Origin: Methanoplanus endosymbiosus
GTDB taxonomy: Archaea > Halobacteriota > Methanomicrobia > Methanomicrobiales > Methanomicrobiaceae
Assembly (NCBI RefSeq): GCF_024662215.1
Contig: NZ_CP096115.1
Location: 2,232,001-2,296,000 of the forward strand
Reading direction: 5' to 3'
Length of the DNA stretch: 64,000 bases
How positions within the stretch are numbered: position 1 is the stretch's first letter; each line of letters starts with the position of its first letter. The translations under genes were made by a program, and so were the position numbers. The notes beneath the pieces were generated by a model. The model had not been told where the DNA came from and made no database searches. It worked only from the letters and a program-made list of their open reading frames with translations. This document shows positions 1-64,000 of the stretch, one piece after another.

Positions 1-2
1 TT

Positions 3-977
3 GCTGGGTTTTGCTTTAATCTGATAAAAACAAGTAAAAAAACCTTTTTACTGATCCCCTGCCTTGCTGTAATAAAAATAACAGTCGAATCTGAAATTTT
101 TTATTCCAATTATCAAATACATGTTTTTATGTCGAGGGATGAATATTCTTCGGTTCATATTGTGCGAACACTTGTTGCATGGAAAAACAAATCACATTCT
201 ATAGGATTTATGCATGGAGACTATACTATTCCTGGAATAGAAACATCTACCTATTTATTATTTGATAAATATGCAATTTATGGGACTTTTTACAAGAATT
301 TCAATAATTCTGGCTTTAAATCTACACATACAGAAATAATTGGAGCAGGGATTTATGGTCTTGATAAGACATTTTTCTTATCTCAAAAAGGATATTTCCC
401 ACAGATATATAAAGAGATCAAAAAGAATTACAAGATCCTTTTAATAGTTGGAACTTATAGTGGAAATAATATTGACTCCTGTTTTACTAAACAATTATTA
501 AAAAAATATTACTCCGAAGCACTTATGGCAACCGATGAATTTTCTGATTATTTACGTATTATAAAACCTGCAAGTGATGAATTGTCTGATCATGAATTGA
601 ATGAAATAATTCAAGGTCATGAACGAGTCATTGTTGATAAGGATTTATGGATATACAAGCTCATTTTGGTTTCAGATTTAACATTGGTTATTGGAACAAC
701 AACCGTTGGACTTGAATCCCTTGTTGCAGGAAAAAGAGTTCTTTATTATGATGTGTATCATTATCCAGAAAATGTATATGCAAAATACTCTGACCTTCTT
801 GTAGCGTTTAATTATGAACATTTTTACAAGAATATACGTTCTGTTATTAAGGATGATCACTACCTTGATGATAATACCCTTGAATTAATACGAGAAGAGC
901 ACGGGTACCTATTTGATGGTCAGGTTGTTGAACGATTTCGAATAATGTGTCGTTCTCTTGTTAATGGTAAAGAATAA
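3..977 (+). CDS. Partial GT-B-like surface polysaccharide protein (5' end outside window)
   Basis: The reading frame is open from base 3, so the gene starts left of the window; the first internal ATG at 129 is probably not the true start. The last third has a strand followed by GTTTVGLESLVAGKRVLYYD, which resembles the nucleotide-sugar binding part of the C-terminal domain of GT-B glycosyltransferases and surface carbohydrate or CDP-glycerol glycerophosphotransferase-like proteins. No donor or acceptor can be assigned. It faces the KdsC-like gene tail to tail with about 30 bp between them. Base composition is AT-rich like the rest of the island. It could also be a capsule-assembly protein with the same fold. 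Confidence 0.6.
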   Translation, partial: AGFCFNLIKTSKKTFLLIPCLAVIKITVESEIFYSNYQIHVFMSRDEYSSVHIVRTLVAWKNKSHSIGFMHGDYTIPGIETSTYLLFDKYAIYGTFYKNFNNSGFKSTHTEIIGAGIYGLDKTFFLSQKGYFPQIYKEIKKNYKILLIVGTYSGNNIDSCFTKQLLKKYYSEALMATDEFSDYLRIIKPASDELSDHELNEIIQGHERVIVDKDLWIYKLILVSDLTLVIGTTTVGLESLVAGKRVLYYDVYHYPENVYAKYSDLLVAFNYEHFYKNIRSVIKDDHYLDDNTLELIREEHGYLFDGQVVERFRIMCRSLVNGKE

Positions 978-1007
978 AAAAAATAAAGGCTCTATATTTT
1001 TAGTAAC

Positions 1008-1553
1008 TCAGTTTTTGCTTTCATTTGACCAGATAATCATATTTACTAATTCTCTGAACGCTCCATGCCCGCCTTTGCGTTCACAAATATATTTGACCTT
1101 GTTTTTAACAAGGTCTTCAGCATCATCGGGGCAGCATGGAAATCCAACAACTTCAAGTAATGAAAGATCATTGATGTCATCCCCAATAAATGCTACATTT
1201 TGGGCCTTGATGTCATATTTGTTCATAATTTCGAGTCCTTTTAATAGTTTGTCTGTTATGCCAACATGAACTTCTTCAACACTGATTTTTGCGGCTCGGC
1301 TCAGAACAATCCTACTGTTCTCTTTGGTAATAATAACTGGAATTATATTATTCATTCTCAGTAGTTCAAAGCCCATTCCGTCTCTTGTACTGAAACACTT
1401 CAAAAGTTCACCGTTTTCGGAATAATACATGGATCCATCAGTAAGAACACCATCTACATCTGTAATTACCATCATAATTTTATTATTATCCAAAAAACAT
1501 TTTCTTGATTGATCTACTCTTCCTTTTTTTTCAGGAATACTGTTCAAATCCAT
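1008..1553 (-). CDS. KdsC-like HAD-family sugar phosphatase
   Basis: 181 residues, the usual size of the KdsC / N-acylneuraminate-9-phosphatase group. The HAD motifs are complete: DVDGVLTDG with both aspartates (residues 32 and 34), STRDG near 56, a lysine region near 102, and GDDINDL near 124. The family removes phosphate from C8/C9-phosphorylated sugar acids such as KDO-8-phosphate. A strong Shine-Dalgarno (AGGAGG) sits just before the ATG at 1553. With the NeuB-like synthase and cytidylyltransferase nearby, the likely role is the dephosphorylation step of a nonulosonic-acid-like sugar. The exact substrate is not visible. It lies 20 bp after the split radical SAM gene and was probably cotranscribed with it. 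Confidence 0.8.
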   Translation of the reverse strand: MDLNSIPEKKGRVDQSRKCFLDNNKIMMVITDVDGVLTDGSMYYSENGELLKCFSTRDGMGFELLRMNNIIPVIITKENSRIVLSRAAKISVEEVHVGITDKLLKGLEIMNKYDIKAQNVAFIGDDINDLSLLEVVGFPCCPDDAEDLVKNKVKYICERKGGHGAFRELVNMIIWSNESKN

Positions 1554-1574
1554 CTCCTCCTAAATATCCGGATA

Positions 1575-2330
1575 TTAATAAGTAATTTTGTCGTAATGGC
1601 GTGCACCTCTGAATGAAACATCTCCTTTGAAATAGAGGTCATGGTATGTCTGAATCATCTCTTCTGCTTCTTTTTTATCTCCTTCTGTTTTCTCGAAATG
1701 ATCATAGATCAACTCTTTATTTGCCTCAAACAGGAGTGAATAAAATTTCTCTTCAGGAATATCCGTAAAATTTACAAGCATTAAATCAATATTTTTGAAT
1801 TTATTGAAAAAATCATCGGGGCCTTTTAGAAGATTCCGGTTAATTGCTTCATAATATAAATCACAGCCAGGATAAGGAGTAGGCGGTTTAATCGTTCTTA
1901 ATTGAGAGTACACATTATAATCCTTTATTAACTGCAAATCTTCTTTTAAAGATTTTTCTGTATCTCCTAAATTACCCCATAAGATATTCAGTCCATATGC
2001 TATGTTATGTTTCCTTGCTATTTTAGCAGCATCAGTATTTTGCTTTACCGTAGTTCGTTTATTCATTAAGTCTAAGACATTCTGATCTGCTGATTCCATT
2101 CCAAAATTTACAAATGTACACCCGGAATCCTTCAAACACTGAGCTATTTCATCATCAAAAATGTCAACTCTTGCTTGGCATTCATATTTGATGCTTAAAT
2201 CATTTTGTTCCAGAGATTCCTTAAATTCAAAGAGTCGCTTTTTTGAGGAGAGAAATAACTCATCGTTCATTGCAAAAAAACTGACACCATATTTTTCATT
2301 CAAAATTTTGATCTCATCTATAACATTTGT
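1575..2330 (-). pseudogene. 3' part of B12-binding radical SAM gene split by IS element
   Basis: This fragment encodes the C-terminal half of a radical SAM protein: a barrel segment ('MNDELFLSSKKRL', then 'GMESADQNVLDLMNKRTT', typical of Elp3/B12-binding radical SAM proteins) and a helical C-terminus. It lacks the cobalamin domain and the CxxxCxxC cluster, which lie in the 5' part at 4207-4908. Deleting the IS and one copy of the 8-bp duplication joins the halves in frame (..RSITNV-IDEIKILNEKYG..) as one protein of about 474 residues. A separate ATG at 2303 could start a remnant, but it would have no iron-sulfur cluster. Confidence 0.85.
2323..2330. repeat. 8-bp target-site duplication, left copy
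   Basis: ACATTTGT directly abuts the IS terminus GTATCATATCC. The identical octamer is at 4232-4239 on the other side. Eight bases is the length typical of IS66-family insertion. Confidence 0.92.
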
Positions 2331-4231
2331 GTATCATATCCAAAATCGGAGAAATAGGTTAAAAATGAATTTTTATAAGTTGGATGAAATGTATCTGTGT
2401 TGACCTACCGGTACATTTGAAAGGTCCTCTTTTGTAGCAACTGAATTTTTACCCTCTATTTTAAGATCATCCAAGGTTGCTTTCTGGTTTTTGCATGCTA
2501 TTATCTCAGCAAGTGATTTTTGTCTATGACCATTTATGATCAAACCGGCTATATGATCAAAGGGATTTATGTCCAACTTCTTAGCAGTTTTAACAATTGT
2601 TAAATTTCTGTCTACAACATTTGTTCCTTTCTCATTTCTTGTAAATAAGCTTATATCACGATGTCTGACCTGTGCTCGTGCTCCAAGCTCAGCATCATTA
2701 TTATGAAGAGGGACGTGAGGGTGATCTAAGAATGTGAGTAAGAAGTCTTTATTCCGGTGTGTCTTCTCAATTCTTAGGTTCAACTCTTTATATTCAGTCT
2801 CGCTGTTAAATAACTCATCAAAGTCCTTTCTAATTTTTAATGCCCACTCTGGAGATGGATTGTCTTTATATGCTCTCATCTCTCTGTAAAATGCCCAAAA
2901 CCGATCCATGAAATCTTCATGGACTTTTCTCATTACAGCAGTTTTAGGTTTTAATTTTTTATAGTGTCTGGCTTCATGAACCCAACATAACTGGTGTTCT
3001 TCAGTGATATTGTCGTATTGGGGTGCATCATCTGTAAGAAGAATTTTTGGAACTGGGTAATCTTTCTGTGATCTGTAATAAGCAATCAATCCAGCCTCAG
3101 TAACTCGCTTTTTAAGCGTTTTAAATCCTTCTTGACCAAATAACTCAACCAAACTATTTTCTAATTCAAATTCACTAAAGCAAGAGTTGTAAATATTTTC
3201 TCTAAGTTTTTTGATCCATTTTTTTGCGGTTCTAAGATTGGATAAATGTTCAAAGGCAAACTCATTGAATAGGTACTTGGGTTCTAAAACTTCCATAATG
3301 TGCTTAACTATGCTAATTCTATCCTTTTTTGGAGAAGTTCTAAATGCTGTGAAATTATGGTTTGAAAAGATATGTGTATTATATTGAGTGCCATTTACAT
3401 TAGCTCCAGTTGTATCTGTCTGGAGGTAATCGGAGGACTTTATTCCTTCTTTTAGTATATCTTCCGATTCTTTATCTAAAACCTCATTCTTTTCAGTTAA
3501 TTTCCTTGAGATTGTAGATTGGGCTATAAAGATACCATGGTTATTTAAAAAGGCTCTAATTCCATTTTCACTCATTCCACAAATTGCTTTGCATTCAATA
3601 ATAAGTGCCTTTATTCCAGGACCAAATTCTCCACCATATCCTTGAGGTCGATCAGTTAAGAGATATCTTCCTTCTGAAGGGGAATAATATTTTTCAAGTA
3701 AAAACTTTGTATTTCTCGGACGAATTTCAATGTCCTGTATGATTAATTCAGAAAAGCCTTTAAAAACTGCATCTTTCGGAAGTTTATTTTTGTCAGAGTA
3801 CCAGATCTTTTCTTCATGGATTTCGATTTTATGATTACGTTTTCCTCTGCCTTTATTTGGATTATTTTGATCTGATTTCTCTTTTTTTGAGCGTTCCTCC
3901 TCAGTAGAATGATTTTTATTGCCAGAACCCCCTTTTCTTTTTCCTTTTTTTGCGGCTTCCGGCCTACCCTGTTCACCAATTAGATGATTGTAATCATCTC
4001 TGAGTTGAAGATGCTCTTCATATAATTTATCGTATTTTGCAGATAGTTCCTCAAAGGCTGAGATGAGCAAATATATTATGTCTTTATCCGGAGAATTATC
4101 TATCCGATCAGGAGTTATTACGGATTCTAATTCTTTGAAGATACCATTTGACATAATGTATTCTATATTTTGAATTTATAAGTACAAATTATTATCCATT
4201 ATCACATTACCTCACATTATGGATATGATAC
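2331..4231 (-). mobile_element. Complete IS66-like insertion sequence (1901 bp)
   Basis: Ends are inverted repeats that begin GTATCATATCCA on both sides (left 2331 onward, right ending at 4231). Both are flanked by the duplicated octamer ACATTTGT. The element holds one transposase gene on the minus strand and lacks the tnpA/tnpB accessory genes of classic IS66. The perfect duplication and intact transposase mean it is a recent insertion. Two decayed copies of the same or a very close element lie at 13995-15046 and 15905-16313. Confidence 0.92.
2373..4154 (-). CDS. IS66-like DDE transposase
   Basis: 593 residues, apparently intact. Order: an N-terminal coiled-coil/charged region with a Lys-rich linker (about 60-110), then a DDE core with SSDYLQTDTTGANVNGTQYN (first Asp), LLTDDAPQYDN (second Asp) followed by a CWVHEARHYKKL block, and the C-terminal HNNDAELGARAQVRHRDIS block that matches the IS66 'NNxAExxxRxxxxxRK' signature with the catalytic Glu. 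It acts on the ends of its own element. The ATG at 4154 is 77 bp inside the right end of the element. It differs from the copy at 13995-15004 in only a few residues, so the two are close relatives. Confidence 0.92.
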   Translation of the reverse strand: MSNGIFKELESVITPDRIDNSPDKDIIYLLISAFEELSAKYDKLYEEHLQLRDDYNHLIGEQGRPEAAKKGKRKGGSGNKNHSTEEERSKKEKSDQNNPNKGRGKRNHKIEIHEEKIWYSDKNKLPKDAVFKGFSELIIQDIEIRPRNTKFLLEKYYSPSEGRYLLTDRPQGYGGEFGPGIKALIIECKAICGMSENGIRAFLNNHGIFIAQSTISRKLTEKNEVLDKESEDILKEGIKSSDYLQTDTTGANVNGTQYNTHIFSNHNFTAFRTSPKKDRISIVKHIMEVLEPKYLFNEFAFEHLSNLRTAKKWIKKLRENIYNSCFSEFELENSLVELFGQEGFKTLKKRVTEAGLIAYYRSQKDYPVPKILLTDDAPQYDNITEEHQLCWVHEARHYKKLKPKTAVMRKVHEDFMDRFWAFYREMRAYKDNPSPEWALKIRKDFDELFNSETEYKELNLRIEKTHRNKDFLLTFLDHPHVPLHNNDAELGARAQVRHRDISLFTRNEKGTNVVDRNLTIVKTAKKLDINPFDHIAGLIINGHRQKSLAEIIACKNQKATLDDLKIEGKNSVATKEDLSNVPVGQHRYISSNL

Positions 4232-4908
4232 ACATTTGTAATACTCCGGAACCTAATTCCTTTTTCAAGACGGTAACAAAAGTTGCAACGATTAGTACAA
4301 CCACGACTTGTAATGATGGGAATTGATTTATCTTTAGGATTCATTCCATAAAATTTTAAACAGGTTGTATACTCATCCATAGGAAATAAGGACCATTCAG
4401 GAAATGGAATTGTGTCCAGTTTTCTGATTGGTTTCCTTCGCTCATTAATACTGATCTTTCCATTGATATTATAGGCAACTCCCTGAATTTTTGAAATATC
4501 CCCGTTATTCACTTTACAGTTGACAAGATCAACGAGGGTCTCTTCACCTTCACCAATAGCTACAATATCAGCGCTGGTGGTTTTTAAAATATATTCAGGA
4601 ATTGCAGAAGGGCCATGTCCTCCAAGGACAAGCCAGGCATCTTTCTTATGTGAATTTATTGTTTTACATAATTCGACTACCGTTTCTTTAAATCGTGCTG
4701 CCAGAAAACCAAGCCCGATAATATCAAAACTCTCTTTTTTTAGATATTCAGCTAATTCCTCATTTGTGTAATGATAAATATCCTGACAATAAACACTAAC
4801 TTCATAGCCATTGGCTTTTAAACATGCAGCCATATATCCTACACCGGATGGAAAATAATTATCTTTTTGATAGACATCATGTACAATAAACAGAATTTTA
4901 CCCTTCAT
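4207..4908 (-). pseudogene. 5' part of B12-binding radical SAM gene split by IS element
   Basis: The N-terminal fragment carries a cobalamin-binding-like domain (residues about 1-130: KILFIVHDVYQKDNYFPSGVGYMAACLKANG.., then LVLGGHGPSAIPE and ADIVAIGEGEETL) and the radical SAM cluster motif CTNRCNFCYR. The frame continues only 25 bp into the IS and stops at 4207. The ATG at 4908 follows a GAGGTGA Shine-Dalgarno. The original gene ran from 4908 to 1575 and would have encoded a class-B-type radical SAM enzyme, a group that often does methyl transfer or other modifications in polysaccharide and natural-product pathways. In its present form the catalytic barrel is cut. Confidence 0.85.
4232..4239. 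repeat. 8-bp target-site duplication, right copy
   Basis: ACATTTGT, identical to 2323-2330, directly outside the right terminus of the IS66-like element. Confidence 0.92.
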
Positions 4909-5081
4909 CACTCACCTCTTCCGATATTTTTAATCTAAACTATTAAATTTTTGAGATTATTAATTCCTACAATAAAGTATTTGTAATTAGAACTAATTTA
5001 ATTAATATGAAATTCTTTTCATTATCATTACAAAATTACTTTATTCTACTAAATAGACAATAAAAGCCTACATTTTTATAA

Positions 5082-5873
5082 TTATTTATCCTTTAATTTT
5101 ACTGATCCATAAAGGTTATTATAACGTTGACTGTATTTTTCCTGCATTTTTTCATTTATCAGGACAATTTCCGGATGGGCCTTGAGAAGCCGGAGAATTT
5201 CCCTTAAGGAAAAAAATCCCCCTTCCGTATAAAGATGATCAAAAACAGTACTAAAAAATTCATAATCCTCCTGATAGTCCAAAGTCATTCTTAGATCCGG
5301 CTGATTTAATTCCACGTTCTTGACCTGAATATTCTTAACATTAAACAATCCAGTTTTAGTAAAAAATCTTTCCTGACCCTGTGTGTCATCAACATCCTTA
5401 ATTTCGCATATTTTCCTGAGAGCGGAAACTCTGATACCTGTCGGAGTTACACCGAAAGGTAATCCTTTACAGGTAATATAGTCATATTCACTTGTCTGTA
5501 ATTCATGCACAATTAGATCAATATATTCCGGGTCACAAAAAACATCATCAGCTTCAGCGCTGATAAAAGAGTCTGCTTTGAAATGATCTGCTGTATCCAG
5601 CCACCTTTGAAGTATATCAGTAGGGTGACCTCTAAAAATTTTGATGCTACAGCGACGAGCAATTTCCTCGAAAACATCATCCTCCGGAAGTACAGTGGTA
5701 CAAATTACAAATAATTTTGATTTATGCGAATTTTTTACCCTTGTTATCATCTGTTCAATAATTGGTTTACCACATATAGGCAACAGATGTTTTCCAGGCA
5801 GGCGTGTTGAACCGACACGGGCAGTGATGAATACAGGAATATTCTCTTTGGTAAATTGTTTTGAATCGTTCAT
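5082..5873 (-). CDS. SpsF-like / CMP-sugar cytidylyltransferase family protein
   Basis: 263 residues with an N-terminal nucleotidyltransferase Rossmann fold: 'ITARVGSTRLPGKHL' (residues about 17-31) is the nucleotide-binding loop of the KdsB/NeuA/SpsF cytidylyltransferases, followed by GKPIIEQMITRV, and by EADDVFCDPEYID holding a metal-binding Asp region. Family members load a sugar acid onto CMP. SpsF-type members are known from spore-coat and surface-glycan loci. It is followed on the same strand, after about 170 bp, by the split radical SAM gene and the HAD phosphatase, and faces the neuB-like gene divergently across a 630-bp gap. The likely role is activation of the product of that synthase; the sugar itself is inferred. 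Confidence 0.78.
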   Translation of the reverse strand: MNDSKQFTKENIPVFITARVGSTRLPGKHLLPICGKPIIEQMITRVKNSHKSKLFVICTTVLPEDDVFEEIARRCSIKIFRGHPTDILQRWLDTADHFKADSFISAEADDVFCDPEYIDLIVHELQTSEYDYITCKGLPFGVTPTGIRVSALRKICEIKDVDDTQGQERFFTKTGLFNVKNIQVKNVELNQPDLRMTLDYQEDYEFFSTVFDHLYTEGGFFSLREILRLLKAHPEIVLINEKMQEKYSQRYNNLYGSVKLKDK

Positions 5874-6501
5874 TGTTGTAGTTTCCTTTTTTTGATATTA
5901 TCTCTATCATACTCGATGGCGGATATAATTATTTAGTAATTTGTATTAGTTATGTTATATTAGTTATTTTTTCTGTCCAAGTCCGTCAAAACTGAACACT
6001 CCTTCCACATGGAGTGAACACTTAAAATCAAACCTCATAATATATTTGGCAAAACCCTTGCGCAGTTCGCTTCGCGAACGCGCTCTGGCCTCAGGGCTTG
6101 CGCTTGAGTGATGGCCTGCTTCAAGAATACACTCGCGGGTATTTTCAGCAGGCGAGAGATTATTCTGTGATCTGTTATCATATGCGCAAATGATCCAAAT
6201 TAGGGTGAATTATAAAAATAAGCCTAATTTGTTGCCAATTGTCTGTAAATTTAGGTGGGGAAAACTACTATGGAGATATTATTATTTTCAGCTTCATAAT
6301 CTATTCAATGTTGCCGGAAAGGGTGTTCAGTGTCAGACGGAAAAGGTGTTTAATTCAGACGTAATATACAGATGAATGGATCAGTAATAAGTTAAAATTC
6401 AGAACTTATGTAGAGTGTATCGGGTGATGGGGGTTTTAGAGAAATACTGAATTTGTTAATATCCTTTATTCTAAAATAGTTTAAGAGATGATTAATATTA
6501 C
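5874..6501. other. Non-coding gap with several hairpins, probable mobile-element remnant
   Basis: No convincing gene. The segment holds an imperfect inverted repeat pair (5981-6006 with 6316-6341), a GTTCGC-TTC-GCGAAC hairpin near 6066, a larger hairpin GCCTGCT..AGCAGGC at about 6114-6153, and the 9-bp inverted repeat CAAATTAGG (6196-6204) / CCTAATTTG (6223-6231). A 61-codon frame at 6190-6375 looks random. The divergent promoters of the cytidylyltransferase and neuB-like genes must lie at its two edges. Confidence 0.5.
5981..6341. repeat. Imperfect inverted repeat pair bounding about 360 bp (MITE-like)
   Basis: The left arm, 5981-6006, begins GTCCGTCAAAACTGAACACT. The reverse complement of the right arm, 6316-6341, begins TCCGTCTGACACTGAACACC. 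A third copy of this end sequence, TCCGTCTGACCCTGAACA, lies at 11613-11630 next to the group II intron end. The shared end suggests a transposable-element terminus; no transposase is present between the arms. Confidence 0.45.
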
Positions 6502-7350
6502 ATGGATTTTGAAAACTTAGAAAGCCCATATTTTATTGGAGAAATTGGCATTAATCATAATGGTGATCTTCAAATTGCCAAAAAACTAATGGACGCCGTT
6601 TTTGCATGTGGCTGGGATTGCGTCAAATTCCAAAAGAGAAATCCCGATGTCTGTGTTCCGGAAAAACAAAAAAATGTAATTCGTGATACTCCCTGGGGTA
6701 AGATGACCTATCTTGACTATAAATATAAAGTTGAATTTGGGAAAACCGAATATGATTATATCAATAAGTACTGCAAAGAAAAACCTCTTAACTGGACAAC
6801 GTCAGTATGGGATTTGGATAGCTTGCAGTTTACAATAAATTATGATGTACCATTTATCAAAATACCTTCTGCTCTGCTTACAAATCTTGAGCTGTTAAAA
6901 GAGGCAGCCCAGACTGATATTCCCCTTATAGTTTCAACGGGAATGTCTACATTTGAGGAAATCGACACAGCTATAAATTTAATTACAAAACATGGAGCAA
7001 AACCTGTTTTGATGCATACAAATTCCAGTTATCCTACACCCAATTCTGAATTAAATCTGAATCTTATCCCTGTGCTAAAAAAGAGATACGATTGTATAAT
7101 TGGTTATTCTGGACATGAATATGATTTGGAACCAACAGTTATTGCAGTGGCCTTGGGAGCTCAGGTAATTGAACGGCATATTACTATTTCGCACAATCTG
7201 TGGGGGACTGATCAAAAATCAAGTCTGGAAGTTCACGCAATGGATCTGCTTAAAAAAAGGGCAAATGAAATATGGAATATGCTTGGTTCTTCTGACAAGG
7301 TTGTAACTCCCAGTGAAATACCTATTCGGGAAAAATTACGAATTTCCTGA
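6502..7350 (+). CDS. NeuB-like sialic/nonulosonic acid synthase
   Basis: 282 residues matching the TIM-barrel catalytic domain of NeuB: GEIGINHNGD at 13-22 (the barrel entry strand), VKFQKRNPD near 42, the IKIPSALLTNLELL block, STGMSTFEEID, MHTNSSYPTPNSELNL, GYSGHE and ALGAQVIERHIT. The family condenses phosphoenolpyruvate with an N-acyl amino sugar or its phosphate to a nine-carbon sugar acid. The usual C-terminal SAF (antifreeze-like) domain, about 60 residues, is absent: the protein stops soon after the barrel. Either the SAF domain is dispensable in this subfamily or it was lost when mobile DNA landed 28 bp downstream. The start follows a GAGATGA-like ribosome binding site. Confidence 0.85.
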   Translation: MDFENLESPYFIGEIGINHNGDLQIAKKLMDAVFACGWDCVKFQKRNPDVCVPEKQKNVIRDTPWGKMTYLDYKYKVEFGKTEYDYINKYCKEKPLNWTTSVWDLDSLQFTINYDVPFIKIPSALLTNLELLKEAAQTDIPLIVSTGMSTFEEIDTAINLITKHGAKPVLMHTNSSYPTPNSELNLNLIPVLKKRYDCIIGYSGHEYDLEPTVIAVALGAQVIERHITISHNLWGTDQKSSLEVHAMDLLKKRANEIWNMLGSSDKVVTPSEIPIREKLRIS

Positions 7351-7541
7351 TACTTTTTTTCCTGATTAAAGTGTTGTATCTTACTTTCCGCAGATCTAAA
7401 AAACGTTTTAGCATAATTTATTCTGAACTAAATGAAAATTTTCGCTTTAAATCAAAATAGGGCCATTTAGTTTGGTTTTGTCAAATCAGCACTTTTAATT
7501 TGAAACATTTCATGCCGTTTTAACCTAACTCTGGCAAACAA

Positions 7542-7574
7542 TATTCTCACTTGTATAATTTGGTTGTGAGAATA
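7542..7574 (-). terminator. Hairpin directly downstream of the DUF2080 gene
   Basis: TATTCTCAC (7542-7550) pairs perfectly with GTGAGAATA (7566-7574). On the minus strand it starts 3 bp after the DUF2080 stop codon. No strong T tract follows, so RNA stabilisation is an alternative. Confidence 0.4.
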
Positions 7575-7577
7575 TGA

Positions 7578-7736
7578 TCATTCCTTTACAACAATGACAT
7601 ATGCTCTCCAGCCTCTGTATTTTTTTGGTACATCGACTTTAGCAGAGTTGCCAAACGGTGTAACTTTCTTTTCATAAACTACTTCTACTTCTTCCTGTAA
7701 GGTGAAATTCTTCTCAACAACATCTACTTTTCTCAC
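7578..7736 (-). CDS. DUF2080-family transposon-encoded small protein
   Basis: 52 residues from a GTG start, too short for most length cut-offs. The central KKVTPFGNSAKVDVPKKY and the end RAYVIVVKE are the hallmarks of DUF2080 (Pfam 'transposon-encoded protein'), common beside transposases in Methanosarcina and relatives. The fold predicted from such sequences is a small beta-barrel like AbrB or SpoVT DNA-binding proteins, so a role in controlling the element is possible but unproven. It is divergent from the transposase and lies inside the element's inverted repeats, so it belongs to the element. Confidence 0.8.
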   Translation of the reverse strand: MRKVDVVEKNFTLQEEVEVVYEKKVTPFGNSAKVDVPKKYRGWRAYVIVVKE

Positions 7737-7856
7737 ACTTAAATATATCTATGGATATCCCTAAATACTTTGTGATCGAAATATATAGGATATGTTGATT
7801 CCCCACCTGGATTTGAGATACTGGGTACAGTTTACTTTTGGGTTTGGTGAAAAGCA

Positions 7857-9561
7857 GTGAATAATGAGGATTTACTCGATTTAATGCCTGAAAAGCTTGA
7901 TGCGCTACCAATTATCAATTATTTTATTGATAAACTTGAACTTGACGATATTTTGAAATGTGCAATGCCTCATGCAGATCCAAGTAATCATATTATGCCA
8001 CATATCTCAATTGGCATCGTATTAAGAAATATAATTGCGGGACGACTGGCACTTTATAATTTCAAAGACTGGGTGGATCCATTTGCACCACAACTTTTTC
8101 ATCTTAATTCGGAACAGGTTGATTACATCAATGATGACAGGGTTGGTAGGGCACTTGAAAAGCTATTTGATGCCGACAGAGCCAGTCTTATGACTGAAAT
8201 TGTCTTAAAAGCAGTTCGTAAATTCGATATCGAAATGGATCAGTTTCACAATGATTCAACCTCAATAACTTTCTATGGTAACTATGAAGATGCAAACGGG
8301 GAAGACCAGCGTGGGAAATCAACACTTAACATTACCCATGGGCATAACAAAGATCACAGACCTGATCTTAAGCAGCTTGTATTTGATCTAACTGTTTCGT
8401 CTGACGGAGCTATACCTATACACTATAAAAATTACGATGGTAATCGAACGGACGATACAACACATATTGATACTTGGGATACGCTTAGGAAAATCAAAGG
8501 GGATACTGAGTTTATTTACGTGGCGGACAGTAAATTGTGTGTTACTGAAACAATGAAGCATATCGATAAAGAGGGAGGATTCTTTATCACCATTCTGCCG
8601 AAAACAAGGTCTGAGGAAAAATGGTTTAGGGATCATGTTGCCGAAAATAAGGTCTCATGGGATGAAATTTGTAAGGTTCAGAATCCAAGGGATAAGAAAG
8701 GACAAACCATTACGTGGAAAATGGTAGAATCGCCCATATGCTCAAAAGAGGGATTTAGAATTGTGTGGGCATGGAATTCCAAAAAAGAAGAAATTGACCA
8801 AAATCGCCGGCAAAAAAGGATAGATAAAAGTATTTTGGAACTTGAGGAATTGCAAAAGAGATTAGAAAGTAAGCGATGCCGCCTGAAAACAAAACAGGCA
8901 GTATCACAAGAAGTAGAGACTATTATAGAAGCAACAGGCACAAAGCGCTGGATTGATGTGGAAATAGATGAAATAAGCAAAATATCCTATAAACAGGAAA
9001 AGAGAGGACGGCCAACGAAAGATACCAAATATGTAGCTAATACTAAAAGTCCAGTACCAAGTGAAATGGAAAATCAATGACGTAAACGTCAAAACTGATG
9101 CACGTAGCGATGGTATGTTTCCTCTAATCACAAATTGTAAAGAGATGACTCACGGGGAGATCCTGGAGAAATATAAATATCAACCAAAAATTGAGAAACG
9201 TCATGAACAACTTAAGACTGTATATGGAGTAGCGCCCATCTTCCTGAAAAATATTACCCGTATTGAGGCACTTTTGTTCATTTATTTCGTTGCACATCTG
9301 GTTCAGTCATTAATTGAGCGCGAAATAAGGATAAATATGAAAAAATCAGGGATGGAATCAATTCCGATTTATCCCGAAAAGCGGCAATGTGCTTCACCTA
9401 CTACAGATAGAGTACTGAGCTTATTTGATGACATGAAGTGCCAGCATCTCACTAATGACGGAACATTAGTCAAAACATTCAATCCAAAACTAAACGACAT
9501 ACAAATTACCATCTTAGACCTTCTTAATATGCCCCACTTAACATATTCTCAATATTATTGA
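7857..9561 (+). pseudogene. IS1634-family transposase with one-base frameshift
   Basis: Frame 1 (7857-9080, GTG start) has the DUF4277-like N-terminal domain and the DDE core with QFHNDSTSITFYG (first Asp), FIYVADSKLC (second Asp) and a coiled-coil insert. Frame 2 (to 9561) continues with DGMFPLITN and the EKRHEQLKTVYGVAPIFLKN block. Removing one A from the run CTAAAAG near 9044-9049 joins the frames as ..NTKVQYQVKWKIN.., so a single insertion explains the break. Programmed frameshifting is less likely but cannot be excluded. The catalytic Asp residues and the C-terminal block are otherwise preserved, so decay is recent. Confidence 0.82.
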
Positions 9562-9700
9562 CTCCTTTTTTCTGAAACTTAGGTAATTCTTTTTTTAGCG
9601 AAATGAGATGTGCGGAAAGTAAGATTTAATAAACCATAGGTACTGGACTATAATTTAAAATGTGATACGGCCATTTTAAAAATGGCTCGTTAGGAATTTT

Positions 9701-10003
9701 CGGGAATCCAAGTTAAATGATGATGTTATTGGCCGTACTCTTGATGCAGTTTACGAATATGGTGTGACCAAATTATTCAATGAAATTGTAGTTAAATCTT
9801 TAATCAATGATGAATTTGCAGCTAAACTGATCCATGTTGACACTACCAATTTCAGTGTTTATGGCAAATATAATCGTAATTCTGACAATACTATCAATAT
9901 TACGAAGGGGTACCCAAAAGACGGAAGATGGGATCTTAACCGTTTTGTGCTTGGAAGAGGGCGCAGGAGTAATCCTGTGTCCTTATTCGACGACATCATA
10001 TAA
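9701..10003 (+). pseudogene. Second IS1634-family transposase remnant
   Basis: An open stretch with no proper start encodes ..NDDVIGRTLDAVYEYG.., IHVDTTNFSVYGKYNR and INITKGYPKDGRWDLNRFVLG. The DTT..FSVYG and GYPKDGRxDLNR blocks are diagnostic of the IS1634 transposase core. Both ends are cut: after RFVLG the frame reads unrelated sequence. It is not part of the neighbouring element, whose own core reads differently (HNDSTSITFYG). So at least two different IS1634-type elements entered here. Confidence 0.75.
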
Positions 10004-10139
10004 TTGTTGCAATTTAATTGTGACCCCTATTTTTTCTAACATTATTCAATAATTATCCTGCTGATTTCCCCAAGGGTGCGAAATCTAAAATCCTAGGAAA
10101 ATCTCTATTTGTTAATATGACATATTACTATTACGATCT

Positions 10140-10697
10140 ATGAAAAAAACATTGGATTTGGGTTGTGGGAATAGAAAGAAAGAAGGTATGATTGGAATTG
10201 ATATAAATCCTAATACTGATGCAGATATAATTCATGATCTTAATATTTTTCCTTATCCGTTTGAGGAATCTACTTTTGATGAAATATATGCTGATAATGT
10301 GATTGAACATCTTGATAATCCAATAAAAGTGATGGAGGAGTTACATCGTATCAGTAAAAGTGGTGCATCAATTATTATTAAAGTTCCATATTTTCGATCT
10401 AGGTATGCATTCATCGATCCTACCCATCGGCATTTTTTCACTGTAGAATCCTTCACATATTTCGATCCTGAGCATTCACATCACACACTTTTTAATTATT
10501 CTGAATTTATGTTTGAAACAAAAAAAATAATTTTTGACGAAAATTTATACCCAAAGAATTTGCGACATCCCATCCATTCAATACTGAAATACTTTTGTGA
10601 CAAATATCCGGTGTTTTATGAGCATCATCTAAGTCATCTGGTCCCCTTAGATGAATTAACATTTTATCTTAAAACTATTAAACTGGGTAAAATATGA
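10140..10697 (+). CDS. Class I SAM-dependent methyltransferase
   Basis: 185 residues. The N-terminus KKTLDLGCGNRKKEGMIGIDIN is a complete SAM-binding motif I plus the acidic end of strand beta-2; YADNVIEHLDNP is the Methyltransf_11-type motif IV/V region. The C-terminal 80 residues are His-rich (FIDPTHRHFFTVESF, HSHHTLF) as in other glycan-island methyltransferases. The substrate is unknown; the setting suggests a sugar or glycan precursor. It overlaps by 4 bp (ATGA) the start of the short radical SAM-like remnant that follows. Confidence 0.8.
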   Translation: MKKTLDLGCGNRKKEGMIGIDINPNTDADIIHDLNIFPYPFEESTFDEIYADNVIEHLDNPIKVMEELHRISKSGASIIIKVPYFRSRYAFIDPTHRHFFTVESFTYFDPEHSHHTLFNYSEFMFETKKIIFDENLYPKNLRHPIHSILKYFCDKYPVFYEHHLSHLVPLDELTFYLKTIKLGKI

Positions 10698-10870
10698 AAA
10701 AAGTTGAAAAAAAAGAACTTGATATTAATAAGAAAAAATTAGACATTTCTTTCATCGTCTCTCCAACAAATGTAACAAGCGAATACATGCCTTTTTATTT
10801 TCTTTACCTTTCGGGTTATCTAGAAAAAGATGGATTTGAATGTGAAATATTTAATGAAATCATAAAATAA
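10694..10870 (+). pseudogene. Truncated N-terminus of a B12-binding radical SAM protein
   Basis: 58 codons from an ATG that overlaps the preceding stop. The sequence ISFIVSPTNVTSEYMPFYFLYLSGYLEKDGFECEIF resembles the first strand, helix and second strand of the cobalamin-binding domain of B12-dependent radical SAM proteins (the 'pP.G..yla..L...G..v.v.d' pattern). It then stops abruptly, with no cobalamin His motif or cluster. It is probably the head of a larger gene removed by deletion. The identification is by pattern only. Confidence 0.45.
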
Positions 10871-10885
10871 TGAGGAGGAATTGGG

Positions 10886-11581
10886 ATGATACAAAAGGTT
10901 AAAAAAATATTTGATCATATTATGTTGAACCCAACATATGTCAGTACAAAAAAAATAGAACAGGTTCTTAAAAAAAGTAAACTCTTAAATTGCAATAAAA
11001 TATTGGATGTTGGTTGCGGTGACAAAAAATATCATAAATTATTCAGCTCTTCGTCTTATATTGGATTAGAATATCCTTCAAACACAGAAGATCACCCTGT
11101 TGACATAAAATTACCTGACATATGGGGTGATGCCCGTAAATTACCATTTAAAGATAATTATTTTGAAGCATTGATTTGTTTCCAGGTATTAGAACATATC
11201 CCTGAAACATCAGAGATAATTCAAGAGTTCAACAGAGTATTAATGCTTGATGGTAAATTGATTATCTCAGTTCCCCATTCTTATCGTATTCATGAATCAC
11301 CGTATGATTTTTGGAGATTTACAAAATATGGTCTAATATATTTACTATTAAAAAATGGATTTGAAATTATCCAGATTGAACCAACAACGAATAGTTTTTA
11401 CAATGCATGGAATATTTTATTAACTACTCTTTTTCAACCAAATGTAAAATGTACAAAACTAAAAATAGCTATTTTGACATTGACGATGTATTTTTTGAAA
11501 TTAACTGTTTATAATATGGATGACCAGAAAGAATGGGAAAATCCTGTTGATTGGATTGTAATTGCAAAAAAAAGTAAGTAA
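10886..11581 (+). CDS. Class I SAM-dependent methyltransferase
   Basis: 231 residues. NKILDVGCGDKKYHKLF is motif I, IGLEYPS the post-I acidic strand, FKDNYFEALICFQVLEHIPET the motif IV/post-IV block, and LDGKLIISVPHSYRIHESPYDFWRFTKYGL a block often seen in glycan-locus methyltransferases. A GGAGG ribosome binding site lies 8 bp before the ATG. The hydrophobic helix near 190-210 (KLKIAILTLTMYFLKLTVYN) may attach it to membrane. It is the last gene before mobile DNA; its substrate is unknown. Confidence 0.8.
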   Translation: MIQKVKKIFDHIMLNPTYVSTKKIEQVLKKSKLLNCNKILDVGCGDKKYHKLFSSSSYIGLEYPSNTEDHPVDIKLPDIWGDARKLPFKDNYFEALICFQVLEHIPETSEIIQEFNRVLMLDGKLIISVPHSYRIHESPYDFWRFTKYGLIYLLLKNGFEIIQIEPTTNSFYNAWNILLTTLFQPNVKCTKLKIAILTLTMYFLKLTVYNMDDQKEWENPVDWIVIAKKSK

Positions 11582-11634
11582 GGTGTATATTCCGTTTCAT
11601 TTGGACACCAGTTCCGTCTGACCCTGAACAGTAA

Positions 11635-11710
11635 GTCGAATAACAGGGCGGGATTACTACCACCCCGTCTTCCAAGAACGCACCGGTGCGACTTTCACCG
11701 CAGTACGCTC
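11635..11710 (-). ncRNA. Group II intron domains V and VI
   Basis: Domain V (11710-11676): nine base pairs GAGCGUACU/GGUGCGUUC, an AC-type bulge, five pairs GCGGU/GUCGC and a GAAA tetraloop; the AGC catalytic triad is present at its 5' strand. Domain VI (11672-11638): GAA/UUC, a single unpaired A 3' of the helix top (branch-point position), GAC/GUU, then GGGUGG/CCGCCC. The unpaired A lies 7 nt before the proposed 3' splice end. The pairing was done by eye. Confidence 0.7.
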
Positions 11711-11727
11711 ACGCATTCCACTACCCG

Positions 11728-11913
11728 TTAACGGGCGGCAGAGCAAAATAAGATTATTTTGTTTGGAACCATGGTGTTTGTCTTCTCATCCTGTCCTTTT
11801 CTTTTGAGAAAATATTTCCTGTCAAGATAAGGATTAGCATTAAGTTTTGGGTAAGAAGGCACAGTCGTATTTTTCAGTGATATGACATCTGAAACAGACA
11901 ATGTCAGCTTAGA
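11728..11913 (-). pseudogene. C-terminal remnant of group II intron-encoded protein
   Basis: An open stretch between an in-frame stop at 11916-11914 and the stop at 11730-11728 reads LSVSDVISLKNTTVPSYPKL, then NANPYLDRKYFLKRK. This resembles the maturase/HNH junction of bacterial-type intron reverse transcriptases, where 'ANPY(D)..YFxKRK' is common. The reverse transcriptase domain is absent. Its position directly before domain V fits the usual location of the protein gene in domain IV. Confidence 0.5.
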
Positions 11914-12139
11914 TCAGCTGAAAAACTAATCTATGCATAAAAATGATCAGTCATCACTGATTTTTCAGAAAGTGCCGGTAAGAATGTCTACGGATGGGAG
12001 CTTCAGAGAATTGTATTATAGTCATCCGCATAAGATCTTGTAACCTGCATTCCCGGAAACACATAACCCACTCTGAAATCTAACTCCACATTTTTCTTAA
12101 TATTCCAAAATACTCCCCAAGATCAAACCGATAGTTTTA

Positions 12140-12175
12140 TAATCGTTATGTGTTAAATAATACACATAACGATTA
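12140..12175. repeat. Perfect 13-bp inverted repeat just upstream of transposase
   Basis: TAATCGTTATGTG (12140-12152) and CACATAACGATTA (12163-12175) are separated by 10 bp and end 9 bp before the transposase ATG. The right arm contains the element's own left end (CATAACGAT). The hairpin could limit outside transcription reading into the transposase, or mark a terminus to which a solo end has been joined. Confidence 0.6.
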
Positions 12176-13794
12176 GGGGTTTACATGGTCGCAATAGTTC
12201 ACCAAACAGACAAAAGATCCGGGATAACCTATGCTTACCGCTCTGTATCATACTGGGACAAGGAAAAGAAACAGTCACGTGCCAAACGTACCCTTATTGG
12301 GCGTGTAGACAAAGAGACAGGTAAAATAGTCCCCACTGATGGACGCAACAGGAAGAAAAAAGAAGGTAATCCGCCTGTGAAACGTAATACAAAGAGGGTT
12401 GAGGAAGCACATCGTTCATTCTACGGAGCCACATATCTACTGGATGCTATTGGTGAGAAATTAGGTCTCATTCAGGATCTGAAACAGTGTTTCCCCGACA
12501 CATATGAGCAAATCTTATCCGTTGTGTACTATTTAATCCTTGAAGACAGCACTCCGCTATACCGTTTTGAGAAGTGGGGACTCCTACATAAGCATCCTTA
12601 TGGCAAAGACATCACCTCACAACGCAGTAGTGAACTGTTTTCCAGCATTACCGAGGCAAATAAACTACAGTTCTTCAGACTTCAGGGAAAGAGAAGGATG
12701 GATAATGAATTCTGGGCTTATGATACAACATCTCTGTCCAGCTATTCAGAAACCCTCAGGCAGGTACAGTATGGTCGCAACAAGGAGCACGACAAACTGG
12801 CACAGCTGAATCTTGCTCTGGTCTTTGGACAGGAGTCCAATCTCCCTTTCTATTACAGAAAACTCGCAGGTAATATCCCGGATTCAAAGACCATTACACG
12901 CCTGCTTGAAGAGCTGGATATTCTTGATCACTCAAGAGTTAAACTGGTTCTTGACCGGGGCTTTTACAGTGAGGTCAATATCAACAACCTGTTTAAGAAT
13001 CACGTGAAGTTCCTTGCAGGTGTCAGAATGTCTCTGAAATTTGTCTATGGAGAACTTGATGCAGTCTATGACACTTTTAGGAGCTTTGAACGTTACAGTG
13101 AGAATTACGAACTGTATTGCCAGACTGTCCGGACCACCTGGAATTATACACAAGAGCGTCCTTACAAAGGAGATAATCTTCAGGAATCACGCCGTCTTTA
13201 CATCCACTATTTCTACAATATTGACCAGGCAGCCGAAGATGAGAAAAACTTCGACCGAAAGCTAATCGCACTAAAAAAGGAACTGGAGTCAGGAGAGCGT
13301 GTTCCAGGACACGCTAAACTTTACAAGCAGTACTTCATTACCAAAACAACACCTAAGAGAGGAACAAAGGCACAGATTATTGATGAAAATGTCATCAAAG
13401 CCAAGCGATATTTTGGGTTTTTTGCTCTGATTACCAATGAAAAGATGGATGCAGTAACTGCTCTTGAACTCTACCGCAACAAAGATGTGGTTGAAAAGGC
13501 CTTTGGAAATCTCAAAGAACGCCTGAATATGCGCCGTACACTCGTTTCTTCAGAACAGAGCCTTGATGGGAAACTGTTTGTGCAGTTTGTGGCACTGATC
13601 TACTTATCTTATCTCAAAAAGCAGATGCAGGATCATAACCTTTTCAGGAATTACACATTGCCTGGTATGTTGGACAAACTGGATGTCATCGAGTGTTTTG
13701 AACAACCAGGAAAATCTCTCAGAGTGGGTGAGATACTCGATAAACAGGAGCAGCTGTACCGGGACCTGGGGGTGACACCACCCACATCGTTATG
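12164..13794 (+). mobile_element. IS1634/IS4-type insertion sequence
   Basis: The left end CATAACGATTAGGGG (12164-) matches the reverse complement of the right end, CATAACGATGTGGG (ending at 13794). The transposase stop codon overlaps the right terminal repeat, a compact layout common in this group. No target duplication was seen at the proposed edges, so the ends may be a few bases off. Confidence 0.65.
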
Positions 13795-13795
13795 A
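12185..13795 (+). CDS. IS1634/IS4-family transposase, apparently intact
   Basis: 536 residues. The N-terminal domain (1-60, HQTDKRSGITYAYRSVSYWD..RTLIGRVDKETG) is a conserved lead in this group. The DDE core follows: NEFWAYDTTSLSSYSETL (first Asp), KLVLDRGFYSEVNINNLF (second Asp) and DVVEKAFGNLKERLNMRR, with the catalytic Glu in the YREK-like segment. All three regions are unbroken. GC content is higher than in the flanking island genes, which fits recent arrival. It is unrelated in detail to the frameshifted IS1634 transposase at 7857-9561. Confidence 0.88.
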   Translation: MVAIVHQTDKRSGITYAYRSVSYWDKEKKQSRAKRTLIGRVDKETGKIVPTDGRNRKKKEGNPPVKRNTKRVEEAHRSFYGATYLLDAIGEKLGLIQDLKQCFPDTYEQILSVVYYLILEDSTPLYRFEKWGLLHKHPYGKDITSQRSSELFSSITEANKLQFFRLQGKRRMDNEFWAYDTTSLSSYSETLRQVQYGRNKEHDKLAQLNLALVFGQESNLPFYYRKLAGNIPDSKTITRLLEELDILDHSRVKLVLDRGFYSEVNINNLFKNHVKFLAGVRMSLKFVYGELDAVYDTFRSFERYSENYELYCQTVRTTWNYTQERPYKGDNLQESRRLYIHYFYNIDQAAEDEKNFDRKLIALKKELESGERVPGHAKLYKQYFITKTTPKRGTKAQIIDENVIKAKRYFGFFALITNEKMDAVTALELYRNKDVVEKAFGNLKERLNMRRTLVSSEQSLDGKLFVQFVALIYLSYLKKQMQDHNLFRNYTLPGMLDKLDVIECFEQPGKSLRVGEILDKQEQLYRDLGVTPPTSL

Positions 13796-13994
13796 ATGGG
13801 CGGGAATCCAGGATTAAAGCTGTCAGTTGGGAAACAGTCTGCACCTCTGACACAGGACAATTCACACTGAGCACCCATAAGAAAGCTAATGTAGTCCATC
13901 TCTGTGTATTTGGGCATTGGTGGCATTCTGGCAGATTACATTGTCAATATTATATATAGATATTTCGATTTTAAAAAAGTTCTGCGTAACTCCT

Positions 13995-15004
13995 ATATAA
14001 TACACATATCTTTTCAAACCATAATTTCACAGCATTTAGAACTTCTCCAAAAAAGGATAGAATTAGCATAGTTAAGCACATTATGGAAGTTTTAGAACCC
14101 AAGTACCTATTCAATGAGTTTGCCTTTGAACATTTATCCAATCTTAGAACCGCAAAAAAATGGATCAAAAAGCTTAGAGAAAATATTTACAACTCTTGCT
14201 TTAGTGAATTTGAATTAGAAAATAGTTTGGTTGAGTTATTTGGTCAAGAAGGATTTAAAACGCTTAAAAAGCGAGTTACTGAGGCTGGATTGATTGCTTA
14301 TTACAGATCACAGAAAGATTACCCAGTTCCAAAAATTCTTCTTACAGATGATGCACCCCAATACGACAATATCACTGAAGAACACCAGTTATGTTGGGTT
14401 CATGAAGCCAGACACTATAAAAAATTAAAACCTAAAACTGCTGTAATGAGAAAAGTCCATGAAGATTTCATGGAGGTTTTGGGCATTTTACAGAGAGATG
14501 AGAGCATATAAAGACAATCCATCTCCAGAGTGGGCATTAAAAATTAGAAAGGACTTTGATGAGTTATTTAACAGCGAGACTGAATATAAAGAGTTGAACC
14601 TAAGAATTGAGAAGACACACCGGAATAAAGACTTCTTACTCACATTCTTAGATCACCCTCACGTCCCTCTTCATAATAATGATGCTGAGCTTGGAGCACG
14701 AGCACAGGTCAGACATCGTGATATAAGCTTATTTACAAGAAATGAGAAAGGAAAAAAGGTCGTAGACAGAAATTTAACAATTGTTAAAACTGCTAAGAAG
14801 TTGGACATAAATCCCTTTGATCATATAGCCGGTTTGATCATAAATGGTCATAGACAAAAATCACTTGCTGAGATAATAGCATGCAAAAACCAGAAAGCAA
14901 CCTTGGATGATCTTAAAATAGAGGGTAAAAATTCAGTTGCTGCAAAAGAGGACCTTTCAAATGTACCGGTAGGTCAACACAGATACATTTCATCCAACTT
15001 ATAA
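13995..15004 (+). pseudogene. Truncated and frameshifted IS66-like transposase
   Basis: Encodes the region from ..NTHIFSNHNFTAFRTSPKKDR.. to the C-terminus. Two defects are visible: the N-terminal 250 residues are gone, and near 14473 two bases are missing compared with the intact copy (GGATCGGTT there, GGAGGTT here), shifting the frame between the open parts 14083-14511 and 14459-15004. The second Asp (LLTDDAPQ) and the C-terminal HNNDAELGARAQ block survive but are in different frames. Confidence 0.9.
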
Positions 15005-15046
15005 AAATTCATTTTTAACCTATTTCTCCGATTTTGGATATGATAC
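13995..15046 (+). mobile_element. 5'-truncated copy of the IS66-like element
   Basis: Near-identical to the last 1050 bp of the element at 2331-4231, in the opposite orientation. Homology begins at about 13995 (..ATAATACACATATC) and runs to the terminus GGATATGATAC at 15036-15046. The left end and the first half of the transposase are missing. The sequence after the terminus shows no matching duplication. Confidence 0.9.
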
Positions 15047-15283
15047 CTGGCCTTTCGCCCATTTCAAAAGGCAAATGATCAAATTGAATCTTAAATCCTC
15101 ATATTTGGGATTAATTTATACATTAAGGCCATATGTGCCAGATTGTATATGAAATTATTATTCATGAGAGAGTAAGATGGCATTCTGGTTTTACTTCTCA
15201 TCTCTGGAAATCTGAGATGTTTTTTGGGTAAAATGTGTGGCAAATTAGGACATTTGTATCAATCTCGGATTTAGGATCTCGGA

Positions 15284-15721
15284 TCAGCGAAAGGGCAGTG
15301 ATACCTTCTTTCCGTAATATGGGGTTAGCGTTATATCAATTGCAAAATCATACTTCTGACCTTTCTTAAGGATTCCTTTTCCCACTTTTAAAAGCATTTT
15401 TGGAGTATTTAGAGTTAATTCATCTATATCAAGGCCGTGAAGTTTCTTTAGGCAAGTCGTATGAGACGGTAGTCCTTCCGTCATTTTTGCAAAACCGGAT
15501 ATTGAGTTATTAGAACATGCCGTAGCGATAGTTCCTCTAATCAATGTTAGACTATCATAGTTTCTGCCACCTGTTAAGGTTACATTCCCCTCGACAAGGG
15601 CACATATCGGTTCAAGATTTCCAAGCTTATTATCTCTATTAAACTCCGTTTTATCCATTTTTTGACCATTGGGAGTTATATGGGGCAGTTTTGAGAGTAT
15701 ATAAACCTCTTCATGAATCAA
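15284..15721 (-). pseudogene. N-terminal fragment of an ISH3/ISC1217-like transposase
   Basis: 145 codons ending in YDFAIDITLTPYYGKKV and then a stop. The 'AIDxTxxPYYG' pattern is the first-Asp motif of several archaeal DDE transposases of the ISH3/ISC1217 kind, and SNNSISGFAKMTEGLPSHTTCLKKL fits their helical N-terminal domain. The remaining two thirds are absent: downstream sequence at 15047-15300 is unrelated and is bounded by a CTGGCCTTTCGCC / GCGAAAGGGCAG inverted pair. The family call is a pattern judgment. Confidence 0.45.
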
Positions 15722-15904
15722 CCGTACGTCAAAAAAATAAGATGAAATCTGGCTAAATTCTGAAAGAATATGAGATTATTGTGGTAAACGCGCAGTAGCC
15801 ATGATGGTTTGCCATTAAACTAGAGAAGTACTTAACTTTCTCAAGTTAGGCAGAAATACTCTGAGCTAAAAATGGGGTTTTTCAGGAAATGTTTAAAGTA
15901 CTGT

Positions 15905-16313
15905 ACTTACATTTTTAGATTATCCACACATCCCTCTTCATAATAATGATGCTGAGCTTGGAGCACGAGCACAAGTTAGACATCGTGATGTAAGCTTATT
16001 TACAAGGAATAAGAAAGGAACAAAGGTCGTAGATAGAAATTTAACAATTGTTAAAACTGCTAAGAAGTTGGACATAAATCCCTTTGAACATATAGCCGGT
16101 TTGATCAGAAATGGTCATAGACAAAAATCACTTGCTGAGATAATAGCATGTAAAAATCAGAAAGCAACCTTAGATGATCTTAAAATAGAATGTGAAGATT
16201 CAGTGGCTGAAAAAGAGGACCTTTCAAATGTACCGTTAGGTCAACACAGGTCCATTTCATCTAACATATAAAAATTCATTTTTAACATATTTCTCCGATT
16301 TTGGATATGATAC
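15905..16313 (+). mobile_element. Oldest remnant of the IS66-like element (3' end only)
   Basis: About 400 bp homologous to the transposase C-terminus and right end of the 2331-4231 element, terminating in the same GGATATGATAC (16303-16313). It shows more substitutions than the 13995-15046 copy, so it is an older insertion or a sister element. Confidence 0.85.
15915..16271 (+). pseudogene. C-terminal remnant of IS66-like transposase
   Basis: Open frame without start: HIPLHNNDAELGARAQVRHR, DVSLFTRNKKG, KLDINPFEHIAGLIRNGHRQ to the stop at 16271. It carries the catalytic-Glu block only. Substitutions such as DISL to DVSL and FDHI to FEHI separate it from the other two copies. Confidence 0.85.
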
Positions 16314-16322
16314 CAATTTATA

Positions 16323-17348
16323 TCAATCTGTAAATTGAAGATGAACTGAGATTAGTTTTTCAGTTAGTTTATTTGCATCATAGTTATCAATAACATCTTT
16401 TCGTCCAATTATACCCATTTTTCTCCTCTGATCCGGATTTAATTTTAAAAATTTTATTGCTTCTGAAAGGCCCACGATATCTTTCGGTGAAATTAAAATA
16501 CCTGAAAGTCCGTCTTTTACAATCTCAGGACATCCTCCAATATTGCTTGCAATAACGGGAACTTCACATGCAAGGCTTTCTAAAAGAACCAGGCCCAGAC
16601 CTTCCGAATGACTTGGTAAAACCAAAAAATCAGCGGCATTCATTAAGACAGGCATTTTTTCAGGACTGATATCACCTAAAAAGATACAATTAGACATATG
16701 TTTTGGGATTTGTCCCGGTCCTCCAAAGATAAAAGTAATATCAGGATTTAATTTTGCTGATTCTATAAGTTCAAAGATACCTTTCATTGGATGCAATCTG
16801 CCGGCATAAAGACAGACGCATGCCTCTTCTGAAATATTGAATTGTTCTCTGCAATAATTCTTGTCCATGGGCCTGAATTTATCAATATCCACCCCATTTG
16901 CAATTGCTGTCACTTTGTCCCTCTCATAACCCAGAGAGATTATAGTATTTTTTAATGCTTCACTGCATGTAATTACATGATCAGCTTTATTTAATGAATA
17001 ATTTATCAGGGCCCTGTTAAACCTGTTTTTAAACGGGTAAATGAGTGCATCATCTCCATGAAATTTCAGAACCAGAGGCCTCTTATTCTTTAATAAACTG
17101 GGAATTATGCTGCTGTGAGGGATATATTCCGCCTGTAAAATGTCTATGTCACGATTAAGAGAATTTACCAGACTTTCTGTATAAAATGGAGCATAAGCCA
17201 GTGGATTTGTGCTTTTTTTAACTGCCTTAATTACCTGAACATCACAGTTTTCAAGATCATCAACCATCCTTTTAACAAATATCCCCCTGCTGTCGCCTTC
17301 ACGTGCAGGATACAGGTTGGCAAACAGTCCCAATGTATATCTGGTCAT
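16323..17348 (-). CDS. GT4-family glycosyltransferase
   Basis: 341 residues with the two-domain GT-B layout. The N-terminal acceptor domain begins YTLGLFANLYPAREGDSRGIFVKRM. The C-terminal domain holds the conserved GRLHPMKGIFELIESA (donor-phosphate loop), HSEGLGLVLLESLACEVPVIAS with the E-x7-E retaining motif, and IGGCPEIVKDG. GT4 enzymes transfer a sugar from a nucleotide sugar with retention of configuration, here probably at the cytoplasmic side of the membrane for a surface glycan. The start codon is 1 bp after the stop of the methyltransferase upstream, so the two are translated as a pair. Donor and acceptor are unknown. Confidence 0.88.
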   Translation of the reverse strand: MTRYTLGLFANLYPAREGDSRGIFVKRMVDDLENCDVQVIKAVKKSTNPLAYAPFYTESLVNSLNRDIDILQAEYIPHSSIIPSLLKNKRPLVLKFHGDDALIYPFKNRFNRALINYSLNKADHVITCSEALKNTIISLGYERDKVTAIANGVDIDKFRPMDKNYCREQFNISEEACVCLYAGRLHPMKGIFELIESAKLNPDITFIFGGPGQIPKHMSNCIFLGDISPEKMPVLMNAADFLVLPSHSEGLGLVLLESLACEVPVIASNIGGCPEIVKDGLSGILISPKDIVGLSEAIKFLKLNPDQRRKMGIIGRKDVIDNYDANKLTEKLISVHLQFTD

Positions 17349-17349
17349 A

Positions 17350-18051
17350 TTATTTTACTAAAATCATCAGTGAGTATCCGCCAAATATTCGTACCGTAAG
17401 ATCATTATTCAGGGGATACAGATATTTTCTTGGAATATTTATCAGGCGATCTTTCAGCCCGTAATCGTGGCCGAGTGAAAATCCCGGAGTGTAGAAATAA
17501 TCAATAATCTCATAATCCAGTTCTTTCAGAGTCTGAATTACAGTCTCCTTAGAAAAATAATGCAGATGACCCACATTTTTTCTCTGATTCATAATAAAAC
17601 TCTGATATACTGCAGAAACTGCAAAAAACTCAAGTGGGATGTGAAGAATTTTATATTTACTTTTATCCTTAATTTTCTTTAAAAAGGAGAAGTAATCCTC
17701 AATATGTTCAATTATGTCGATGAGCAGAAGCATATCAAAATTAACATCATTTTCAGTTGTGAAATCCTTTAATTTAAATTTAAGGTTTTCACTCTCCTTT
17801 TCAAGGCATATCTTATGGGCCTGTGGTGATATTTCATATCCTGTAAATGAACAATGACCTCCAATTTTTTTATGGAGCTGATTCAGAATCTCACCGGCAC
17901 CACAGCCTATTTCACATATGGAATCTGGTGACAGGTTATTCCTCTCGATAATTTTTTGAATCTGTTCTGCTTTCCATGGAGAATCCTCAACGTCCCATGT
18001 AGGATTTTTTTCCAGATATTCTCCGTTAAGATATTTTTCCGGAATATTCAT
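17350..18051 (-). CDS. Class I SAM methyltransferase fused in tandem to the top6 operon
   Basis: 233 residues. SICEIGCGAGEILNQLHK is motif I, FTGYEISPQAHKICLEK the acidic strand, DMLLLIDIIEHIEDYFSFLKKI motif IV, and LHIPLEF motif V, as in glycan-locus methyltransferases (UbiG/Methyltransf_23 type). The ATG follows the top6A stop codon directly (TGA-ATG, no gap), and the GT4 gene follows 1 bp after its own stop. It should therefore be cotranscribed with hisS-top6B-top6A, although its function looks unrelated. The substrate is probably a glycan or lipid carrier intermediate. Confidence 0.82.
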   Translation of the reverse strand: MNIPEKYLNGEYLEKNPTWDVEDSPWKAEQIQKIIERNNLSPDSICEIGCGAGEILNQLHKKIGGHCSFTGYEISPQAHKICLEKESENLKFKLKDFTTENDVNFDMLLLIDIIEHIEDYFSFLKKIKDKSKYKILHIPLEFFAVSAVYQSFIMNQRKNVGHLHYFSKETVIQTLKELDYEIIDYFYTPGFSLGHDYGLKDRLINIPRKYLYPLNNDLTVRIFGGYSLMILVK

Positions 18052-19140
18052 TCAAATTACCCCCATCTCACTCAGCCTCGCCGGCAGATATTCCTTCGTC
18101 ACAAAATCAAGCCCCCGGCTTGCAAAAGCCTGCTGTTCAGATTTCACTCCAAGCTTAAGCTGCAGATTTATCTCCTTTCTCCAGTATTCAGTGTCAAACC
18201 TCGGATCAGTAAGCTCTGCTTTCAGGGCTGCAATGTCTCCCTCCGTGAGCTTGTCTGCCGGAAGATCATAATTGCTTATATCAGACGGCTGAACGCCGAT
18301 AAACTGCGCTCCCGGAGTTGCAAGAATCTCTGACATATGCGCCGCCTTAATAGAACCATATGCCACACTTGCAAAGATCCTGTATGACCAGGGATCACCG
18401 TCAGTGAAGATGACAACCGGCAGGCCCAATTCTGCATTCAGCCTCTTTAAGACGCGCCTTGTAGAGCGCGCCGGCTGGCCCTTAAGGTGCAGAAGTATGG
18501 CATCATACTCCTCATCAAAACCATTCTCCATAAGACGGGCATACATACCTCCGGTCTCCATCGCAATAACAAATTTTGCATCATGGTCAATGAATTCGAG
18601 GTTGTCCACATTGCTGGGTATCGGATAACCAGCCTCACCAACATCCTCCCGGCAGTGAATAATTCTCTCACCACGTCTTGTCTGCTCCTTTATCCTGAGT
18701 GAGCCATATACAGATGCCCCGTCCTCCTCAGGCCTGAGATGAAAGGCCTCCCTTGACAGTTCAGTGACTATCTCAAGGTCCTCTACAAGCATATTACTTT
18801 CATCCTGCGCTGAGAACTTTGCCCTCTTCCACCCTTCAGAGATGTAATACATCTCTCTCAGTGTGGATGAGCGGTTATCGGCTATCTGGTTCTTTAAAAA
18901 ACCGACAACATGCGCCATCTTCAGAAGATGCATTGCGCCCTTTGCTGAGGATGCTGACCGGAGGGTCTCGCGGCTGCCATACTTCCAGACCTCGGACTTC
19001 TCATCGTACTCAATGTTCTTTTTTGTCCGTGTAGGGAGTGAGATGTAGGGTATTGTTGCAGAGGAGATCTGGTCATACCACTTCCCTGCTATACCTTTAA
19101 GCCGCTTTGTTGCCTCTTCATCAAGTTCTTTTTTAAGCAT
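18052..19140 (-). CDS. top6A: DNA topoisomerase VI subunit A
   Basis: Catalytic subunit of the type IIB topoisomerase that relaxes and decatenates DNA; homologous to Spo11. The winged-helix (CAP-like) domain carries [13 protein letters not shown] with the Tyr-Tyr pair (residues 98-99 from the chosen start), the site of the DNA 5'-phosphotyrosine link. The Toprim fold follows: [14 protein letters not shown] gives the metal Glu and [12 protein letters not shown] the DxD. 362 residues, normal length. The ATG at 19140 was chosen over an upstream one because [14 protein letters not shown] is the natural N-terminus and overlaps the end of top6B by 8 bp, fitting translational coupling. Confidence 0.95.
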
Positions 19141-20935
19141 CAAGATCCACCACCACAAGTTTCTTCTCATCTACTCCGCGGATGTCAAGCGTCCCGCTGC
19201 CGGTTCCGGAATATGTGGCCTTCCATGCGGATTCCGGTTCAATATCCGCCTTCCATAATTTATTGTATTCATTCCCGATTACATCAGTAAAGTCCGTCTT
19301 TGGCTTTGCATCAACTGCACTGCCCTCCGACATATTGTAAACCGTTACAGAAACCGGGCTCCTTGTGTGATTGCTGACAGTAATCTCGACTATTCCGTTA
19401 ATGGTCTGCTTCTTTGCAACAACCTTTCTCATTATCTGCGCTTCAAGAGGCGCAGTATCGGGAGCAGGTTTTTCAACAATCTCAGACACTTTGGCAGCAA
19501 TGTCGGGCAGCAGTGAGCAGACAGCACGTGCTCTCTCCTCCTCCTGCTTGTTCTTATCCCTCCTGCTCAGGAAGTTCTTCAGTTCCCGGCCCAGATCCTG
19601 CATTACGAGGATAATCTCTTTTTCTATCTCATCTATTGCCGCAACCGCATCCTTGCTCTCAGATGTGAACGGGACATTAGTTGATGCAACATGGACGAGA
19701 ATCATCACAGGCCCTGTGGGAATCCCCTGCTGTGAGAGATTATATGATCTCCAGTTCACCTGTGAGACAGCGTTTGTAATTGCACATGCACCCTGCTGGT
19801 ATAGGAGAGGCACGCGGTTTGCAAATCTCATAAGAGTTGCAGATCCTTCTGACTCAAGCTTTCCGCCGTACCCTATGGCCGCCTCAATGATGAACGGATT
19901 TCCGGAGAATACCTGGCTTTTTCTCGTTTTTGCCTTCACGAAGTCAAGTTCAAACTCCTTGTCAATTCCCTTTATGATCATCTCTTCACCAATCGGAGAG
20001 AGGCACTGGGATGCAGGCGGCGGAGGCACACTTACGGTCTGCATTGCTGAGAGGAGGCTTTTTAATTCCTCAATCTTCAGGCCGGAAGTTTTTCTGGTCT
20101 GTTTAAGTCCGGAAATTGCGATTATCTCATCGGCATTTTTATCACCGACACGGGAAAATCCGTCTATCAGGAATTCTTTGAGGCTTTTGTCACTGAGTGC
20201 CGCCATCCTCTTCAGGAGGCCAAGTTCAATGCCATGCGGATGCGGCGCGATAGCCTTTGGCGCGATAATTACCTCATCGCTCGCCCTCTCAAAATTGTGC
20301 AGGTCTCCGTCAATATCTGCTCTTATTCTTGCATGCGGGTTTACGACCGATGTGTACCTGAGATAGTCAAGAAGCCTTTTTTTGGCGGCAAGGGAACTTT
20401 TGAATTCGATCTCAATTCTTGTCCCGTGCATCCTGTCCCATACAATCTCTTCCTCTTTGACAATCTCCGGCTCATTCGTCTCTGTCTTAATGAGAAGCTC
20501 AAACCTGTATGCCGGATTTTTATGCCCGGTTCGTGAGGTAACAACAGCCGGAATTCCGGTGGTCAGCTGCGCGTAGAGCACTGCCGCAGATATTCCTATA
20601 CCCTGCTGCCCCCTGGACTGCCGGATCTGGTGAAAGCGTGATCCATAGAGCAGTTTACCAAAGACAAAAGGCACCTGGGCAGGTGTAATGCCCGGCCCGT
20701 TGTCCTCCACAATAATCCGGAAGACATCCTTATCAGTCTTCTTTATTCCAACATAGATGTCAGGCAGGATCTCTGCCTCTTCGCAGGCATCAAGGGAGTT
20801 GTCCACCGCTTCCTTTATGGTTGTAATTATTCCCCTCGTCGGAGAGTCAAAACCTAAGAGATGCTTGTTCTTCTCAAAGAATTCTGCAACACTTATGCTG
20901 CGCTGTTTAGATGCTAACTCTTCGGCAAGATCCAA
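19133..20935 (-). CDS. top6B: DNA topoisomerase VI subunit B (GHKL ATPase)
   Basis: 600 residues. The Bergerat ATP-binding fold at the N-terminus shows [13 protein letters not shown] (N box, Mg-binding Asn), [24 protein letters not shown] (G1 box with DNGPGI) and [16 protein letters not shown] (G2 lid). Next come the H2TH-like insert, then the transducer domain with the switch lysine region (about 400-470: [17 protein letters not shown]). The C-terminal 100 residues form an Ig-like domain ([17 protein letters not shown]), as in Methanosarcina-type subunits. It binds ATP to dimerise and drive strand passage with subunit A. The ATG lies 3 bp after the hisS stop. Confidence 0.95.
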
Positions 20936-20938
20936 TGT

Positions 20939-22156
20939 CTAAACCACCTCTGAGACTGCATCTTCGGGAGAGATCTCCTTCTGCTCGCCGGAACTTAAAT
21001 TTTTTAAGGTTATAAGGCCTGATTCACATTCCCTTGCACCAATCAGGGCGACATATGTTGCAGTCTTTGCCGCGTATTTCATCTGTGCGCCGATTCCCCT
21101 CTCAAGGAGGTTAATTTCTGCGCGTATTCCTGCTCTTCTGAAAATTGCAGCGACCTCAAATGCCCTTGAGGCAGCTTCAGGCGTGTAGGCAACCGCCACT
21201 ACAGGTTTTTTCTTAATATCCACCTGCCCCAGTGAGACCATCACCCTGTCAAATCCTATCCCGAATCCGCAGGATGCGACATCCTCTCCACCAAATAGAT
21301 GGGCAAGTCTGTATGAACCTCCGCCGATTATCTGGTTTTCCGCACCGAGATTTTCGGCAAACCCTTCAAAGACCATGCCTGTGTAATAGTCAAGTCCTCT
21401 TACAATGCCCAGATTTAACTTATACTTCATCCCTGTGTGGTTCAGTATATCAAGAATACCGGCCATTCTCTCTGATTCCGGAAAGTCACCGCAGATCTCC
21501 ATAGCCTCACTCAGGGTTGAGCATTCGACAAGATTTTTCAGTTTATCATAGAGTTCAGGTTTTCCGGCAGAATTCAGATATTCTGTAAGGCCTTCAAAAT
21601 TTTTCTTATCCAGAAGTGCCATTACCTTTTTTCGGTCATCTTCGGCAAGATCTGAGAGAATATGCTTCATTGGTGAGAGATGCCCGACATGCATCTCAAA
21701 ATTCACCCCTGTGGAACTCAGTATCTCATAAGCAAGCAGTATCATCTCGGCATCTGCCGCCGCTGTGTCTGCACCTATTAACTCCGCACCAAACTGCCAG
21801 AACTGCCTGTATCTTCCTTTCTGTGGCCTTTCATACCTGTAGCAGTCGGAGAGGTAGCACCATCGTACAGGTTTTGACAGGACTTTTCCTTCACTGACAT
21901 ACATCCTGAGGACGGCGGCTGTGCCTTCCGGGCGCAGTGCAAGACTTCTCCCGCCTTTGTCCTCAAATACATACATCTCCTCTATTATTCCCTCGCCGGA
22001 TTTTATTGTATATAATTCCGAGGACTCAAAAGTGGGTGTGCATATCTCTCTGTATCCGAATGAGGATGCAACGCCCCTCATCTTTCTCTCAACTTCTCTT
22101 CTCTCTTCCATCTCGTCCGGAAGGAAATCCCTTGTTCCTCTTGGCTTTTTAATCAT
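20939..22156 (-). CDS. hisS: Histidyl-tRNA synthetase
   Basis: 405 residues, class II synthetase that charges tRNA-His. The start KKPRGTRDFLPDE is the canonical HisRS N-terminus. Motif 2 reads SLALRPEGTAAVLRMYV, the HisA block GLDYYTGMVFEGF is diagnostic for histidine recognition, and motif 3 is CGFGIGFDRVMVSL. The C-terminal anticodon-binding domain (about 320-400) is present. It is the first gene of the minus-strand operon with top6B and top6A; a promoter should lie in the 22-bp gap or within the small membrane-protein gene before it. Confidence 0.95.
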   Translation of the reverse strand: MIKKPRGTRDFLPDEMEERREVERKMRGVASSFGYREICTPTFESSELYTIKSGEGIIEEMYVFEDKGGRSLALRPEGTAAVLRMYVSEGKVLSKPVRWCYLSDCYRYERPQKGRYRQFWQFGAELIGADTAAADAEMILLAYEILSSTGVNFEMHVGHLSPMKHILSDLAEDDRKKVMALLDKKNFEGLTEYLNSAGKPELYDKLKNLVECSTLSEAMEICGDFPESERMAGILDILNHTGMKYKLNLGIVRGLDYYTGMVFEGFAENLGAENQIIGGGSYRLAHLFGGEDVASCGFGIGFDRVMVSLGQVDIKKKPVVAVAYTPEAASRAFEVAAIFRRAGIRAEINLLERGIGAQMKYAAKTATYVALIGARECESGLITLKNLSSGEQKEISPEDAVSEVV

Positions 22157-22178
22157 TGTATTGCTCCTGAAATGTCCG

Positions 22179-22496
22179 TTATCTTCTCATACTTACGTTT
22201 CCAAGAATTCTGTCAAGCGCTGTGGACGTTTTTGACCATATTTTATCCTTCTCCTTCTCAATTCTGCCCTGAAAGAAGAGGGCTATAAGAACTAAGATCA
22301 GAGATATAAGCTCCTCACCCCTTAGGGCAAAGAGAACGCCTGTCAGGGATAATGCTGTATAAAAAACTCCGTAATATGCTGCTTTTCTGTATCCGGGATA
22401 ACCTGTTCTGTAAAATATTCTTGCATCCCTCAGCCACAGGTACGTTACTGTTGCTGCGCCGAAGACTGTCACATAGAGAAGATAACTGTATGTCAT
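22179..22496 (-). CDS. Small membrane protein of unknown function
   Basis: 105 residues with about three hydrophobic segments: YLLYVTVFGAATVTYLW (about 5-21), AAYYGVFYTALSLTGVLFAL (39-58) and LISLILVLIALFF (63-75), followed by a charged tail (RIEKEKDKIWSK). No domain is recognised. It is 22 bp upstream of hisS on the same strand and is divergent from larB, so it may be the first gene of the hisS operon. Confidence 0.6.
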   Translation of the reverse strand: MTYSYLLYVTVFGAATVTYLWLRDARIFYRTGYPGYRKAAYYGVFYTALSLTGVLFALRGEELISLILVLIALFFQGRIEKEKDKIWSKTSTALDRILGNVSMRR

Positions 22497-22541
22497 GCCA
22501 ATACTTATTATTCAACCCCAAACCATATGTTAATTATCCGG

Positions 22542-23324
22542 ATGAATTCAAACAATACTTTAAGAGGGATTTTAAAGGAATTTGAGGCGGGCAGGATCTC
22601 AGTGGATGCGGCTGAGGAACTGATTGACGGCCTGAGAATTGAAAAGATAGGTGAAATTGCCAATATAGACCTTGGAAGGTCTGTCAGGTGCGGTATGCCT
22701 GAAGTAATACTGGCTGAGGGAAAGAGGACAGTTCACCTCACAGAGATTGTTGAAAAGATACTGCCTGTATCGGGGAGATGTCTCATTACGCGGGTTAATG
22801 CGGAACAGGCAGACTCTTTAATAGTAATTGCAGAAGGTCTTGGTTTTTCATATTCCTACAATGAAACTGCATCCACAGTTTTTATATCCGGAGATCCTGA
22901 TATCAGAAAGTCCGGAGGGCGTGTTGGAATTATCACTGCCGGAACTTCAGACTTACGGGTTGCAGAGGAGGCAAAGGTTATTGCTGAAGTTATGGGCTGT
23001 GAGGTTAAGACTTCATATGATGTCGGGGCTGCCGGTATTCACCGTCTCTTTCCGGCAATAAAAGAGATGCTTGATGTTGATGCCTATGTCGTCTGTGCCG
23101 GGCGTGAGGGCACACTTCCGACTGTCATCGCCGGACTTGTCAGCAAACCGGTTATTGGCGTGCCTGTGAGCGTTGGCTACGGCTATATGGGTCAGGGGCA
23201 GGCCGCACTTGCCGGGATGCTACAGTCATGTGCCGTGTTAACGGTGGTGAATATCGATGCCGGTTTTACTGCCGGGGCATTTGCCGCAAGGATTGCAAAT
23301 ATGGCTGGTGATAATCGTGATTAA
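22542..23324 (+). CDS. larB: LarB-like / PurE-related carboxylase
   Basis: 260 residues from the ATG chosen ([17 protein letters not shown]); an upstream ATG would add five residues. The C-terminal two thirds is an AIR carboxylase (PurE)-like domain: [40 protein letters not shown] and [33 protein letters not shown]. LarB carboxylates and hydrolyses nicotinic acid adenine dinucleotide in the first step of the nickel-pincer nucleotide cofactor. larC and larE are not in this window. The downstream NMN adenylyltransferase gene overlaps it by 8 bp, consistent with a link to pyridine dinucleotide. Confidence 0.85.
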
Positions 23325-23826
23325 AAGAGGATTTTATATCGGACGTTTTCAGCCGTACCACAACGGGCATCAGTCTGTTCTTGAGGCAATATCAGATGAA
23401 GTCGATGAGATTGTAATCGGGGTTGGCAGTGCCCAGATGAGCCATTATGTCAATAATCCCTTTACTGCCGGTGAGAGGATTATGATGATTACAAGGTCGC
23501 TTGATAAGCTGAAATGTCCGTTTTATGCAATTCCGATAGAGGATGTCCAGAGGAATGCCCTGTGGGTTGCGCATGTAAAGTCCATGTCACCTCCGTTTGA
23601 TAAGGTATTTTCAAGCAATCCACTGGTTGTTGAACTATTCAGGGAGCAGGGCGTAGAGGTTGTATCTCCTGATATGTATGAGAGGGGTACACACAGCGGC
23701 ACAGAGATCAGGCGCAGGATGCTCATGGATGAAAACTGGCAGGAGCTTGTACCGTCAGTTGTGGTTGATATTATTGAGGAGATAGGCGGTGTCCGTCGCC
23801 TGAGTCAGATCTCAAAGAAGGACTAA
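23317..23826 (+). CDS. Archaeal nicotinamide-nucleotide adenylyltransferase
   Basis: 169 residues from a GTG that overlaps the end of larB (GTGATTAA). This start was preferred because [16 protein letters not shown] is the family N-terminus; the upstream extension is larB sequence in another frame. The nucleotidyltransferase motifs are HNGH (the HxGH motif) and [10 protein letters not shown] (the ISGTxIR-like motif). The enzyme makes NAD or NaAD from NMN/NaMN and ATP. Length and sequence match the archaeal NadM-type group. Its product class is the proposed substrate of LarB, so the overlap is functionally sensible. Confidence 0.92.
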
Positions 23827-23838
23827 AAAGGCTTAATT

Positions 23839-25122
23839 ATGGCAGGTTTTTTAAGTAAAATTTTTTCAAAGAAAGAACCGGAGACCGAGGTTATTGAATA
23901 TTCTTCGCTTCCGGAATTATTTGCAGAGACGAAAAAAGAAGCTGAGGAGAGCATCCACAGGGCTGCTCTGTCTGCGGCTGAGAAGGCAGGGGACTCACTT
24001 GTATCACTAAATAAATCCCTTGACAGGTTTGAGAAGAGAGATCTTTCAGATGATGCCCATCCAAATAAGAAGCTCCTCAATGTCGCCAGAAATTCAAAGC
24101 CTAAATTTATCGGTTCAATGAGGAAAGCAATTGAGGCAGGGATTTCAGATGATCCTGAGAAGGTCTATGATTCAATGATCTCATTTGTCAATGAAAGTGC
24201 AAAGATTATGAAGGGTAAGGGGAGGTATCTTGGTGCGGCCTTTCCTGAAGAGATGAAGGCTGTAAAATCCGGGATCGACTCCGTCGGGAAACTTATCAAT
24301 AAAATGACTGAAGAGGTCAAAATCCCGGTTGAACTGAAGGAGAAGTCCGGCATTTCAGAGGGGAAGTATGATCTTATTGAAGATAAATACAGGCAGATCA
24401 GGGGAGATAATGAAAGGATCTCAGCATTGGCAGATAAAATGTCGGCCCTGAAGGGTGAGATCAGTGATATTGAATCAGGGATGGAAAATCTGAAGGGATC
24501 AGCTGAATTTTCAGAGGAGGCAGAATTGATCAGCCGGCTTGAGGCTCTTGAGATGAATTTTTCTGCTGCTGAGAATGATTATGAAGCCCTTATTGCCTCT
24601 ACCGGCAATGTCTTCCGTAAATCTTCATACCAGTTTTCAAGGGAGAATAATAAGGAGATGGCAGGTAAGGTTGAGAGTCTGATTGATATTCTCTCTAAGA
24701 AGAATGATAAATGCAGACTTATGGATGAGGCAGTTGAGTTGTACAGCTCTGTTTATCCTTCACTTGCCACCGTATTTGGTGCAAATCCTGATATCATCAA
24801 GAACAAGACCGAAGAGGAGTTATTCTCATCTCCGGGTGTCTTCCCGGAGAAGCTTAAATCATGCTGCAATGAACTGAAGTTATCTCTTGATGAGATTGAT
24901 GCAGTAAAAAGAGAGGCAGAAGGTTATTCTTCCGGCAGGGAACTCGGCAGGCTTTCCAAAAGATATGAGGCGAATACTGAAGGGATAGTAAGGCTTGAAG
25001 AGGAGTCAGAATCACTGAAATTCCGTATTTCTGAGTCTGAAGGTGAAATCCCTGAACTTATGAGAGATCTTGAAGAGTCCCTGAATGACTGGAGAGAAAA
25101 TCCGGTTGAACTGAAGTTCTGA
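23839..25122 (+). CDS. Coiled-coil protein of unknown function
   Basis: 427 residues, highly charged and mostly helical with no membrane segment or signal peptide. Heptad-like stretches occur at about 180-260 (DKYRQIRGDNERISALADKM.., ISDIESGMENLKGSAEFSEE) and 370-420 (LSKRYEANTEGIVRLEEESE.., ELMRDLEESLNDW). The very N-terminus (MAGFLSKIFSKKEPETEV) is amphipathic and could touch membrane, as in some archaeal cytoskeletal or SMC-like factors. No known domain is recognised. It lies 12 bp downstream of the NMN adenylyltransferase gene, so it is probably the third gene of that operon. Confidence 0.75.
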   Translation: MAGFLSKIFSKKEPETEVIEYSSLPELFAETKKEAEESIHRAALSAAEKAGDSLVSLNKSLDRFEKRDLSDDAHPNKKLLNVARNSKPKFIGSMRKAIEAGISDDPEKVYDSMISFVNESAKIMKGKGRYLGAAFPEEMKAVKSGIDSVGKLINKMTEEVKIPVELKEKSGISEGKYDLIEDKYRQIRGDNERISALADKMSALKGEISDIESGMENLKGSAEFSEEAELISRLEALEMNFSAAENDYEALIASTGNVFRKSSYQFSRENNKEMAGKVESLIDILSKKNDKCRLMDEAVELYSSVYPSLATVFGANPDIIKNKTEEELFSSPGVFPEKLKSCCNELKLSLDEIDAVKREAEGYSSGRELGRLSKRYEANTEGIVRLEEESESLKFRISESEGEIPELMRDLEESLNDWRENPVELKF

Positions 25123-25304
25123 TCATCTCTTATTTCTCTCTCTTTATTTTGTATTTTTAGGTCCCGTGCCTGAGCTTGTCTATTGGTAAAAAAAGTCATT
25201 CATGAACCTGCGGGTTCACAGATGGCATATGAAACAAATGTTTCATGGGAGGTATTTGCCGGATATTGTTCTCCTGCTAAAATTTTCCGGTATTCAGATA
25301 TTTT

Positions 25305-25625
25305 TCAGAGAGAATCGATTGATACTGAACTGAAGGTATCTGCCATCTCTGAAATCTCCTGTACCCCAAATGCTGTCTGGACAGATCCAAGTTCTATCTC
25401 ATTTGCACAGGAACAGACATAATCTATGATGTCAATTGAAAGCTCACGTTTCTGCTTGCTTTTTCTCATCTGATCCACTATGTGGCATATTTTGTTTGGA
25501 TCTTCCATCCTCAGTTTGGCCAGGCTTATGACACACATATAAATCCTTGTCAGATTCCTGTCAGTGCCGGTGATGCAGTCAAAGAAATTTTTAATCACCT
25601 GTGCCTGATAGATCTCGCCAGCCAT
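25305..25625 (-). CDS. Hypothetical protein, probably helical
   Basis: 106 residues, predicted all-helical (QAQVIKNFFDCITGTDRNLTRIYMCVISLAKLR). Cysteines at several positions form no obvious cluster. The ATG follows an AT-rich TATA-like stretch (TTAAATATTTAA), so the message may be leaderless. No family was recognised. It is convergent with the coiled-coil gene; opposite-strand frames in this region look random. Confidence 0.55.
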   Translation of the reverse strand: MAGEIYQAQVIKNFFDCITGTDRNLTRIYMCVISLAKLRMEDPNKICHIVDQMRKSKQKRELSIDIIDYVCSCANEIELGSVQTAFGVQEISEMADTFSSVSIDSL

Positions 25626-25719
25626 ATTAAATATTTAATATCTTTTTTCTCTATTTAGTTTTTTGCATGATTTTCAGTATGTAATCTATCTTATGTCCTC
25701 CTGTAATTCCGGGTGATAA

Positions 25720-26388
25720 CTATCTCAGTTTAGTCCATGAGACCTTGAGATTAAAGGTTTCCCCATCTGTCTGATAATCTGATATTCCTGCATTTTCCAT
25801 AATGTTCTCGATTTCATTCTTTGTATATGCTGCCTTAACTGAGGCCTCAAAGTTATTACGTGACTGCTTCCTCATCCGGTTTTTCTCCCTCCTGAGAAGA
25901 TCTTTTGGAATATCCCTTCTCATATCAATAATTACGGCAGATGATTCTCCCTTAAGAACCCTGTCAGTTTCAGAGATTACATTTACCGGATTTCTCCATT
26001 CGTGAAGTGAGTAGGCAGAGAAGACTCCGTTAAATGTATTCCGGCAAAAAGGCATCATCTCTGCATTCCCCTGAATCACAGAGTAACGATCTTTTTCACT
26101 GATAGTTTCTGAATTATCCTTTGCTATGCAGACCATATTCCGGTTTATATCAATAGCAACCAGTTCTGAATCTGATCTGACTCTGCTGCTTTTAAGCCAC
26201 TCAACTCCGAGATAGCCCGGCCCTGCACCTACCTCCAGAACAGTTCCGTGATTAACCCCTGCATCCGTTATATCTTTTAAAGGGAGCAGATTTCTCTTCA
26301 GTAGAGTTCTCTGGAGTATGTTGTAGTCGTATGCCTCATCTGCTGAAAAGAGGTGTTCTGTCTCCTCCGGAATTCTTTCGGGATACAT
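25720..26388 (-). CDS. Class I SAM-dependent methyltransferase
   Basis: 222 residues. GTVLEVGAGPGYLGVEWL is motif I; LVAIDINRNMVCIAK carries the acidic strand; YSVIQGNAEMMPFCRNTFNGVFSAYSLHEWRNP is the UbiE/COQ5-like motif II-IV region; EKNRMRKQSRNNF is a basic segment. It is probably soluble with a small-molecule substrate. Nothing in the neighbourhood names that substrate. Confidence 0.8.
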   Translation of the reverse strand: MYPERIPEETEHLFSADEAYDYNILQRTLLKRNLLPLKDITDAGVNHGTVLEVGAGPGYLGVEWLKSSRVRSDSELVAIDINRNMVCIAKDNSETISEKDRYSVIQGNAEMMPFCRNTFNGVFSAYSLHEWRNPVNVISETDRVLKGESSAVIIDMRRDIPKDLLRREKNRMRKQSRNNFEASVKAAYTKNEIENIMENAGISDYQTDGETFNLKVSWTKLR

Positions 26389-26489
26389 CAGATCTGAACA
26401 GTTGATTCAGATTTATAAAAATATACTGCCCGAATGATTCTCTTCATCATACCGGCATTATGATTAAAAAATGTGAGAATTATCTCAGG

Positions 26490-27665
26490 TTATTTGTTTG
26501 CCGATACAATTTTAATTATGTCGCCGTCTTTAAGTTCATGAGTCTCTTTGATGCGCATCTTTGTTCTGGCATCTACTGCATATAAGAATCCGTTACCGAT
26601 ATCAGTATGGACCATGTATGCGAGATCATGCGGGTTGCTGCCCTTCTTCATCAGAAATGCGTCCGGTAAAATCCTGTCCTGACCGTCACAGTACTTGCTC
26701 TCGTCCTCAACCGGAAAAACGACAATTCTGTCTAACAGATCAAATACTGCACTGTTTATTGTCTGCTGAACACCTGTCCCGTCAGCCTTCTTCATGAAAT
26801 CTCTTATGGCTTCAAGGCCTGCATTCTGGGCTTTGCTCAGTTTTTCCGGATTTAATATTGTAAAATCAGCATCTCCGGGTACATAGCTGGTAAATCCTGC
26901 TTCAGTAGCCTTTCTTATTGCAAGTTCTCCTGCTGCACTTGCTATTGATATATTCTCTTCAGCCTTTAATTTCCCGATAACCTCATCAGATGCACTGTCT
27001 GCTTTGTTTGCAATGACAAGGAAAGGTTTTGAGGCAGATACCAGGCATTCACAGAATTTCTCAAGCTCATCATCTGTGCAGCTCTTCAGGTCAACTCCGG
27101 AGTCGTTCTCTGCGCGTATTACATGCTCATCAGTAATTGAAAGTCCTGCAAGCTGTTCGGCGACTGCATCAATAATTGAAAATGTCTTGGCCTGTGATGA
27201 TCTCTGAAGCCTCTGCCAGTTCTTCTCCAAAAGGCCGTACACCCACATAGTCATCTCATGCTCAATAAAGCCGATGTCATTTAAGGGGTCATGACTGCCC
27301 AAATCGACCGGATTTCCCTCTTCATCAGTGCCTCCGCTGGCATCTATTATGTGAAGTATTGCGTCAGCCTCTCTGAGGTTGTCAAGAAACTTATTTCCAA
27401 GCCCTTTGCCCTTATGTGCATCAGGAACAAGACCTGCTACATCAATAAGACCGATCTGTATAAACCTGATTCCGTCCTTGCATGCCTTGCAGCCCTCAAT
27501 TCCAAGCTCTTTGCACGGGCAGTTAATTCTTACGTATGCAACACCCTTGTTGGCATCAATTGTTGTAAACGGATAATTTGCAATCTCTGCCGGAGCCATA
27601 GTTGCAGCCGAATAAAATGTGGATTTGCCGCAGTTTGGTTTGCCTGCTATTGCCAGATTAATCAT
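26490..27665 (-). CDS. ychF: YchF/OLA1-type (Obg family) P-loop NTPase
   Basis: 391 residues from ATG 27665, chosen because an AGGAG ribosome binding site lies 8 bp before it and MINLAIAGKPNCGKST is the family N-terminus. G1 is GKPNCGKST, G3 the DVAGLVPDAHKGKGLGNKFL region, and G4 NKAD (VIANKADS), with a Cys-rich insert (CPCKELGIEGCKAC) at about 48-61 that is frequent in the archaeal members. A C-terminal TGS domain follows (HTDIGNGFLYAV..ETHELKDGDIIKIV). The family binds the ribosome and stress-related partners. The CxC..CxxC insert could hold zinc or sense redox, which is inferred. Confidence 0.92.
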   Translation of the reverse strand: MINLAIAGKPNCGKSTFYSAATMAPAEIANYPFTTIDANKGVAYVRINCPCKELGIEGCKACKDGIRFIQIGLIDVAGLVPDAHKGKGLGNKFLDNLREADAILHIIDASGGTDEEGNPVDLGSHDPLNDIGFIEHEMTMWVYGLLEKNWQRLQRSSQAKTFSIIDAVAEQLAGLSITDEHVIRAENDSGVDLKSCTDDELEKFCECLVSASKPFLVIANKADSASDEVIGKLKAEENISIASAAGELAIRKATEAGFTSYVPGDADFTILNPEKLSKAQNAGLEAIRDFMKKADGTGVQQTINSAVFDLLDRIVVFPVEDESKYCDGQDRILPDAFLMKKGSNPHDLAYMVHTDIGNGFLYAVDARTKMRIKETHELKDGDIIKIVSANK

Positions 27666-27866
27666 ATAAAAACTCCTGATATTCATATATTGCCGGATTA
27701 TGATTAAACAAACGGTTGCGAATTATTATAATGTCGTAACAATTACCCGCAGCCGGATTCTTACTGTTCATCCGGACAGTTTTTTATGGGGGTATTTTGC
27801 TATATTTCTTCTCCTGTGCATGATAATCATGGTAATTATTTATCCGGTGCAGACGATAATTTCTGT

Positions 27867-28460
27867 ATGAGTTATACTGCCAAAACCACATACTATTTCG
27901 ATGAACCCGGGCCGGGTAATACAAAGGACTCAGCTTCTTTTGCAGTGGAGCGTGCAGAGGAACTTGGAATAAAGACAATAATTGTTGCAAGTACAAAAGG
28001 CGGCAGTGCAGAGATATTTGCAGATGCAGTAAAAGGCACAGGCGTATCACTGATTGTTGTCACGCATGTTGTCGGTTTTTCCACTCCGGGAGTCTGGGAA
28101 TTTCCAAAAAGCCTTGCAGATAAACTTGAAAGTGAAGGTGTTCGTGTAATAAAGGGCACTCATGTATTTTCAGGGCTTGAAAGGGCAATAACCCGTGGCG
28201 GTGCAAAACTTGGCGGCGCTTCAAGGACTGAAGCTATTGCAGAGGCTCTGAGAAAAACGGTTGCCGTCGGCCTCAAGGTTGCCGTTGAATGTACACTCAT
28301 CGCCGCTGATCAGGGTGAAATTCCGGTTGAGGACGAGATAATCTCTGTTGGCGGCACAATTTCCGGTTCAGATACAGTCTGTGTCATCAGACCCTCGCAT
28401 ACTTCCGGATATTTTGACCTTCAGGTTCGTGAAATTGTTGCAATGCCGAGGAATCGCTGA
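27867..28460 (+). CDS. Pyruvate kinase alpha/beta-domain protein
   Basis: 197 residues from the ATG at 27867 (MSYTAKTTYYFDEPGPGNT). The protein matches the free-standing pyruvate kinase C-terminal (alpha/beta) domain family: TIIVASTKGGSAEIFADAVK, LIVVTHVVGFSTPGVWEFP and VRVIKGTHVFSGLERAIT. The barrel of pyruvate kinase is absent, so it cannot be a pyruvate kinase. In the parent enzyme this domain carries the allosteric site, so nucleotide or phosphosugar sensing is a reasonable guess. It is 2 bp before the membrane-protein gene, so they are in one operon. Confidence 0.82.
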   Translation: MSYTAKTTYYFDEPGPGNTKDSASFAVERAEELGIKTIIVASTKGGSAEIFADAVKGTGVSLIVVTHVVGFSTPGVWEFPKSLADKLESEGVRVIKGTHVFSGLERAITRGGAKLGGASRTEAIAEALRKTVAVGLKVAVECTLIAADQGEIPVEDEIISVGGTISGSDTVCVIRPSHTSGYFDLQVREIVAMPRNR

Positions 28461-28462
28461 AT

Positions 28463-29347
28463 ATGGGATTTGCTTCTCTGCATGAAGGATTAAAACTCCT
28501 TAAACATCCTGTTCTCTGGATTGCCGGAATAGTTTCCGCCATATTCTCATTTCTGATGATGTGGTTCTCAATGACAGAGCCGCTCTCATTTTATGGTGAT
28601 AAGCTGCTCATGATCTGGCTTGTAACAATGCCGTTTTTTATAGCTGCAACCTACGGCTCAATAAAATCTGAGGATTATTCTGTTGCAGCTTACTTCAGGG
28701 AAGGTCTGAAGTATTATTTCAGGGTGCTGCTTCCGGCTGTTTTCATATCATTCGCTGCATTTATCTTCATCTTTATAGTGATGCTTCCGGGCAGCCTGGC
28801 AGGAGCTTCAGGTCAGGTATTATCAATAATATCCGGATTTATCTTCTTTATACCCTGCCTTATTCTGGTCTTCTTCTTTGATACTGCGGCAGTATTCTCA
28901 GATCTTAAGGTGTTTGAGTCTATTAAGAAGAGCATTACCGGAGTGATGTTAAAACCCTTCAATGTCGCGGGTTTTTTCCTTGTTCTGCTCCTTATATCTC
29001 TCGTGCTTCTATTCGGGCTTGCAATTATCTGGTCCGGCCTTCTTGCAGATGAGCTTATGCCGCTTACGGAGGTGTCAGCCGAAGAGATGAGTGAATACTC
29101 GGCAAACCCTGAGCTGTTATTCTCAATGCTTGGTGATTTCGGTGTTATGGTGACCTCCCTTATCTACTCTCTCGGTTCAATGCTGATAATTACAGTAATG
29201 CTTCCGTTTAAAGCGGTATTTTACAGAAAATATCTGGAAGATGCAAAAATTCCGGTCATCAGTTCACCTGATATTACAGCAGCAGATCAGGGTATTGACG
29301 GACAGGGTGAGTATGACGAGAAGGGAAGATGGTACAAGTATTCCTGA
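28463..29347 (+). CDS. Polytopic membrane protein of unknown function
   Basis: 294 residues with about six transmembrane helices: HPVLWIAGIVSAIFSFLMMW (14-33), MIWLVTMPFFIAATYG, VLLPAVFISFAAFIFIFIVM, ISGFIFFIPCLILVFFFD, GFFLVLLLISLVLLFGLAII and LIYSLGSMLIITVMLP. The C-terminal tail ends YDEKGRWYKYS, a cytoplasmic signature shared by a family of uncharacterised euryarchaeal membrane proteins. A transport or lipid role is not visible. Confidence 0.7.
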   Translation: MGFASLHEGLKLLKHPVLWIAGIVSAIFSFLMMWFSMTEPLSFYGDKLLMIWLVTMPFFIAATYGSIKSEDYSVAAYFREGLKYYFRVLLPAVFISFAAFIFIFIVMLPGSLAGASGQVLSIISGFIFFIPCLILVFFFDTAAVFSDLKVFESIKKSITGVMLKPFNVAGFFLVLLLISLVLLFGLAIIWSGLLADELMPLTEVSAEEMSEYSANPELLFSMLGDFGVMVTSLIYSLGSMLIITVMLPFKAVFYRKYLEDAKIPVISSPDITAADQGIDGQGEYDEKGRWYKYS

Positions 29348-29390
29348 CGGAATACCCATCATTTCACTTTTTTAATTTAATCTGTTGTTA

Positions 29391-30611
29391 TCAGATGTAA
29401 AAGGCCATAGCAAATAGTCCGCCGGCGAGTGTGCAGGTAATATTTGTTCCTGCGTTTCCGAGGATGCCTCTTCTTTCAAGGGTTGCACCTACAAAACTGT
29501 CCACATTTGTCCCGACAAATCCTGCGGCAGTGCCTGCAAGTACCATTTCAGGTGGAATTACGCCCAGTAAAAATGCAATAATACAGACGATGAATGCAGC
29601 AAAGGTTGCCGCAACTTCTCCAAAGAGTGTCACACCACCATCTGTCCCTTTTGGTACTTTTTTAAATGAAGTTATCAGGTATGGTGTTTTTCCAAGCATC
29701 CCAAGTTCACTTGCGGAAGTATCGGCTGTAGCTGCGGCAACACTGCCTATGAAGAGGGCAATAAACATAGGTTCGGGAGATATGCCGTAAAGCATAGCAG
29801 CACAGAGCGATATCAGTCCGTTTGCAAAAACATTGAGAAATCCCCTGACACCTCCTCTTGATTCTGCAACTCCCTCTGACTTCTTCTTCTCATATTTGAA
29901 TTTTGTAAAACCTGCTCCAAGTATGAAAAAGGCAAGCATCACGAAGAACCACCTCACATCAGCAAAGACTATGATCAGTATTCCCATCAGGGCTGCGCTC
30001 AAAAGCCCTGACATGTCTGCCGCCTTCATCTTATAGGATATGAGGGCGAAGACAAATGAGATGATTATTGCAGACATCAGGAGATCAAAATCCACAAAAT
30101 ACCTGAGGTCGTAGAAGAGATACATAGTCATTGCAGTGCCGATGCACTCAATCATAATTGTATCTTCCCTTCCTTTTAATATTGATTTTAATAATGCGGC
30201 CACAACAACTCCGGTAATCGGAGTGAGGAGGTTAAAATAGCCCAGGTAATAGGATGCAAAGACCGCGCCTGCGGTTGCGACAATGAGATATGCAAGATAT
30301 GAATAATTGTCATCCCTCGGCCATATCCTGTAAGCTGCCTCGCCAAGAATTACAATTGCCAGAGTGGTGAGAAATACGACTGCCGGGATGATATTAAGGC
30401 CATACAGCAGGGCTACAATACTGATGCCTATTGCCGGATACTGAGTATTTCGTATAAAGTAAAAAACTCCGCTGATGAGAATTGTTATCAGTGCAAGTAT
30501 GAACGGAGGTTGTACAAAAGGTGCGATAACGATTGCAATTGTGGATAATATCGCAACTATCCACATATCCGGCCGTTGAAGCATGTATGTAGTAATTTTG
30601 TATTTAATCAT
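29391..30611 (-). CDS. DUF92 family integral membrane protein (TMEM19/phytol-kinase-like)
   Basis: 406 residues, about ten membrane helices. The C-terminal 220 residues hold the DUF92 signature: SRGGVRGFLNVFANGLISL, FIGSVAAATADTSASELG, KKVPKGTDGGVTLFGEVAA and GAGTTGFVGTNVDS-like GFVGTNVDSFVGATLERRG. The family includes plant VTE6 phytyl-phosphate kinase, and polar residues in the GTDGG/DTSASE motifs suggest a CTP-dependent prenol or isoprenoid-phosphate kinase. That would fit archaeal lipid metabolism, but is inferred. The N-terminal part (about 1-170) is an additional membrane domain typical of archaeal members. Confidence 0.82.
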   Translation of the reverse strand: MIKYKITTYMLQRPDMWIVAILSTIAIVIAPFVQPPFILALITILISGVFYFIRNTQYPAIGISIVALLYGLNIIPAVVFLTTLAIVILGEAAYRIWPRDDNYSYLAYLIVATAGAVFASYYLGYFNLLTPITGVVVAALLKSILKGREDTIMIECIGTAMTMYLFYDLRYFVDFDLLMSAIIISFVFALISYKMKAADMSGLLSAALMGILIIVFADVRWFFVMLAFFILGAGFTKFKYEKKKSEGVAESRGGVRGFLNVFANGLISLCAAMLYGISPEPMFIALFIGSVAAATADTSASELGMLGKTPYLITSFKKVPKGTDGGVTLFGEVAATFAAFIVCIIAFLLGVIPPEMVLAGTAAGFVGTNVDSFVGATLERRGILGNAGTNITCTLAGGLFAMAFYI

Positions 30612-30776
30612 TAATTATACTGACCTGATTAAGACTGGCAGCGATTTTTCCTGCAACAGATTAGTTACTTTTCTGTATAACTCATGATATTTTTTTGCCA
30701 TTACCATTTAGTGCCGGCCCTTCCTGCGGCAGATCTTCGATTAGTATATGAGAGAATAGAGACAAATTTTTAGGAA

Positions 30777-33383
30777 ATGTCTGATACCGGAGAGATCCCA
30801 AAAAATTATGACCCATTGGAGGTAGAGGAGAGGTGGCTTGGAATATGGAAAGACGAGAATTATTATTTTGATAATAACTCTTCAAAGCCACGTTTTATAA
30901 TCGATACCCCGCCGCCGTACCCTACTGGTAATTTCCATATAGGTAACGCCTTTAACTGGTGTTATATCGATTTTATTGCCCGTTATAAGCGGATGAATGG
31001 CTATAATGTCATGTTCCCACAGGGCTGGGACTGCCACGGACTTCCAACTGAGGTAAAAGTTGAGGAGACTCACGGCATAACAAAAAATGATGTCTCAAGA
31101 ACAGAGTTTCGTGAGATGTGCCGCGAACTCACACTGGAAAATATTGAAAAGATGCGCAAATCCATGCGCAGATGTGGTTTCTCAAATGACTGGAGCAATG
31201 AATACATCACAATGCTCCCGGAGTATTACAGCAAGACCCAGCTCTCATTCCTGAGGATGTTTGAGAATGATGACGTTTATCAGAGTGAGCATCCGGTAAA
31301 CTTCTGTACCCGCTGTGAAACTGCGATTGCGTTTGCTGAAGTGTCATACGAGGACAGGACAACAAAACTCAGTTTCTTTGATTTTGATGGTGTTGAGATA
31401 GCAACAACAAGGCCGGAACTGCTTGCCGCCTGTGTTGCAGTTGCCGTTCATCCGGATGACAAACGCTATTCCGATATCTCCGGTAAGACACTTAAAGTTC
31501 CAATCTTCGGGCATGATGTACAGGTAATAGAGGATGAAGCTGTGGACCCTTCCTTTGGAAGCGGAGCAGTGATGATCTGTACCTTTGGAGACAAGCAGGA
31601 TGTTCACTGGTGGAAGAAGCATAATCTTGATCTGAGAAAGGCAATTGACCTGAAAGGCCGTATGACTGCAATTGCAGGTCCTTACGCCGGTATGACCTCT
31701 CTGGAGTGCAGAAAGGGGATACTCTCCGACATGACGGAGAAGGGCATCCTAAAGAAGCAGGAAGATCTCGAACAGCGCGTTGGAACATGCTGGAGATGCA
31801 AGACTCCTATTGAAATTCTCTCTGAGAGGCAGTGGTTTGTAAAGGTGCACAATGATGAGATCCTGAAAGCTGCGGATAAGATTGCGTGGACACCTGAGCA
31901 TATGAAGATGCGCCTTGAAAACTGGGCCTCACAGATGGAGTGGGACTGGTGTATCTCAAGGCAGAGGATCTTTGCAACCCCGATTCCGGTCTGGTTCTGC
32001 AATGAATGCGGTGAGGTTATGCTGCCTGATGAAGAGGACCTTCCGGTTGATCCAACGGTTGACAAACCGAAGAAACCATGTCCAAAGTGCGGATGCACTG
32101 AATTTACAGGCGAGACCGATGTCCTCGATACCTGGATGGATTCGTCAATATCTGTTCTGAATATTACAGGATGGGACGGTAAATCTGTACCTGAATATTT
32201 CCCTGCACAGATCCGTCCGCAGGGTCATGACATCATCAGGACATGGGCATTTTACACAATTCTTCGCGCGGGGGCACTGACTGGCGGAGGCCACCCGTGG
32301 GATGAGATTCTTGTGAACGGAATGGTACTCGGAGATGACGGCTTTAAGATGTCAAAAAGCCGCGGGAATATCATTGTGCCCGAAGAAGTGCTCTCAAAAC
32401 ACGGCGCGGATGCCTTCAGGCAGTGGAGTGCAAGTGGCGCTGCAACCGGACAGGATATTGTATTCTCATGGAATGATGTGATTGCTGCGGCAAGATTCCA
32501 GACAAAGATGTGGAATATCACAAGGTTTGTTCTTATGCACCTGGATAAGGCAGAAGGTGGAATGATTGCAGATGTTCCGGCTGTGCTTGCGGACCGCTGG
32601 CTTATGGCAAAACTGTCATCTGCGGTATCCGAGGTTACAGAGTCAATGGAATCATACCAGTATGACAGGGCTGTAAGGGCTATCCGTGAGTTTGCAAGGG
32701 AGATCTTTGCAGATAATTATATTGAGATGGTTAAGGGCCGCCTGTACGGCAGTGGTGAAGGCAAGGAGAGCGCACTTTTTGCGCTGAAGACATCGGTGGA
32801 TGCACTATGCAGAATGCTTGCGCCTATAACGCCGTTCTTTGCAGAGGAGTGCTATAAGCATCTCACCGGGGGAAAGGAGAGTGTTCATGCACAGAGCTGG
32901 GTTGATTATTCATATACTGATGATGATGCGCTCGTAAAAGGTGACCTTATTGCAGAGATTATTGCCGGAATAAGGAGGTACAAGCATGATGAGGGTATGG
33001 CACTGAATGCACCCTTAAAGCATATTACTGCATACACGCCGCATGAAATCGATGACAGCGGGGATGCTGCCTCTACTCTTAATGCAGAATTTGAATGGAG
33101 ATGCGGGCTTCCGGAACTTGAGAAGGTGGTCTCTGATGTATCATTCAATATGGGTATTGTCGGGCCGAAACTGAGGAAGCAGGCGAAGGTATTCATGGAC
33201 GCTGTCCGTAATCTTCCGGACGACCTGAAAGTAAATCCTCCTGCAATGGTCACTGTAGGGGATGCGGAGATTGAAGTGCCTGAAAATTCATTTGAACCGG
33301 TTTATTCCTTCAGGGTTGCCGGTGAGGATGTTGATGTGATACAGATGTCAGACGATGTTGTTGTGACTGTTCTGAAGAAATAA
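30777..33383 (+). CDS. valS: Valyl-tRNA synthetase
   Basis: 868 residues. Class I signature [14 protein letters not shown] (the HIGH motif, as HIGN) near 50; the editing (CP1) domain with [20 protein letters not shown]; cysteine pairs [26 protein letters not shown] and CPKCGCTEF of the zinc-binding knots; and the KMSKS loop [15 protein letters not shown]. The C-terminal anticodon-binding helices are present but the domain is shorter than bacterial forms, as in archaea. It charges tRNA-Val and edits threonine. A TATA-like stretch TAGTATATGAG lies 35 bp upstream and the ATG follows TAGGAA directly. Confidence 0.95.
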
Positions 33384-33684
33384 TACTAATTTCTATTTTC
33401 AATAATTTTTTAAATATTTCTTATTCTGCCGGGAATTTTCAAATGGCAGGCATGTAGGTGAACCCGATACAGGCCAGGCTGAAGGGAAATTCATAATCTG
33501 CTGCCCGCAGTCCTATGGGCATTGAATCGAAAGAAATTTGCTCCGGGTATTCATCCCGTGACTACAGTCGTGGGCTTTCTGCCTGTCAGATCGTAAGTAC
33601 GCAGGCCGGTATAACAATAAAGTGGTATTTATAAGGGGTAAATAAGATAAATATAACCAGCCAAGGGCGTAGCGAGGTAAATAA
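33384..33684. other. Intergenic region with IS605-type right-end-like hairpin and promoter
   Basis: About 300 bp with no gene above chance level. It holds a 9-bp (with wobbles) hairpin at 33555-33574 resembling the right end of IS200/IS605 elements, and a TATA-like stretch (TTTATAAGG near 33628) that likely drives the small Lys-rich gene. Confidence 0.5.
33555..33574 (-). repeat. IS200/IS605 right-end-like hairpin (possible omega-RNA or PATE remnant)
   Basis: CCCGTGACT (33555-33563) pairs with AGTCGTGGG (33566-33574) over a 2-base loop. Read on the minus strand the segment is GAAAGCCCACGACTGTAGTC followed by ACGGGATGAATACCC, which resembles the conserved 3' end of tnpB genes and their RNA. 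No tnpA or tnpB frame remains beside it. Confidence 0.4.
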
Positions 33685-33825
33685 ATGTCAGCAGCAAGTA
33701 AGAAACAATTAGCAAAACTGAACAAAGTGAAGAAGGCAAAGGCAGAGGAGCTCTCAAAGCAGGTGGCTGCAGGCAGTCAGGCCGCCAAGAAGAAGCTCAA
33801 GAAGCTTGAAAAGAAGATCAAGTAA
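33685..33825 (+). CDS. 46-residue Lys/Ala-rich small protein
   Basis: MSAASKKQLAKLNKVKKAKA.. to ..KLKKLEKKIK, stop at 33825: 46 residues, with about one third lysine. The composition, high codon regularity and GAGGTAA ribosome binding site 7-8 bp before the ATG support a real gene. It is helical and strongly basic (no Cys, Trp or aromatic residue), so nucleic-acid or ribosome binding is likely. Small Lys-rich proteins of this kind occur after valS-type loci in relatives; no family name is recognised. Confidence 0.6.
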   Translation: MSAASKKQLAKLNKVKKAKAEELSKQVAAGSQAAKKKLKKLEKKIK

Positions 33826-33906
33826 GTAATTAAAAATATCAAACATTTTTTATATTTGATAATATTTTAAAATTTATTTGATTATAATATGAATTTTCGT
33901 TTTATT

Positions 33907-35322
33907 TCAACTTTTTTTTCCGGGTTTATAGGAGTTTTTCATTCCTGATTCATATTTGGACCACAGCCTGTCAAAGATTCTCAGGTTTGATTCCGCTTCA
34001 CCGGAATAACCGGCAATTTCCTTAAAGGCAGGATCTCTTTGCTTCTGTGGATTTTTCTCAACGAATTTAATAATCTTATACAATGATGTCCTTATTCCCC
34101 CTATAGACCCGTGAATATTATCTAAGAATTCGCGGTTCTGGAGATATTCCCTCTGTATACCTTCAGATTCCCTTTTCATCTCTTCGGCAGCAGTTATGTC
34201 CTTTATTACCGTAATTACGGCTGATACTTTATTGTTATCTCCTTCCTCAAATACCGGGAGATAGGTATAGCTTATTATCAGAGTTCTTTTTTTGCCGGCA
34301 AATTTACCAATTTTATTCCTGTTATGTCCGGTTCTGAATATATCCTCATAATCTCCGATATTAAGCATCTTTGTAAAATTTCCTGTCTCATAAAGTGGCC
34401 TTGTGAGCTGAAATTTTGTGATCTTTAATTTTTTTGCAATTTCAGCAAATCTATTATTATATTTTATTATTTTATAATCCCTGTCCACAGCAAAGAAGAT
34501 CTCATCAATATTTTCCATAAAGACAGAACAGATATTATCTGTGTATAAATCCCCGGATAATCCGGAATCCTTCTTTTCTCTTAATATGATTATCTGCTCT
34601 TCAAAGTCAATCCTGTATGATAATGTAAATCCTGAATTTATGTTCACTCTCTTCAGAGTGCCGCTCTTTTTCCTGAACTGGATTTCATCGGGCCATACTG
34701 CGGTTTCATTTTCAGATTCAGGATTACATTTAGGTATTTTGAAAAAATTTATGAGCTTTCTTCCGATAATCTCATTTTTTTTATAGCCGGAAAAAAACTC
34801 CATCTCATTATTTATCCGTGTAATTGCTCCGCGACGGTTAATTGTGAGTGCAGGTTCATGTATTTTATCAAGGCCTGCCATTATGGGATCTGTATTCGAG
34901 GTCTCAAGCCTTTTTATCCGGTCACGTTCTGCTTTATTGATTTTAAGGGCAATTCCAAGGCTGTGGAGTATTTCCTCTTCTGAAAATGGTTTGATCAGTA
35001 TCCCACAGGGACCGATTCTCTTCAGATCATCCACAATCTCTTCGTTACTGGAATTTATTATATAAATTACAGGTTTTTTGTAGGTATGAATTATTTTTTT
35101 TGCAGCATCAAGGGGCGATATTTTCCCGACTATATCGGTATCTATGATTACAATGTCGGGTTTTTCCCCGGCTGTGCGAAAGATCAGATCACAGCTGTCA
35201 ATGGATAATGCCAAAACCTCGTAGTTATATTTCCTGAGGGTCTTTTTCAGTTCCATCGTGGATTTTAGATCTTCCACTGCCATGAGGACTTTTTTTGGTT
35301 TCTGCTCACCCCGTGATGCCAT
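33907..35322 (-). CDS. REC-PAS-PAS signalling protein without kinase domain
   Basis: 471 residues. Residues 1-130: a receiver domain with KVLMAVEDLKSTMEL, the phosphoacceptor strand DIVIIDTDI and the conserved lysine LIKPFSEEE. Then two PAS domains, one at about 150-260 (ALTINRRGAITRINNEMEFFSGYKKNEIIG) and one at about 270-390 (FFAVDRDYKIIKYNNRFAEIA), ending in a PAC segment (VSAVITVIKDITAAEEMKR). The last 70 residues are helical and have neither the H-box nor the HATPase domain of histidine kinases. It probably receives phosphate from a partner kinase and senses a small ligand or redox cue. No cognate kinase is adjacent. Confidence 0.82.
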   Translation of the reverse strand: MASRGEQKPKKVLMAVEDLKSTMELKKTLRKYNYEVLALSIDSCDLIFRTAGEKPDIVIIDTDIVGKISPLDAAKKIIHTYKKPVIYIINSSNEEIVDDLKRIGPCGILIKPFSEEEILHSLGIALKINKAERDRIKRLETSNTDPIMAGLDKIHEPALTINRRGAITRINNEMEFFSGYKKNEIIGRKLINFFKIPKCNPESENETAVWPDEIQFRKKSGTLKRVNINSGFTLSYRIDFEEQIIILREKKDSGLSGDLYTDNICSVFMENIDEIFFAVDRDYKIIKYNNRFAEIAKKLKITKFQLTRPLYETGNFTKMLNIGDYEDIFRTGHNRNKIGKFAGKKRTLIISYTYLPVFEEGDNNKVSAVITVIKDITAAEEMKRESEGIQREYLQNREFLDNIHGSIGGIRTSLYKIIKFVEKNPQKQRDPAFKEIAGYSGEAESNLRIFDRLWSKYESGMKNSYKPGKKS

Positions 35323-35413
35323 TGTCAGGATATCATTTGTTCTGAATGGTAATAATCCATAACGATTTTTTGGAGATGTCTCTGTTTTTCTTCTGACTGT
35401 CTCAAAATATTAT

Positions 35414-36028
35414 CTATAAATATTTCTTCTGTTTATGTGGCATCTGCCTGATGCAGTCTGCTACAAATTTAATTATTTCTTCCTTATTTTTCAGAGCATC
35501 AATTAATATGAATCTTTCAGGGTCTGTCTCTGCTATCTCAAGATAATTGTTCAGCACTTCTTCGAGTACATTTCCGCATTCAAAATGTTCCGGTTTATCC
35601 CTGTCTTTCTTAAGCCGGATGAGGGCTTCTTCCACAGGAAGTACAAGGAGAAATGTCCTGTCCGGTTTTATGGTCCAGCCTTCATGTACCTCTTTTAACC
35701 ACTTCATCGGTTCGGGCAGTATCTTTTTGAGGGTAACTGCCTGGTATGCAAATCTTGAATCTGTGTATCTGTCAGAGATTATAATTTTGTTATCCTTCAG
35801 TGACGGTCTTATCACTTCTCCCAGATGTGCTGCATGATCTGCACAGAACAAAAGCGCCTCTGCAACGGGGTCAATATTCTCTGCAATGCCGCGCCTCACC
35901 TGCTCCCCAATCCATGTTGAACCTGGTTCTCTTGTATATATCACGTCCAGATCAGACAATTCCTCTTTTAAGCCATTAAGCAGGGATGATTTGCCGCTGC
36001 CGTCAATCCCTTCAATTGTAATCAGCAA
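35414..36028 (-). CDS. tmk: Thymidylate kinase
   Basis: 204 residues. The P-loop GIDGSGKSSLLNG starts at residue 6; YTREPGSTWIGEQVRRG is the DRX/DPG-type dTMP-binding block; ISDRYTDSRFAYQ is the LID-adjacent DRYxxS motif; LILPV..RLKKDRDKPEHFE forms the LID. The enzyme phosphorylates dTMP to dTDP. It is 6 bp overlapped with the HisA-like gene upstream (36022-36702), so they form one operon, reading HisA-like then tmk. Confidence 0.9.
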   Translation of the reverse strand: MLITIEGIDGSGKSSLLNGLKEELSDLDVIYTREPGSTWIGEQVRRGIAENIDPVAEALLFCADHAAHLGEVIRPSLKDNKIIISDRYTDSRFAYQAVTLKKILPEPMKWLKEVHEGWTIKPDRTFLLVLPVEEALIRLKKDRDKPEHFECGNVLEEVLNNYLEIAETDPERFILIDALKNKEEIIKFVADCIRQMPHKQKKYL

Positions 36029-36702
36029 ATTCTGCCCTCCTGAACATATTTTAGTGGCACTCTTCCCTTGTGGACCGCGGTTGCGATGATTGCGCCGTCA
36101 ATTCCGGCATCCTGAAGACGCAGCAGGTCTTCTGTGGAGTTCACGCCGCCGCCATACAGAAGTGTTCCTTCGTATGCACTCCTGATCTCTTCAATATCAA
36201 GACCTCCCATTGAGTCCTCTGCGCCCACGCTTGAGAGGTTTAATACAATGAGGCCTTCAAATCCTGCACCTGATGCTCTTTTCAGAACCTCTGCCGGTTT
36301 TTGTCCGTCCGGAAGCGCTCTCCCATCTTTCACAACAACGCTGAAATAATCAAAATCAGTGTAATCCTCAGGGTCTCCTCTGCATGTCTCGGTGGATATT
36401 ACATTTTTTATCCAGGGTTGCTTTAACGCTTCAGAGGGTTTTTCTGCCCCGCGGTTTAGATAAGAAAACTCTCCGCAGTTCCTGCACGAAAGAACTGCTG
36501 AATTGTTATCTCCATTTCTTCCAATTCTGTCCAGATCTGCAAGATATGGGTATTTTACCTTCAGTTCTGTCAGGTATTTTACAGGTTCTGTGCTCTCTGC
36601 GAGTCCCCAGTCAAGAGGTTTATAGATCTCCCTTCTGCCTTTATAGCCATGGACTACCTCTCCTCCTTTAATATCAACAGCAAGAATTATTTTCATTATC
36701 AT
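36022..36702 (-). CDS. HisA/HisF-related TIM-barrel protein
   Basis: 226 residues; the true start may be the ATG two codons in (MKIILAVDIKGG). The barrel shows phosphate-binding ends typical of the HisA/HisF family: ILAVDIKGGEVVHGY, YPYLADLDRIG, LIVLNLSSVGAEDSMGG, LLYGGGVNS and GAIIATAVHKG. The first Asp (VDI) is present, but neighbouring residues differ from true HisA, matching the methanogen-only HisA/HisF-related family (TIGR00734-like). It is not the histidine isomerase itself. Its divergent neighbour is MfnB, a methanofuran enzyme, so a link to that pathway deserves thought; it is not shown. Confidence 0.78.
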   Translation of the reverse strand: MIMKIILAVDIKGGEVVHGYKGRREIYKPLDWGLAESTEPVKYLTELKVKYPYLADLDRIGRNGDNNSAVLSCRNCGEFSYLNRGAEKPSEALKQPWIKNVISTETCRGDPEDYTDFDYFSVVVKDGRALPDGQKPAEVLKRASGAGFEGLIVLNLSSVGAEDSMGGLDIEEIRSAYEGTLLYGGGVNSTEDLLRLQDAGIDGAIIATAVHKGRVPLKYVQEGRIC

Positions 36703-36830
36703 GAATTATTTGTCCGGATAAACCATCAAGATATTATTTATTTTAAAATAATTTGAATAATGTGCCTTTATGGGCTGAAAAATGAGGTTAATACAAAAAT
36801 CACTATTATGTGATATAACCAAATTTTATT

Positions 36831-37517
36831 ATGGATTTATTGGTCAGTCCAAGCAGTGTTGCAGAGGCAAAAAATTCACTTGCTGCGGATATTGTTGATG
36901 TTAAAAAACCTTCTGAAGGTTCATTAGGTGCAAACTTCCCGTGGGTTATCTCAGAAATAAAGTCGCTCAGTGATAAACCTGTCAGTGCGGCAATCGGTGA
37001 TTACAGCTTTAAACCCGGAAGTGCAGCTCAGTCTGCTTTTGGTGCTGCAAGCGCAGGCGCTGATTATATCAAGGTCGGCCTGATGTTCGGGGCTGATGAG
37101 GATGCTCTTGAGTTTATCAGGGCAGTTGTAAAAGGAGTTAAATGGAGATTCCCTGAAAAGACGGTTGTCATTGCATCTTACGCTGATTATGATCGTGTTG
37201 ATGCAATTTCTCCTTTTGAGATGGCACCACTGGCAGCCAAAGCCGGTGCGGATGTCGCTATGATTGATACAGCGGTAAAGGACGGCAAGGGTCTATTTGA
37301 TTCTCTTAATGATTCAGAACTTATTGAATTTACTGAGAAGAACCGTGCGCTTTCATTACAGACTGCACTTGCAGGTTCACTAAAGTTTGAAGACCTTGAA
37401 AGACTAAAGAAGATCAATCCTGAGATTATCGGGGTACGTGGCATGGTATGCGGCGGTGACAGAAGTGAGACAATAAAACCTGAACTTGTTGAGAAAGCTC
37501 TAAACCTTCTAAGGTGA
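36831..37517 (+). CDS. mfnB: (5-formylfuran-3-yl)methyl phosphate synthase
   Basis: 228 residues of the former DUF556 family. MfnB condenses two glyceraldehyde-3-phosphate molecules into the furan precursor of methanofuran. The Schiff-base and phosphate residues are visible: DIVDVKKPSEGSLGANFPW (Asp23, Lys26), DYIKVGLMFG (Lys81) and AMIDTAVKDGKGLFD (Asp146, Lys150). C-terminal GVRGMVCGGDRSETI holds the phosphate-binding loop. It is divergent from the HisA-like gene (130 bp between starts) and 12 bp upstream of guaB. Confidence 0.93.
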   Translation: MDLLVSPSSVAEAKNSLAADIVDVKKPSEGSLGANFPWVISEIKSLSDKPVSAAIGDYSFKPGSAAQSAFGAASAGADYIKVGLMFGADEDALEFIRAVVKGVKWRFPEKTVVIASYADYDRVDAISPFEMAPLAAKAGADVAMIDTAVKDGKGLFDSLNDSELIEFTEKNRALSLQTALAGSLKFEDLERLKKINPEIIGVRGMVCGGDRSETIKPELVEKALNLLR

Positions 37518-37529
37518 TTTGGTTAAGTT

Positions 37530-39002
37530 ATGTATAAAAATAAACTTGAGATGGAGACCGGATATACCTTTGACGATGTCCTGCTAATTCCTGCTGCGTC
37601 ACAGGTTGAACCGAGTCAGGCCGATATTAAATCGAGATTCACCCGCAACATTGGTGTTACAATTCCCTTTGTTTCTGCGGCAATGGATACAGTAACTGAG
37701 TCTGGTATGGCAGTTGCGCTTGCGCGTCTGGGTGCAATTGGTGTAATCCACAGAAATATGACTCCTGAAAGGGAAGTCGAGGAGATCCGGAAGGTCAAAC
37801 AGGCTGAGGATTTCATTGAGCGTAATGTTGTTACGGTTGATATTGATTCCACAGTCTCTGAAGTTGACCATCTGATGAATGAGAATAATATCAGCGGTGT
37901 GCCCGTTATTGAGAATGGGAAGGTCGTTGGTATTGTCAGCCGCAGGGATCTCAGGTGGATTGCGTCCAAGAAGGGTGCTGATAATATCCGGTCTGTAATG
38001 ACTTCCGGGCCGATTACTGTTAATGAGGACATTTTACTTGAGGATGCTATTGAGGTGATGTACAATAATAAAGTTGAGAGACTTCCGGTTACATCATCTG
38101 ACGGCAGAATTCTTGGTATTATGACCATGCAGGATCTCCTTGAGAAGAATCAGTATCCTGATGCGAACCGGGATAAGGATGGTAACCTGAGAGTTTCTGC
38201 GGCTGTTGGTCCTTTTGATTTTGAAAGGGCAGTTATGCTTGATGAGACCGGTGTTGATGCGCTTGTGGCCGATTGTGCACATGGGCACAATCTCAATGTT
38301 GTTAAGGCAATAAAGGATATCAAAGGCAGTGTGAAAGCTGATGTGATTGCGGGAAATATTGCAACGTCTGCGGCTGCTGAGGCATATTCTGGTGAAATCG
38401 ATGCCCTTAAGGTTGGAATCGGCCCTGGTTCAATATGTACTACAAGGGTTGTTGCAGGTGTCGGTGTCCCTCAGATTACTGCAATTGCTTCCGTCTCGCA
38501 GGTATGTACTGAATATGATGTTCCTGTAATTGCAGATGGTGGTATCAGGTACAGCGGTGATGTTGCAAAGGCAATTGCGGCAGGTGCTGAATGTGTTATG
38601 CTCGGAAGCCTTCTTGCCGGTACAGATGAGTCTCCAGGCAGAATTATTGCAATTAAGGGGCGGAGATATAAGCAGTACCGCGGCATGGGTTCACTTGGTG
38701 TGATGACCGGCGGTCAGTCAAGCGATCGCTACTTCCAGAAGAAGGGTATTGGTCAGACCAAGTTTGTTCCTGAGGGTATTGAGGGCGCGACACCCTATGT
38801 GGGTGAAGTTTCGGATATCATCTATCAGCTGACGGGTGGTCTGAAATCATCAATGGGATATACAGGTTCTGCAACAGTAAGAGATCTCAGGGAGAAGGGT
38901 GAATTTATTAAAATAACATCTGCTGGGCAGGTTGAAAGTCATCCACATGATATTCTGATTACAGATGAAGCACCAAATTACCGGTTGCCTGATAACAAAT
39001 AA
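37530..39002 (+). CDS. guaB: Inosine-5'-monophosphate dehydrogenase
   Basis: 490 residues, full length. TIM barrel with [19 protein letters not shown] at the start, two CBS domains at about 98-205 ([20 protein letters not shown].., [20 protein letters not shown]), the catalytic loop [13 protein letters not shown] with Cys303, and the flap [15 protein letters not shown]. Catalyses the NAD-dependent oxidation of IMP to XMP, the first committed step of GMP synthesis. It is 12 bp after mfnB. The C-terminal [13 protein letters not shown] is common in archaeal members. Confidence 0.95.
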
Positions 39003-39036
39003 TTATATATATTGTTTTTCTTAACATTTGGTAAAT

Positions 39037-39669
39037 ATGTTGGACGGTGATGAGGTATCCCGCCTTCTTGATATTCTTGGTAACAGAAACAGGAGAAGAA
39101 TTATTCAGCTTTTAAGGCAGAAACCCTGTTTTGTTACTGAAATTTCAGACAGGCTTATGATAAGTCCGAAGGCCGTAATTGAACATCTCCAGATGATGGA
39201 GAGGGAAAGTATCCTGATTTCACACGGTGATGAGATTAACAGGAGGAAGTATTACCATCTGTCAAGGGATTTCCGTATAACGGTGAATATAGAGGATGTT
39301 GTAGTCGCGGGCCGTGATTTTGAGGGTGACAATGAGGATTTTAAATTAAATCTCTTTAAGAAAACTTTGATTGTCCGGAAAATGGTAAAATCCCGTGATG
39401 AAGTCCTTGTTGATCTCGATTATCTTGAAAGGGATCTTGAGAAAAAAATCCGTGATTTAAAAATTTTCTGCAAAGAGATAATAGACAGTGAGGCAGAGTT
39501 TAATCTTATAACTGCCTTAGCCGGCTATAATATGTCTGTTGAGGATCTGGAAGAGTTTTGTGGTATTTCCGGTGACGATCTGATGATTTCACTGGGAAAA
39601 CTAACAGAAAAAGGGATTGTGGAGAGATCAGGCAACCAGTATAAATTGTGTGGTAATTATGAAACGTGA
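39037..39669 (+). CDS. ArsR-like winged-helix regulator
   Basis: 210 residues from ATG 39037 (MLDGDEVSRLLDILGNRNRR); a TTG nine bases upstream would add three residues. Residues 8-80 form a winged helix: NRNRRRIIQLLRQKPCFVTE, ISDRLMISPKAVIEHLQMME (recognition helix) and the wing SHGDEINRRKYYHLS. A charged coiled region (LDYLERDLEKKIRDLKIF) at about 125-150 suggests dimerisation. Targets are unknown. The next gene overlaps it by 11 bp, so the two are cotranscribed and probably act together. Confidence 0.8.
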   Translation: MLDGDEVSRLLDILGNRNRRRIIQLLRQKPCFVTEISDRLMISPKAVIEHLQMMERESILISHGDEINRRKYYHLSRDFRITVNIEDVVVAGRDFEGDNEDFKLNLFKKTLIVRKMVKSRDEVLVDLDYLERDLEKKIRDLKIFCKEIIDSEAEFNLITALAGYNMSVEDLEEFCGISGDDLMISLGKLTEKGIVERSGNQYKLCGNYET

Positions 39670-40066
39670 ACCTAATGATGATATTTTAAGAAATTTTGCA
39701 AAGGCGATGGAAGATATAATGAGTAGTCTTCCGTTATCGGAGAATGCCCGTTTTTTAGGCTGCACAATAATTTCCGGTAATGGTAGAGACCCCTTTGTCT
39801 TCCGTACGGATGATGAAGATGGTATGGACAATGATGAAAGCATTGATTATGAGCTGATTGATGGTCCTGAGAGAATATATGTCACTGTGGCCCTTCCGTC
39901 TGATACCAGTAAAATGCCTGATGTTGACATCCAGCCGGAATTTGTATTAATTATTGTTGATGGTGTGGAGGTCAGAGTTGATCTTCCGTGCAGTGTTCAT
40001 GCCGGACAGAGTTATTTCAGGGCTAAGAACGGCATACTGGACATTGTATGTGAGAAGATAATTTAA
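39659..40066 (+). CDS. Hsp20/GvpH-like small protein
   Basis: 135 residues from the ATG that overlaps the regulator's stop. The helical N-terminus (DDILRNFAKAMEDIMSSLPL) is followed by an all-beta part: ERIYVTVALPSDTSKMPDVDIQP, EFVLIIVDGVEVRVDLP and YFRAKNGILDIVCEK. The order resembles an alpha-crystallin/GvpH-like fold (VTVALP ... V.VDLP ... NGILDI). A chaperone-like partner of the regulator upstream is conceivable. The family assignment is by pattern only. Confidence 0.5.
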   Translation: MKREPNDDILRNFAKAMEDIMSSLPLSENARFLGCTIISGNGRDPFVFRTDDEDGMDNDESIDYELIDGPERIYVTVALPSDTSKMPDVDIQPEFVLIIVDGVEVRVDLPCSVHAGQSYFRAKNGILDIVCEKII

Positions 40067-40189
40067 TCTCAATTTATTATTATTTTGTTCAAAATATTTT
40101 TTATATTCGCCTGCGTGTGTGGGTTAGATCTCAGGATTTTTTCAGATAACTCATTAATCAGATGAAAACCAATACTATGCGGATATTTA

Positions 40190-40627
40190 ATGCAAAGTTT
40201 ACTTGGTTTTAAAGAAAGAAGATATATTGAAGAATTAAGGATTATTACAAGATCAACTGCTCTTGACTGTGTTATTGATGAAGCCTTTGACAGAATAATA
40301 TATGTAATAAAAAAAGGTGATATGGGCATTGCAATAGGCAAAAACGGTGCTAATATCAAAAAGCTTCAGAAGATACTTGGCAGAAGAATTGAGATGGTTG
40401 AACATGATGAGGAGATCTGCTGTTTTGTCAGCAATATTCTCAAGCCTGCTGTTGTAAAAGATCTTTCTGAGGATGAGGGGGGCAATGTTATGATCTCGGT
40501 CATATCAAGGTCAGATCTTGGCATTGCAATAGGTAAGGGCGGTTGTAATGTTGAAAAAGCAAGAATCCTTATACAGAGATATTTTGGAAAAAGTATAGGT
40601 GAGATACGTCTTGTCACGGAGGTGTAA
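40190..40627 (+). CDS. nusA: Archaeal NusA-like KH-domain protein
   Basis: 145 residues with two KH domains and nothing else, as in archaeal NusA. The first has GDMGIAIGKNGANIKKLQKI, the second SDLGIAIGKGGCNVEKARIL: both are intact GxxG loops for RNA binding. The bacterial S1 and N-terminal RNA polymerase-binding domains are absent. In many archaea the gene lies before rpsL with rpoA subunits; here it is detached and followed by hisE. It probably acts in transcription elongation or termination. Confidence 0.88.
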   Translation: MQSLLGFKERRYIEELRIITRSTALDCVIDEAFDRIIYVIKKGDMGIAIGKNGANIKKLQKILGRRIEMVEHDEEICCFVSNILKPAVVKDLSEDEGGNVMISVISRSDLGIAIGKGGCNVEKARILIQRYFGKSIGEIRLVTEV

Positions 40628-40628
40628 T

Positions 40629-40919
40629 GTGAGAACTGAAATATTTGATGAATTATGGCAGATTATGTGTGATCGGGAAGTTAATCCTCCTGAGAAAAGT
40701 TATATTGTTGATATTCTCCGTCACAGGAAGGGTGTCGATAAAGCTCTTGAAAAGGTTGGAGAGGAATCTGCGGAGTTTATTATTGCAGCTAAGAATTCGG
40801 ATTATGATCAGAAGGTCTATGAGGCGGCTGATCTCTTCTTCCATCTTATGCTTGCATTAAAGAGCATCGGGGTTGAGTTTGAGGATGTTATCTCTGAACT
40901 TGAATCCCGCAGGAAGTAA
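40629..40919 (+). CDS. hisE: Phosphoribosyl-ATP pyrophosphatase
   Basis: 96 residues from GTG 40629, directly after the nusA stop. All-alpha NTP-PPase (MazG-like) fold with EKVGEESAEFIIAAKN and VYEAADLFFHLMLALKSIG: the metal-binding ExxE..ExxD pattern is complete. It hydrolyses phosphoribosyl-ATP to phosphoribosyl-AMP, the second step of histidine synthesis. HisI and the other his genes are not in the window. Confidence 0.93.
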   Translation: MRTEIFDELWQIMCDREVNPPEKSYIVDILRHRKGVDKALEKVGEESAEFIIAAKNSDYDQKVYEAADLFFHLMLALKSIGVEFEDVISELESRRK

Positions 40920-41178
40920 TTTTTACTCTCATTTTTTAATTTTTCATAGTCAGAATCTGAAATAATTCTGTGCCTTTACGGTTTTTGTGTGCAGATTTTT
41001 TTTCTGGAATCTGAAAGTATTTTTAAAATCATTTTTTGTGAAATTTTTCTGATAGTTATCTGGTTTTAGCAGGCAATTTGCGCGAGTGATCAAAATGTCA
41101 TGGAAAAACGCCGTTCTGCCGTTTTTTTGTTACGGATGATTGGGTTTTTCCTGAAAATTCTATCATTTCCTGCAAGGG

Positions 41179-41205
41179 TTTATATGTGGCGGCATACAAC
41201 ATTGT
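41179..41205 (+). promoter_or_regulatory. rRNA promoter P1 (TATA box and initiator)
   Basis: TTTATATG at 41179-41186, followed 19 bp from its first base by AACATTGT (41198-41205) at the expected initiation region. The same pair with the same spacing recurs at P2. Confidence 0.55.
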
Positions 41206-41348
41206 AAGGCCGAAGTATTACGGGAACAGACGCCTCAGGGTGGCTGTAACGTTTAATTCGGGAGTCCTGTGAGTTTTTTCACAGGGTGAATGTAAAGCTA
41301 AGATGGATTCGCTGAGATATGCTTTCCTCTGCTTTTTGTAAATCGTAA

Positions 41349-41385
41349 AACAATGTGTTTATATAACAATAAACCTAACATTGTT
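41349..41385 (+). promoter_or_regulatory. rRNA promoter P2 (TATA box, initiator, flanking inverted repeat)
   Basis: TTTATATA at 41358-41365, with AACATTGT at 41377-41384, 19 bp from the first TATA base. The TATA box sits between AACAATGT (41349-41356) and its inverted copy ACATTGTT (41378-41385), so the promoter is itself palindromic; a regulator could bind across it. Confidence 0.65.
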
Positions 41386-41463
41386 ACCTCGATTCTTAGA
41401 TGGAGAACCGAAAGCACCCGGATGGGGGTGTCGGTTCTGACGTTGGCACTGACAATGCGGAAA

Positions 41464-41484
41464 TTTGTTTAATAACCGCTAATT
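41464..41484 (+). promoter_or_regulatory. 16S processing stem, left arm
   Basis: TTTGTTTAATAACCGCTAATT is perfectly complementary (21 bp) to 43036-43056. Flanking ..GGCACTGACAAT.. and ATTGTCAGTG.. extend the pairing across an internal loop, consistent with a bulge-helix-bulge cut site for the archaeal splicing endonuclease. Confidence 0.85.
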
Positions 41485-41546
41485 CCTTTTAGATAAACTA
41501 GTGAAAAATCAATAGTGTGCCGAAGTGTAAGTACTTCAAACAATTA

Positions 41547-43015
<1,469 letters not shown>

Positions 43016-43035
43016 AACGAAATATCGTGAGGGGT

Positions 43036-43056
43036 AATTAGCGGTTATTAAACAAA
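43036..43056 (+). promoter_or_regulatory. 16S processing stem, right arm
   Basis: AATTAGCGGTTATTAAACAAA, exact reverse complement of 41464-41484. Confidence 0.85.
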
Positions 43057-43094
43057 CTGTAAAATTGTCAGTGTTAACATAGACAAAAAGCAGA

Positions 43095-43167
43095 GGGCTC
43101 ATAGCTCAGCTGGAAGAGCGCGGCGTTTGCAACGCCGAGGCCGGGGGTTCAAATCCCCCTGGGTCCA
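43095..43167 (+). tRNA. tRNA-Ala (anticodon TGC)
   Basis: 73 nt between 16S and 23S. Acceptor GGGCTCA/TGGGTCC (with one G-U), anticodon loop TTTGCAA with TGC, T arm GGGGGTTCAAATCCCCC. The 3' CCA is not encoded. Confidence 0.97.
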
Positions 43168-43267
43168 TAGCCGTAAAGTCTAACTTTACGGCTTTTCAAT
43201 GCACCCGTTGATGTGAATCGACGGGGAAGGGCTGAGAGTCAGTAAGGACTCTTTGAGGCCGTGTATA

Positions 43268-43307
43268 GGTATTCACACAACGACGTTAAATGGATTTTAA
43301 CGGTTAA
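43268..43307 (+). promoter_or_regulatory. 23S processing stem, left arm
   Basis: GGTATTCACACAACGA (43268-43283) and TGGATTTTAACGGTTAA (43291-43307) pair with 46278-46293 and 46254-46270 respectively; the unpaired interval forms a bulge-helix-bulge-like site. Confidence 0.8.
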
Positions 43308-43319
43308 ACCGATAAAATG

Positions 43320-46240
<2,921 letters not shown>

Positions 46241-46253
46241 ACGGAAACATTAC

Positions 46254-46293
46254 TTAACCGTTAAAATCCAGACGAAATCGTTGTGTGAATGCC
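46254..46293 (+). promoter_or_regulatory. 23S processing stem, right arm
   Basis: TTAACCGTTAAAATCCA (46254-46270) and TCGTTGTGTGAATGCC (46278-46293) are complementary to the left arm at 43268-43307. Confidence 0.8.
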
Positions 46294-46352
46294 AATATGC
46301 CGGATAATTGCAGACAATAATTCAGGTTCATGACCTGATGTCCGGTCTGTGA

Positions 46353-46469
46353 TTGCGGCCATAGCGGCGGGGAAACACCCGGACTCATCTCGAACCCGGC
46401 AGTTAAGCCCGCCCACGTTGGGTGCTGTACTAAGATACGAGAGTTCTTGGGAACCACCTAACGCTGCAA
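46353..46469 (+). rRNA. rrf: 5S ribosomal RNA, copy 1
   Basis: 117 nt, TTGCGGCCATAGCGGCGGGG to ..ACGCTGCAA, with the terminal helix closed and the ACTCATCTCGAACCCGG loop intact. It is the last gene of the rRNA operon. It differs from copy 2 (48757-48873) at six positions. Confidence 0.95.
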
Positions 46470-46708
46470 TTGCTCATGTGAGTGATTGTCTCTTCTGAAA
46501 AGTTATTATGTCAGTGTAAGCGTTAAAATACTGTTAATATTGACTCTGTTCTTTATTAATCTGAGATTGTCAACGGCGTTTTAATTTTATTTAGTTGTCA
46601 GTACAGTTTTTATAATCTATAATTTTACTCGGAATATCTTCTAAAATTCAGTGTTAAGCTATTTTAATTGATAACTAACTTGAAATATTATCGGGTTTAT
46701 TTAACTAT

Positions 46709-46972
46709 ATGACTGTAAGAATCCATGAACAGAAAAATGCAATTGAAAGGATAAACCAGATTTTAAAATCCGAAAGTGAATTTACTCTCATTGCCGGTGA
46801 ACTGAATTCTTTGGGTTTTATACAGGTTTCAGGTACTGATAATCCTGCTTCTTTTGAGAACCGGGATTTGGAACTATATGTCAGGATGTATTCTGAAAGT
46901 GATAACTCTGTCAAAAGATATGAACTTTTGACATTTGAAGAGATTGAGAAGGAATTAAATAATAAACAATGA
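46709..46972 (+). CDS. Hypothetical protein
   Basis: 87 residues, no membrane segment. A helix (EQKNAIERINQILKSESEFTLIAGELNSL) precedes a beta region (FENRDLELYVRMYSE) and a Glu/Lys-rich tail (FEEIEKELNNKQ). No family is recognised. Codon use looks natural and the opposite strand frame is random. A TATA-like TTTATTTAAC lies just before the ATG, so the mRNA may be leaderless. Confidence 0.55.
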   Translation: MTVRIHEQKNAIERINQILKSESEFTLIAGELNSLGFIQVSGTDNPASFENRDLELYVRMYSESDNSVKRYELLTFEEIEKELNNKQ

Positions 46973-47116
46973 GAAAAGATCTGTTTTCCTAAAAAAACAG
47001 TCAATATTTTAATATTAATCTGAATGATACATTGAGCATACTTAATCTTATATGGCATCCTGGACTTTCTGAGAGTCGTGATCTGTGTCTTAGTTATATG
47101 ATATGCCCTGTTTTGT

Positions 47117-48382
47117 ATGAATGCCTCTTTTATCTTTGCAGATCCGGATGAGGCGTGGGTAATTGAGATGTGTGGGGGAAACCTGAGTGAGACGGAAAGT
47201 CTGTGGGTTGCTAAAAAAGTTCCTGACGGTACAGTATTTGCTGCTTCAAATATATTCCGCATACGTGATATTGAACCTGGTAATCCCGATATTCTGTATT
47301 CCAAAAATCTGTTTGAGGTAGCAGAAAAGAATGGCTGGTGGTCTGCGCAGAATAAAACACTTGACTGGCTGAATACTGTAAGTAATGGAGAATATTCTCA
47401 TCCGTATTATTCGTTGTCAAGAATATGGAGTATTTACAACCGTATTTCTCCTTCACAGAATTTTAGCCCGTATGTTGAAGATTCTTTTAGTCGTGAGTAC
47501 CCGTTCTCCGTTTCTCCGGATCATCTGTTAAATGATACTGAAATATTTTCTATATTCAGGGATCATTATGAAGGTACGGTTTTTGATCTGACAACCGGAA
47601 TCGCAGCCGGACCTTATGGAGATCCTTACAGAATACGTGGAGAATTTGATTCACATACAGACTTTAAAGATGGAGAGATCCGTCCGGGTGCATGGCCAAG
47701 GCCAATATCTGCATATTACTGTGCCTACAGTTATGTTACAGAGAGTAGAAGAGAAATGTCTTATCCGGTTGGGGGTCTTTGCTGGTTTGGATTTGCACAA
47801 CCCTCTGAAAGCTGCTATACTCCGCTTTATGTCGGTACAAATGCCCTTCCTGAATCTTTTGAAAACGGGAACCGGTCACAATACAACAGAAACAGTGCAT
47901 GGTGGTCGTTTAATTTTGTGACCAACTGGGCAAGGCTTCAGTACTCATATATCTTTCCGGAAATAAAGGAGGAACAACAGAAACATGAAAATCTCTTCCT
48001 GTTAAGGCAGGCTGAAATTGAGGAGGAGGCCCTGGAAATTCTTAACCGTGAGGGAGAAGATGCCTGTAAAGAATATCTCACTTCATATACTGTTGATACT
48101 GCCGAAGATCTTGTATCATCCTGGTGGAATCTCTCTGATTCTCTGGTAGTATCATATACAAACGGGGGAATATACGATCCTGTAAGTAAAAATACAGCAT
48201 ATCCTGGTTATCCTGACTGGTGGTATCAGGATGCCGGATATCAGTACGGACCAAGAATCTATGACATGAACGGGCTTGATAGTACTCCTGATCTTGTATA
48301 TGTTAATGAGACAGTTTATACGACACCGGGTAGTGAGTATGAATATATTCTTGAGCATCAGACTGCTGAAAATTGCAGCTGA
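47117..48382 (+). pseudogene. C69-family dipeptidase lacking its catalytic N-terminus
   Basis: 421 codons. The sequence matches the body of peptidase family C69: FIFADPDEAWVIEMCGGNLS, VAKKVPDGTVFAASNIFRIR, RISPSQNFSPYVEDSFSREY and GIAAGPYGDPYRIRG. Family members start with the catalytic Cys at position 1-2 after processing and a following 'T.DG..xxARTxD' region of about 150 residues; none of this is present, and an in-frame stop lies 15 bp before the ATG. So the nucleophile is missing and the protein should be inactive as a peptidase. The last 200 residues (WARLQYSYIFPEIKEEQQKH) are intact, so truncation was at the 5' side only. A very unusual family variant is the alternative. Confidence 0.7.
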
Positions 48383-48631
48383 ATAAATCATTTTCTTTTT
48401 TTTGAGTGTAATCGAATTTTGTTGATGTTATTTTTTATCGGGATGGCTGTGTAATATTTACCGGGGATTTATAATTGCTGATATGCGCCGGATGTACCAT
48501 ATTCGGGAAAAAAATATTCCGTCTGGAAAAAACTGTGAATTACATAGAGTTAACTGGTTTTTTGCCGGCATTATTTCAGATTAAAACCGGCAGCTATTAA
48601 TTTATGGACTTCCTATGTTTGTAAGCACAAT

Positions 48632-48703
48632 GCCAAGGTGGCGGAGCGGCCACGCGGCTGCCTGCAGAGCAGCTATACTCCAGTTCAAATCTGGACCTTG
48701 GCT
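48632..48703 (+). tRNA. tRNA-Cys (anticodon GCA)
   Basis: 72 nt. Acceptor GCCAAGG/CCTTGGC, anticodon arm GCTGC-CTGCAGA-GCAGC with GCA, T arm TCCAG-TTCAAAT-CTGGA and discriminator T, as required for cysteine. CCA is not encoded. Confidence 0.95.
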
Positions 48704-48756
48704 TCGCGAAATTTCTTAACTGAAATCAGCGGATTTTTTGGGATTTATCCCTTAAA

Positions 48757-48873
48757 TTGCGGCCATAGCGGCGGGGCAACACCCGGACTCATCTCGAACC
48801 CGGCAGTTAAGCCCGCCCACGTTGAATGCTGTACTAAGATACGAGAGTTCTTGGGAACCACTCAGCGCTGCAA
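48757..48873 (+). rRNA. rrf: 5S ribosomal RNA, copy 2
   Basis: 117 nt, 53 bp after tRNA-Cys and 2.3 kb from the rRNA operon. It matches copy 1 except at six positions (A/C near base 21, GGG/GAA in the GTTGxxTGC part, and CCTAAC/CTCAGC near the 3' end). Pairing of the terminal helix is kept. Confidence 0.93.
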
Positions 48874-49113
48874 TTTTCTGAAGTATTATGTGACTCTTTT
48901 AAGTAACATTTCTGATGCTCTATTCTTAGATCAGCCTGTTGTAACCTTTTAGTCTCTTAATCTTGTTTTTAAAAAAATCTACCGTAGTCCGTAGATATTG
49001 CTGAATTAATATTCCTGCTTATATCTGCTCATTGAAAACTTTATTCTAATTGGGATGTTTATATTTACCTGAGATATTTATGCTGTTACTTTCCGGAGGA
49101 GCGTTTAAACCTT

Positions 49114-49818
49114 ATGTATGGTCATTATAGCTATCCGTTTTCCATAGAGTCTGGTGGAATAAAGATCGATGTTACAGAGGAGAATGGTCTTTATTTATAC
49201 CGCAGGGAATGCTGTGGTGAAGTGCATGATAATTATATTCAGGCAAAAAACGGAAGTATAATAATTAATCCTGTAGAACCTGTTAATCTCCCATCTTCTG
49301 TAACAAGTCTTCTTCAGGTTAAATTCAAAAATCTGGTTGTCGAACCTCAGTCTGTAGTACTGTTCTATCTCACATTTCCCATTGAAATTGGTGTTTTTTT
49401 GCATGCCGGAAAAAATACTGAGTTAATTGATGTTTTTTCAGTAAATGAGCAGAAATATTCTTTGTATGGATCTCCCACAAAAGGAACAATTGTCAGTTAT
49501 CGTGAGAGTGATATTTACAGGACCATTCCTGAGACTGATATATTTAAAGACGGAGTTCTTTCTCTTACTCTAATAAACTCCGGAAAAGATATTGCAAATG
49601 TTTCATCTTCGGTTTTTGACGGATGGGGCATGAAATTATACTATAATGATAACTGTGTCTCAATGGTGGCAGAAATGAATCTCCTTCATAATAATACTGC
49701 TGAGACAACATTTCTCAATGTTCCTTTAATTGTCGGGATGAATAAGTCATATGAGATCTATACCTCAAGAAAGATTTCGGTTACTAAAAAGTCATTTCTG
49801 ATGGAGCTTGGTTATTGA
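49114..49818 (+). CDS. DUF432 family protein
   Basis: 234 residues, predicted all-beta and soluble. Conserved parts of the euryarchaeal DUF432 family are visible: GHYSYPFSIESGGIKIDV at the start, INPVEPVNLPSSVTSLLQVKF, SVVLFYLTFPIEIGVFLH and FSVNEQKYSLYGSPTKGTIVSYRESDI. The family's biochemistry is not known. Its stop overlaps the start of the adjacent mechanosensitive channel gene (TGATG). DUF432 genes next to MscS genes recur in methanogens, so a regulatory or membrane-proximal partner of the channel is a reasonable inference. Confidence 0.8.
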   Translation: MYGHYSYPFSIESGGIKIDVTEENGLYLYRRECCGEVHDNYIQAKNGSIIINPVEPVNLPSSVTSLLQVKFKNLVVEPQSVVLFYLTFPIEIGVFLHAGKNTELIDVFSVNEQKYSLYGSPTKGTIVSYRESDIYRTIPETDIFKDGVLSLTLINSGKDIANVSSSVFDGWGMKLYYNDNCVSMVAEMNLLHNNTAETTFLNVPLIVGMNKSYEIYTSRKISVTKKSFLMELGY

Positions 49819-50657
49819 TGATGGAGAATCTGACTGGCATGGTCTCTTCCTGGAATATATCCGGTACCGGGGTGACGGTATATGAACTGTTTTTATTTAT
49901 TCTGATTATTGTAGTCTCCTTTGCCCTGGGTCAGATAATATCAAAAAAACTGAGAAAAGATATATCCGGTAAAATTCCGGTTAATGATCGTGAACTATTA
50001 ATAAAAATCGTATATTTTACAATACTGACTGTCGGCCTTATTACAGCCCTGCCGTATATAGATGTTGATCTCTCCGGAATTTTATTTGCCGGCGGAATAA
50101 TTGGTATTATCATTGGTTTTGCCGGACAGAACCTTTTTTCAAATTTCATCTCCGGAATTGTAATATTTATAGAAAGACCGATAAAAATTGGTGATAATGT
50201 GGGTGTCGGTGATGTCCTGGGCACTGTTGAGGATATCAGAATTCTTTCTACAATAATTAAGACTTATGACGGTATTTACACCCGTATTCCTAATCTCACG
50301 ATATTTTCGTCTAATATCACAAACTATGTTGCCAACGTGGCAAGACGGTTTGAATATTCGGTTGAGATAAGATACAGGGATGATGCAGAACTTGCAATGT
50401 CGGTTATAAAAGGTGTAATTGACAGCCATCCTTTTGCCTTAAAATATCCTAAACCAGTGGTATTTGTTGACCGGCTGGGGCAGAACGGAGTTGTGATTAT
50501 TGTAAAAATCTGGGCACCGTCCTCTGTCTGGTGGGATGTCAGGAGAGAACTGCTGCAAAAGATAAAGCTTGCAGTTGAAGCAGAAGGCGTAGAGATACCC
50601 TTCCCTCAGAGAACTGTGTGGTTTCCGGAAAAAAATCCTGTTTTTTCTGAAAAATAG
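49818..50657 (+). CDS. mscS: MscS-family mechanosensitive ion channel
   Basis: 279 residues from ATG 49818 (a TTG three bases upstream is also open). Two to three N-terminal helices: TVYELFLFILIIVVSFALGQ, LLIKIVYFTILTVGLITALPY and GILFAGGIIGIIIGFAGQNL (the pore-lining TM3 with the small-residue pattern). The MscS core follows: NFISGIVIFIERPIKIGDNV and GTVEDIRILSTIIKTYDG, IPNLTIFSSNITNY, and the C-terminal alpha-beta domain VEIRYRDDAELAMSVIKG. It should relieve turgor after osmotic downshock. It is cotranscribed with the DUF432 gene. Confidence 0.92.
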   Translation: MMENLTGMVSSWNISGTGVTVYELFLFILIIVVSFALGQIISKKLRKDISGKIPVNDRELLIKIVYFTILTVGLITALPYIDVDLSGILFAGGIIGIIIGFAGQNLFSNFISGIVIFIERPIKIGDNVGVGDVLGTVEDIRILSTIIKTYDGIYTRIPNLTIFSSNITNYVANVARRFEYSVEIRYRDDAELAMSVIKGVIDSHPFALKYPKPVVFVDRLGQNGVVIIVKIWAPSSVWWDVRRELLQKIKLAVEAEGVEIPFPQRTVWFPEKNPVFSEK

Positions 50658-50791
50658 ATATTTTTTTCTTTTGGGTTATGGATTATAATCTCTGGAAAAA
50701 TGAGAATCCCGGATAATATTATATCTGTTTTATTTTAATTATTAAGGGTTCTTTACTATTTTTTTGTCACTCTTTTTGTCACTCAGATAGA

Positions 50792-53614
50792 TTATATCCA
50801 GGAGATATCGCTCCGGTTGCCTTTGTTTTTGCCGGTTTCTTCTTTTTTCCTGTTGTTATTTGATTTTTGCTCTGTATTTATCTCTTCTAAATTATTCTCT
50901 CTTTTGCTGCCTGAGGTTTCCTGATCAAATATATTGCCATTTATATTATCATTCTTCCGGGTGTTTCTTTCATTTCTTCCGGAAATCTCGCCTCTGATCT
51001 TAACACCTCCTGAGAGGAGTTCCTTTGGTCCTGGGTTGCTGCCAATTTTAACACCTCCTGAGAGAAGTTCCTTTGGTTTTTTTATCCCTCCTGAAAGTCT
51101 CATATTGTCCGACAGAAGTTCCTTTGGTCTTGTATTGCTGCCAATTTTAACACCGTCAGAGAGAAGTTCCTTTGGTTTTTTGATCTTACTTCCGACTTTA
51201 AAATTCCCGCTGTCCTTAGGGACAATATTCTGCCTTACAGATATTATTCTGCCTGAAATTGAATTGTCATTGGCTTTTTTTACCTTTGCAACCGAAATTA
51301 CGCTGCCTGCAAATGCACTGTCATTTGGCCTCTGTTTGGACCCTGCAGATAAACTTCCTCCGGCGAATGAATTCTCAGACGGCCTCTGTTTGGACCCCGC
51401 AGATAAACTTCCTCCCCCGAATGAATTCTCAGACGGTCTCTGTTTGGATCCCGCAGATAAATTTCCTCCTCCAAATGAATTTTCAGACGGCCTCTGTTTG
51501 GATCCTGCTGAGAAATTTCCGGTTGAAAAAGATCTGTCATTTGCTTTAAAAGCTGTACTGCCAATGCTTATCTTTTCACCAACTCTTGCGACATCGCTCT
51601 TCTCTCTTGGCATCTGCGGGCCTTTGATGCCGCCAACTTCGAATATACGATCCTTTGGTGCTTTGCCGAGACTGACATCTGTCATTCTGGTCATATCAGC
51701 AATATTTTTGTCAGCCCTTCCCGGAAGGGATATCCCTGAATCTTCTGTATTTTCCCTTTTTTTATTATTTTTGACTTTAATCCGGTTGTCCTTATTATTT
51801 ATCTCACTTTTATCTGATGAACTTCCTTTTTTTATGGAATCTTCCCTATATCTGGAAAGCTCTTTTTTTAATTCCTCATATTCCTCACGTTTGACATAAT
51901 CTATTGAGGTAAGAGGATAATTTTCCGGTTCATAACTTCGGGATCTTTCTTCTTCGTATCTTTCCGGTTCATCGTCTTCAAGAAGTTCATTAAATGAATA
52001 TCCTCTGGTGCAGCCGTTATTGTCTTCCTCTTCTACAATCTGAATCAGGTTAATGTTTTTATCCTCAAAGAATTCCACAATGTTGAGAGATTCTGTATAA
52101 TCACTCTCATTATTTTCATTTACATAACTCATATCTTTAATAACCTCTTCTGCTTCGATGATTGGTGGATGGATCTCTTCGTCATTAATTGTCTCCGGAG
52201 GTTTTGAAGAAAAACCTCCGTCTATAAGCTCCCAGACATCGTCATCAGGATCCCCTTTATAATATTCCTCATCATCGGTCTCTTCATTATGTGGTATATC
52301 ATCATCCTGCTCTGTTTTGGACCGGTTACTGATCTCATACAGATCAAAAGATTCTTCCTGACAACTTTCATCTTCAGAATCTTCTGTTCCGGCATTATCA
52401 CTGTTTAAAAGCAGATTTATCTCTTCATCCATCAGTATTCTGCTCTCAGCATATTCTCTCTCTCTCTGCTCAGTTTCTTCCTTATATTCTTCACTTAACT
52501 GCTTTATTTCCTCAAGGCGCGGGATATTCTGAATTCCTGAGAGCATAATGATGATGCCTACATATTTTGTGGATCTTACAGGGTAATCTCCGGAGCGCAT
52601 CTCAAGTCCTGCAATACTTGAATCGATCCATTTCCGTACAGTCTGAAAGCCTTTCATTGAGAGTTCTTTTGACGGCCCGGCGATGAGAATCAGCGCTTTA
52701 TACGCGCTTGTCAGGTCACACGGTATTGAGATCTCTTCATAAACTGCTTTTTTTGCAAGAGAAACTATTCTGGTGGCCCTCTTATGTGATCCATCACTGA
52801 AATATGATTCAGGCCTTAACTTCTGGAGCGGATCAAAGCGGTTTCTTGGCAGTTCCTCAATTGCGTAACCTATTGCTGTGATGCCATTATCCTTCAGAGT
52901 GTTCAGCACTTCCCCCGCATCCAGAACGACTTCCGCATATTCGACTCCGGATTCATTGAATTCTCCTGCGCGCAGCAACAGACCGATCTGACGTGATATT
53001 TTATCATTCAGCAATTTGTAGAGGTCCCTTGGGTTATCGGGGAATATCTTTGCGTATGCTGCCTGCCTGATGTGGGATTTCCCTTCATCATCCACTGATG
53101 TTTCATATGATGCCTTGATCTTTCTGTACCAGGTCTCATTGTCAAAAAGAATAATTCCATCCACAAATTTTTCTATTTTTTTGATGTCATCCGCGGCTTT
53201 TGCAGCAATTCTCTTTCCTTCATTATGGTACGGCAGGGTGCAGACTGCAAAAACGGGTTCATAATAGGCTTTTCTTATCTCCTCTGTGATCTCCGGAATA
53301 ATGTCGCTTAAACTTCCTCCAAGTCCGGTAAATACAAGAATTGCATCAATATCCAGATTGTCCAGTTTTTTTATCTGCGCCATTATCTCTTTGATGTCAA
53401 CAGTTGATCTGGTGTCATAGTGGACATCAGGATCAATTGCGGGAAAGAATATTTTGCAGTCGTTAGGGAGGTTTTTAAGTTGATTTAACAGGTTACCGTC
53501 TACATCTATCACAACCGAGGAGATACAGCTTACGCTGCTTCTTCTGTCCTGATAATAGAGCTGATCAACAATTCTTGATCCTGCTCCTCCCAGTCCGACG
53601 GCAAGTATTTTCAT
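50792..53614 (-). CDS. FtsZ/tubulin-like protein with long repeat-rich tail
   Basis: 940 residues. Residues 1-365 are a tubulin/FtsZ-like fold: MKILAVGLGGAGSRIVDQL (nucleotide-binding loop 1) and VFTGLGGSLSDIIPEI at 95-110 in the place of the FtsZ GGGTGSG loop, then PVFAVCTLPYHNEGKRIAAK and VDGIILFDNETW. The signature is degenerate (GLGGSLS), so GTP turnover is uncertain. Residues about 366-640 are strongly acidic and disordered. Residues about 640-940 are Lys/Gly/Ser-rich with two families of tandem repeats: four copies of an 18-residue unit (SAGSKQRPSENSFGGG.., about 697-769) and four of a 16-17 residue unit containing PKELLS (about 810-869). It resembles the archaeal FtsZ-like families proposed for membrane remodelling (Makarova and Koonin), not cell-division FtsZ. 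Its partners are unknown. Confidence 0.75.
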   Translation of the reverse strand: MKILAVGLGGAGSRIVDQLYYQDRRSSVSCISSVVIDVDGNLLNQLKNLPNDCKIFFPAIDPDVHYDTRSTVDIKEIMAQIKKLDNLDIDAILVFTGLGGSLSDIIPEITEEIRKAYYEPVFAVCTLPYHNEGKRIAAKAADDIKKIEKFVDGIILFDNETWYRKIKASYETSVDDEGKSHIRQAAYAKIFPDNPRDLYKLLNDKISRQIGLLLRAGEFNESGVEYAEVVLDAGEVLNTLKDNGITAIGYAIEELPRNRFDPLQKLRPESYFSDGSHKRATRIVSLAKKAVYEEISIPCDLTSAYKALILIAGPSKELSMKGFQTVRKWIDSSIAGLEMRSGDYPVRSTKYVGIIIMLSGIQNIPRLEEIKQLSEEYKEETEQREREYAESRILMDEEINLLLNSDNAGTEDSEDESCQEESFDLYEISNRSKTEQDDDIPHNEETDDEEYYKGDPDDDVWELIDGGFSSKPPETINDEEIHPPIIEAEEVIKDMSYVNENNESDYTESLNIVEFFEDKNINLIQIVEEEDNNGCTRGYSFNELLEDDEPERYEEERSRSYEPENYPLTSIDYVKREEYEELKKELSRYREDSIKKGSSSDKSEINNKDNRIKVKNNKKRENTEDSGISLPGRADKNIADMTRMTDVSLGKAPKDRIFEVGGIKGPQMPREKSDVARVGEKISIGSTAFKANDRSFSTGNFSAGSKQRPSENSFGGGNLSAGSKQRPSENSFGGGSLSAGSKQRPSENSFAGGSLSAGSKQRPNDSAFAGSVISVAKVKKANDNSISGRIISVRQNIVPKDSGNFKVGSKIKKPKELLSDGVKIGSNTRPKELLSDNMRLSGGIKKPKELLSGGVKIGSNPGPKELLSGGVKIRGEISGRNERNTRKNDNINGNIFDQETSGSKRENNLEEINTEQKSNNNRKKEETGKNKGNRSDISWI
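51010..51185. repeat. 48-51 bp repeats encoding the PKELLS units
   Basis: Conserved AGTTCCTTTGG (reading PKELLS on the minus strand) occurs at 51018, 51066, 51117 and 51165, spaced 48, 51 and 48 bp. The units alternate between GGVKIGSN- and RLSGGI-like fillings, i.e. an imperfect two-unit repeat. Confidence 0.8.
51310..51525. repeat. Four 54-bp tandem repeats encoding the SAGSKQRPSENSFGGG unit
   Basis: The core GCCTCTGTTTGGACCC-like sequence is at 51328, 51382, 51436 and 51490: exactly 54 bp apart. Third-position differences between copies show selection on the protein rather than simple recent duplication. Confidence 0.9.
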
Positions 53615-53989
53615 ATATTATATTGTCTGTTCTGTTACCTTACCGGATTATTCTCCGGATAATCGCATATTTTTCTCTTAAACAAATAATCTGAGTATTA
53701 TTCTGAATCTCAGAATTCCGGATTATTCCGGTTTTTATGTACAGATATATTAATATTAGTATTTGCAAGCCAATAAAGACTATTACTGTTAACAGGTTTT
53801 TCCTTATATGTATTTATTGTTATTTTAATGAATGTCTGTATTTTTCTCTTTGTTTTAGGTTTTATCTCTTAAATCGTATTATTTATGATTATTTTTTAAC
53901 CTGTGCTATTGCCGGACAGTCCCCGGAAATCCAAATGATAATTTATTTAACTTCCTCTGAATTAATACTCTATCTGAGGTGAATATACC
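53615..53989. other. Divergent intergenic region with mer promoter
   Basis: 375 bp. No gene is seen (a short open stretch at 53737-53982 is low-complexity). A CCGGATTATT..CCGG-type inverted repeat cluster lies near 53643-53735. The mer promoter TATA box ATTTATTTAA is at 53941-53950 and the GAGGTGA ribosome binding site at 53976-53982. Confidence 0.6.
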
Positions 53990-54991
53990 TTGAGTTATGG
54001 AATTGAATTTGTACCAGGAAATATATCAGTTAAACAGGTAGTGAATTACTGTAAACTTGCGGAGCAGAAGGATATCGACTTTGCATGGATTACAAACCAC
54101 TACAACAACCGCCACTGCTACCCAACCCTTGCAGCAATTGCAGAGGCTACCGACAGCCTGAAGATGGGACCGGGTATCATGAATACATTCACAGACACAC
54201 CTGCTGCTATTGCATCATTCATGTGCACACTCAATGAGATTTCAGAGGGACGTGCAGTACTTGGAATTGGACCAGGTGACCTTTCAACACTTCCAAAGCT
54301 TGCAATTGAAGCTTCAAAGCCTGTTGCACGCCTTGCAGAGGGTGTAAAGCAGATCAAAGCACTCTGTGCAGGTGAAGAAGTCAAGAAGACCGGCGATATG
54401 CAGTTCTTCGACTATGACGGAGCAAAGCTCACAGGTGTCCAGCTTCCTGCAAAGAAGAAGCAGATCCCTACCTACATCGGCGCACAGGGTCCAAAGATGC
54501 TTGGACTTGCAGGTGAGATCGGAGATGGAGCACTTATCAACGCATCAAACTCCAAGGACTTTGACATTGCAATTCCACTGATCAAAGCAGCATGCGATGC
54601 AGTTGACGAGAAGAAGTTCAAGAAATTCGATGTTGGTGCATACACAGCAATGTCCATTGACCAGAGCGAGAAGAAGGCACGCAATGCAGCAAAGATCGTT
54701 GCAGCATTCATTGCAGCAGGTTCACCACCGGCACTTCTTGAGCGCCACGGACTTGATCTCAGCAATGTTGCAAAGATCAAGGAAGCTCTTGGACGCTTTG
54801 ATTTCGGAGCAGTCGGAGGCCTTGTCGGTGATGCAGAGATTGACGCATTCACAATTGCAGGTACACCTGAGATGGTAAAAGAGAAATGTGATAACCTTAC
54901 AGCATCCGGTGTTACACAGATTATCTTCGGTTCACCACTCGGACCTGACATGACAAACTCCATCCGTCTTCTCGGAAAATACATTATATAA
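53990..54991 (+). CDS. mer: 5,10-methylene-H4MPT reductase (F420-dependent)
   Basis: 333 residues from a TTG start (MSYGIEFVPGN) placed 7 bp after GAGGTGA; no better ATG is near. Bacterial luciferase-like TIM barrel. DFAWITNHYNNRHCYPTLAA is the F420/substrate segment, followed by IASFMCTLNEISEGRAVLGIGPGDL and IPTYIGAQGPKMLGLAGEIGDG. Mer reduces methylene- to methyl-H4MPT with F420H2, in CO2-reducing methanogenesis. Codon use is strongly biased, as expected for an abundant enzyme. mtd lies 1.5 kb downstream on the other strand. Confidence 0.97.
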   Translation: MSYGIEFVPGNISVKQVVNYCKLAEQKDIDFAWITNHYNNRHCYPTLAAIAEATDSLKMGPGIMNTFTDTPAAIASFMCTLNEISEGRAVLGIGPGDLSTLPKLAIEASKPVARLAEGVKQIKALCAGEEVKKTGDMQFFDYDGAKLTGVQLPAKKKQIPTYIGAQGPKMLGLAGEIGDGALINASNSKDFDIAIPLIKAACDAVDEKKFKKFDVGAYTAMSIDQSEKKARNAAKIVAAFIAAGSPPALLERHGLDLSNVAKIKEALGRFDFGAVGGLVGDAEIDAFTIAGTPEMVKEKCDNLTASGVTQIIFGSPLGPDMTNSIRLLGKYII

Positions 54992-55347
54992 GTCTGATAT
55001 TTCTAAAATATCCAAATTTTTTTGACATTTCAGGCGTGAAGTTTCCCTGCACAGGCGGGTGGCAGTTTACCTGAATGATTTTCTGCACTGTTATTCTCTG
55101 TATTATTGCTCTGTGCATCATTCAGCTTTCTTTTATGTGGTTCGCCTGTTGTTATCTCTCCGTGCCTCTGTCTCCGGCATATTCTGCTCTTTAATATCTG
55201 ACTCTGACTGATCTTTCGTCCCGGATGGCGGACATCTTCAGCAATTTTTTTGTTATTACGAAATGGATTTATCTGCGCTGAATTTATCTCCATTATACAA
55301 TTATGCTGGAGATACTATTATTGGGTAAAAAAATTATTGTTTAATAA
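54992..55347. other. Intergenic region after mer
   Basis: 356 bp. An 87-codon frame on the minus strand (55293-55030, MEINSAQINPFRNNKK..) has unusual His/Arg/Asn-rich composition and no recognisable family, so it was not called. No terminator-like hairpin with a T tract is evident after mer. Confidence 0.4.
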
Positions 55348-56295
55348 ATGCATTCCGGATTTTTTTCAGAGAGGGTTGTTGCAGCTCCTGGGGGTAATGT
55401 CCGTTACAGGCAGGACAGTCTCTTTGGTTTTACGTGCCGGATAAGTCCTGAAAGGGAAAAAAGAGTTCCTGTTCGGGGTTTTATCCCTGAATCTTCCGGT
55501 GTTTCATGCCCTTTCTGTCCGGAAAATATTATGGGGGCGACTCCATCCTTTGCCGACGGGAAAAAACTGCTCATTGGTGAGAGTGTAACCTTCCCGAATC
55601 TCTATCCCTTTTCAGGCAGTCATATAGTTACAGTAATTACCAATTCTCACAATCCTGTGGGTTTGTCTGTCCGGCAGATAATAGATGCCCTTACGGGACA
55701 GTACGTGGCTCTGACGGGGTGTGGAGGTTACCCCTCTATAAACTGGAATAATTTGCCGTCTTCCGGTGCAAGCATGGTGCATCCCCATATGCAGGGGATA
55801 TCTGATCAGAGTCCTTCATATGTCAACAGAATTTTCATCGGAAAGAGCCGTGAATTTATGTCACGGCATGGCTGTTGTTACTGGGATAAACTAAGGGAGT
55901 CGGAGGCAGACTCTGAAAGGTATATTTCCGGTGATGAAATACTGTGGTGCGCCTCTCCGGTACCGATTGGAGAGAAGGAAATCCGCGGCTATCTTCCATT
56001 TTCCTCCCTTCCGGATTTTGGATCATATATCTCTGACATATCGTCCGGTTTAAAAAAAATAATTGATTATTATCATTCATGCGGCCATTTCGCTTTCAAT
56101 GCCACAATCCGGTTTGATAAGGAGGATAATGACGGTTCCTTCAGATCATTTGTCTCAGTTATTGCGCGGATCAACCCTAATGAGATGTCGGTCTCCGATT
56201 CTGCATTTATGGAAAGACTTCATTTTGAACCTGTGTGTATGACTCTTCCTGAAAAGATACCTTCAATGTTTAAGGGATCTGATTCCGGAAATTAG
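55348..56295 (+). CDS. GalT-like (HIT superfamily) nucleotidyltransferase
   Basis: 315 residues. The family block MVHPHMQGISDQ holds the active-site His-x-His (145 and 147); SCPFCPENIM gives a zinc-binding CxxC at 54-57; VTFPNLYPFSGSHIVTV and NPNEMSVSDSAFMERLH resemble the strand and partner-His regions of galactose-1-phosphate uridylyltransferase. Archaeal members of this branch are often without a known substrate. The nearby mer/mtd genes do not explain it; nucleotide-sugar metabolism for glycans is more likely. The start could be the ATG at 55348 or slightly downstream. Confidence 0.8.
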   Translation: MHSGFFSERVVAAPGGNVRYRQDSLFGFTCRISPEREKRVPVRGFIPESSGVSCPFCPENIMGATPSFADGKKLLIGESVTFPNLYPFSGSHIVTVITNSHNPVGLSVRQIIDALTGQYVALTGCGGYPSINWNNLPSSGASMVHPHMQGISDQSPSYVNRIFIGKSREFMSRHGCCYWDKLRESEADSERYISGDEILWCASPVPIGEKEIRGYLPFSSLPDFGSYISDISSGLKKIIDYYHSCGHFAFNATIRFDKEDNDGSFRSFVSVIARINPNEMSVSDSAFMERLHFEPVCMTLPEKIPSMFKGSDSGN

Positions 56296-56450
56296 CTTTC
56301 ACAGTCCGGCAGAAGTGCTGTTAAATTCGGAACTGATGCAGTTATCTTCTGTTTTCGTTATAAAAAAAGTTGCAGAATAATTGTTAATATTCTGCCAATC
56401 CGGTAAAATCCGGATTTATTAGTTATTTAAAATGTTAGTCTGTTTTATGT

Positions 56451-57293
56451 TTACCAGGGCTTTGAGATGAGCTCTGTCTTCCTGACAATTTCTCCGTCTG
56501 CCTTGTGTGGCATGCGGATAACGCCGTCACAACCCTTCTCAATTTCGCGTGCTTCGTCACAGAGGAGTGTTGCTGCACGCATCATCTCGTGAGCTGATGC
56601 AACGATTGGTGTGTAGTTCTCGTGGCCTTTTGTCATGAAGCAGGCTTTTACATTTACGCCTGCAACAGCCTGTGCAATCTCGTATGCTGCGCGTGCCTTT
56701 GCATATGCGTATGGGTTTGAGAACTCATCCACAACTGCCTTGTCGGATGTCATGACAATCTTTGGAAGTTCGAGTTCTGCACCCTTCTTTCCTTCTTTGA
56801 CCTGGTCAATGACTTTGTCAATTGCGAACTGGAGTTTGCGGAAAGCGCCTGTGATTGTAAGAACTTTTACAAGGTTTCCGTTGTAGTCTGACATCTCTAC
56901 CGGGTCAAGGAATTCACGGCGTGCTCCGATCATGGAGTCTGCCTTCATAATGATGTATCCGAAATCGGATTCCTTGAGTGCTGCAAAGTCATCCTTCTTG
57001 GATGTGATGTCGTCGGTAATGACAACGCATGGAATTCCTGCTGCTGCAAGAGCTTCACGTGCGCCCTTTGGTCCTGGGAGAACGCCGTTTGGTGAAACGA
57101 CGATACAGAAGTCAGGAGCCCATGCTTTCATGTTCTCAACAACACGCTCAATATCTTCAGGCTGAAGTTTTGTTCCGCTTGTTGCCATGAATGTCTGCAT
57201 GTCGTTACGGTCTGCACGCTCATCGAGGAGCAGTTCTGCCATTACACCACTTGCAATGTTTCCGAGTTTTGCTATTCCTACTTTAACTACCAT
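56451..57293 (-). CDS. mtd: F420-dependent methylene-H4MPT dehydrogenase
   Basis: 280 residues, full length. [20 protein letters not shown] at the start, [55 protein letters not shown], and [24 protein letters not shown]. Mtd oxidises methylene-H4MPT with F420 (reversible), the step before Mer in CO2 reduction. Strong codon bias. It is preceded by a GAGAGGT ribosome binding site and a TATA-like GATATAAAG about 50 bp upstream of the ATG. It is divergent from tfx. Confidence 0.97.
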
Positions 57294-57339
57294 ATTTTAT
57301 ACCTCTCAAAATTGAGAACATTTTAAATTCATCCGGTCT

Positions 57340-57404
57340 GGATATAAAGATTTTGAATTCTTCCGGAGAAATGGTGGAAATACTCTGTTAACTTAACATG
57401 TTAA
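57340..57404. promoter_or_regulatory. mtd/tfx divergent control region with 12-bp palindrome
   Basis: The mtd TATA box (GGATATAAAG, read on the minus strand as CTTTATATCC) is at 57340-57349. A perfect palindrome TTAACATGTTAA (57393-57404) lies 44 bp upstream of it and 35 bp before the tfx start. A related CATGTTAA overlaps the tfx start codon at 57438-57445. A palindrome between the two divergent genes is a natural operator for the HTH protein encoded alongside. Confidence 0.55.
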
Positions 57405-57438
57405 AGAAAAGTGTTTAAGTTTATTAGATCATATAACC

Positions 57439-57849
57439 ATGTTAATGAAAGAAAGCCTTCTTACTGATCGCCAGAAAGAGGTCCTTAGATACAGGAAAAA
57501 GGGATACACGCAGCAGCAGATTGCTGATGTTATAGGGACTTCAAAGGCAAATGTCTGCACAATTGAAAAGGCAGCTATGGAAAATATAAAAAAAGCGCGT
57601 GAGACTCTTGAGTTTTTATTCACTCTTGACGCACGTGAACTCTGCGTGATCAAGTCCGGTTCTGACTTTATTGATGCAACACGGCAGATCTTTGACGAGG
57701 CTGAAAAGATGGGGATTAAGGTAAGGTATGATACAATTTCACTGATAAACCGTATGCGCGATTCAAATCCTGAAAAGTTCAGGGCGCGTTATATCAGGAA
57801 TGATATTCTTGTTTATATCAATGATGACGGTGAAATTTATTTCAACTGA
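57439..57849 (+). CDS. tfx: Tfx-family DNA-binding protein
   Basis: 136 residues from ATG 57439 (a second ATG two codons on is also possible). N-terminal helix-turn-helix: LTDRQKEVLRYRKKGYTQQQ then IADVIGTSKANVCTIEKAAM (recognition helix), followed by the acidic domain GSDFIDATRQIFDEAEKMGI. Tfx of Methanothermobacter binds the region downstream of the fmdECB promoter, so the family regulates methanogenesis genes. Its place beside mtd suggests regulation of mtd, possibly together with its own gene via the palindrome between them. Confidence 0.85.
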   Translation: MLMKESLLTDRQKEVLRYRKKGYTQQQIADVIGTSKANVCTIEKAAMENIKKARETLEFLFTLDARELCVIKSGSDFIDATRQIFDEAEKMGIKVRYDTISLINRMRDSNPEKFRARYIRNDILVYINDDGEIYFN

Positions 57850-57999
57850 AATGTGAAGCTTTTTTAAAAAAGTTCCGGCAGATAAAATTATAATTCTTAT
57901 TTTTCGGTGCGCTTTTATGATTTATTTCTCCTGTTATATCCGGCTGGTTTTGCATGGTGCGGAATAGGTTTTTAAACCTGTCTTTACAATATTTAGGAA

Positions 58000-58250
58000 A
58001 CCGTTATGGGAAGTCCGGAATTTTAAGGGTGTGCAATATCTGAAAATATTGCATTTCTCTGGAATTCCGGGCATTTAATCTTATAATGTGGTTGCCCCGG
58101 TATTTTATGCCGGGTTTTGCCGAGATTAATGTCCGGTTCTGCCGGACGGGCTGACGATGTAGAATTTGATGTATGCGCAATATGGGTGGACGAAATTTTT
58201 CGGCCCTTACTCTGAAAGAGTAGTGCATATTAAGGTCAGAATCTGTTTGT
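58000..58250 (+). ncRNA. Candidate structured non-coding RNA
   Basis: Several strong helices are nested or strung together: outer CCGGAATT (58015-58022) with AATTCCGG (58063-58070) enclosing TGCAATAT (58032-58039)/ATATTGCA (58046-58053); CCCGGTA..TGCCGGG (58096-58114); GTCCGG-TTCTG-CCGGAC (58131-58147); CGAAATT..TTTCG (58191-58202); TACTCT-GAA-AGAGTA (58208-58222). A TATA-like box sits about 30 bp upstream. RNase P and SRP RNA signatures were looked for and not found. Leader or regulatory RNA is the alternative. Confidence 0.4.
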
Positions 58251-58266
58251 GAGTAGTAAGTTGCCC

Positions 58267-58448
58267 TTTATAATTTAGGTGCACTGTCGGATGTCTGTGA
58301 AGATGCAGTTTATCCCCGGCCGGGTTAGAAGCCTGACTGCTGTACATTCGTTTCTGTTCCGATTCAGTCGTTTACTGTCCTTTGCAGGATTTATTCCTGC
58401 TTCTCGGAAGAATATTGTGAAAATTTAGTTTGTAGGACTGATCGAAAA
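58267..58448 (+). promoter_or_regulatory. Promoter and leader of the ribosomal protein operon
   Basis: TATA box TTTATAAT at 58267-58274 (in CCCTTTATAATTTAGG), giving a start near 58295 and a leader of about 150 nt before rpl3. The leader holds the hairpin GCAGGA-TTTAT-TCCTGC (58382-58398), a candidate for autoregulation by an r-protein. Confidence 0.5.
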
Positions 58449-59462
58449 ATGCCCCAAACAACCAGACCACGCAGGGGATCCCTTGCATACAGCCCCCGCA
58501 AGCGTGCAAAAAGCCAGGTACCAAAGTACCAGTCATGGCAAGAGTGCGCCGGGGAACCGAAACTGCAGGGTTTTGCCGGATACAAGGTGGGTATGACACA
58601 CATTGTAATGGTTGATGACCATAAGAACAGCCCAAGCGAAGGAAAAGAGATCGCTGTTCCAGTAACTATTGTGGAGATTCCCCCTATCAGGGTAATGGCA
58701 GTTCGGGCCTATACTAAGGATACATATGGAAAGAAAGTATTCGCTGAGGTATGGGCAGATGAACTTGACGGAAAACTGAAAGACCGTATCAGTATTCCAA
58801 AGAAGAACAATGCAGAAGAGAATGTTCAGAAGATAACCGAAGCCATTGAGGCCGGAAAAGTTACTGATATATTTGTTCTCGTGCACACACAGCCGGCCAT
58901 GCTTACCGGTGTCCCCAAAAAAGTCCCTGACATGATGGAAATGCGTGTCGGCGGAGGAGATATCAGGGCATGCTTCGACCACGCAATCGGCCTGTTCGGC
59001 AGTGAAGTCGAACTTGAGGATATTGCAAGTGTCGGCCAGTATATAGATGTCACAGCTGTCACCACAGGTAAAGGAACCAATGGTCCTGTAAAGCGCTGGG
59101 GTATTCCTGTGAGGAAGCGCAAGCACTCACGTGGAAAGAAGAAGAGACATATCGGAAACCTCGGTCCGTGGACCCCTCACCATGTAAGGTGGCAGGTTGC
59201 ACAGATTGGACAGATGGGATACCAGCAGAGAACTGAATTCAATAAGCGCATTCTCAAAGTCGGAGATAACCCTGAAGAGATCAACCCCGCAGGTGGGTTC
59301 CTCCACTACGGACTTGTCAGAGGCAGATATATTGCTATTAAAGGTTCAATTCCGGGACCTACAAAGCGTCTTATCAGAATCAGACCGGCAATCCGCCAGG
59401 GAGAACACGTTGTACGCGAGCCGTCTATCAGCTATATCAGCACAATGAGTAAGCAGGGGTGA
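58449..59462 (+). CDS. rpl3: Large ribosomal subunit protein L3
   Basis: 337 residues, archaeal/eukaryotic type. [20 protein letters not shown] at the start, [41 protein letters not shown], and [20 protein letters not shown]. Binds 23S rRNA near the peptidyl-transferase centre and starts subunit assembly. First gene of the S10-type operon; rpl4 follows after 8 bp. Confidence 0.97.
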
Positions 59463-59470
59463 ACTGAGAG

Positions 59471-60217
59471 ATGAAAGCACAGATATTATCTATAGATGGT
59501 CAGAACGCCGGTGAGATGGATCTTCCGGCAGTATTTGATGAGTATTACAGGCCTGATTTAATTAAGAGGGCAGTTATCTCCAACCAGAGTACCCGCTATC
59601 AGCCTCATGGCACCAATCCATATGCAGGAATAAAAACTTCCGCAGCATCATGGGGAAGTGGCAGAGGTGCAGCACAGGTTCCAAGGATTAAGAATGGTTC
59701 CCGTGTGGCACGTATCCCGCAGGCCGTCGGTGGCCGTGCAGCTCATCCGCCAAAGGTTGAGAAGATCCTTGTCAGGAAGATAAACAAGCAGGAAAAGAGA
59801 ATAGCGATCAGATCGGCAATCGCTGCAACCACAAATCCTGAACTTGTTCTTGCACGCGGACACAAATTTGAAGGTGACGTACCATTTGTTTTTGAGGATT
59901 CTTTCGAAGAACTCGCCAGAACAAAAGATGTAGTCTCAGCACTTGAGGCAGCAGGTCTTTACCAGGATGTAGTCCGTTCAAGAGATTCAAGGAAAGTTCG
60001 TGCAGGACGCGGAAAACTCCGTGGCCGCCGTTACAAACAGCGCAAGAGCCTTCTTATCGTAACATCGGAAAAGCCACATCAGGCAGCTGCAAATCTTGCA
60101 GGTGTTGATGCGGTATCTGTCAACCAGTTAAATGCAGAACTTCTGGCACCTGGTACTCATGCAGGTCGTCTGACTGTCTGGACTGTTGCAGCACTTAAGA
60201 AGATGGAGGACTTTTAA
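59471..60217 (+). CDS. rpl4: Large ribosomal subunit protein L4
   Basis: 248 residues of the archaeal L4 (RPL4e) type. MKAQILSIDGQNAGEMDLP, YDEYYRPDLIKRAV-like EYYRPDLIKRAVISNQ, the exit-tunnel loop GSGRGAAQVPRIKNGSRVAR, and GRRYKQRKSLLIV. Lines part of the nascent peptide tunnel. The stop is followed directly by rpl23 (0 bp gap). Confidence 0.97.
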   Translation: MKAQILSIDGQNAGEMDLPAVFDEYYRPDLIKRAVISNQSTRYQPHGTNPYAGIKTSAASWGSGRGAAQVPRIKNGSRVARIPQAVGGRAAHPPKVEKILVRKINKQEKRIAIRSAIAATTNPELVLARGHKFEGDVPFVFEDSFEELARTKDVVSALEAAGLYQDVVRSRDSRKVRAGRGKLRGRRYKQRKSLLIVTSEKPHQAAANLAGVDAVSVNQLNAELLAPGTHAGRLTVWTVAALKKMEDF

Positions 60218-60466
60218 ATGATAATTAAACATCCGTATGTCTCTGAAAAAGCAGCAATGGGTCTTGAATTTGACGGTAAACTCCAGTTCTTTGTTGACAG
60301 AAAGGCAACAAAGGCACAGGTTGCCTATGAAGTCGAGAAGATGTTTGACAAGAAGGTTACAGCCGTCAGGACACTTATGACAATGAAGGGAGAGAAGAAA
60401 GCCATTGTCAGCTTTGAAGATGAAAAAGCCGGAGAAGAAATTCTCAGCAGACTAGGAATAATGTAA
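60218..60466 (+). CDS. rpl23: Large ribosomal subunit protein L23
   Basis: 82 residues, usual archaeal length. IIKHPYVSEKAAMGLEFDGK and FFVDRKATKAQVAYEVEKMF, FDKKVTAVRTLMTMKGEKKA. Sits at the tunnel exit and binds SRP. It starts directly after the rpl4 stop. Confidence 0.97.
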   Translation: MIIKHPYVSEKAAMGLEFDGKLQFFVDRKATKAQVAYEVEKMFDKKVTAVRTLMTMKGEKKAIVSFEDEKAGEEILSRLGIM

Positions 60467-60476
60467 GGTGGTGTGA

Positions 60477-61190
60477 ATGGGAAAAAGAATTATATCACAG
60501 AATCGTGGCCGTGGTGGCCCGGTGTATCGTGCTCCGTCACACAAATACAAAGCATCACTCAAACATCCTGGCAAGCTGGACGAGACCGTCCGTGGCAGAA
60601 TTATTGATATTGAACACGACCCTGCAAGGCACGCACCAATTGCTCTCGTCGAACTTGAAGAGGGAGAAAAGATCTACATGCTGGTTACTGAAGGCATGTC
60701 AGTCGGTGAAGATGTTGCATGGGGTCCTGAAGCTGAAGTCAAAAACGGAAACACACTCAGGCTCATCGACATTCCGGTCGGAGCATTTGTCTGTAATGTA
60801 GAGGCAAGGCCAAACGACGGTGGTAAGTTCATCCGTGCAAGCGGTGTTCAGTCACAGGTCATAGGCAAGTCCAATGAAGGACGTGTCGGTATCAGGATGC
60901 CAAGCGGAAAGCACAAGTGGTTCCACGGTTTCTGTCGTGCAACAGTCGGAATTGTTGCAGGTGGAGGACGCAGTGAGAAGCCGTTTGTTAAAGCCGGAAA
61001 GAAGTTCCACAAGATTAAGTCACAGGCACAGAAATGGCCGAGAGTCAAAGGTGTCTGCATGAACGTGATTGACCATCCGTTCGGAGGGGGAGGCCACCAG
61101 CACTGCGGAAGGCCAAAGACTGTAGCACGTGGAACATCACCTGGAAGAAAGGTCGGACACATTGCTGCCAAGAGGACAGGAAGGAAGTAA
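60477..61190 (+). CDS. rpl2: Large ribosomal subunit protein L2
   Basis: 237 residues. MGKRIISQNRGRGGPVYRAP, DIEHDPARHAPIALVELEEG, AFVCNVEARPNDGGKFIRAS and the catalytic-region block NVIDHPFGGGGHQHCGRP with the conserved His. Essential for peptidyl-transferase-centre assembly. 10 bp after rpl23, GTGGTG-type ribosome binding site. Confidence 0.97.
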   Translation: MGKRIISQNRGRGGPVYRAPSHKYKASLKHPGKLDETVRGRIIDIEHDPARHAPIALVELEEGEKIYMLVTEGMSVGEDVAWGPEAEVKNGNTLRLIDIPVGAFVCNVEARPNDGGKFIRASGVQSQVIGKSNEGRVGIRMPSGKHKWFHGFCRATVGIVAGGGRSEKPFVKAGKKFHKIKSQAQKWPRVKGVCMNVIDHPFGGGGHQHCGRPKTVARGTSPGRKVGHIAAKRTGRK

Positions 61191-61206
61191 CGAGGTGGTG
61201 TAGACA

Positions 61207-61620
61207 ATGGCAAAAAAAATACAGAGAAGATTGCCGAGGCGAAAAGAAGAATTCACCTATCACGGCTACAAAATTGAGGAACTTCAGCAGATGAGTCTCA
61301 GTGAGCTTCTTCCGATTATGCCTGCAAGGGCACGCCGTAAATTCGGCCGCGGACTCTCACCCGGACATGAAAAAGTCATCTCTGAGGTAAGAGAAGGAAA
61401 GGAACGCATTAGAACACATATTCGTGATCTGGTTATCATGCCGGAGATGGTCGGCAAGACAATTGAGGTATATAATGGCAAGGAGTTCCTCAAGGTTGAA
61501 ATTCAGCCTGAGGCAGTCTTTGCATATCTTGGTGAATTTGCTCTTACCAGAAGGCGTGTAGCTCACGGAAGTGCAGGTATCGGTGCGACAAGATCCAGTA
61601 AATTTGTACCACTGAAGTGA
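61207..61620 (+). CDS. rps19: Small ribosomal subunit protein S19
   Basis: 137 residues, archaeal S19 (S15e type). [16 protein letters not shown] at the N-terminal extension; [19 protein letters not shown]-like [19 protein letters not shown] and [20 protein letters not shown] at the C-terminus are the family signature. Head of the 30S subunit. A GAGGTGG ribosome binding site precedes the ATG. Confidence 0.97.
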
Positions 61621-61625
61621 TTGAT

Positions 61626-62087
61626 ATGGCAAGAACAGAATATTCAGTCGATATTAAAGGCGATAATGTTGCAAGAGCAAAGGGAAATGAGTTCCCTACC
61701 TCTCCAAAACATTCCATTGAAATTGCTGCTTTCATCAGAGGTATGAAAACCGGTGAGGCAATTGAATATCTCGAAGATGTAGTTGCACTTAAAAAACCAA
61801 TTCCATTCAAGAGATTCAACCGTAATGTTGCACACAAAAAAGGTCTTAAAAACTGGGATGCAGGAAGATTTCCTGTAAAGGCTTCAGAGTATTTCCTGAA
61901 GGTCTTAAGATCAGTTGAAAAGAATGCAGAGTACATTGGACTTGATACTGAAAAACTTCAGATCATTGTTGTATCTGCAAGCAGGGGAAGAAGAATGAAA
62001 TCTGTCTTCCCTCGTGCAATGGGCAGAGCAACTCCAAAATATGCGGACTCCGTAAATATTGAGATCGTTGTCAGAGAGGTGGAGTAA
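61626..62087 (+). CDS. rpl22: Large ribosomal subunit protein L22
   Basis: 153 residues from ATG 61626 ([20 protein letters not shown]), chosen over an upstream in-frame ATG because it matches the family start. [40 protein letters not shown] and the tunnel hairpin [20 protein letters not shown]. It ends where rps3 begins (1-bp overlap, TAATG). Confidence 0.96.
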
Positions 62088-62815
62088 TGGCAGTAGAGAA
62101 GAGATTTGTTGAAGATGGTGTTCGCACTGCACGTGTCGAGAAGTTTCTTGTAAAAGAGCTTAAGAGAGCAGGATACGGCGGCACTGATATTGTCAGGACA
62201 CCTCTTGGTACACAGGTCACAATTTATGCTGAAAAACCGGGAATTGTTATCGGAAAGGGTGGAAAGGTAGTTCGTGAACTTACTTCCACACTTCAGCATG
62301 ATTACGGCATTGAATCACCTCAGATTGAGGTTCAGCAGGTTGAAAATCCATCCTTCAATGCACAGATTATGGCTGAAAGGCTTGCAAATTCACTTGAACG
62401 CGGCTGGTATTTCAGAAAGGCCGGTTCAAGCATCATGCGCCGTATAATGGAATCCGGAGCACTTGGCTGTGAGGTTATAACTTCAGGAAAACTTACAGGT
62501 TCACGTGCACGTGTCCAGAAGTTTACAGAAGGGTACATCAAACATTCCGGTGAACCAAGCGAGACAATTGTTGAGCATGGTTTTGCAATTGCAGTCAAAA
62601 AACTTGGCTGTATCGGATGTTCTGTCAAAATTGTTCCTCCGGGTGCAATTCTTCCCGACCACTTTGAAGTAATTGAGCCGGAATTAGTTCCGGAACCTGT
62701 CAAAGAAACTTCAGAGCCGGTCCCTGAAGAGATCTCATCTGAAGAAGAATATGGACTTGAGACTGATGAAGAGATGGAAGCCACAGAGGATGTTCCGGTA
62801 GAGGAGGATCTCTAA
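62087..62815 (+). CDS. rps3: Small ribosomal subunit protein S3
   Basis: 242 residues. KH domain with PGIVIGKGGKVVRELTSTLQ (GxxG loop), and C-terminal domain GWYFRKAGSSIMRRIMESGA, SGKLTGSRARVQKFTEGYIK, CSVKIVPPGAILPDHFEV. Residues about 205-242 are a strongly acidic tail (EPVPEEISSEEEYGLETDEE..) beyond the usual core. Functions in mRNA entry. rpl29 starts right after the stop. Confidence 0.97.
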   Translation: MAVEKRFVEDGVRTARVEKFLVKELKRAGYGGTDIVRTPLGTQVTIYAEKPGIVIGKGGKVVRELTSTLQHDYGIESPQIEVQQVENPSFNAQIMAERLANSLERGWYFRKAGSSIMRRIMESGALGCEVITSGKLTGSRARVQKFTEGYIKHSGEPSETIVEHGFAIAVKKLGCIGCSVKIVPPGAILPDHFEVIEPELVPEPVKETSEPVPEEISSEEEYGLETDEEMEATEDVPVEEDL

Positions 62816-63022
62816 ATGGCAATATTTCGTGCATCAGAAGTTGCGCAGCTCAGTGATGTAGAACTGGCTGAACAGCTTTCAAAACTTGAACTGGAGCATG
62901 TCGAGAATCTCGGCAAGGTCAGCGCCGGCGGTGCACCCGATAATCCGGGACGTATCCGTGAGATCAGGCGCACTGTAGCCAGGATCAAGACAGAGCAGAA
63001 CAAAAGGAGAAATGAGGCTTGA
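62816..63022 (+). CDS. rpl29: Large ribosomal subunit protein L29
   Basis: 68 residues, two-helix L29: MAIFRASEVAQLSDVELAEQ, LSKLELEHVENLGKVSAGGA and REIRRTVARIKTEQNKRRNE. Located at the tunnel exit. Its stop (TTGA) overlaps the TTG start of rnp1 by 4 bp. Confidence 0.96.
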   Translation: MAIFRASEVAQLSDVELAEQLSKLELEHVENLGKVSAGGAPDNPGRIREIRRTVARIKTEQNKRRNEA

Positions 63023-63300
63023 TTAATCCGGGTAATGTGTGCAGGCATGAACTCACCGGCCTTGCTGTTAAGGTTGAATCCTCAACCAACAGTTTTCAGA
63101 ATGATATCTCCGGCCGGATTGTTGATGAAACAAAAAACATGCTTGTAATACATACCGGAACAGGTCTCAGAAAAGTGCAGAAGATAGGGGCTGTGTTTCA
63201 GATCCACCTCCCAGATGATACCCGGTTAAGGGTTGATGGTTCGGTGCTCGCTTCGCAGCCTGAAAAACGTATCAGTATGCGAATTAAAAATCCGAGGTAA
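63019..63300 (+). CDS. rnp1: RNase P protein component 1 (Rpp29/Pop4)
   Basis: 93 residues from a TTG start overlapping rpl29. Sm-like barrel: [40 protein letters not shown] and [20 protein letters not shown]. Subunit of archaeal RNase P, which matures tRNA 5' ends; its gene is part of this ribosomal operon in many archaea. Confidence 0.93.
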
Positions 63301-63302
63301 AT

Positions 63303-63629
63303 ATGGCTAAAAATACAGGGTTAAACGTCGCTGTTCCTGAAAAGGAATGTAACGACGTAAACTGTCCATTCCACGGCACTTTGCCAGTACGCGGCCAGGT
63401 GATTACCGGCAAAGTCGTGAGTGACAAAATGCAGGGATCTGTTGTAATTGCAAGAGATTATCTGCACTACGTGAAGAAGTACAAGCGTTATGAAAAACGT
63501 TCTTCAAAGATTCACGCACACAACCCTTCTTGTCTTGGCGTAAAAGTCGGCGATACAGTAAAGATCGCTGAATGCAGGCCAATTTCAAAGACAAAGAAAT
63601 TTGTTGTTGTAGAGGTGTCTGAAGAATGA
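63303..63629 (+). CDS. rps17: Small ribosomal subunit protein S17
   Basis: 108 residues, archaeal S17 (S11e type): [20 protein letters not shown] with its Cys pair, [20 protein letters not shown] and [20 protein letters not shown]. Binds 16S rRNA helix regions. The stop overlaps the rpl14 start (ATGA). Confidence 0.97.
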
Positions 63630-64000
63630 AAGCAAAGCAGTCCAGAGTGCCAAGGGCACTTGCCACGGGCTCCAGGATGACATGCGCTGACAATACAGGT
63701 GCCCGTCAGGTACAGATTATATCTGTTGACAGGTATCATGGTGTCAAAAACCGTCAGCCAAAACTTGGTCTTGGCGATATGGCAACAGTTTCTGTCAAGA
63801 AGGGATCTCCTGAGATGCGCCGCAAGCTTGAAAAAGCGGTTGTTATCAGACAGAGTAAAGAGATAAGAAGAATAAACGGCCTCCGCCTATCCTTTGAGGA
63901 CAATGCAATGGTAATTACAAACGAACGTGGCGAACCTAAGGGCACTGAGATTAAGGGTCCTGTAGCACGTGAAGTTGCAGAGCGTTTCCCAAAGATCGGC
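63626..64000 (+). CDS. rpl14: Large ribosomal subunit protein L14 (3' end outside window)
   Basis: 125 codons seen of about 132. Starts [20 protein letters not shown], then the conserved [20 protein letters not shown], and the core [20 protein letters not shown]. The C-terminus (AERFPKIG..) is cut at the window edge. The operon continues to the right. Confidence 0.95.

Follow-up and report, generated by a model that had tools for sequence, protein, structure and literature searches.

What kind of protein is encoded by a solitary open reading frame of Methanoplanus endosymbiosus in which a tubulin-like head is followed by a very long tail, and what might such a tail do? The window analysed here is a stretch of 64,000 nucleotides (contig NZ_CP096115.1, positions 2,232,001 to 2,296,000 of the forward strand), and all coordinates below are positions in it. 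The open reading frame was confirmed as first described and has orthologues across the order Methanomicrobiales.

50792..53614, minus strand: complete open reading frame of the long-tailed CetZ, 940 residues
53990..54991, plus strand: luciferase-like reductase (probably mer), divergent neighbour and marker of the orthologous locus

In most orthologues the gene is likewise adjoined by mer and galT, mer being divergently oriented, and the gene downstream is convergent. No operon partner of the CetZ gene was found at the locus, the flanking genes being oppositely oriented, and a partner was rejected as a clue to function since the gene is solitary. On the plus strand at 49114-50657, a DUF432 gene overlaps a gene for an MscS-type mechanosensitive channel, both converging on the CetZ gene; the two are likely to form a two-gene operon, and DUF432 may be a partner of the channel. 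A 321-residue antisense frame (50934-51899, plus strand) mirrors the repeat region and looks like a by-product of the codon composition of the repeats.

The head is a CetZ specifically, within the tubulin superfamily. Its score of 155.2 bits against Pfam CetZ_C (PF21011) lies above the curated cut-off of 21.6, as does its 54.6 bits against the Tubulin/FtsZ GTPase domain (PF00091; cut-off 33), while the FtsZ equivalog TIGR00065 gave 33.1 bits, far below its cut-off of 295.2, and 24.4 bits in the genome search. The best PDB sequence matches were CetZ1 and CetZ2 of Haloferax volcanii (4b46, 4b45), to which a profile search added the Methanosaeta thermophila CetZ 3zid. When the head alone was modelled with AlphaFold2 (mean pLDDT 75.9, pTM 0.80) and submitted to Foldseek, the best match was 4b46 (E 2.9e-27, TM 0.73/0.83) and the top matches were CetZ structures. 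The head shares with H. volcanii CetZ1 and CetZ2 the tubulin-superfamily fold, CetZ_C, the T1 and T7 loops and FDN..W; however, those proteins have about 350-395 residues and lack a long tail, and CetZ1 carries the canonical T4 loop GLGGGTGSG. An earlier note, made from the sequence alone, had proposed a tubulin-superfamily head with a degenerate GTP-binding loop, GLGGSLSD, and both proposals hold, the former through the Pfam, PDB and Foldseek matches and the latter through the missing T4 signature.

52517..53614, minus strand: CetZ head, residues 1-366, from Pfam, PDB sequence matches and Foldseek
53579..53596, minus strand: T1 nucleotide loop GLGGAG, residues 7-12, conserved
53303..53326, minus strand: degenerate T4 loop GLGGSLSD, residues 97-104 (canonical CetZ: GLGGGTGSG)
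52898..52924, minus strand: T7 loop LDAGEVLNT, residues 231-239, acidic pair near-invariant

A relative was found in 197 of the 199 genomes of the order, with an open frame of 540-1150 residues in most of the matches listed. Outside the order, relatives fall to about E 1e-36, the same level as ordinary CetZ, and a profile search returned one haloarchaeal match at E 5e-56. We examined 81 orthologues at full length, with tails spanning 7-775 residues; 66 were counted as tailed (at least 60 residues; 70-775) and 15 as shorter or tail-less. Every genome examined in families f1-f4 and f6 has a tail and the shortest tails lie in f5. Members of this CetZ subfamily thus normally carry the long tail in five of the six families sampled, whereas parts of the sixth have lost or shortened it. 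The architecture had been taken as exceptional; within this subfamily it is instead the rule. The simplest reading is that the tail is ancestral, with several losses or reductions within f5.

In the tree, CetZ and the long-tailed clade fall together apart from FtsZ (support 100/100), and the orthologues, whether tailed or not, group in a single clade (97/93) that excludes the canonical and Methanosarcinales CetZs. An order-specific second CetZ of Methanomicrobiales is the best explanation of the gene. A published survey reports that every Methanomicrobiales genome has two CetZs, of which one falls outside the Halobacteria-like branch, and describes a non-Halobacteria-like group of Archaeoglobales, Methanomicrobiales and Methanosarcinales with structure 3zid (Brown and Duggin 2023, PMC9856176). 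The long-tailed CetZ probably belongs to this group, although our tree separates the clade of Methanomicrobiales from the CetZs of Methanosarcinales. Two further loci with paired genes were seen. One genome of family f17 (G220; L187/L207) has two tandem CetZ genes, of which that of 392 residues gave the strongest profile match beyond the order and that of 419 residues apparently lacks the usual T4 signature; in another (L209, G311), the canonical gene is adjoined by a further CetZ-like gene that is very divergent and lies on a very long tree branch.

Across the 81 orthologues, T1 (GLGGAG), FDNETW and T7 (LDAGE[VI]LNT) are highly conserved. The T4 signature GGGTG[ST]G is absent among the 40 commonest T4 variants listed for these proteins, tailed or not, which are of the type GLGG[SNT]xx[DE] or modifications of it. 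The 390-residue second CetZ of the genome retains the signature, as do most of the canonical CetZs of other classes examined. Because this signature is missing, we file the protein as a divergent CetZ subfamily and not as a canonical CetZ, and because the loop is degenerate, canonical GTP binding is doubtful. By analogy with known FtsZ and tubulin structures, the longitudinal interface would be kept and the phosphate contacts altered.

The remaining residues form the tail.

52394..52522, minus strand: charged helix leaving the head, residues 365-407, AlphaFold2 pLDDT mostly about 86-89
51872..52516, minus strand: acidic linker, residues 367-581, predicted disordered past the helix (pLDDT about 30 from residue 411), net charge per residue -0.27
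51545..51739, minus strand: conserved tail block SGISLPGRADKNIADMTRMTDVSLGKAPKD..., residues 626-690, dN/dS 0.066
50990..51544, minus strand: basic Gly/Ser repeat region, residues 691-875, degenerate 15-19-residue family
51327..51520, minus strand: 54-bp tandem array of 18-residue units (Tandem Repeats Finder: 3.6 copies, 90% match, no indels)
51000..51176, minus strand: 48-51-bp tandem array of 16-17-residue units, PKELLS (Tandem Repeats Finder: 48 bp, 3.6 copies, 68%)
50795..50812, minus strand: C-terminal tip SDISWI, residues 935-940, a conserved, putative docking peptide with some resemblance to the FtsZ2 tip

The full-length AlphaFold2 model has a folded head, a helix to about residue 407 and a pLDDT of about 22-40 over most of residues 411-940, and no Pfam domain was found in the tail. 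Its composition is acidic to about residue 580 and Lys/Gly/Ser-rich thereafter. A boundary near residue 365 and a long disordered tail of this composition had both been proposed; the first agrees with the model, and the second with composition and low pLDDT, as a prediction. Between two Methanoplanus species, dN/dS is 0.039 for the head and 0.17 for the tail (0.21 for residues 367-625, 0.105 for the repeats). Against a same-genus relative whose head is 96% identical, the tail differs by exactly one 18-residue and one 16-residue unit, plus small indels. Because of this dN/dS and the difference of whole repeat units, the tail is very likely translated and under purifying selection. These values bear on the reading of the tail as a dispensable entropic spacer or neutral low-complexity expansion, which would accord with the 100-fold variation in length and with loss or reduction in several lineages of one family. 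The selection on the tail and on its conserved block, of which a DMTR-like motif occurs in 37 of the 66 tails, argues against it, as does the conserved tip; we regard it as very improbable and already disfavoured.

The two tandem arrays encode RPSENSFGGGSLSAGSKQ and PKELLSGGVKIGSN units. The 54-bp array contains no indels and is therefore in codon register, in agreement with the exact register first reported. Two separate repeat families had also been claimed; both arrays are real, but they represent the extremes of a single degenerate family, with units of 15-19 residues, that occurs throughout the order. In units like RPSENSFGGGSLSAGSKQ and RPKELLSDNMRLSGG the elements follow a common sequence, namely [KR]P-x-[DE], a hydrophobic residue with glycines, and then alternating hydrophobics. 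The core motif [KRQG][PA][KNSRTI][DE] occurs 275 times in the 66 tails, whereas shuffled tails gave 60 +/- 7; the distances between copies peak at 15, 18 and 19 residues and at their multiples, and at least three copies are present in 50 of the 66. Absence of the repeats from close relatives would have told against the earlier note; they are present there. No other protein with the same repeats was found in the genome at E <= 1.

Such features could make the tail mainly a multivalent scaffold, its charge blocks and repeats bundling filaments, binding membrane or nucleic acid, or condensing, with the tip secondary. A scaffold whose repeats could recruit partners or phase-separate had been put forward in the earlier note. 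The order-wide repeat family and the purifying selection on the repeats are consistent with this, and the charge segregation of the 940-residue protein's tail exceeds that of all 500 shuffles. However, segregation is significant (p<0.05) in just 32 of the 66 tails, so the acidic-then-basic layout is not universal; the acidic block leads in all 66 merely because of how the tails were split, and this count carries no evidential weight. Repeat number and tail length are also plastic, and short tails with few motifs retain the tip. We consider a predominantly scaffolding tail improbable.

The C-terminal peptide, which the earlier note had overlooked, is probably the most informative part of the tail. 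Its consensus is DDGIxWI, that is, acidic residues, D/G, [ILF], x, W and I, followed by 0-1 residue. Tryptophan lies in the last three residues of 54 of the 66 tails of at least 60 residues and of none of the 15 shorter ones (the sequences are related and the counts not independent), and is rare elsewhere in the tails (55 of 22,021 residues). The pattern [ILVFM]x[FWY][ILVMA]x? ends 49 of the 66 long-tailed CetZs versus 4 of 695 neighbouring open reading frames, the background being the ends of such neighbours. The tip is found in 22 of 34 genera and is kept on short tails of 98, 117 and 165 residues. Some tailed lineages have lost it (genus g32, part of g21, and 3 of 9 in g16/g18). A frameshift hiding the tip was considered for three tip-less tails (L084, L090 and L116), and none was found in the other frames. 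In genus g32 (L092, L093 and L113), tails of about 200 residues end in VARAREDLKKMD[EG]K[QH] in place of the W tip, possibly a replacement docking element.

The tip was compared with the ends of other tubulin-like proteins. FtsZ2 tips of the same order read LIDFIR, HLIDFL, LLEWVG, SFDWIM and DIMWM, so F and W interchange within FtsZ2 itself; FtsZ1 tips read IDFL[RK], rarely IDFMK. The F/W swap in FtsZ2 (L167-L186) occurs between lineages, and FtsZ1 is constant as IDF[LM][RK] in 31 of 31 genomes. A matrix built from FtsZ2 tips placed 43 of the 66 long-tailed CetZs above the 99th percentile of 644 background ends, the sequences being related, whereas none of the 15 tail-less orthologues and none of the 12 canonical CetZs reached it; an FtsZ1-tip matrix placed only 1 of the 66 there. 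The reverse matrix, from CetZ tips, passed 21 of the 31 tips of FtsZ1 and only 3 of the 21 of FtsZ2. The resemblance to FtsZ2 is therefore probable yet not tight, and a match over 5-7 residues can be convergent. Archaeal FtsZ2, which bears a SepF-binding peptide, likewise consists of a core, a linker and a conserved C-terminal peptide with the tip [IL]x[FW][IVM]; it differs in that the present protein has a CetZ head, a far longer linker and a degenerate T4 loop. An FtsZ-like layout is apparently undescribed for CetZ in the literature consulted, and a search of the survey's main text (PMC9856176) found neither a disordered tail or extension nor a linker or repeat mentioned.

Canonical CetZs (L188-L197 and L012; about 390-430 residues), from Archaeoglobi, Halobacteria, Methanomicrobiales and others, also have conserved acidic-hydrophobic ends, such as DELDPLF, DEDIEPLL and SVDPLFE, although these differ from the long-tailed tip; the Methanosarcinales CetZs end in ..GLEPEY. 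These ends suggest that ordinary CetZ may also have a docking peptide. The main rival to an FtsZ2-like tip therefore starts from the canonical acidic tip, from which the long-tailed tip would be derived as a CetZ-type peptide that docks not on SepF but on a partner specific to CetZ, such as a surface-assembly factor or a member of the MinD family, with the linker just adding reach. The occurrence of such tips across the phylum speaks for it, and in H. volcanii MinD proteins are reported to regulate CetZ1 localisation (PMC11621097). On the other hand, W/F followed by I/L is FtsZ-like and not DPLF-like, and 0 of 12 canonical CetZ tips pass either the FtsZ2 or the long-tailed CetZ matrix. We consider this derivation rather unlikely, but more credible than a scaffold.

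We favour, at about an even chance, a CetZ polymer that is tethered, with SepF as the most plausible anchor, by an FtsZ2-like docking peptide at the end of a variable-length spacer. The layout of such a putative tether, with head, linker and tip, can be read directly from the sequence; we infer further that the protein would polymerise, bind SepF and act in shape or division. The conserved T7/T1 interface would join the heads into a polymer, whose handling of phosphate would be altered because T4 is degenerate. The long flexible tail would hold the filament off and its tip would be captured at the membrane, for which SepF, a membrane anchor that recognises archaeal FtsZ C-terminal peptides, would be the most plausible receptor. 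CetZ filaments would then be placed at FtsZ2 sites, or would compete with FtsZ2, while the basic repeats after the acidic block might add multivalent contacts (tail-tail, with acidic lipids or with partners). The complex of Methanobrevibacter smithii SepF with FtsZ has been solved (7AL2). SepF of this species accommodates the FtsZ C-terminal peptide NEDQLDDFIDGIF in a hydrophobic groove (LDDFI), and acidic residues add ion pairs (PMC8178401). H. volcanii SepF pulls down FtsZ2 and not FtsZ1 (PMC8187382); the CetZs of that species are reported to act in shape and not in division (PMC8187382), which counts against a SepF or division reading. SepF is single-copy in 31 of the 31 genomes tested. Its presence or copy number was considered as a covariate of the tail and rejected, since the single copy is also found where the tail is absent; such non-covariation is expected of a shared FtsZ anchor and gives no support.

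A bolder form of the tether reading, which we hold to be possible but somewhat doubtful, is that the whole order has rewired CetZ into the division apparatus, with an FtsZ2-type peptide on a long linker sharing or competing for SepF and physically coupling CetZ, as the cytoskeleton of shape, to FtsZ, as the division ring, the canonical phosphate loop having been given up. The peptide resemblance points to a possible docking site in common between the machineries of shape and division.

The survey noted above counts two CetZs per Methanomicrobiales genome and, in its main text, leaves the long tail of one unmentioned (PMC9856176). The tail-less orthologues at the shared locus are natural controls for this tail, and the loss of the T4 signature across the subfamily is a natural test of the nucleotide chemistry that a tubulin-like polymer needs. 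The fast-evolving linker, 98-775 residues long, terminates in a conserved tip, and this arrangement offers a concrete hypothesis, cheap to test, for the cellular positioning of CetZ; were the tip to bind SepF, one membrane anchor would serve both CetZ and FtsZ.
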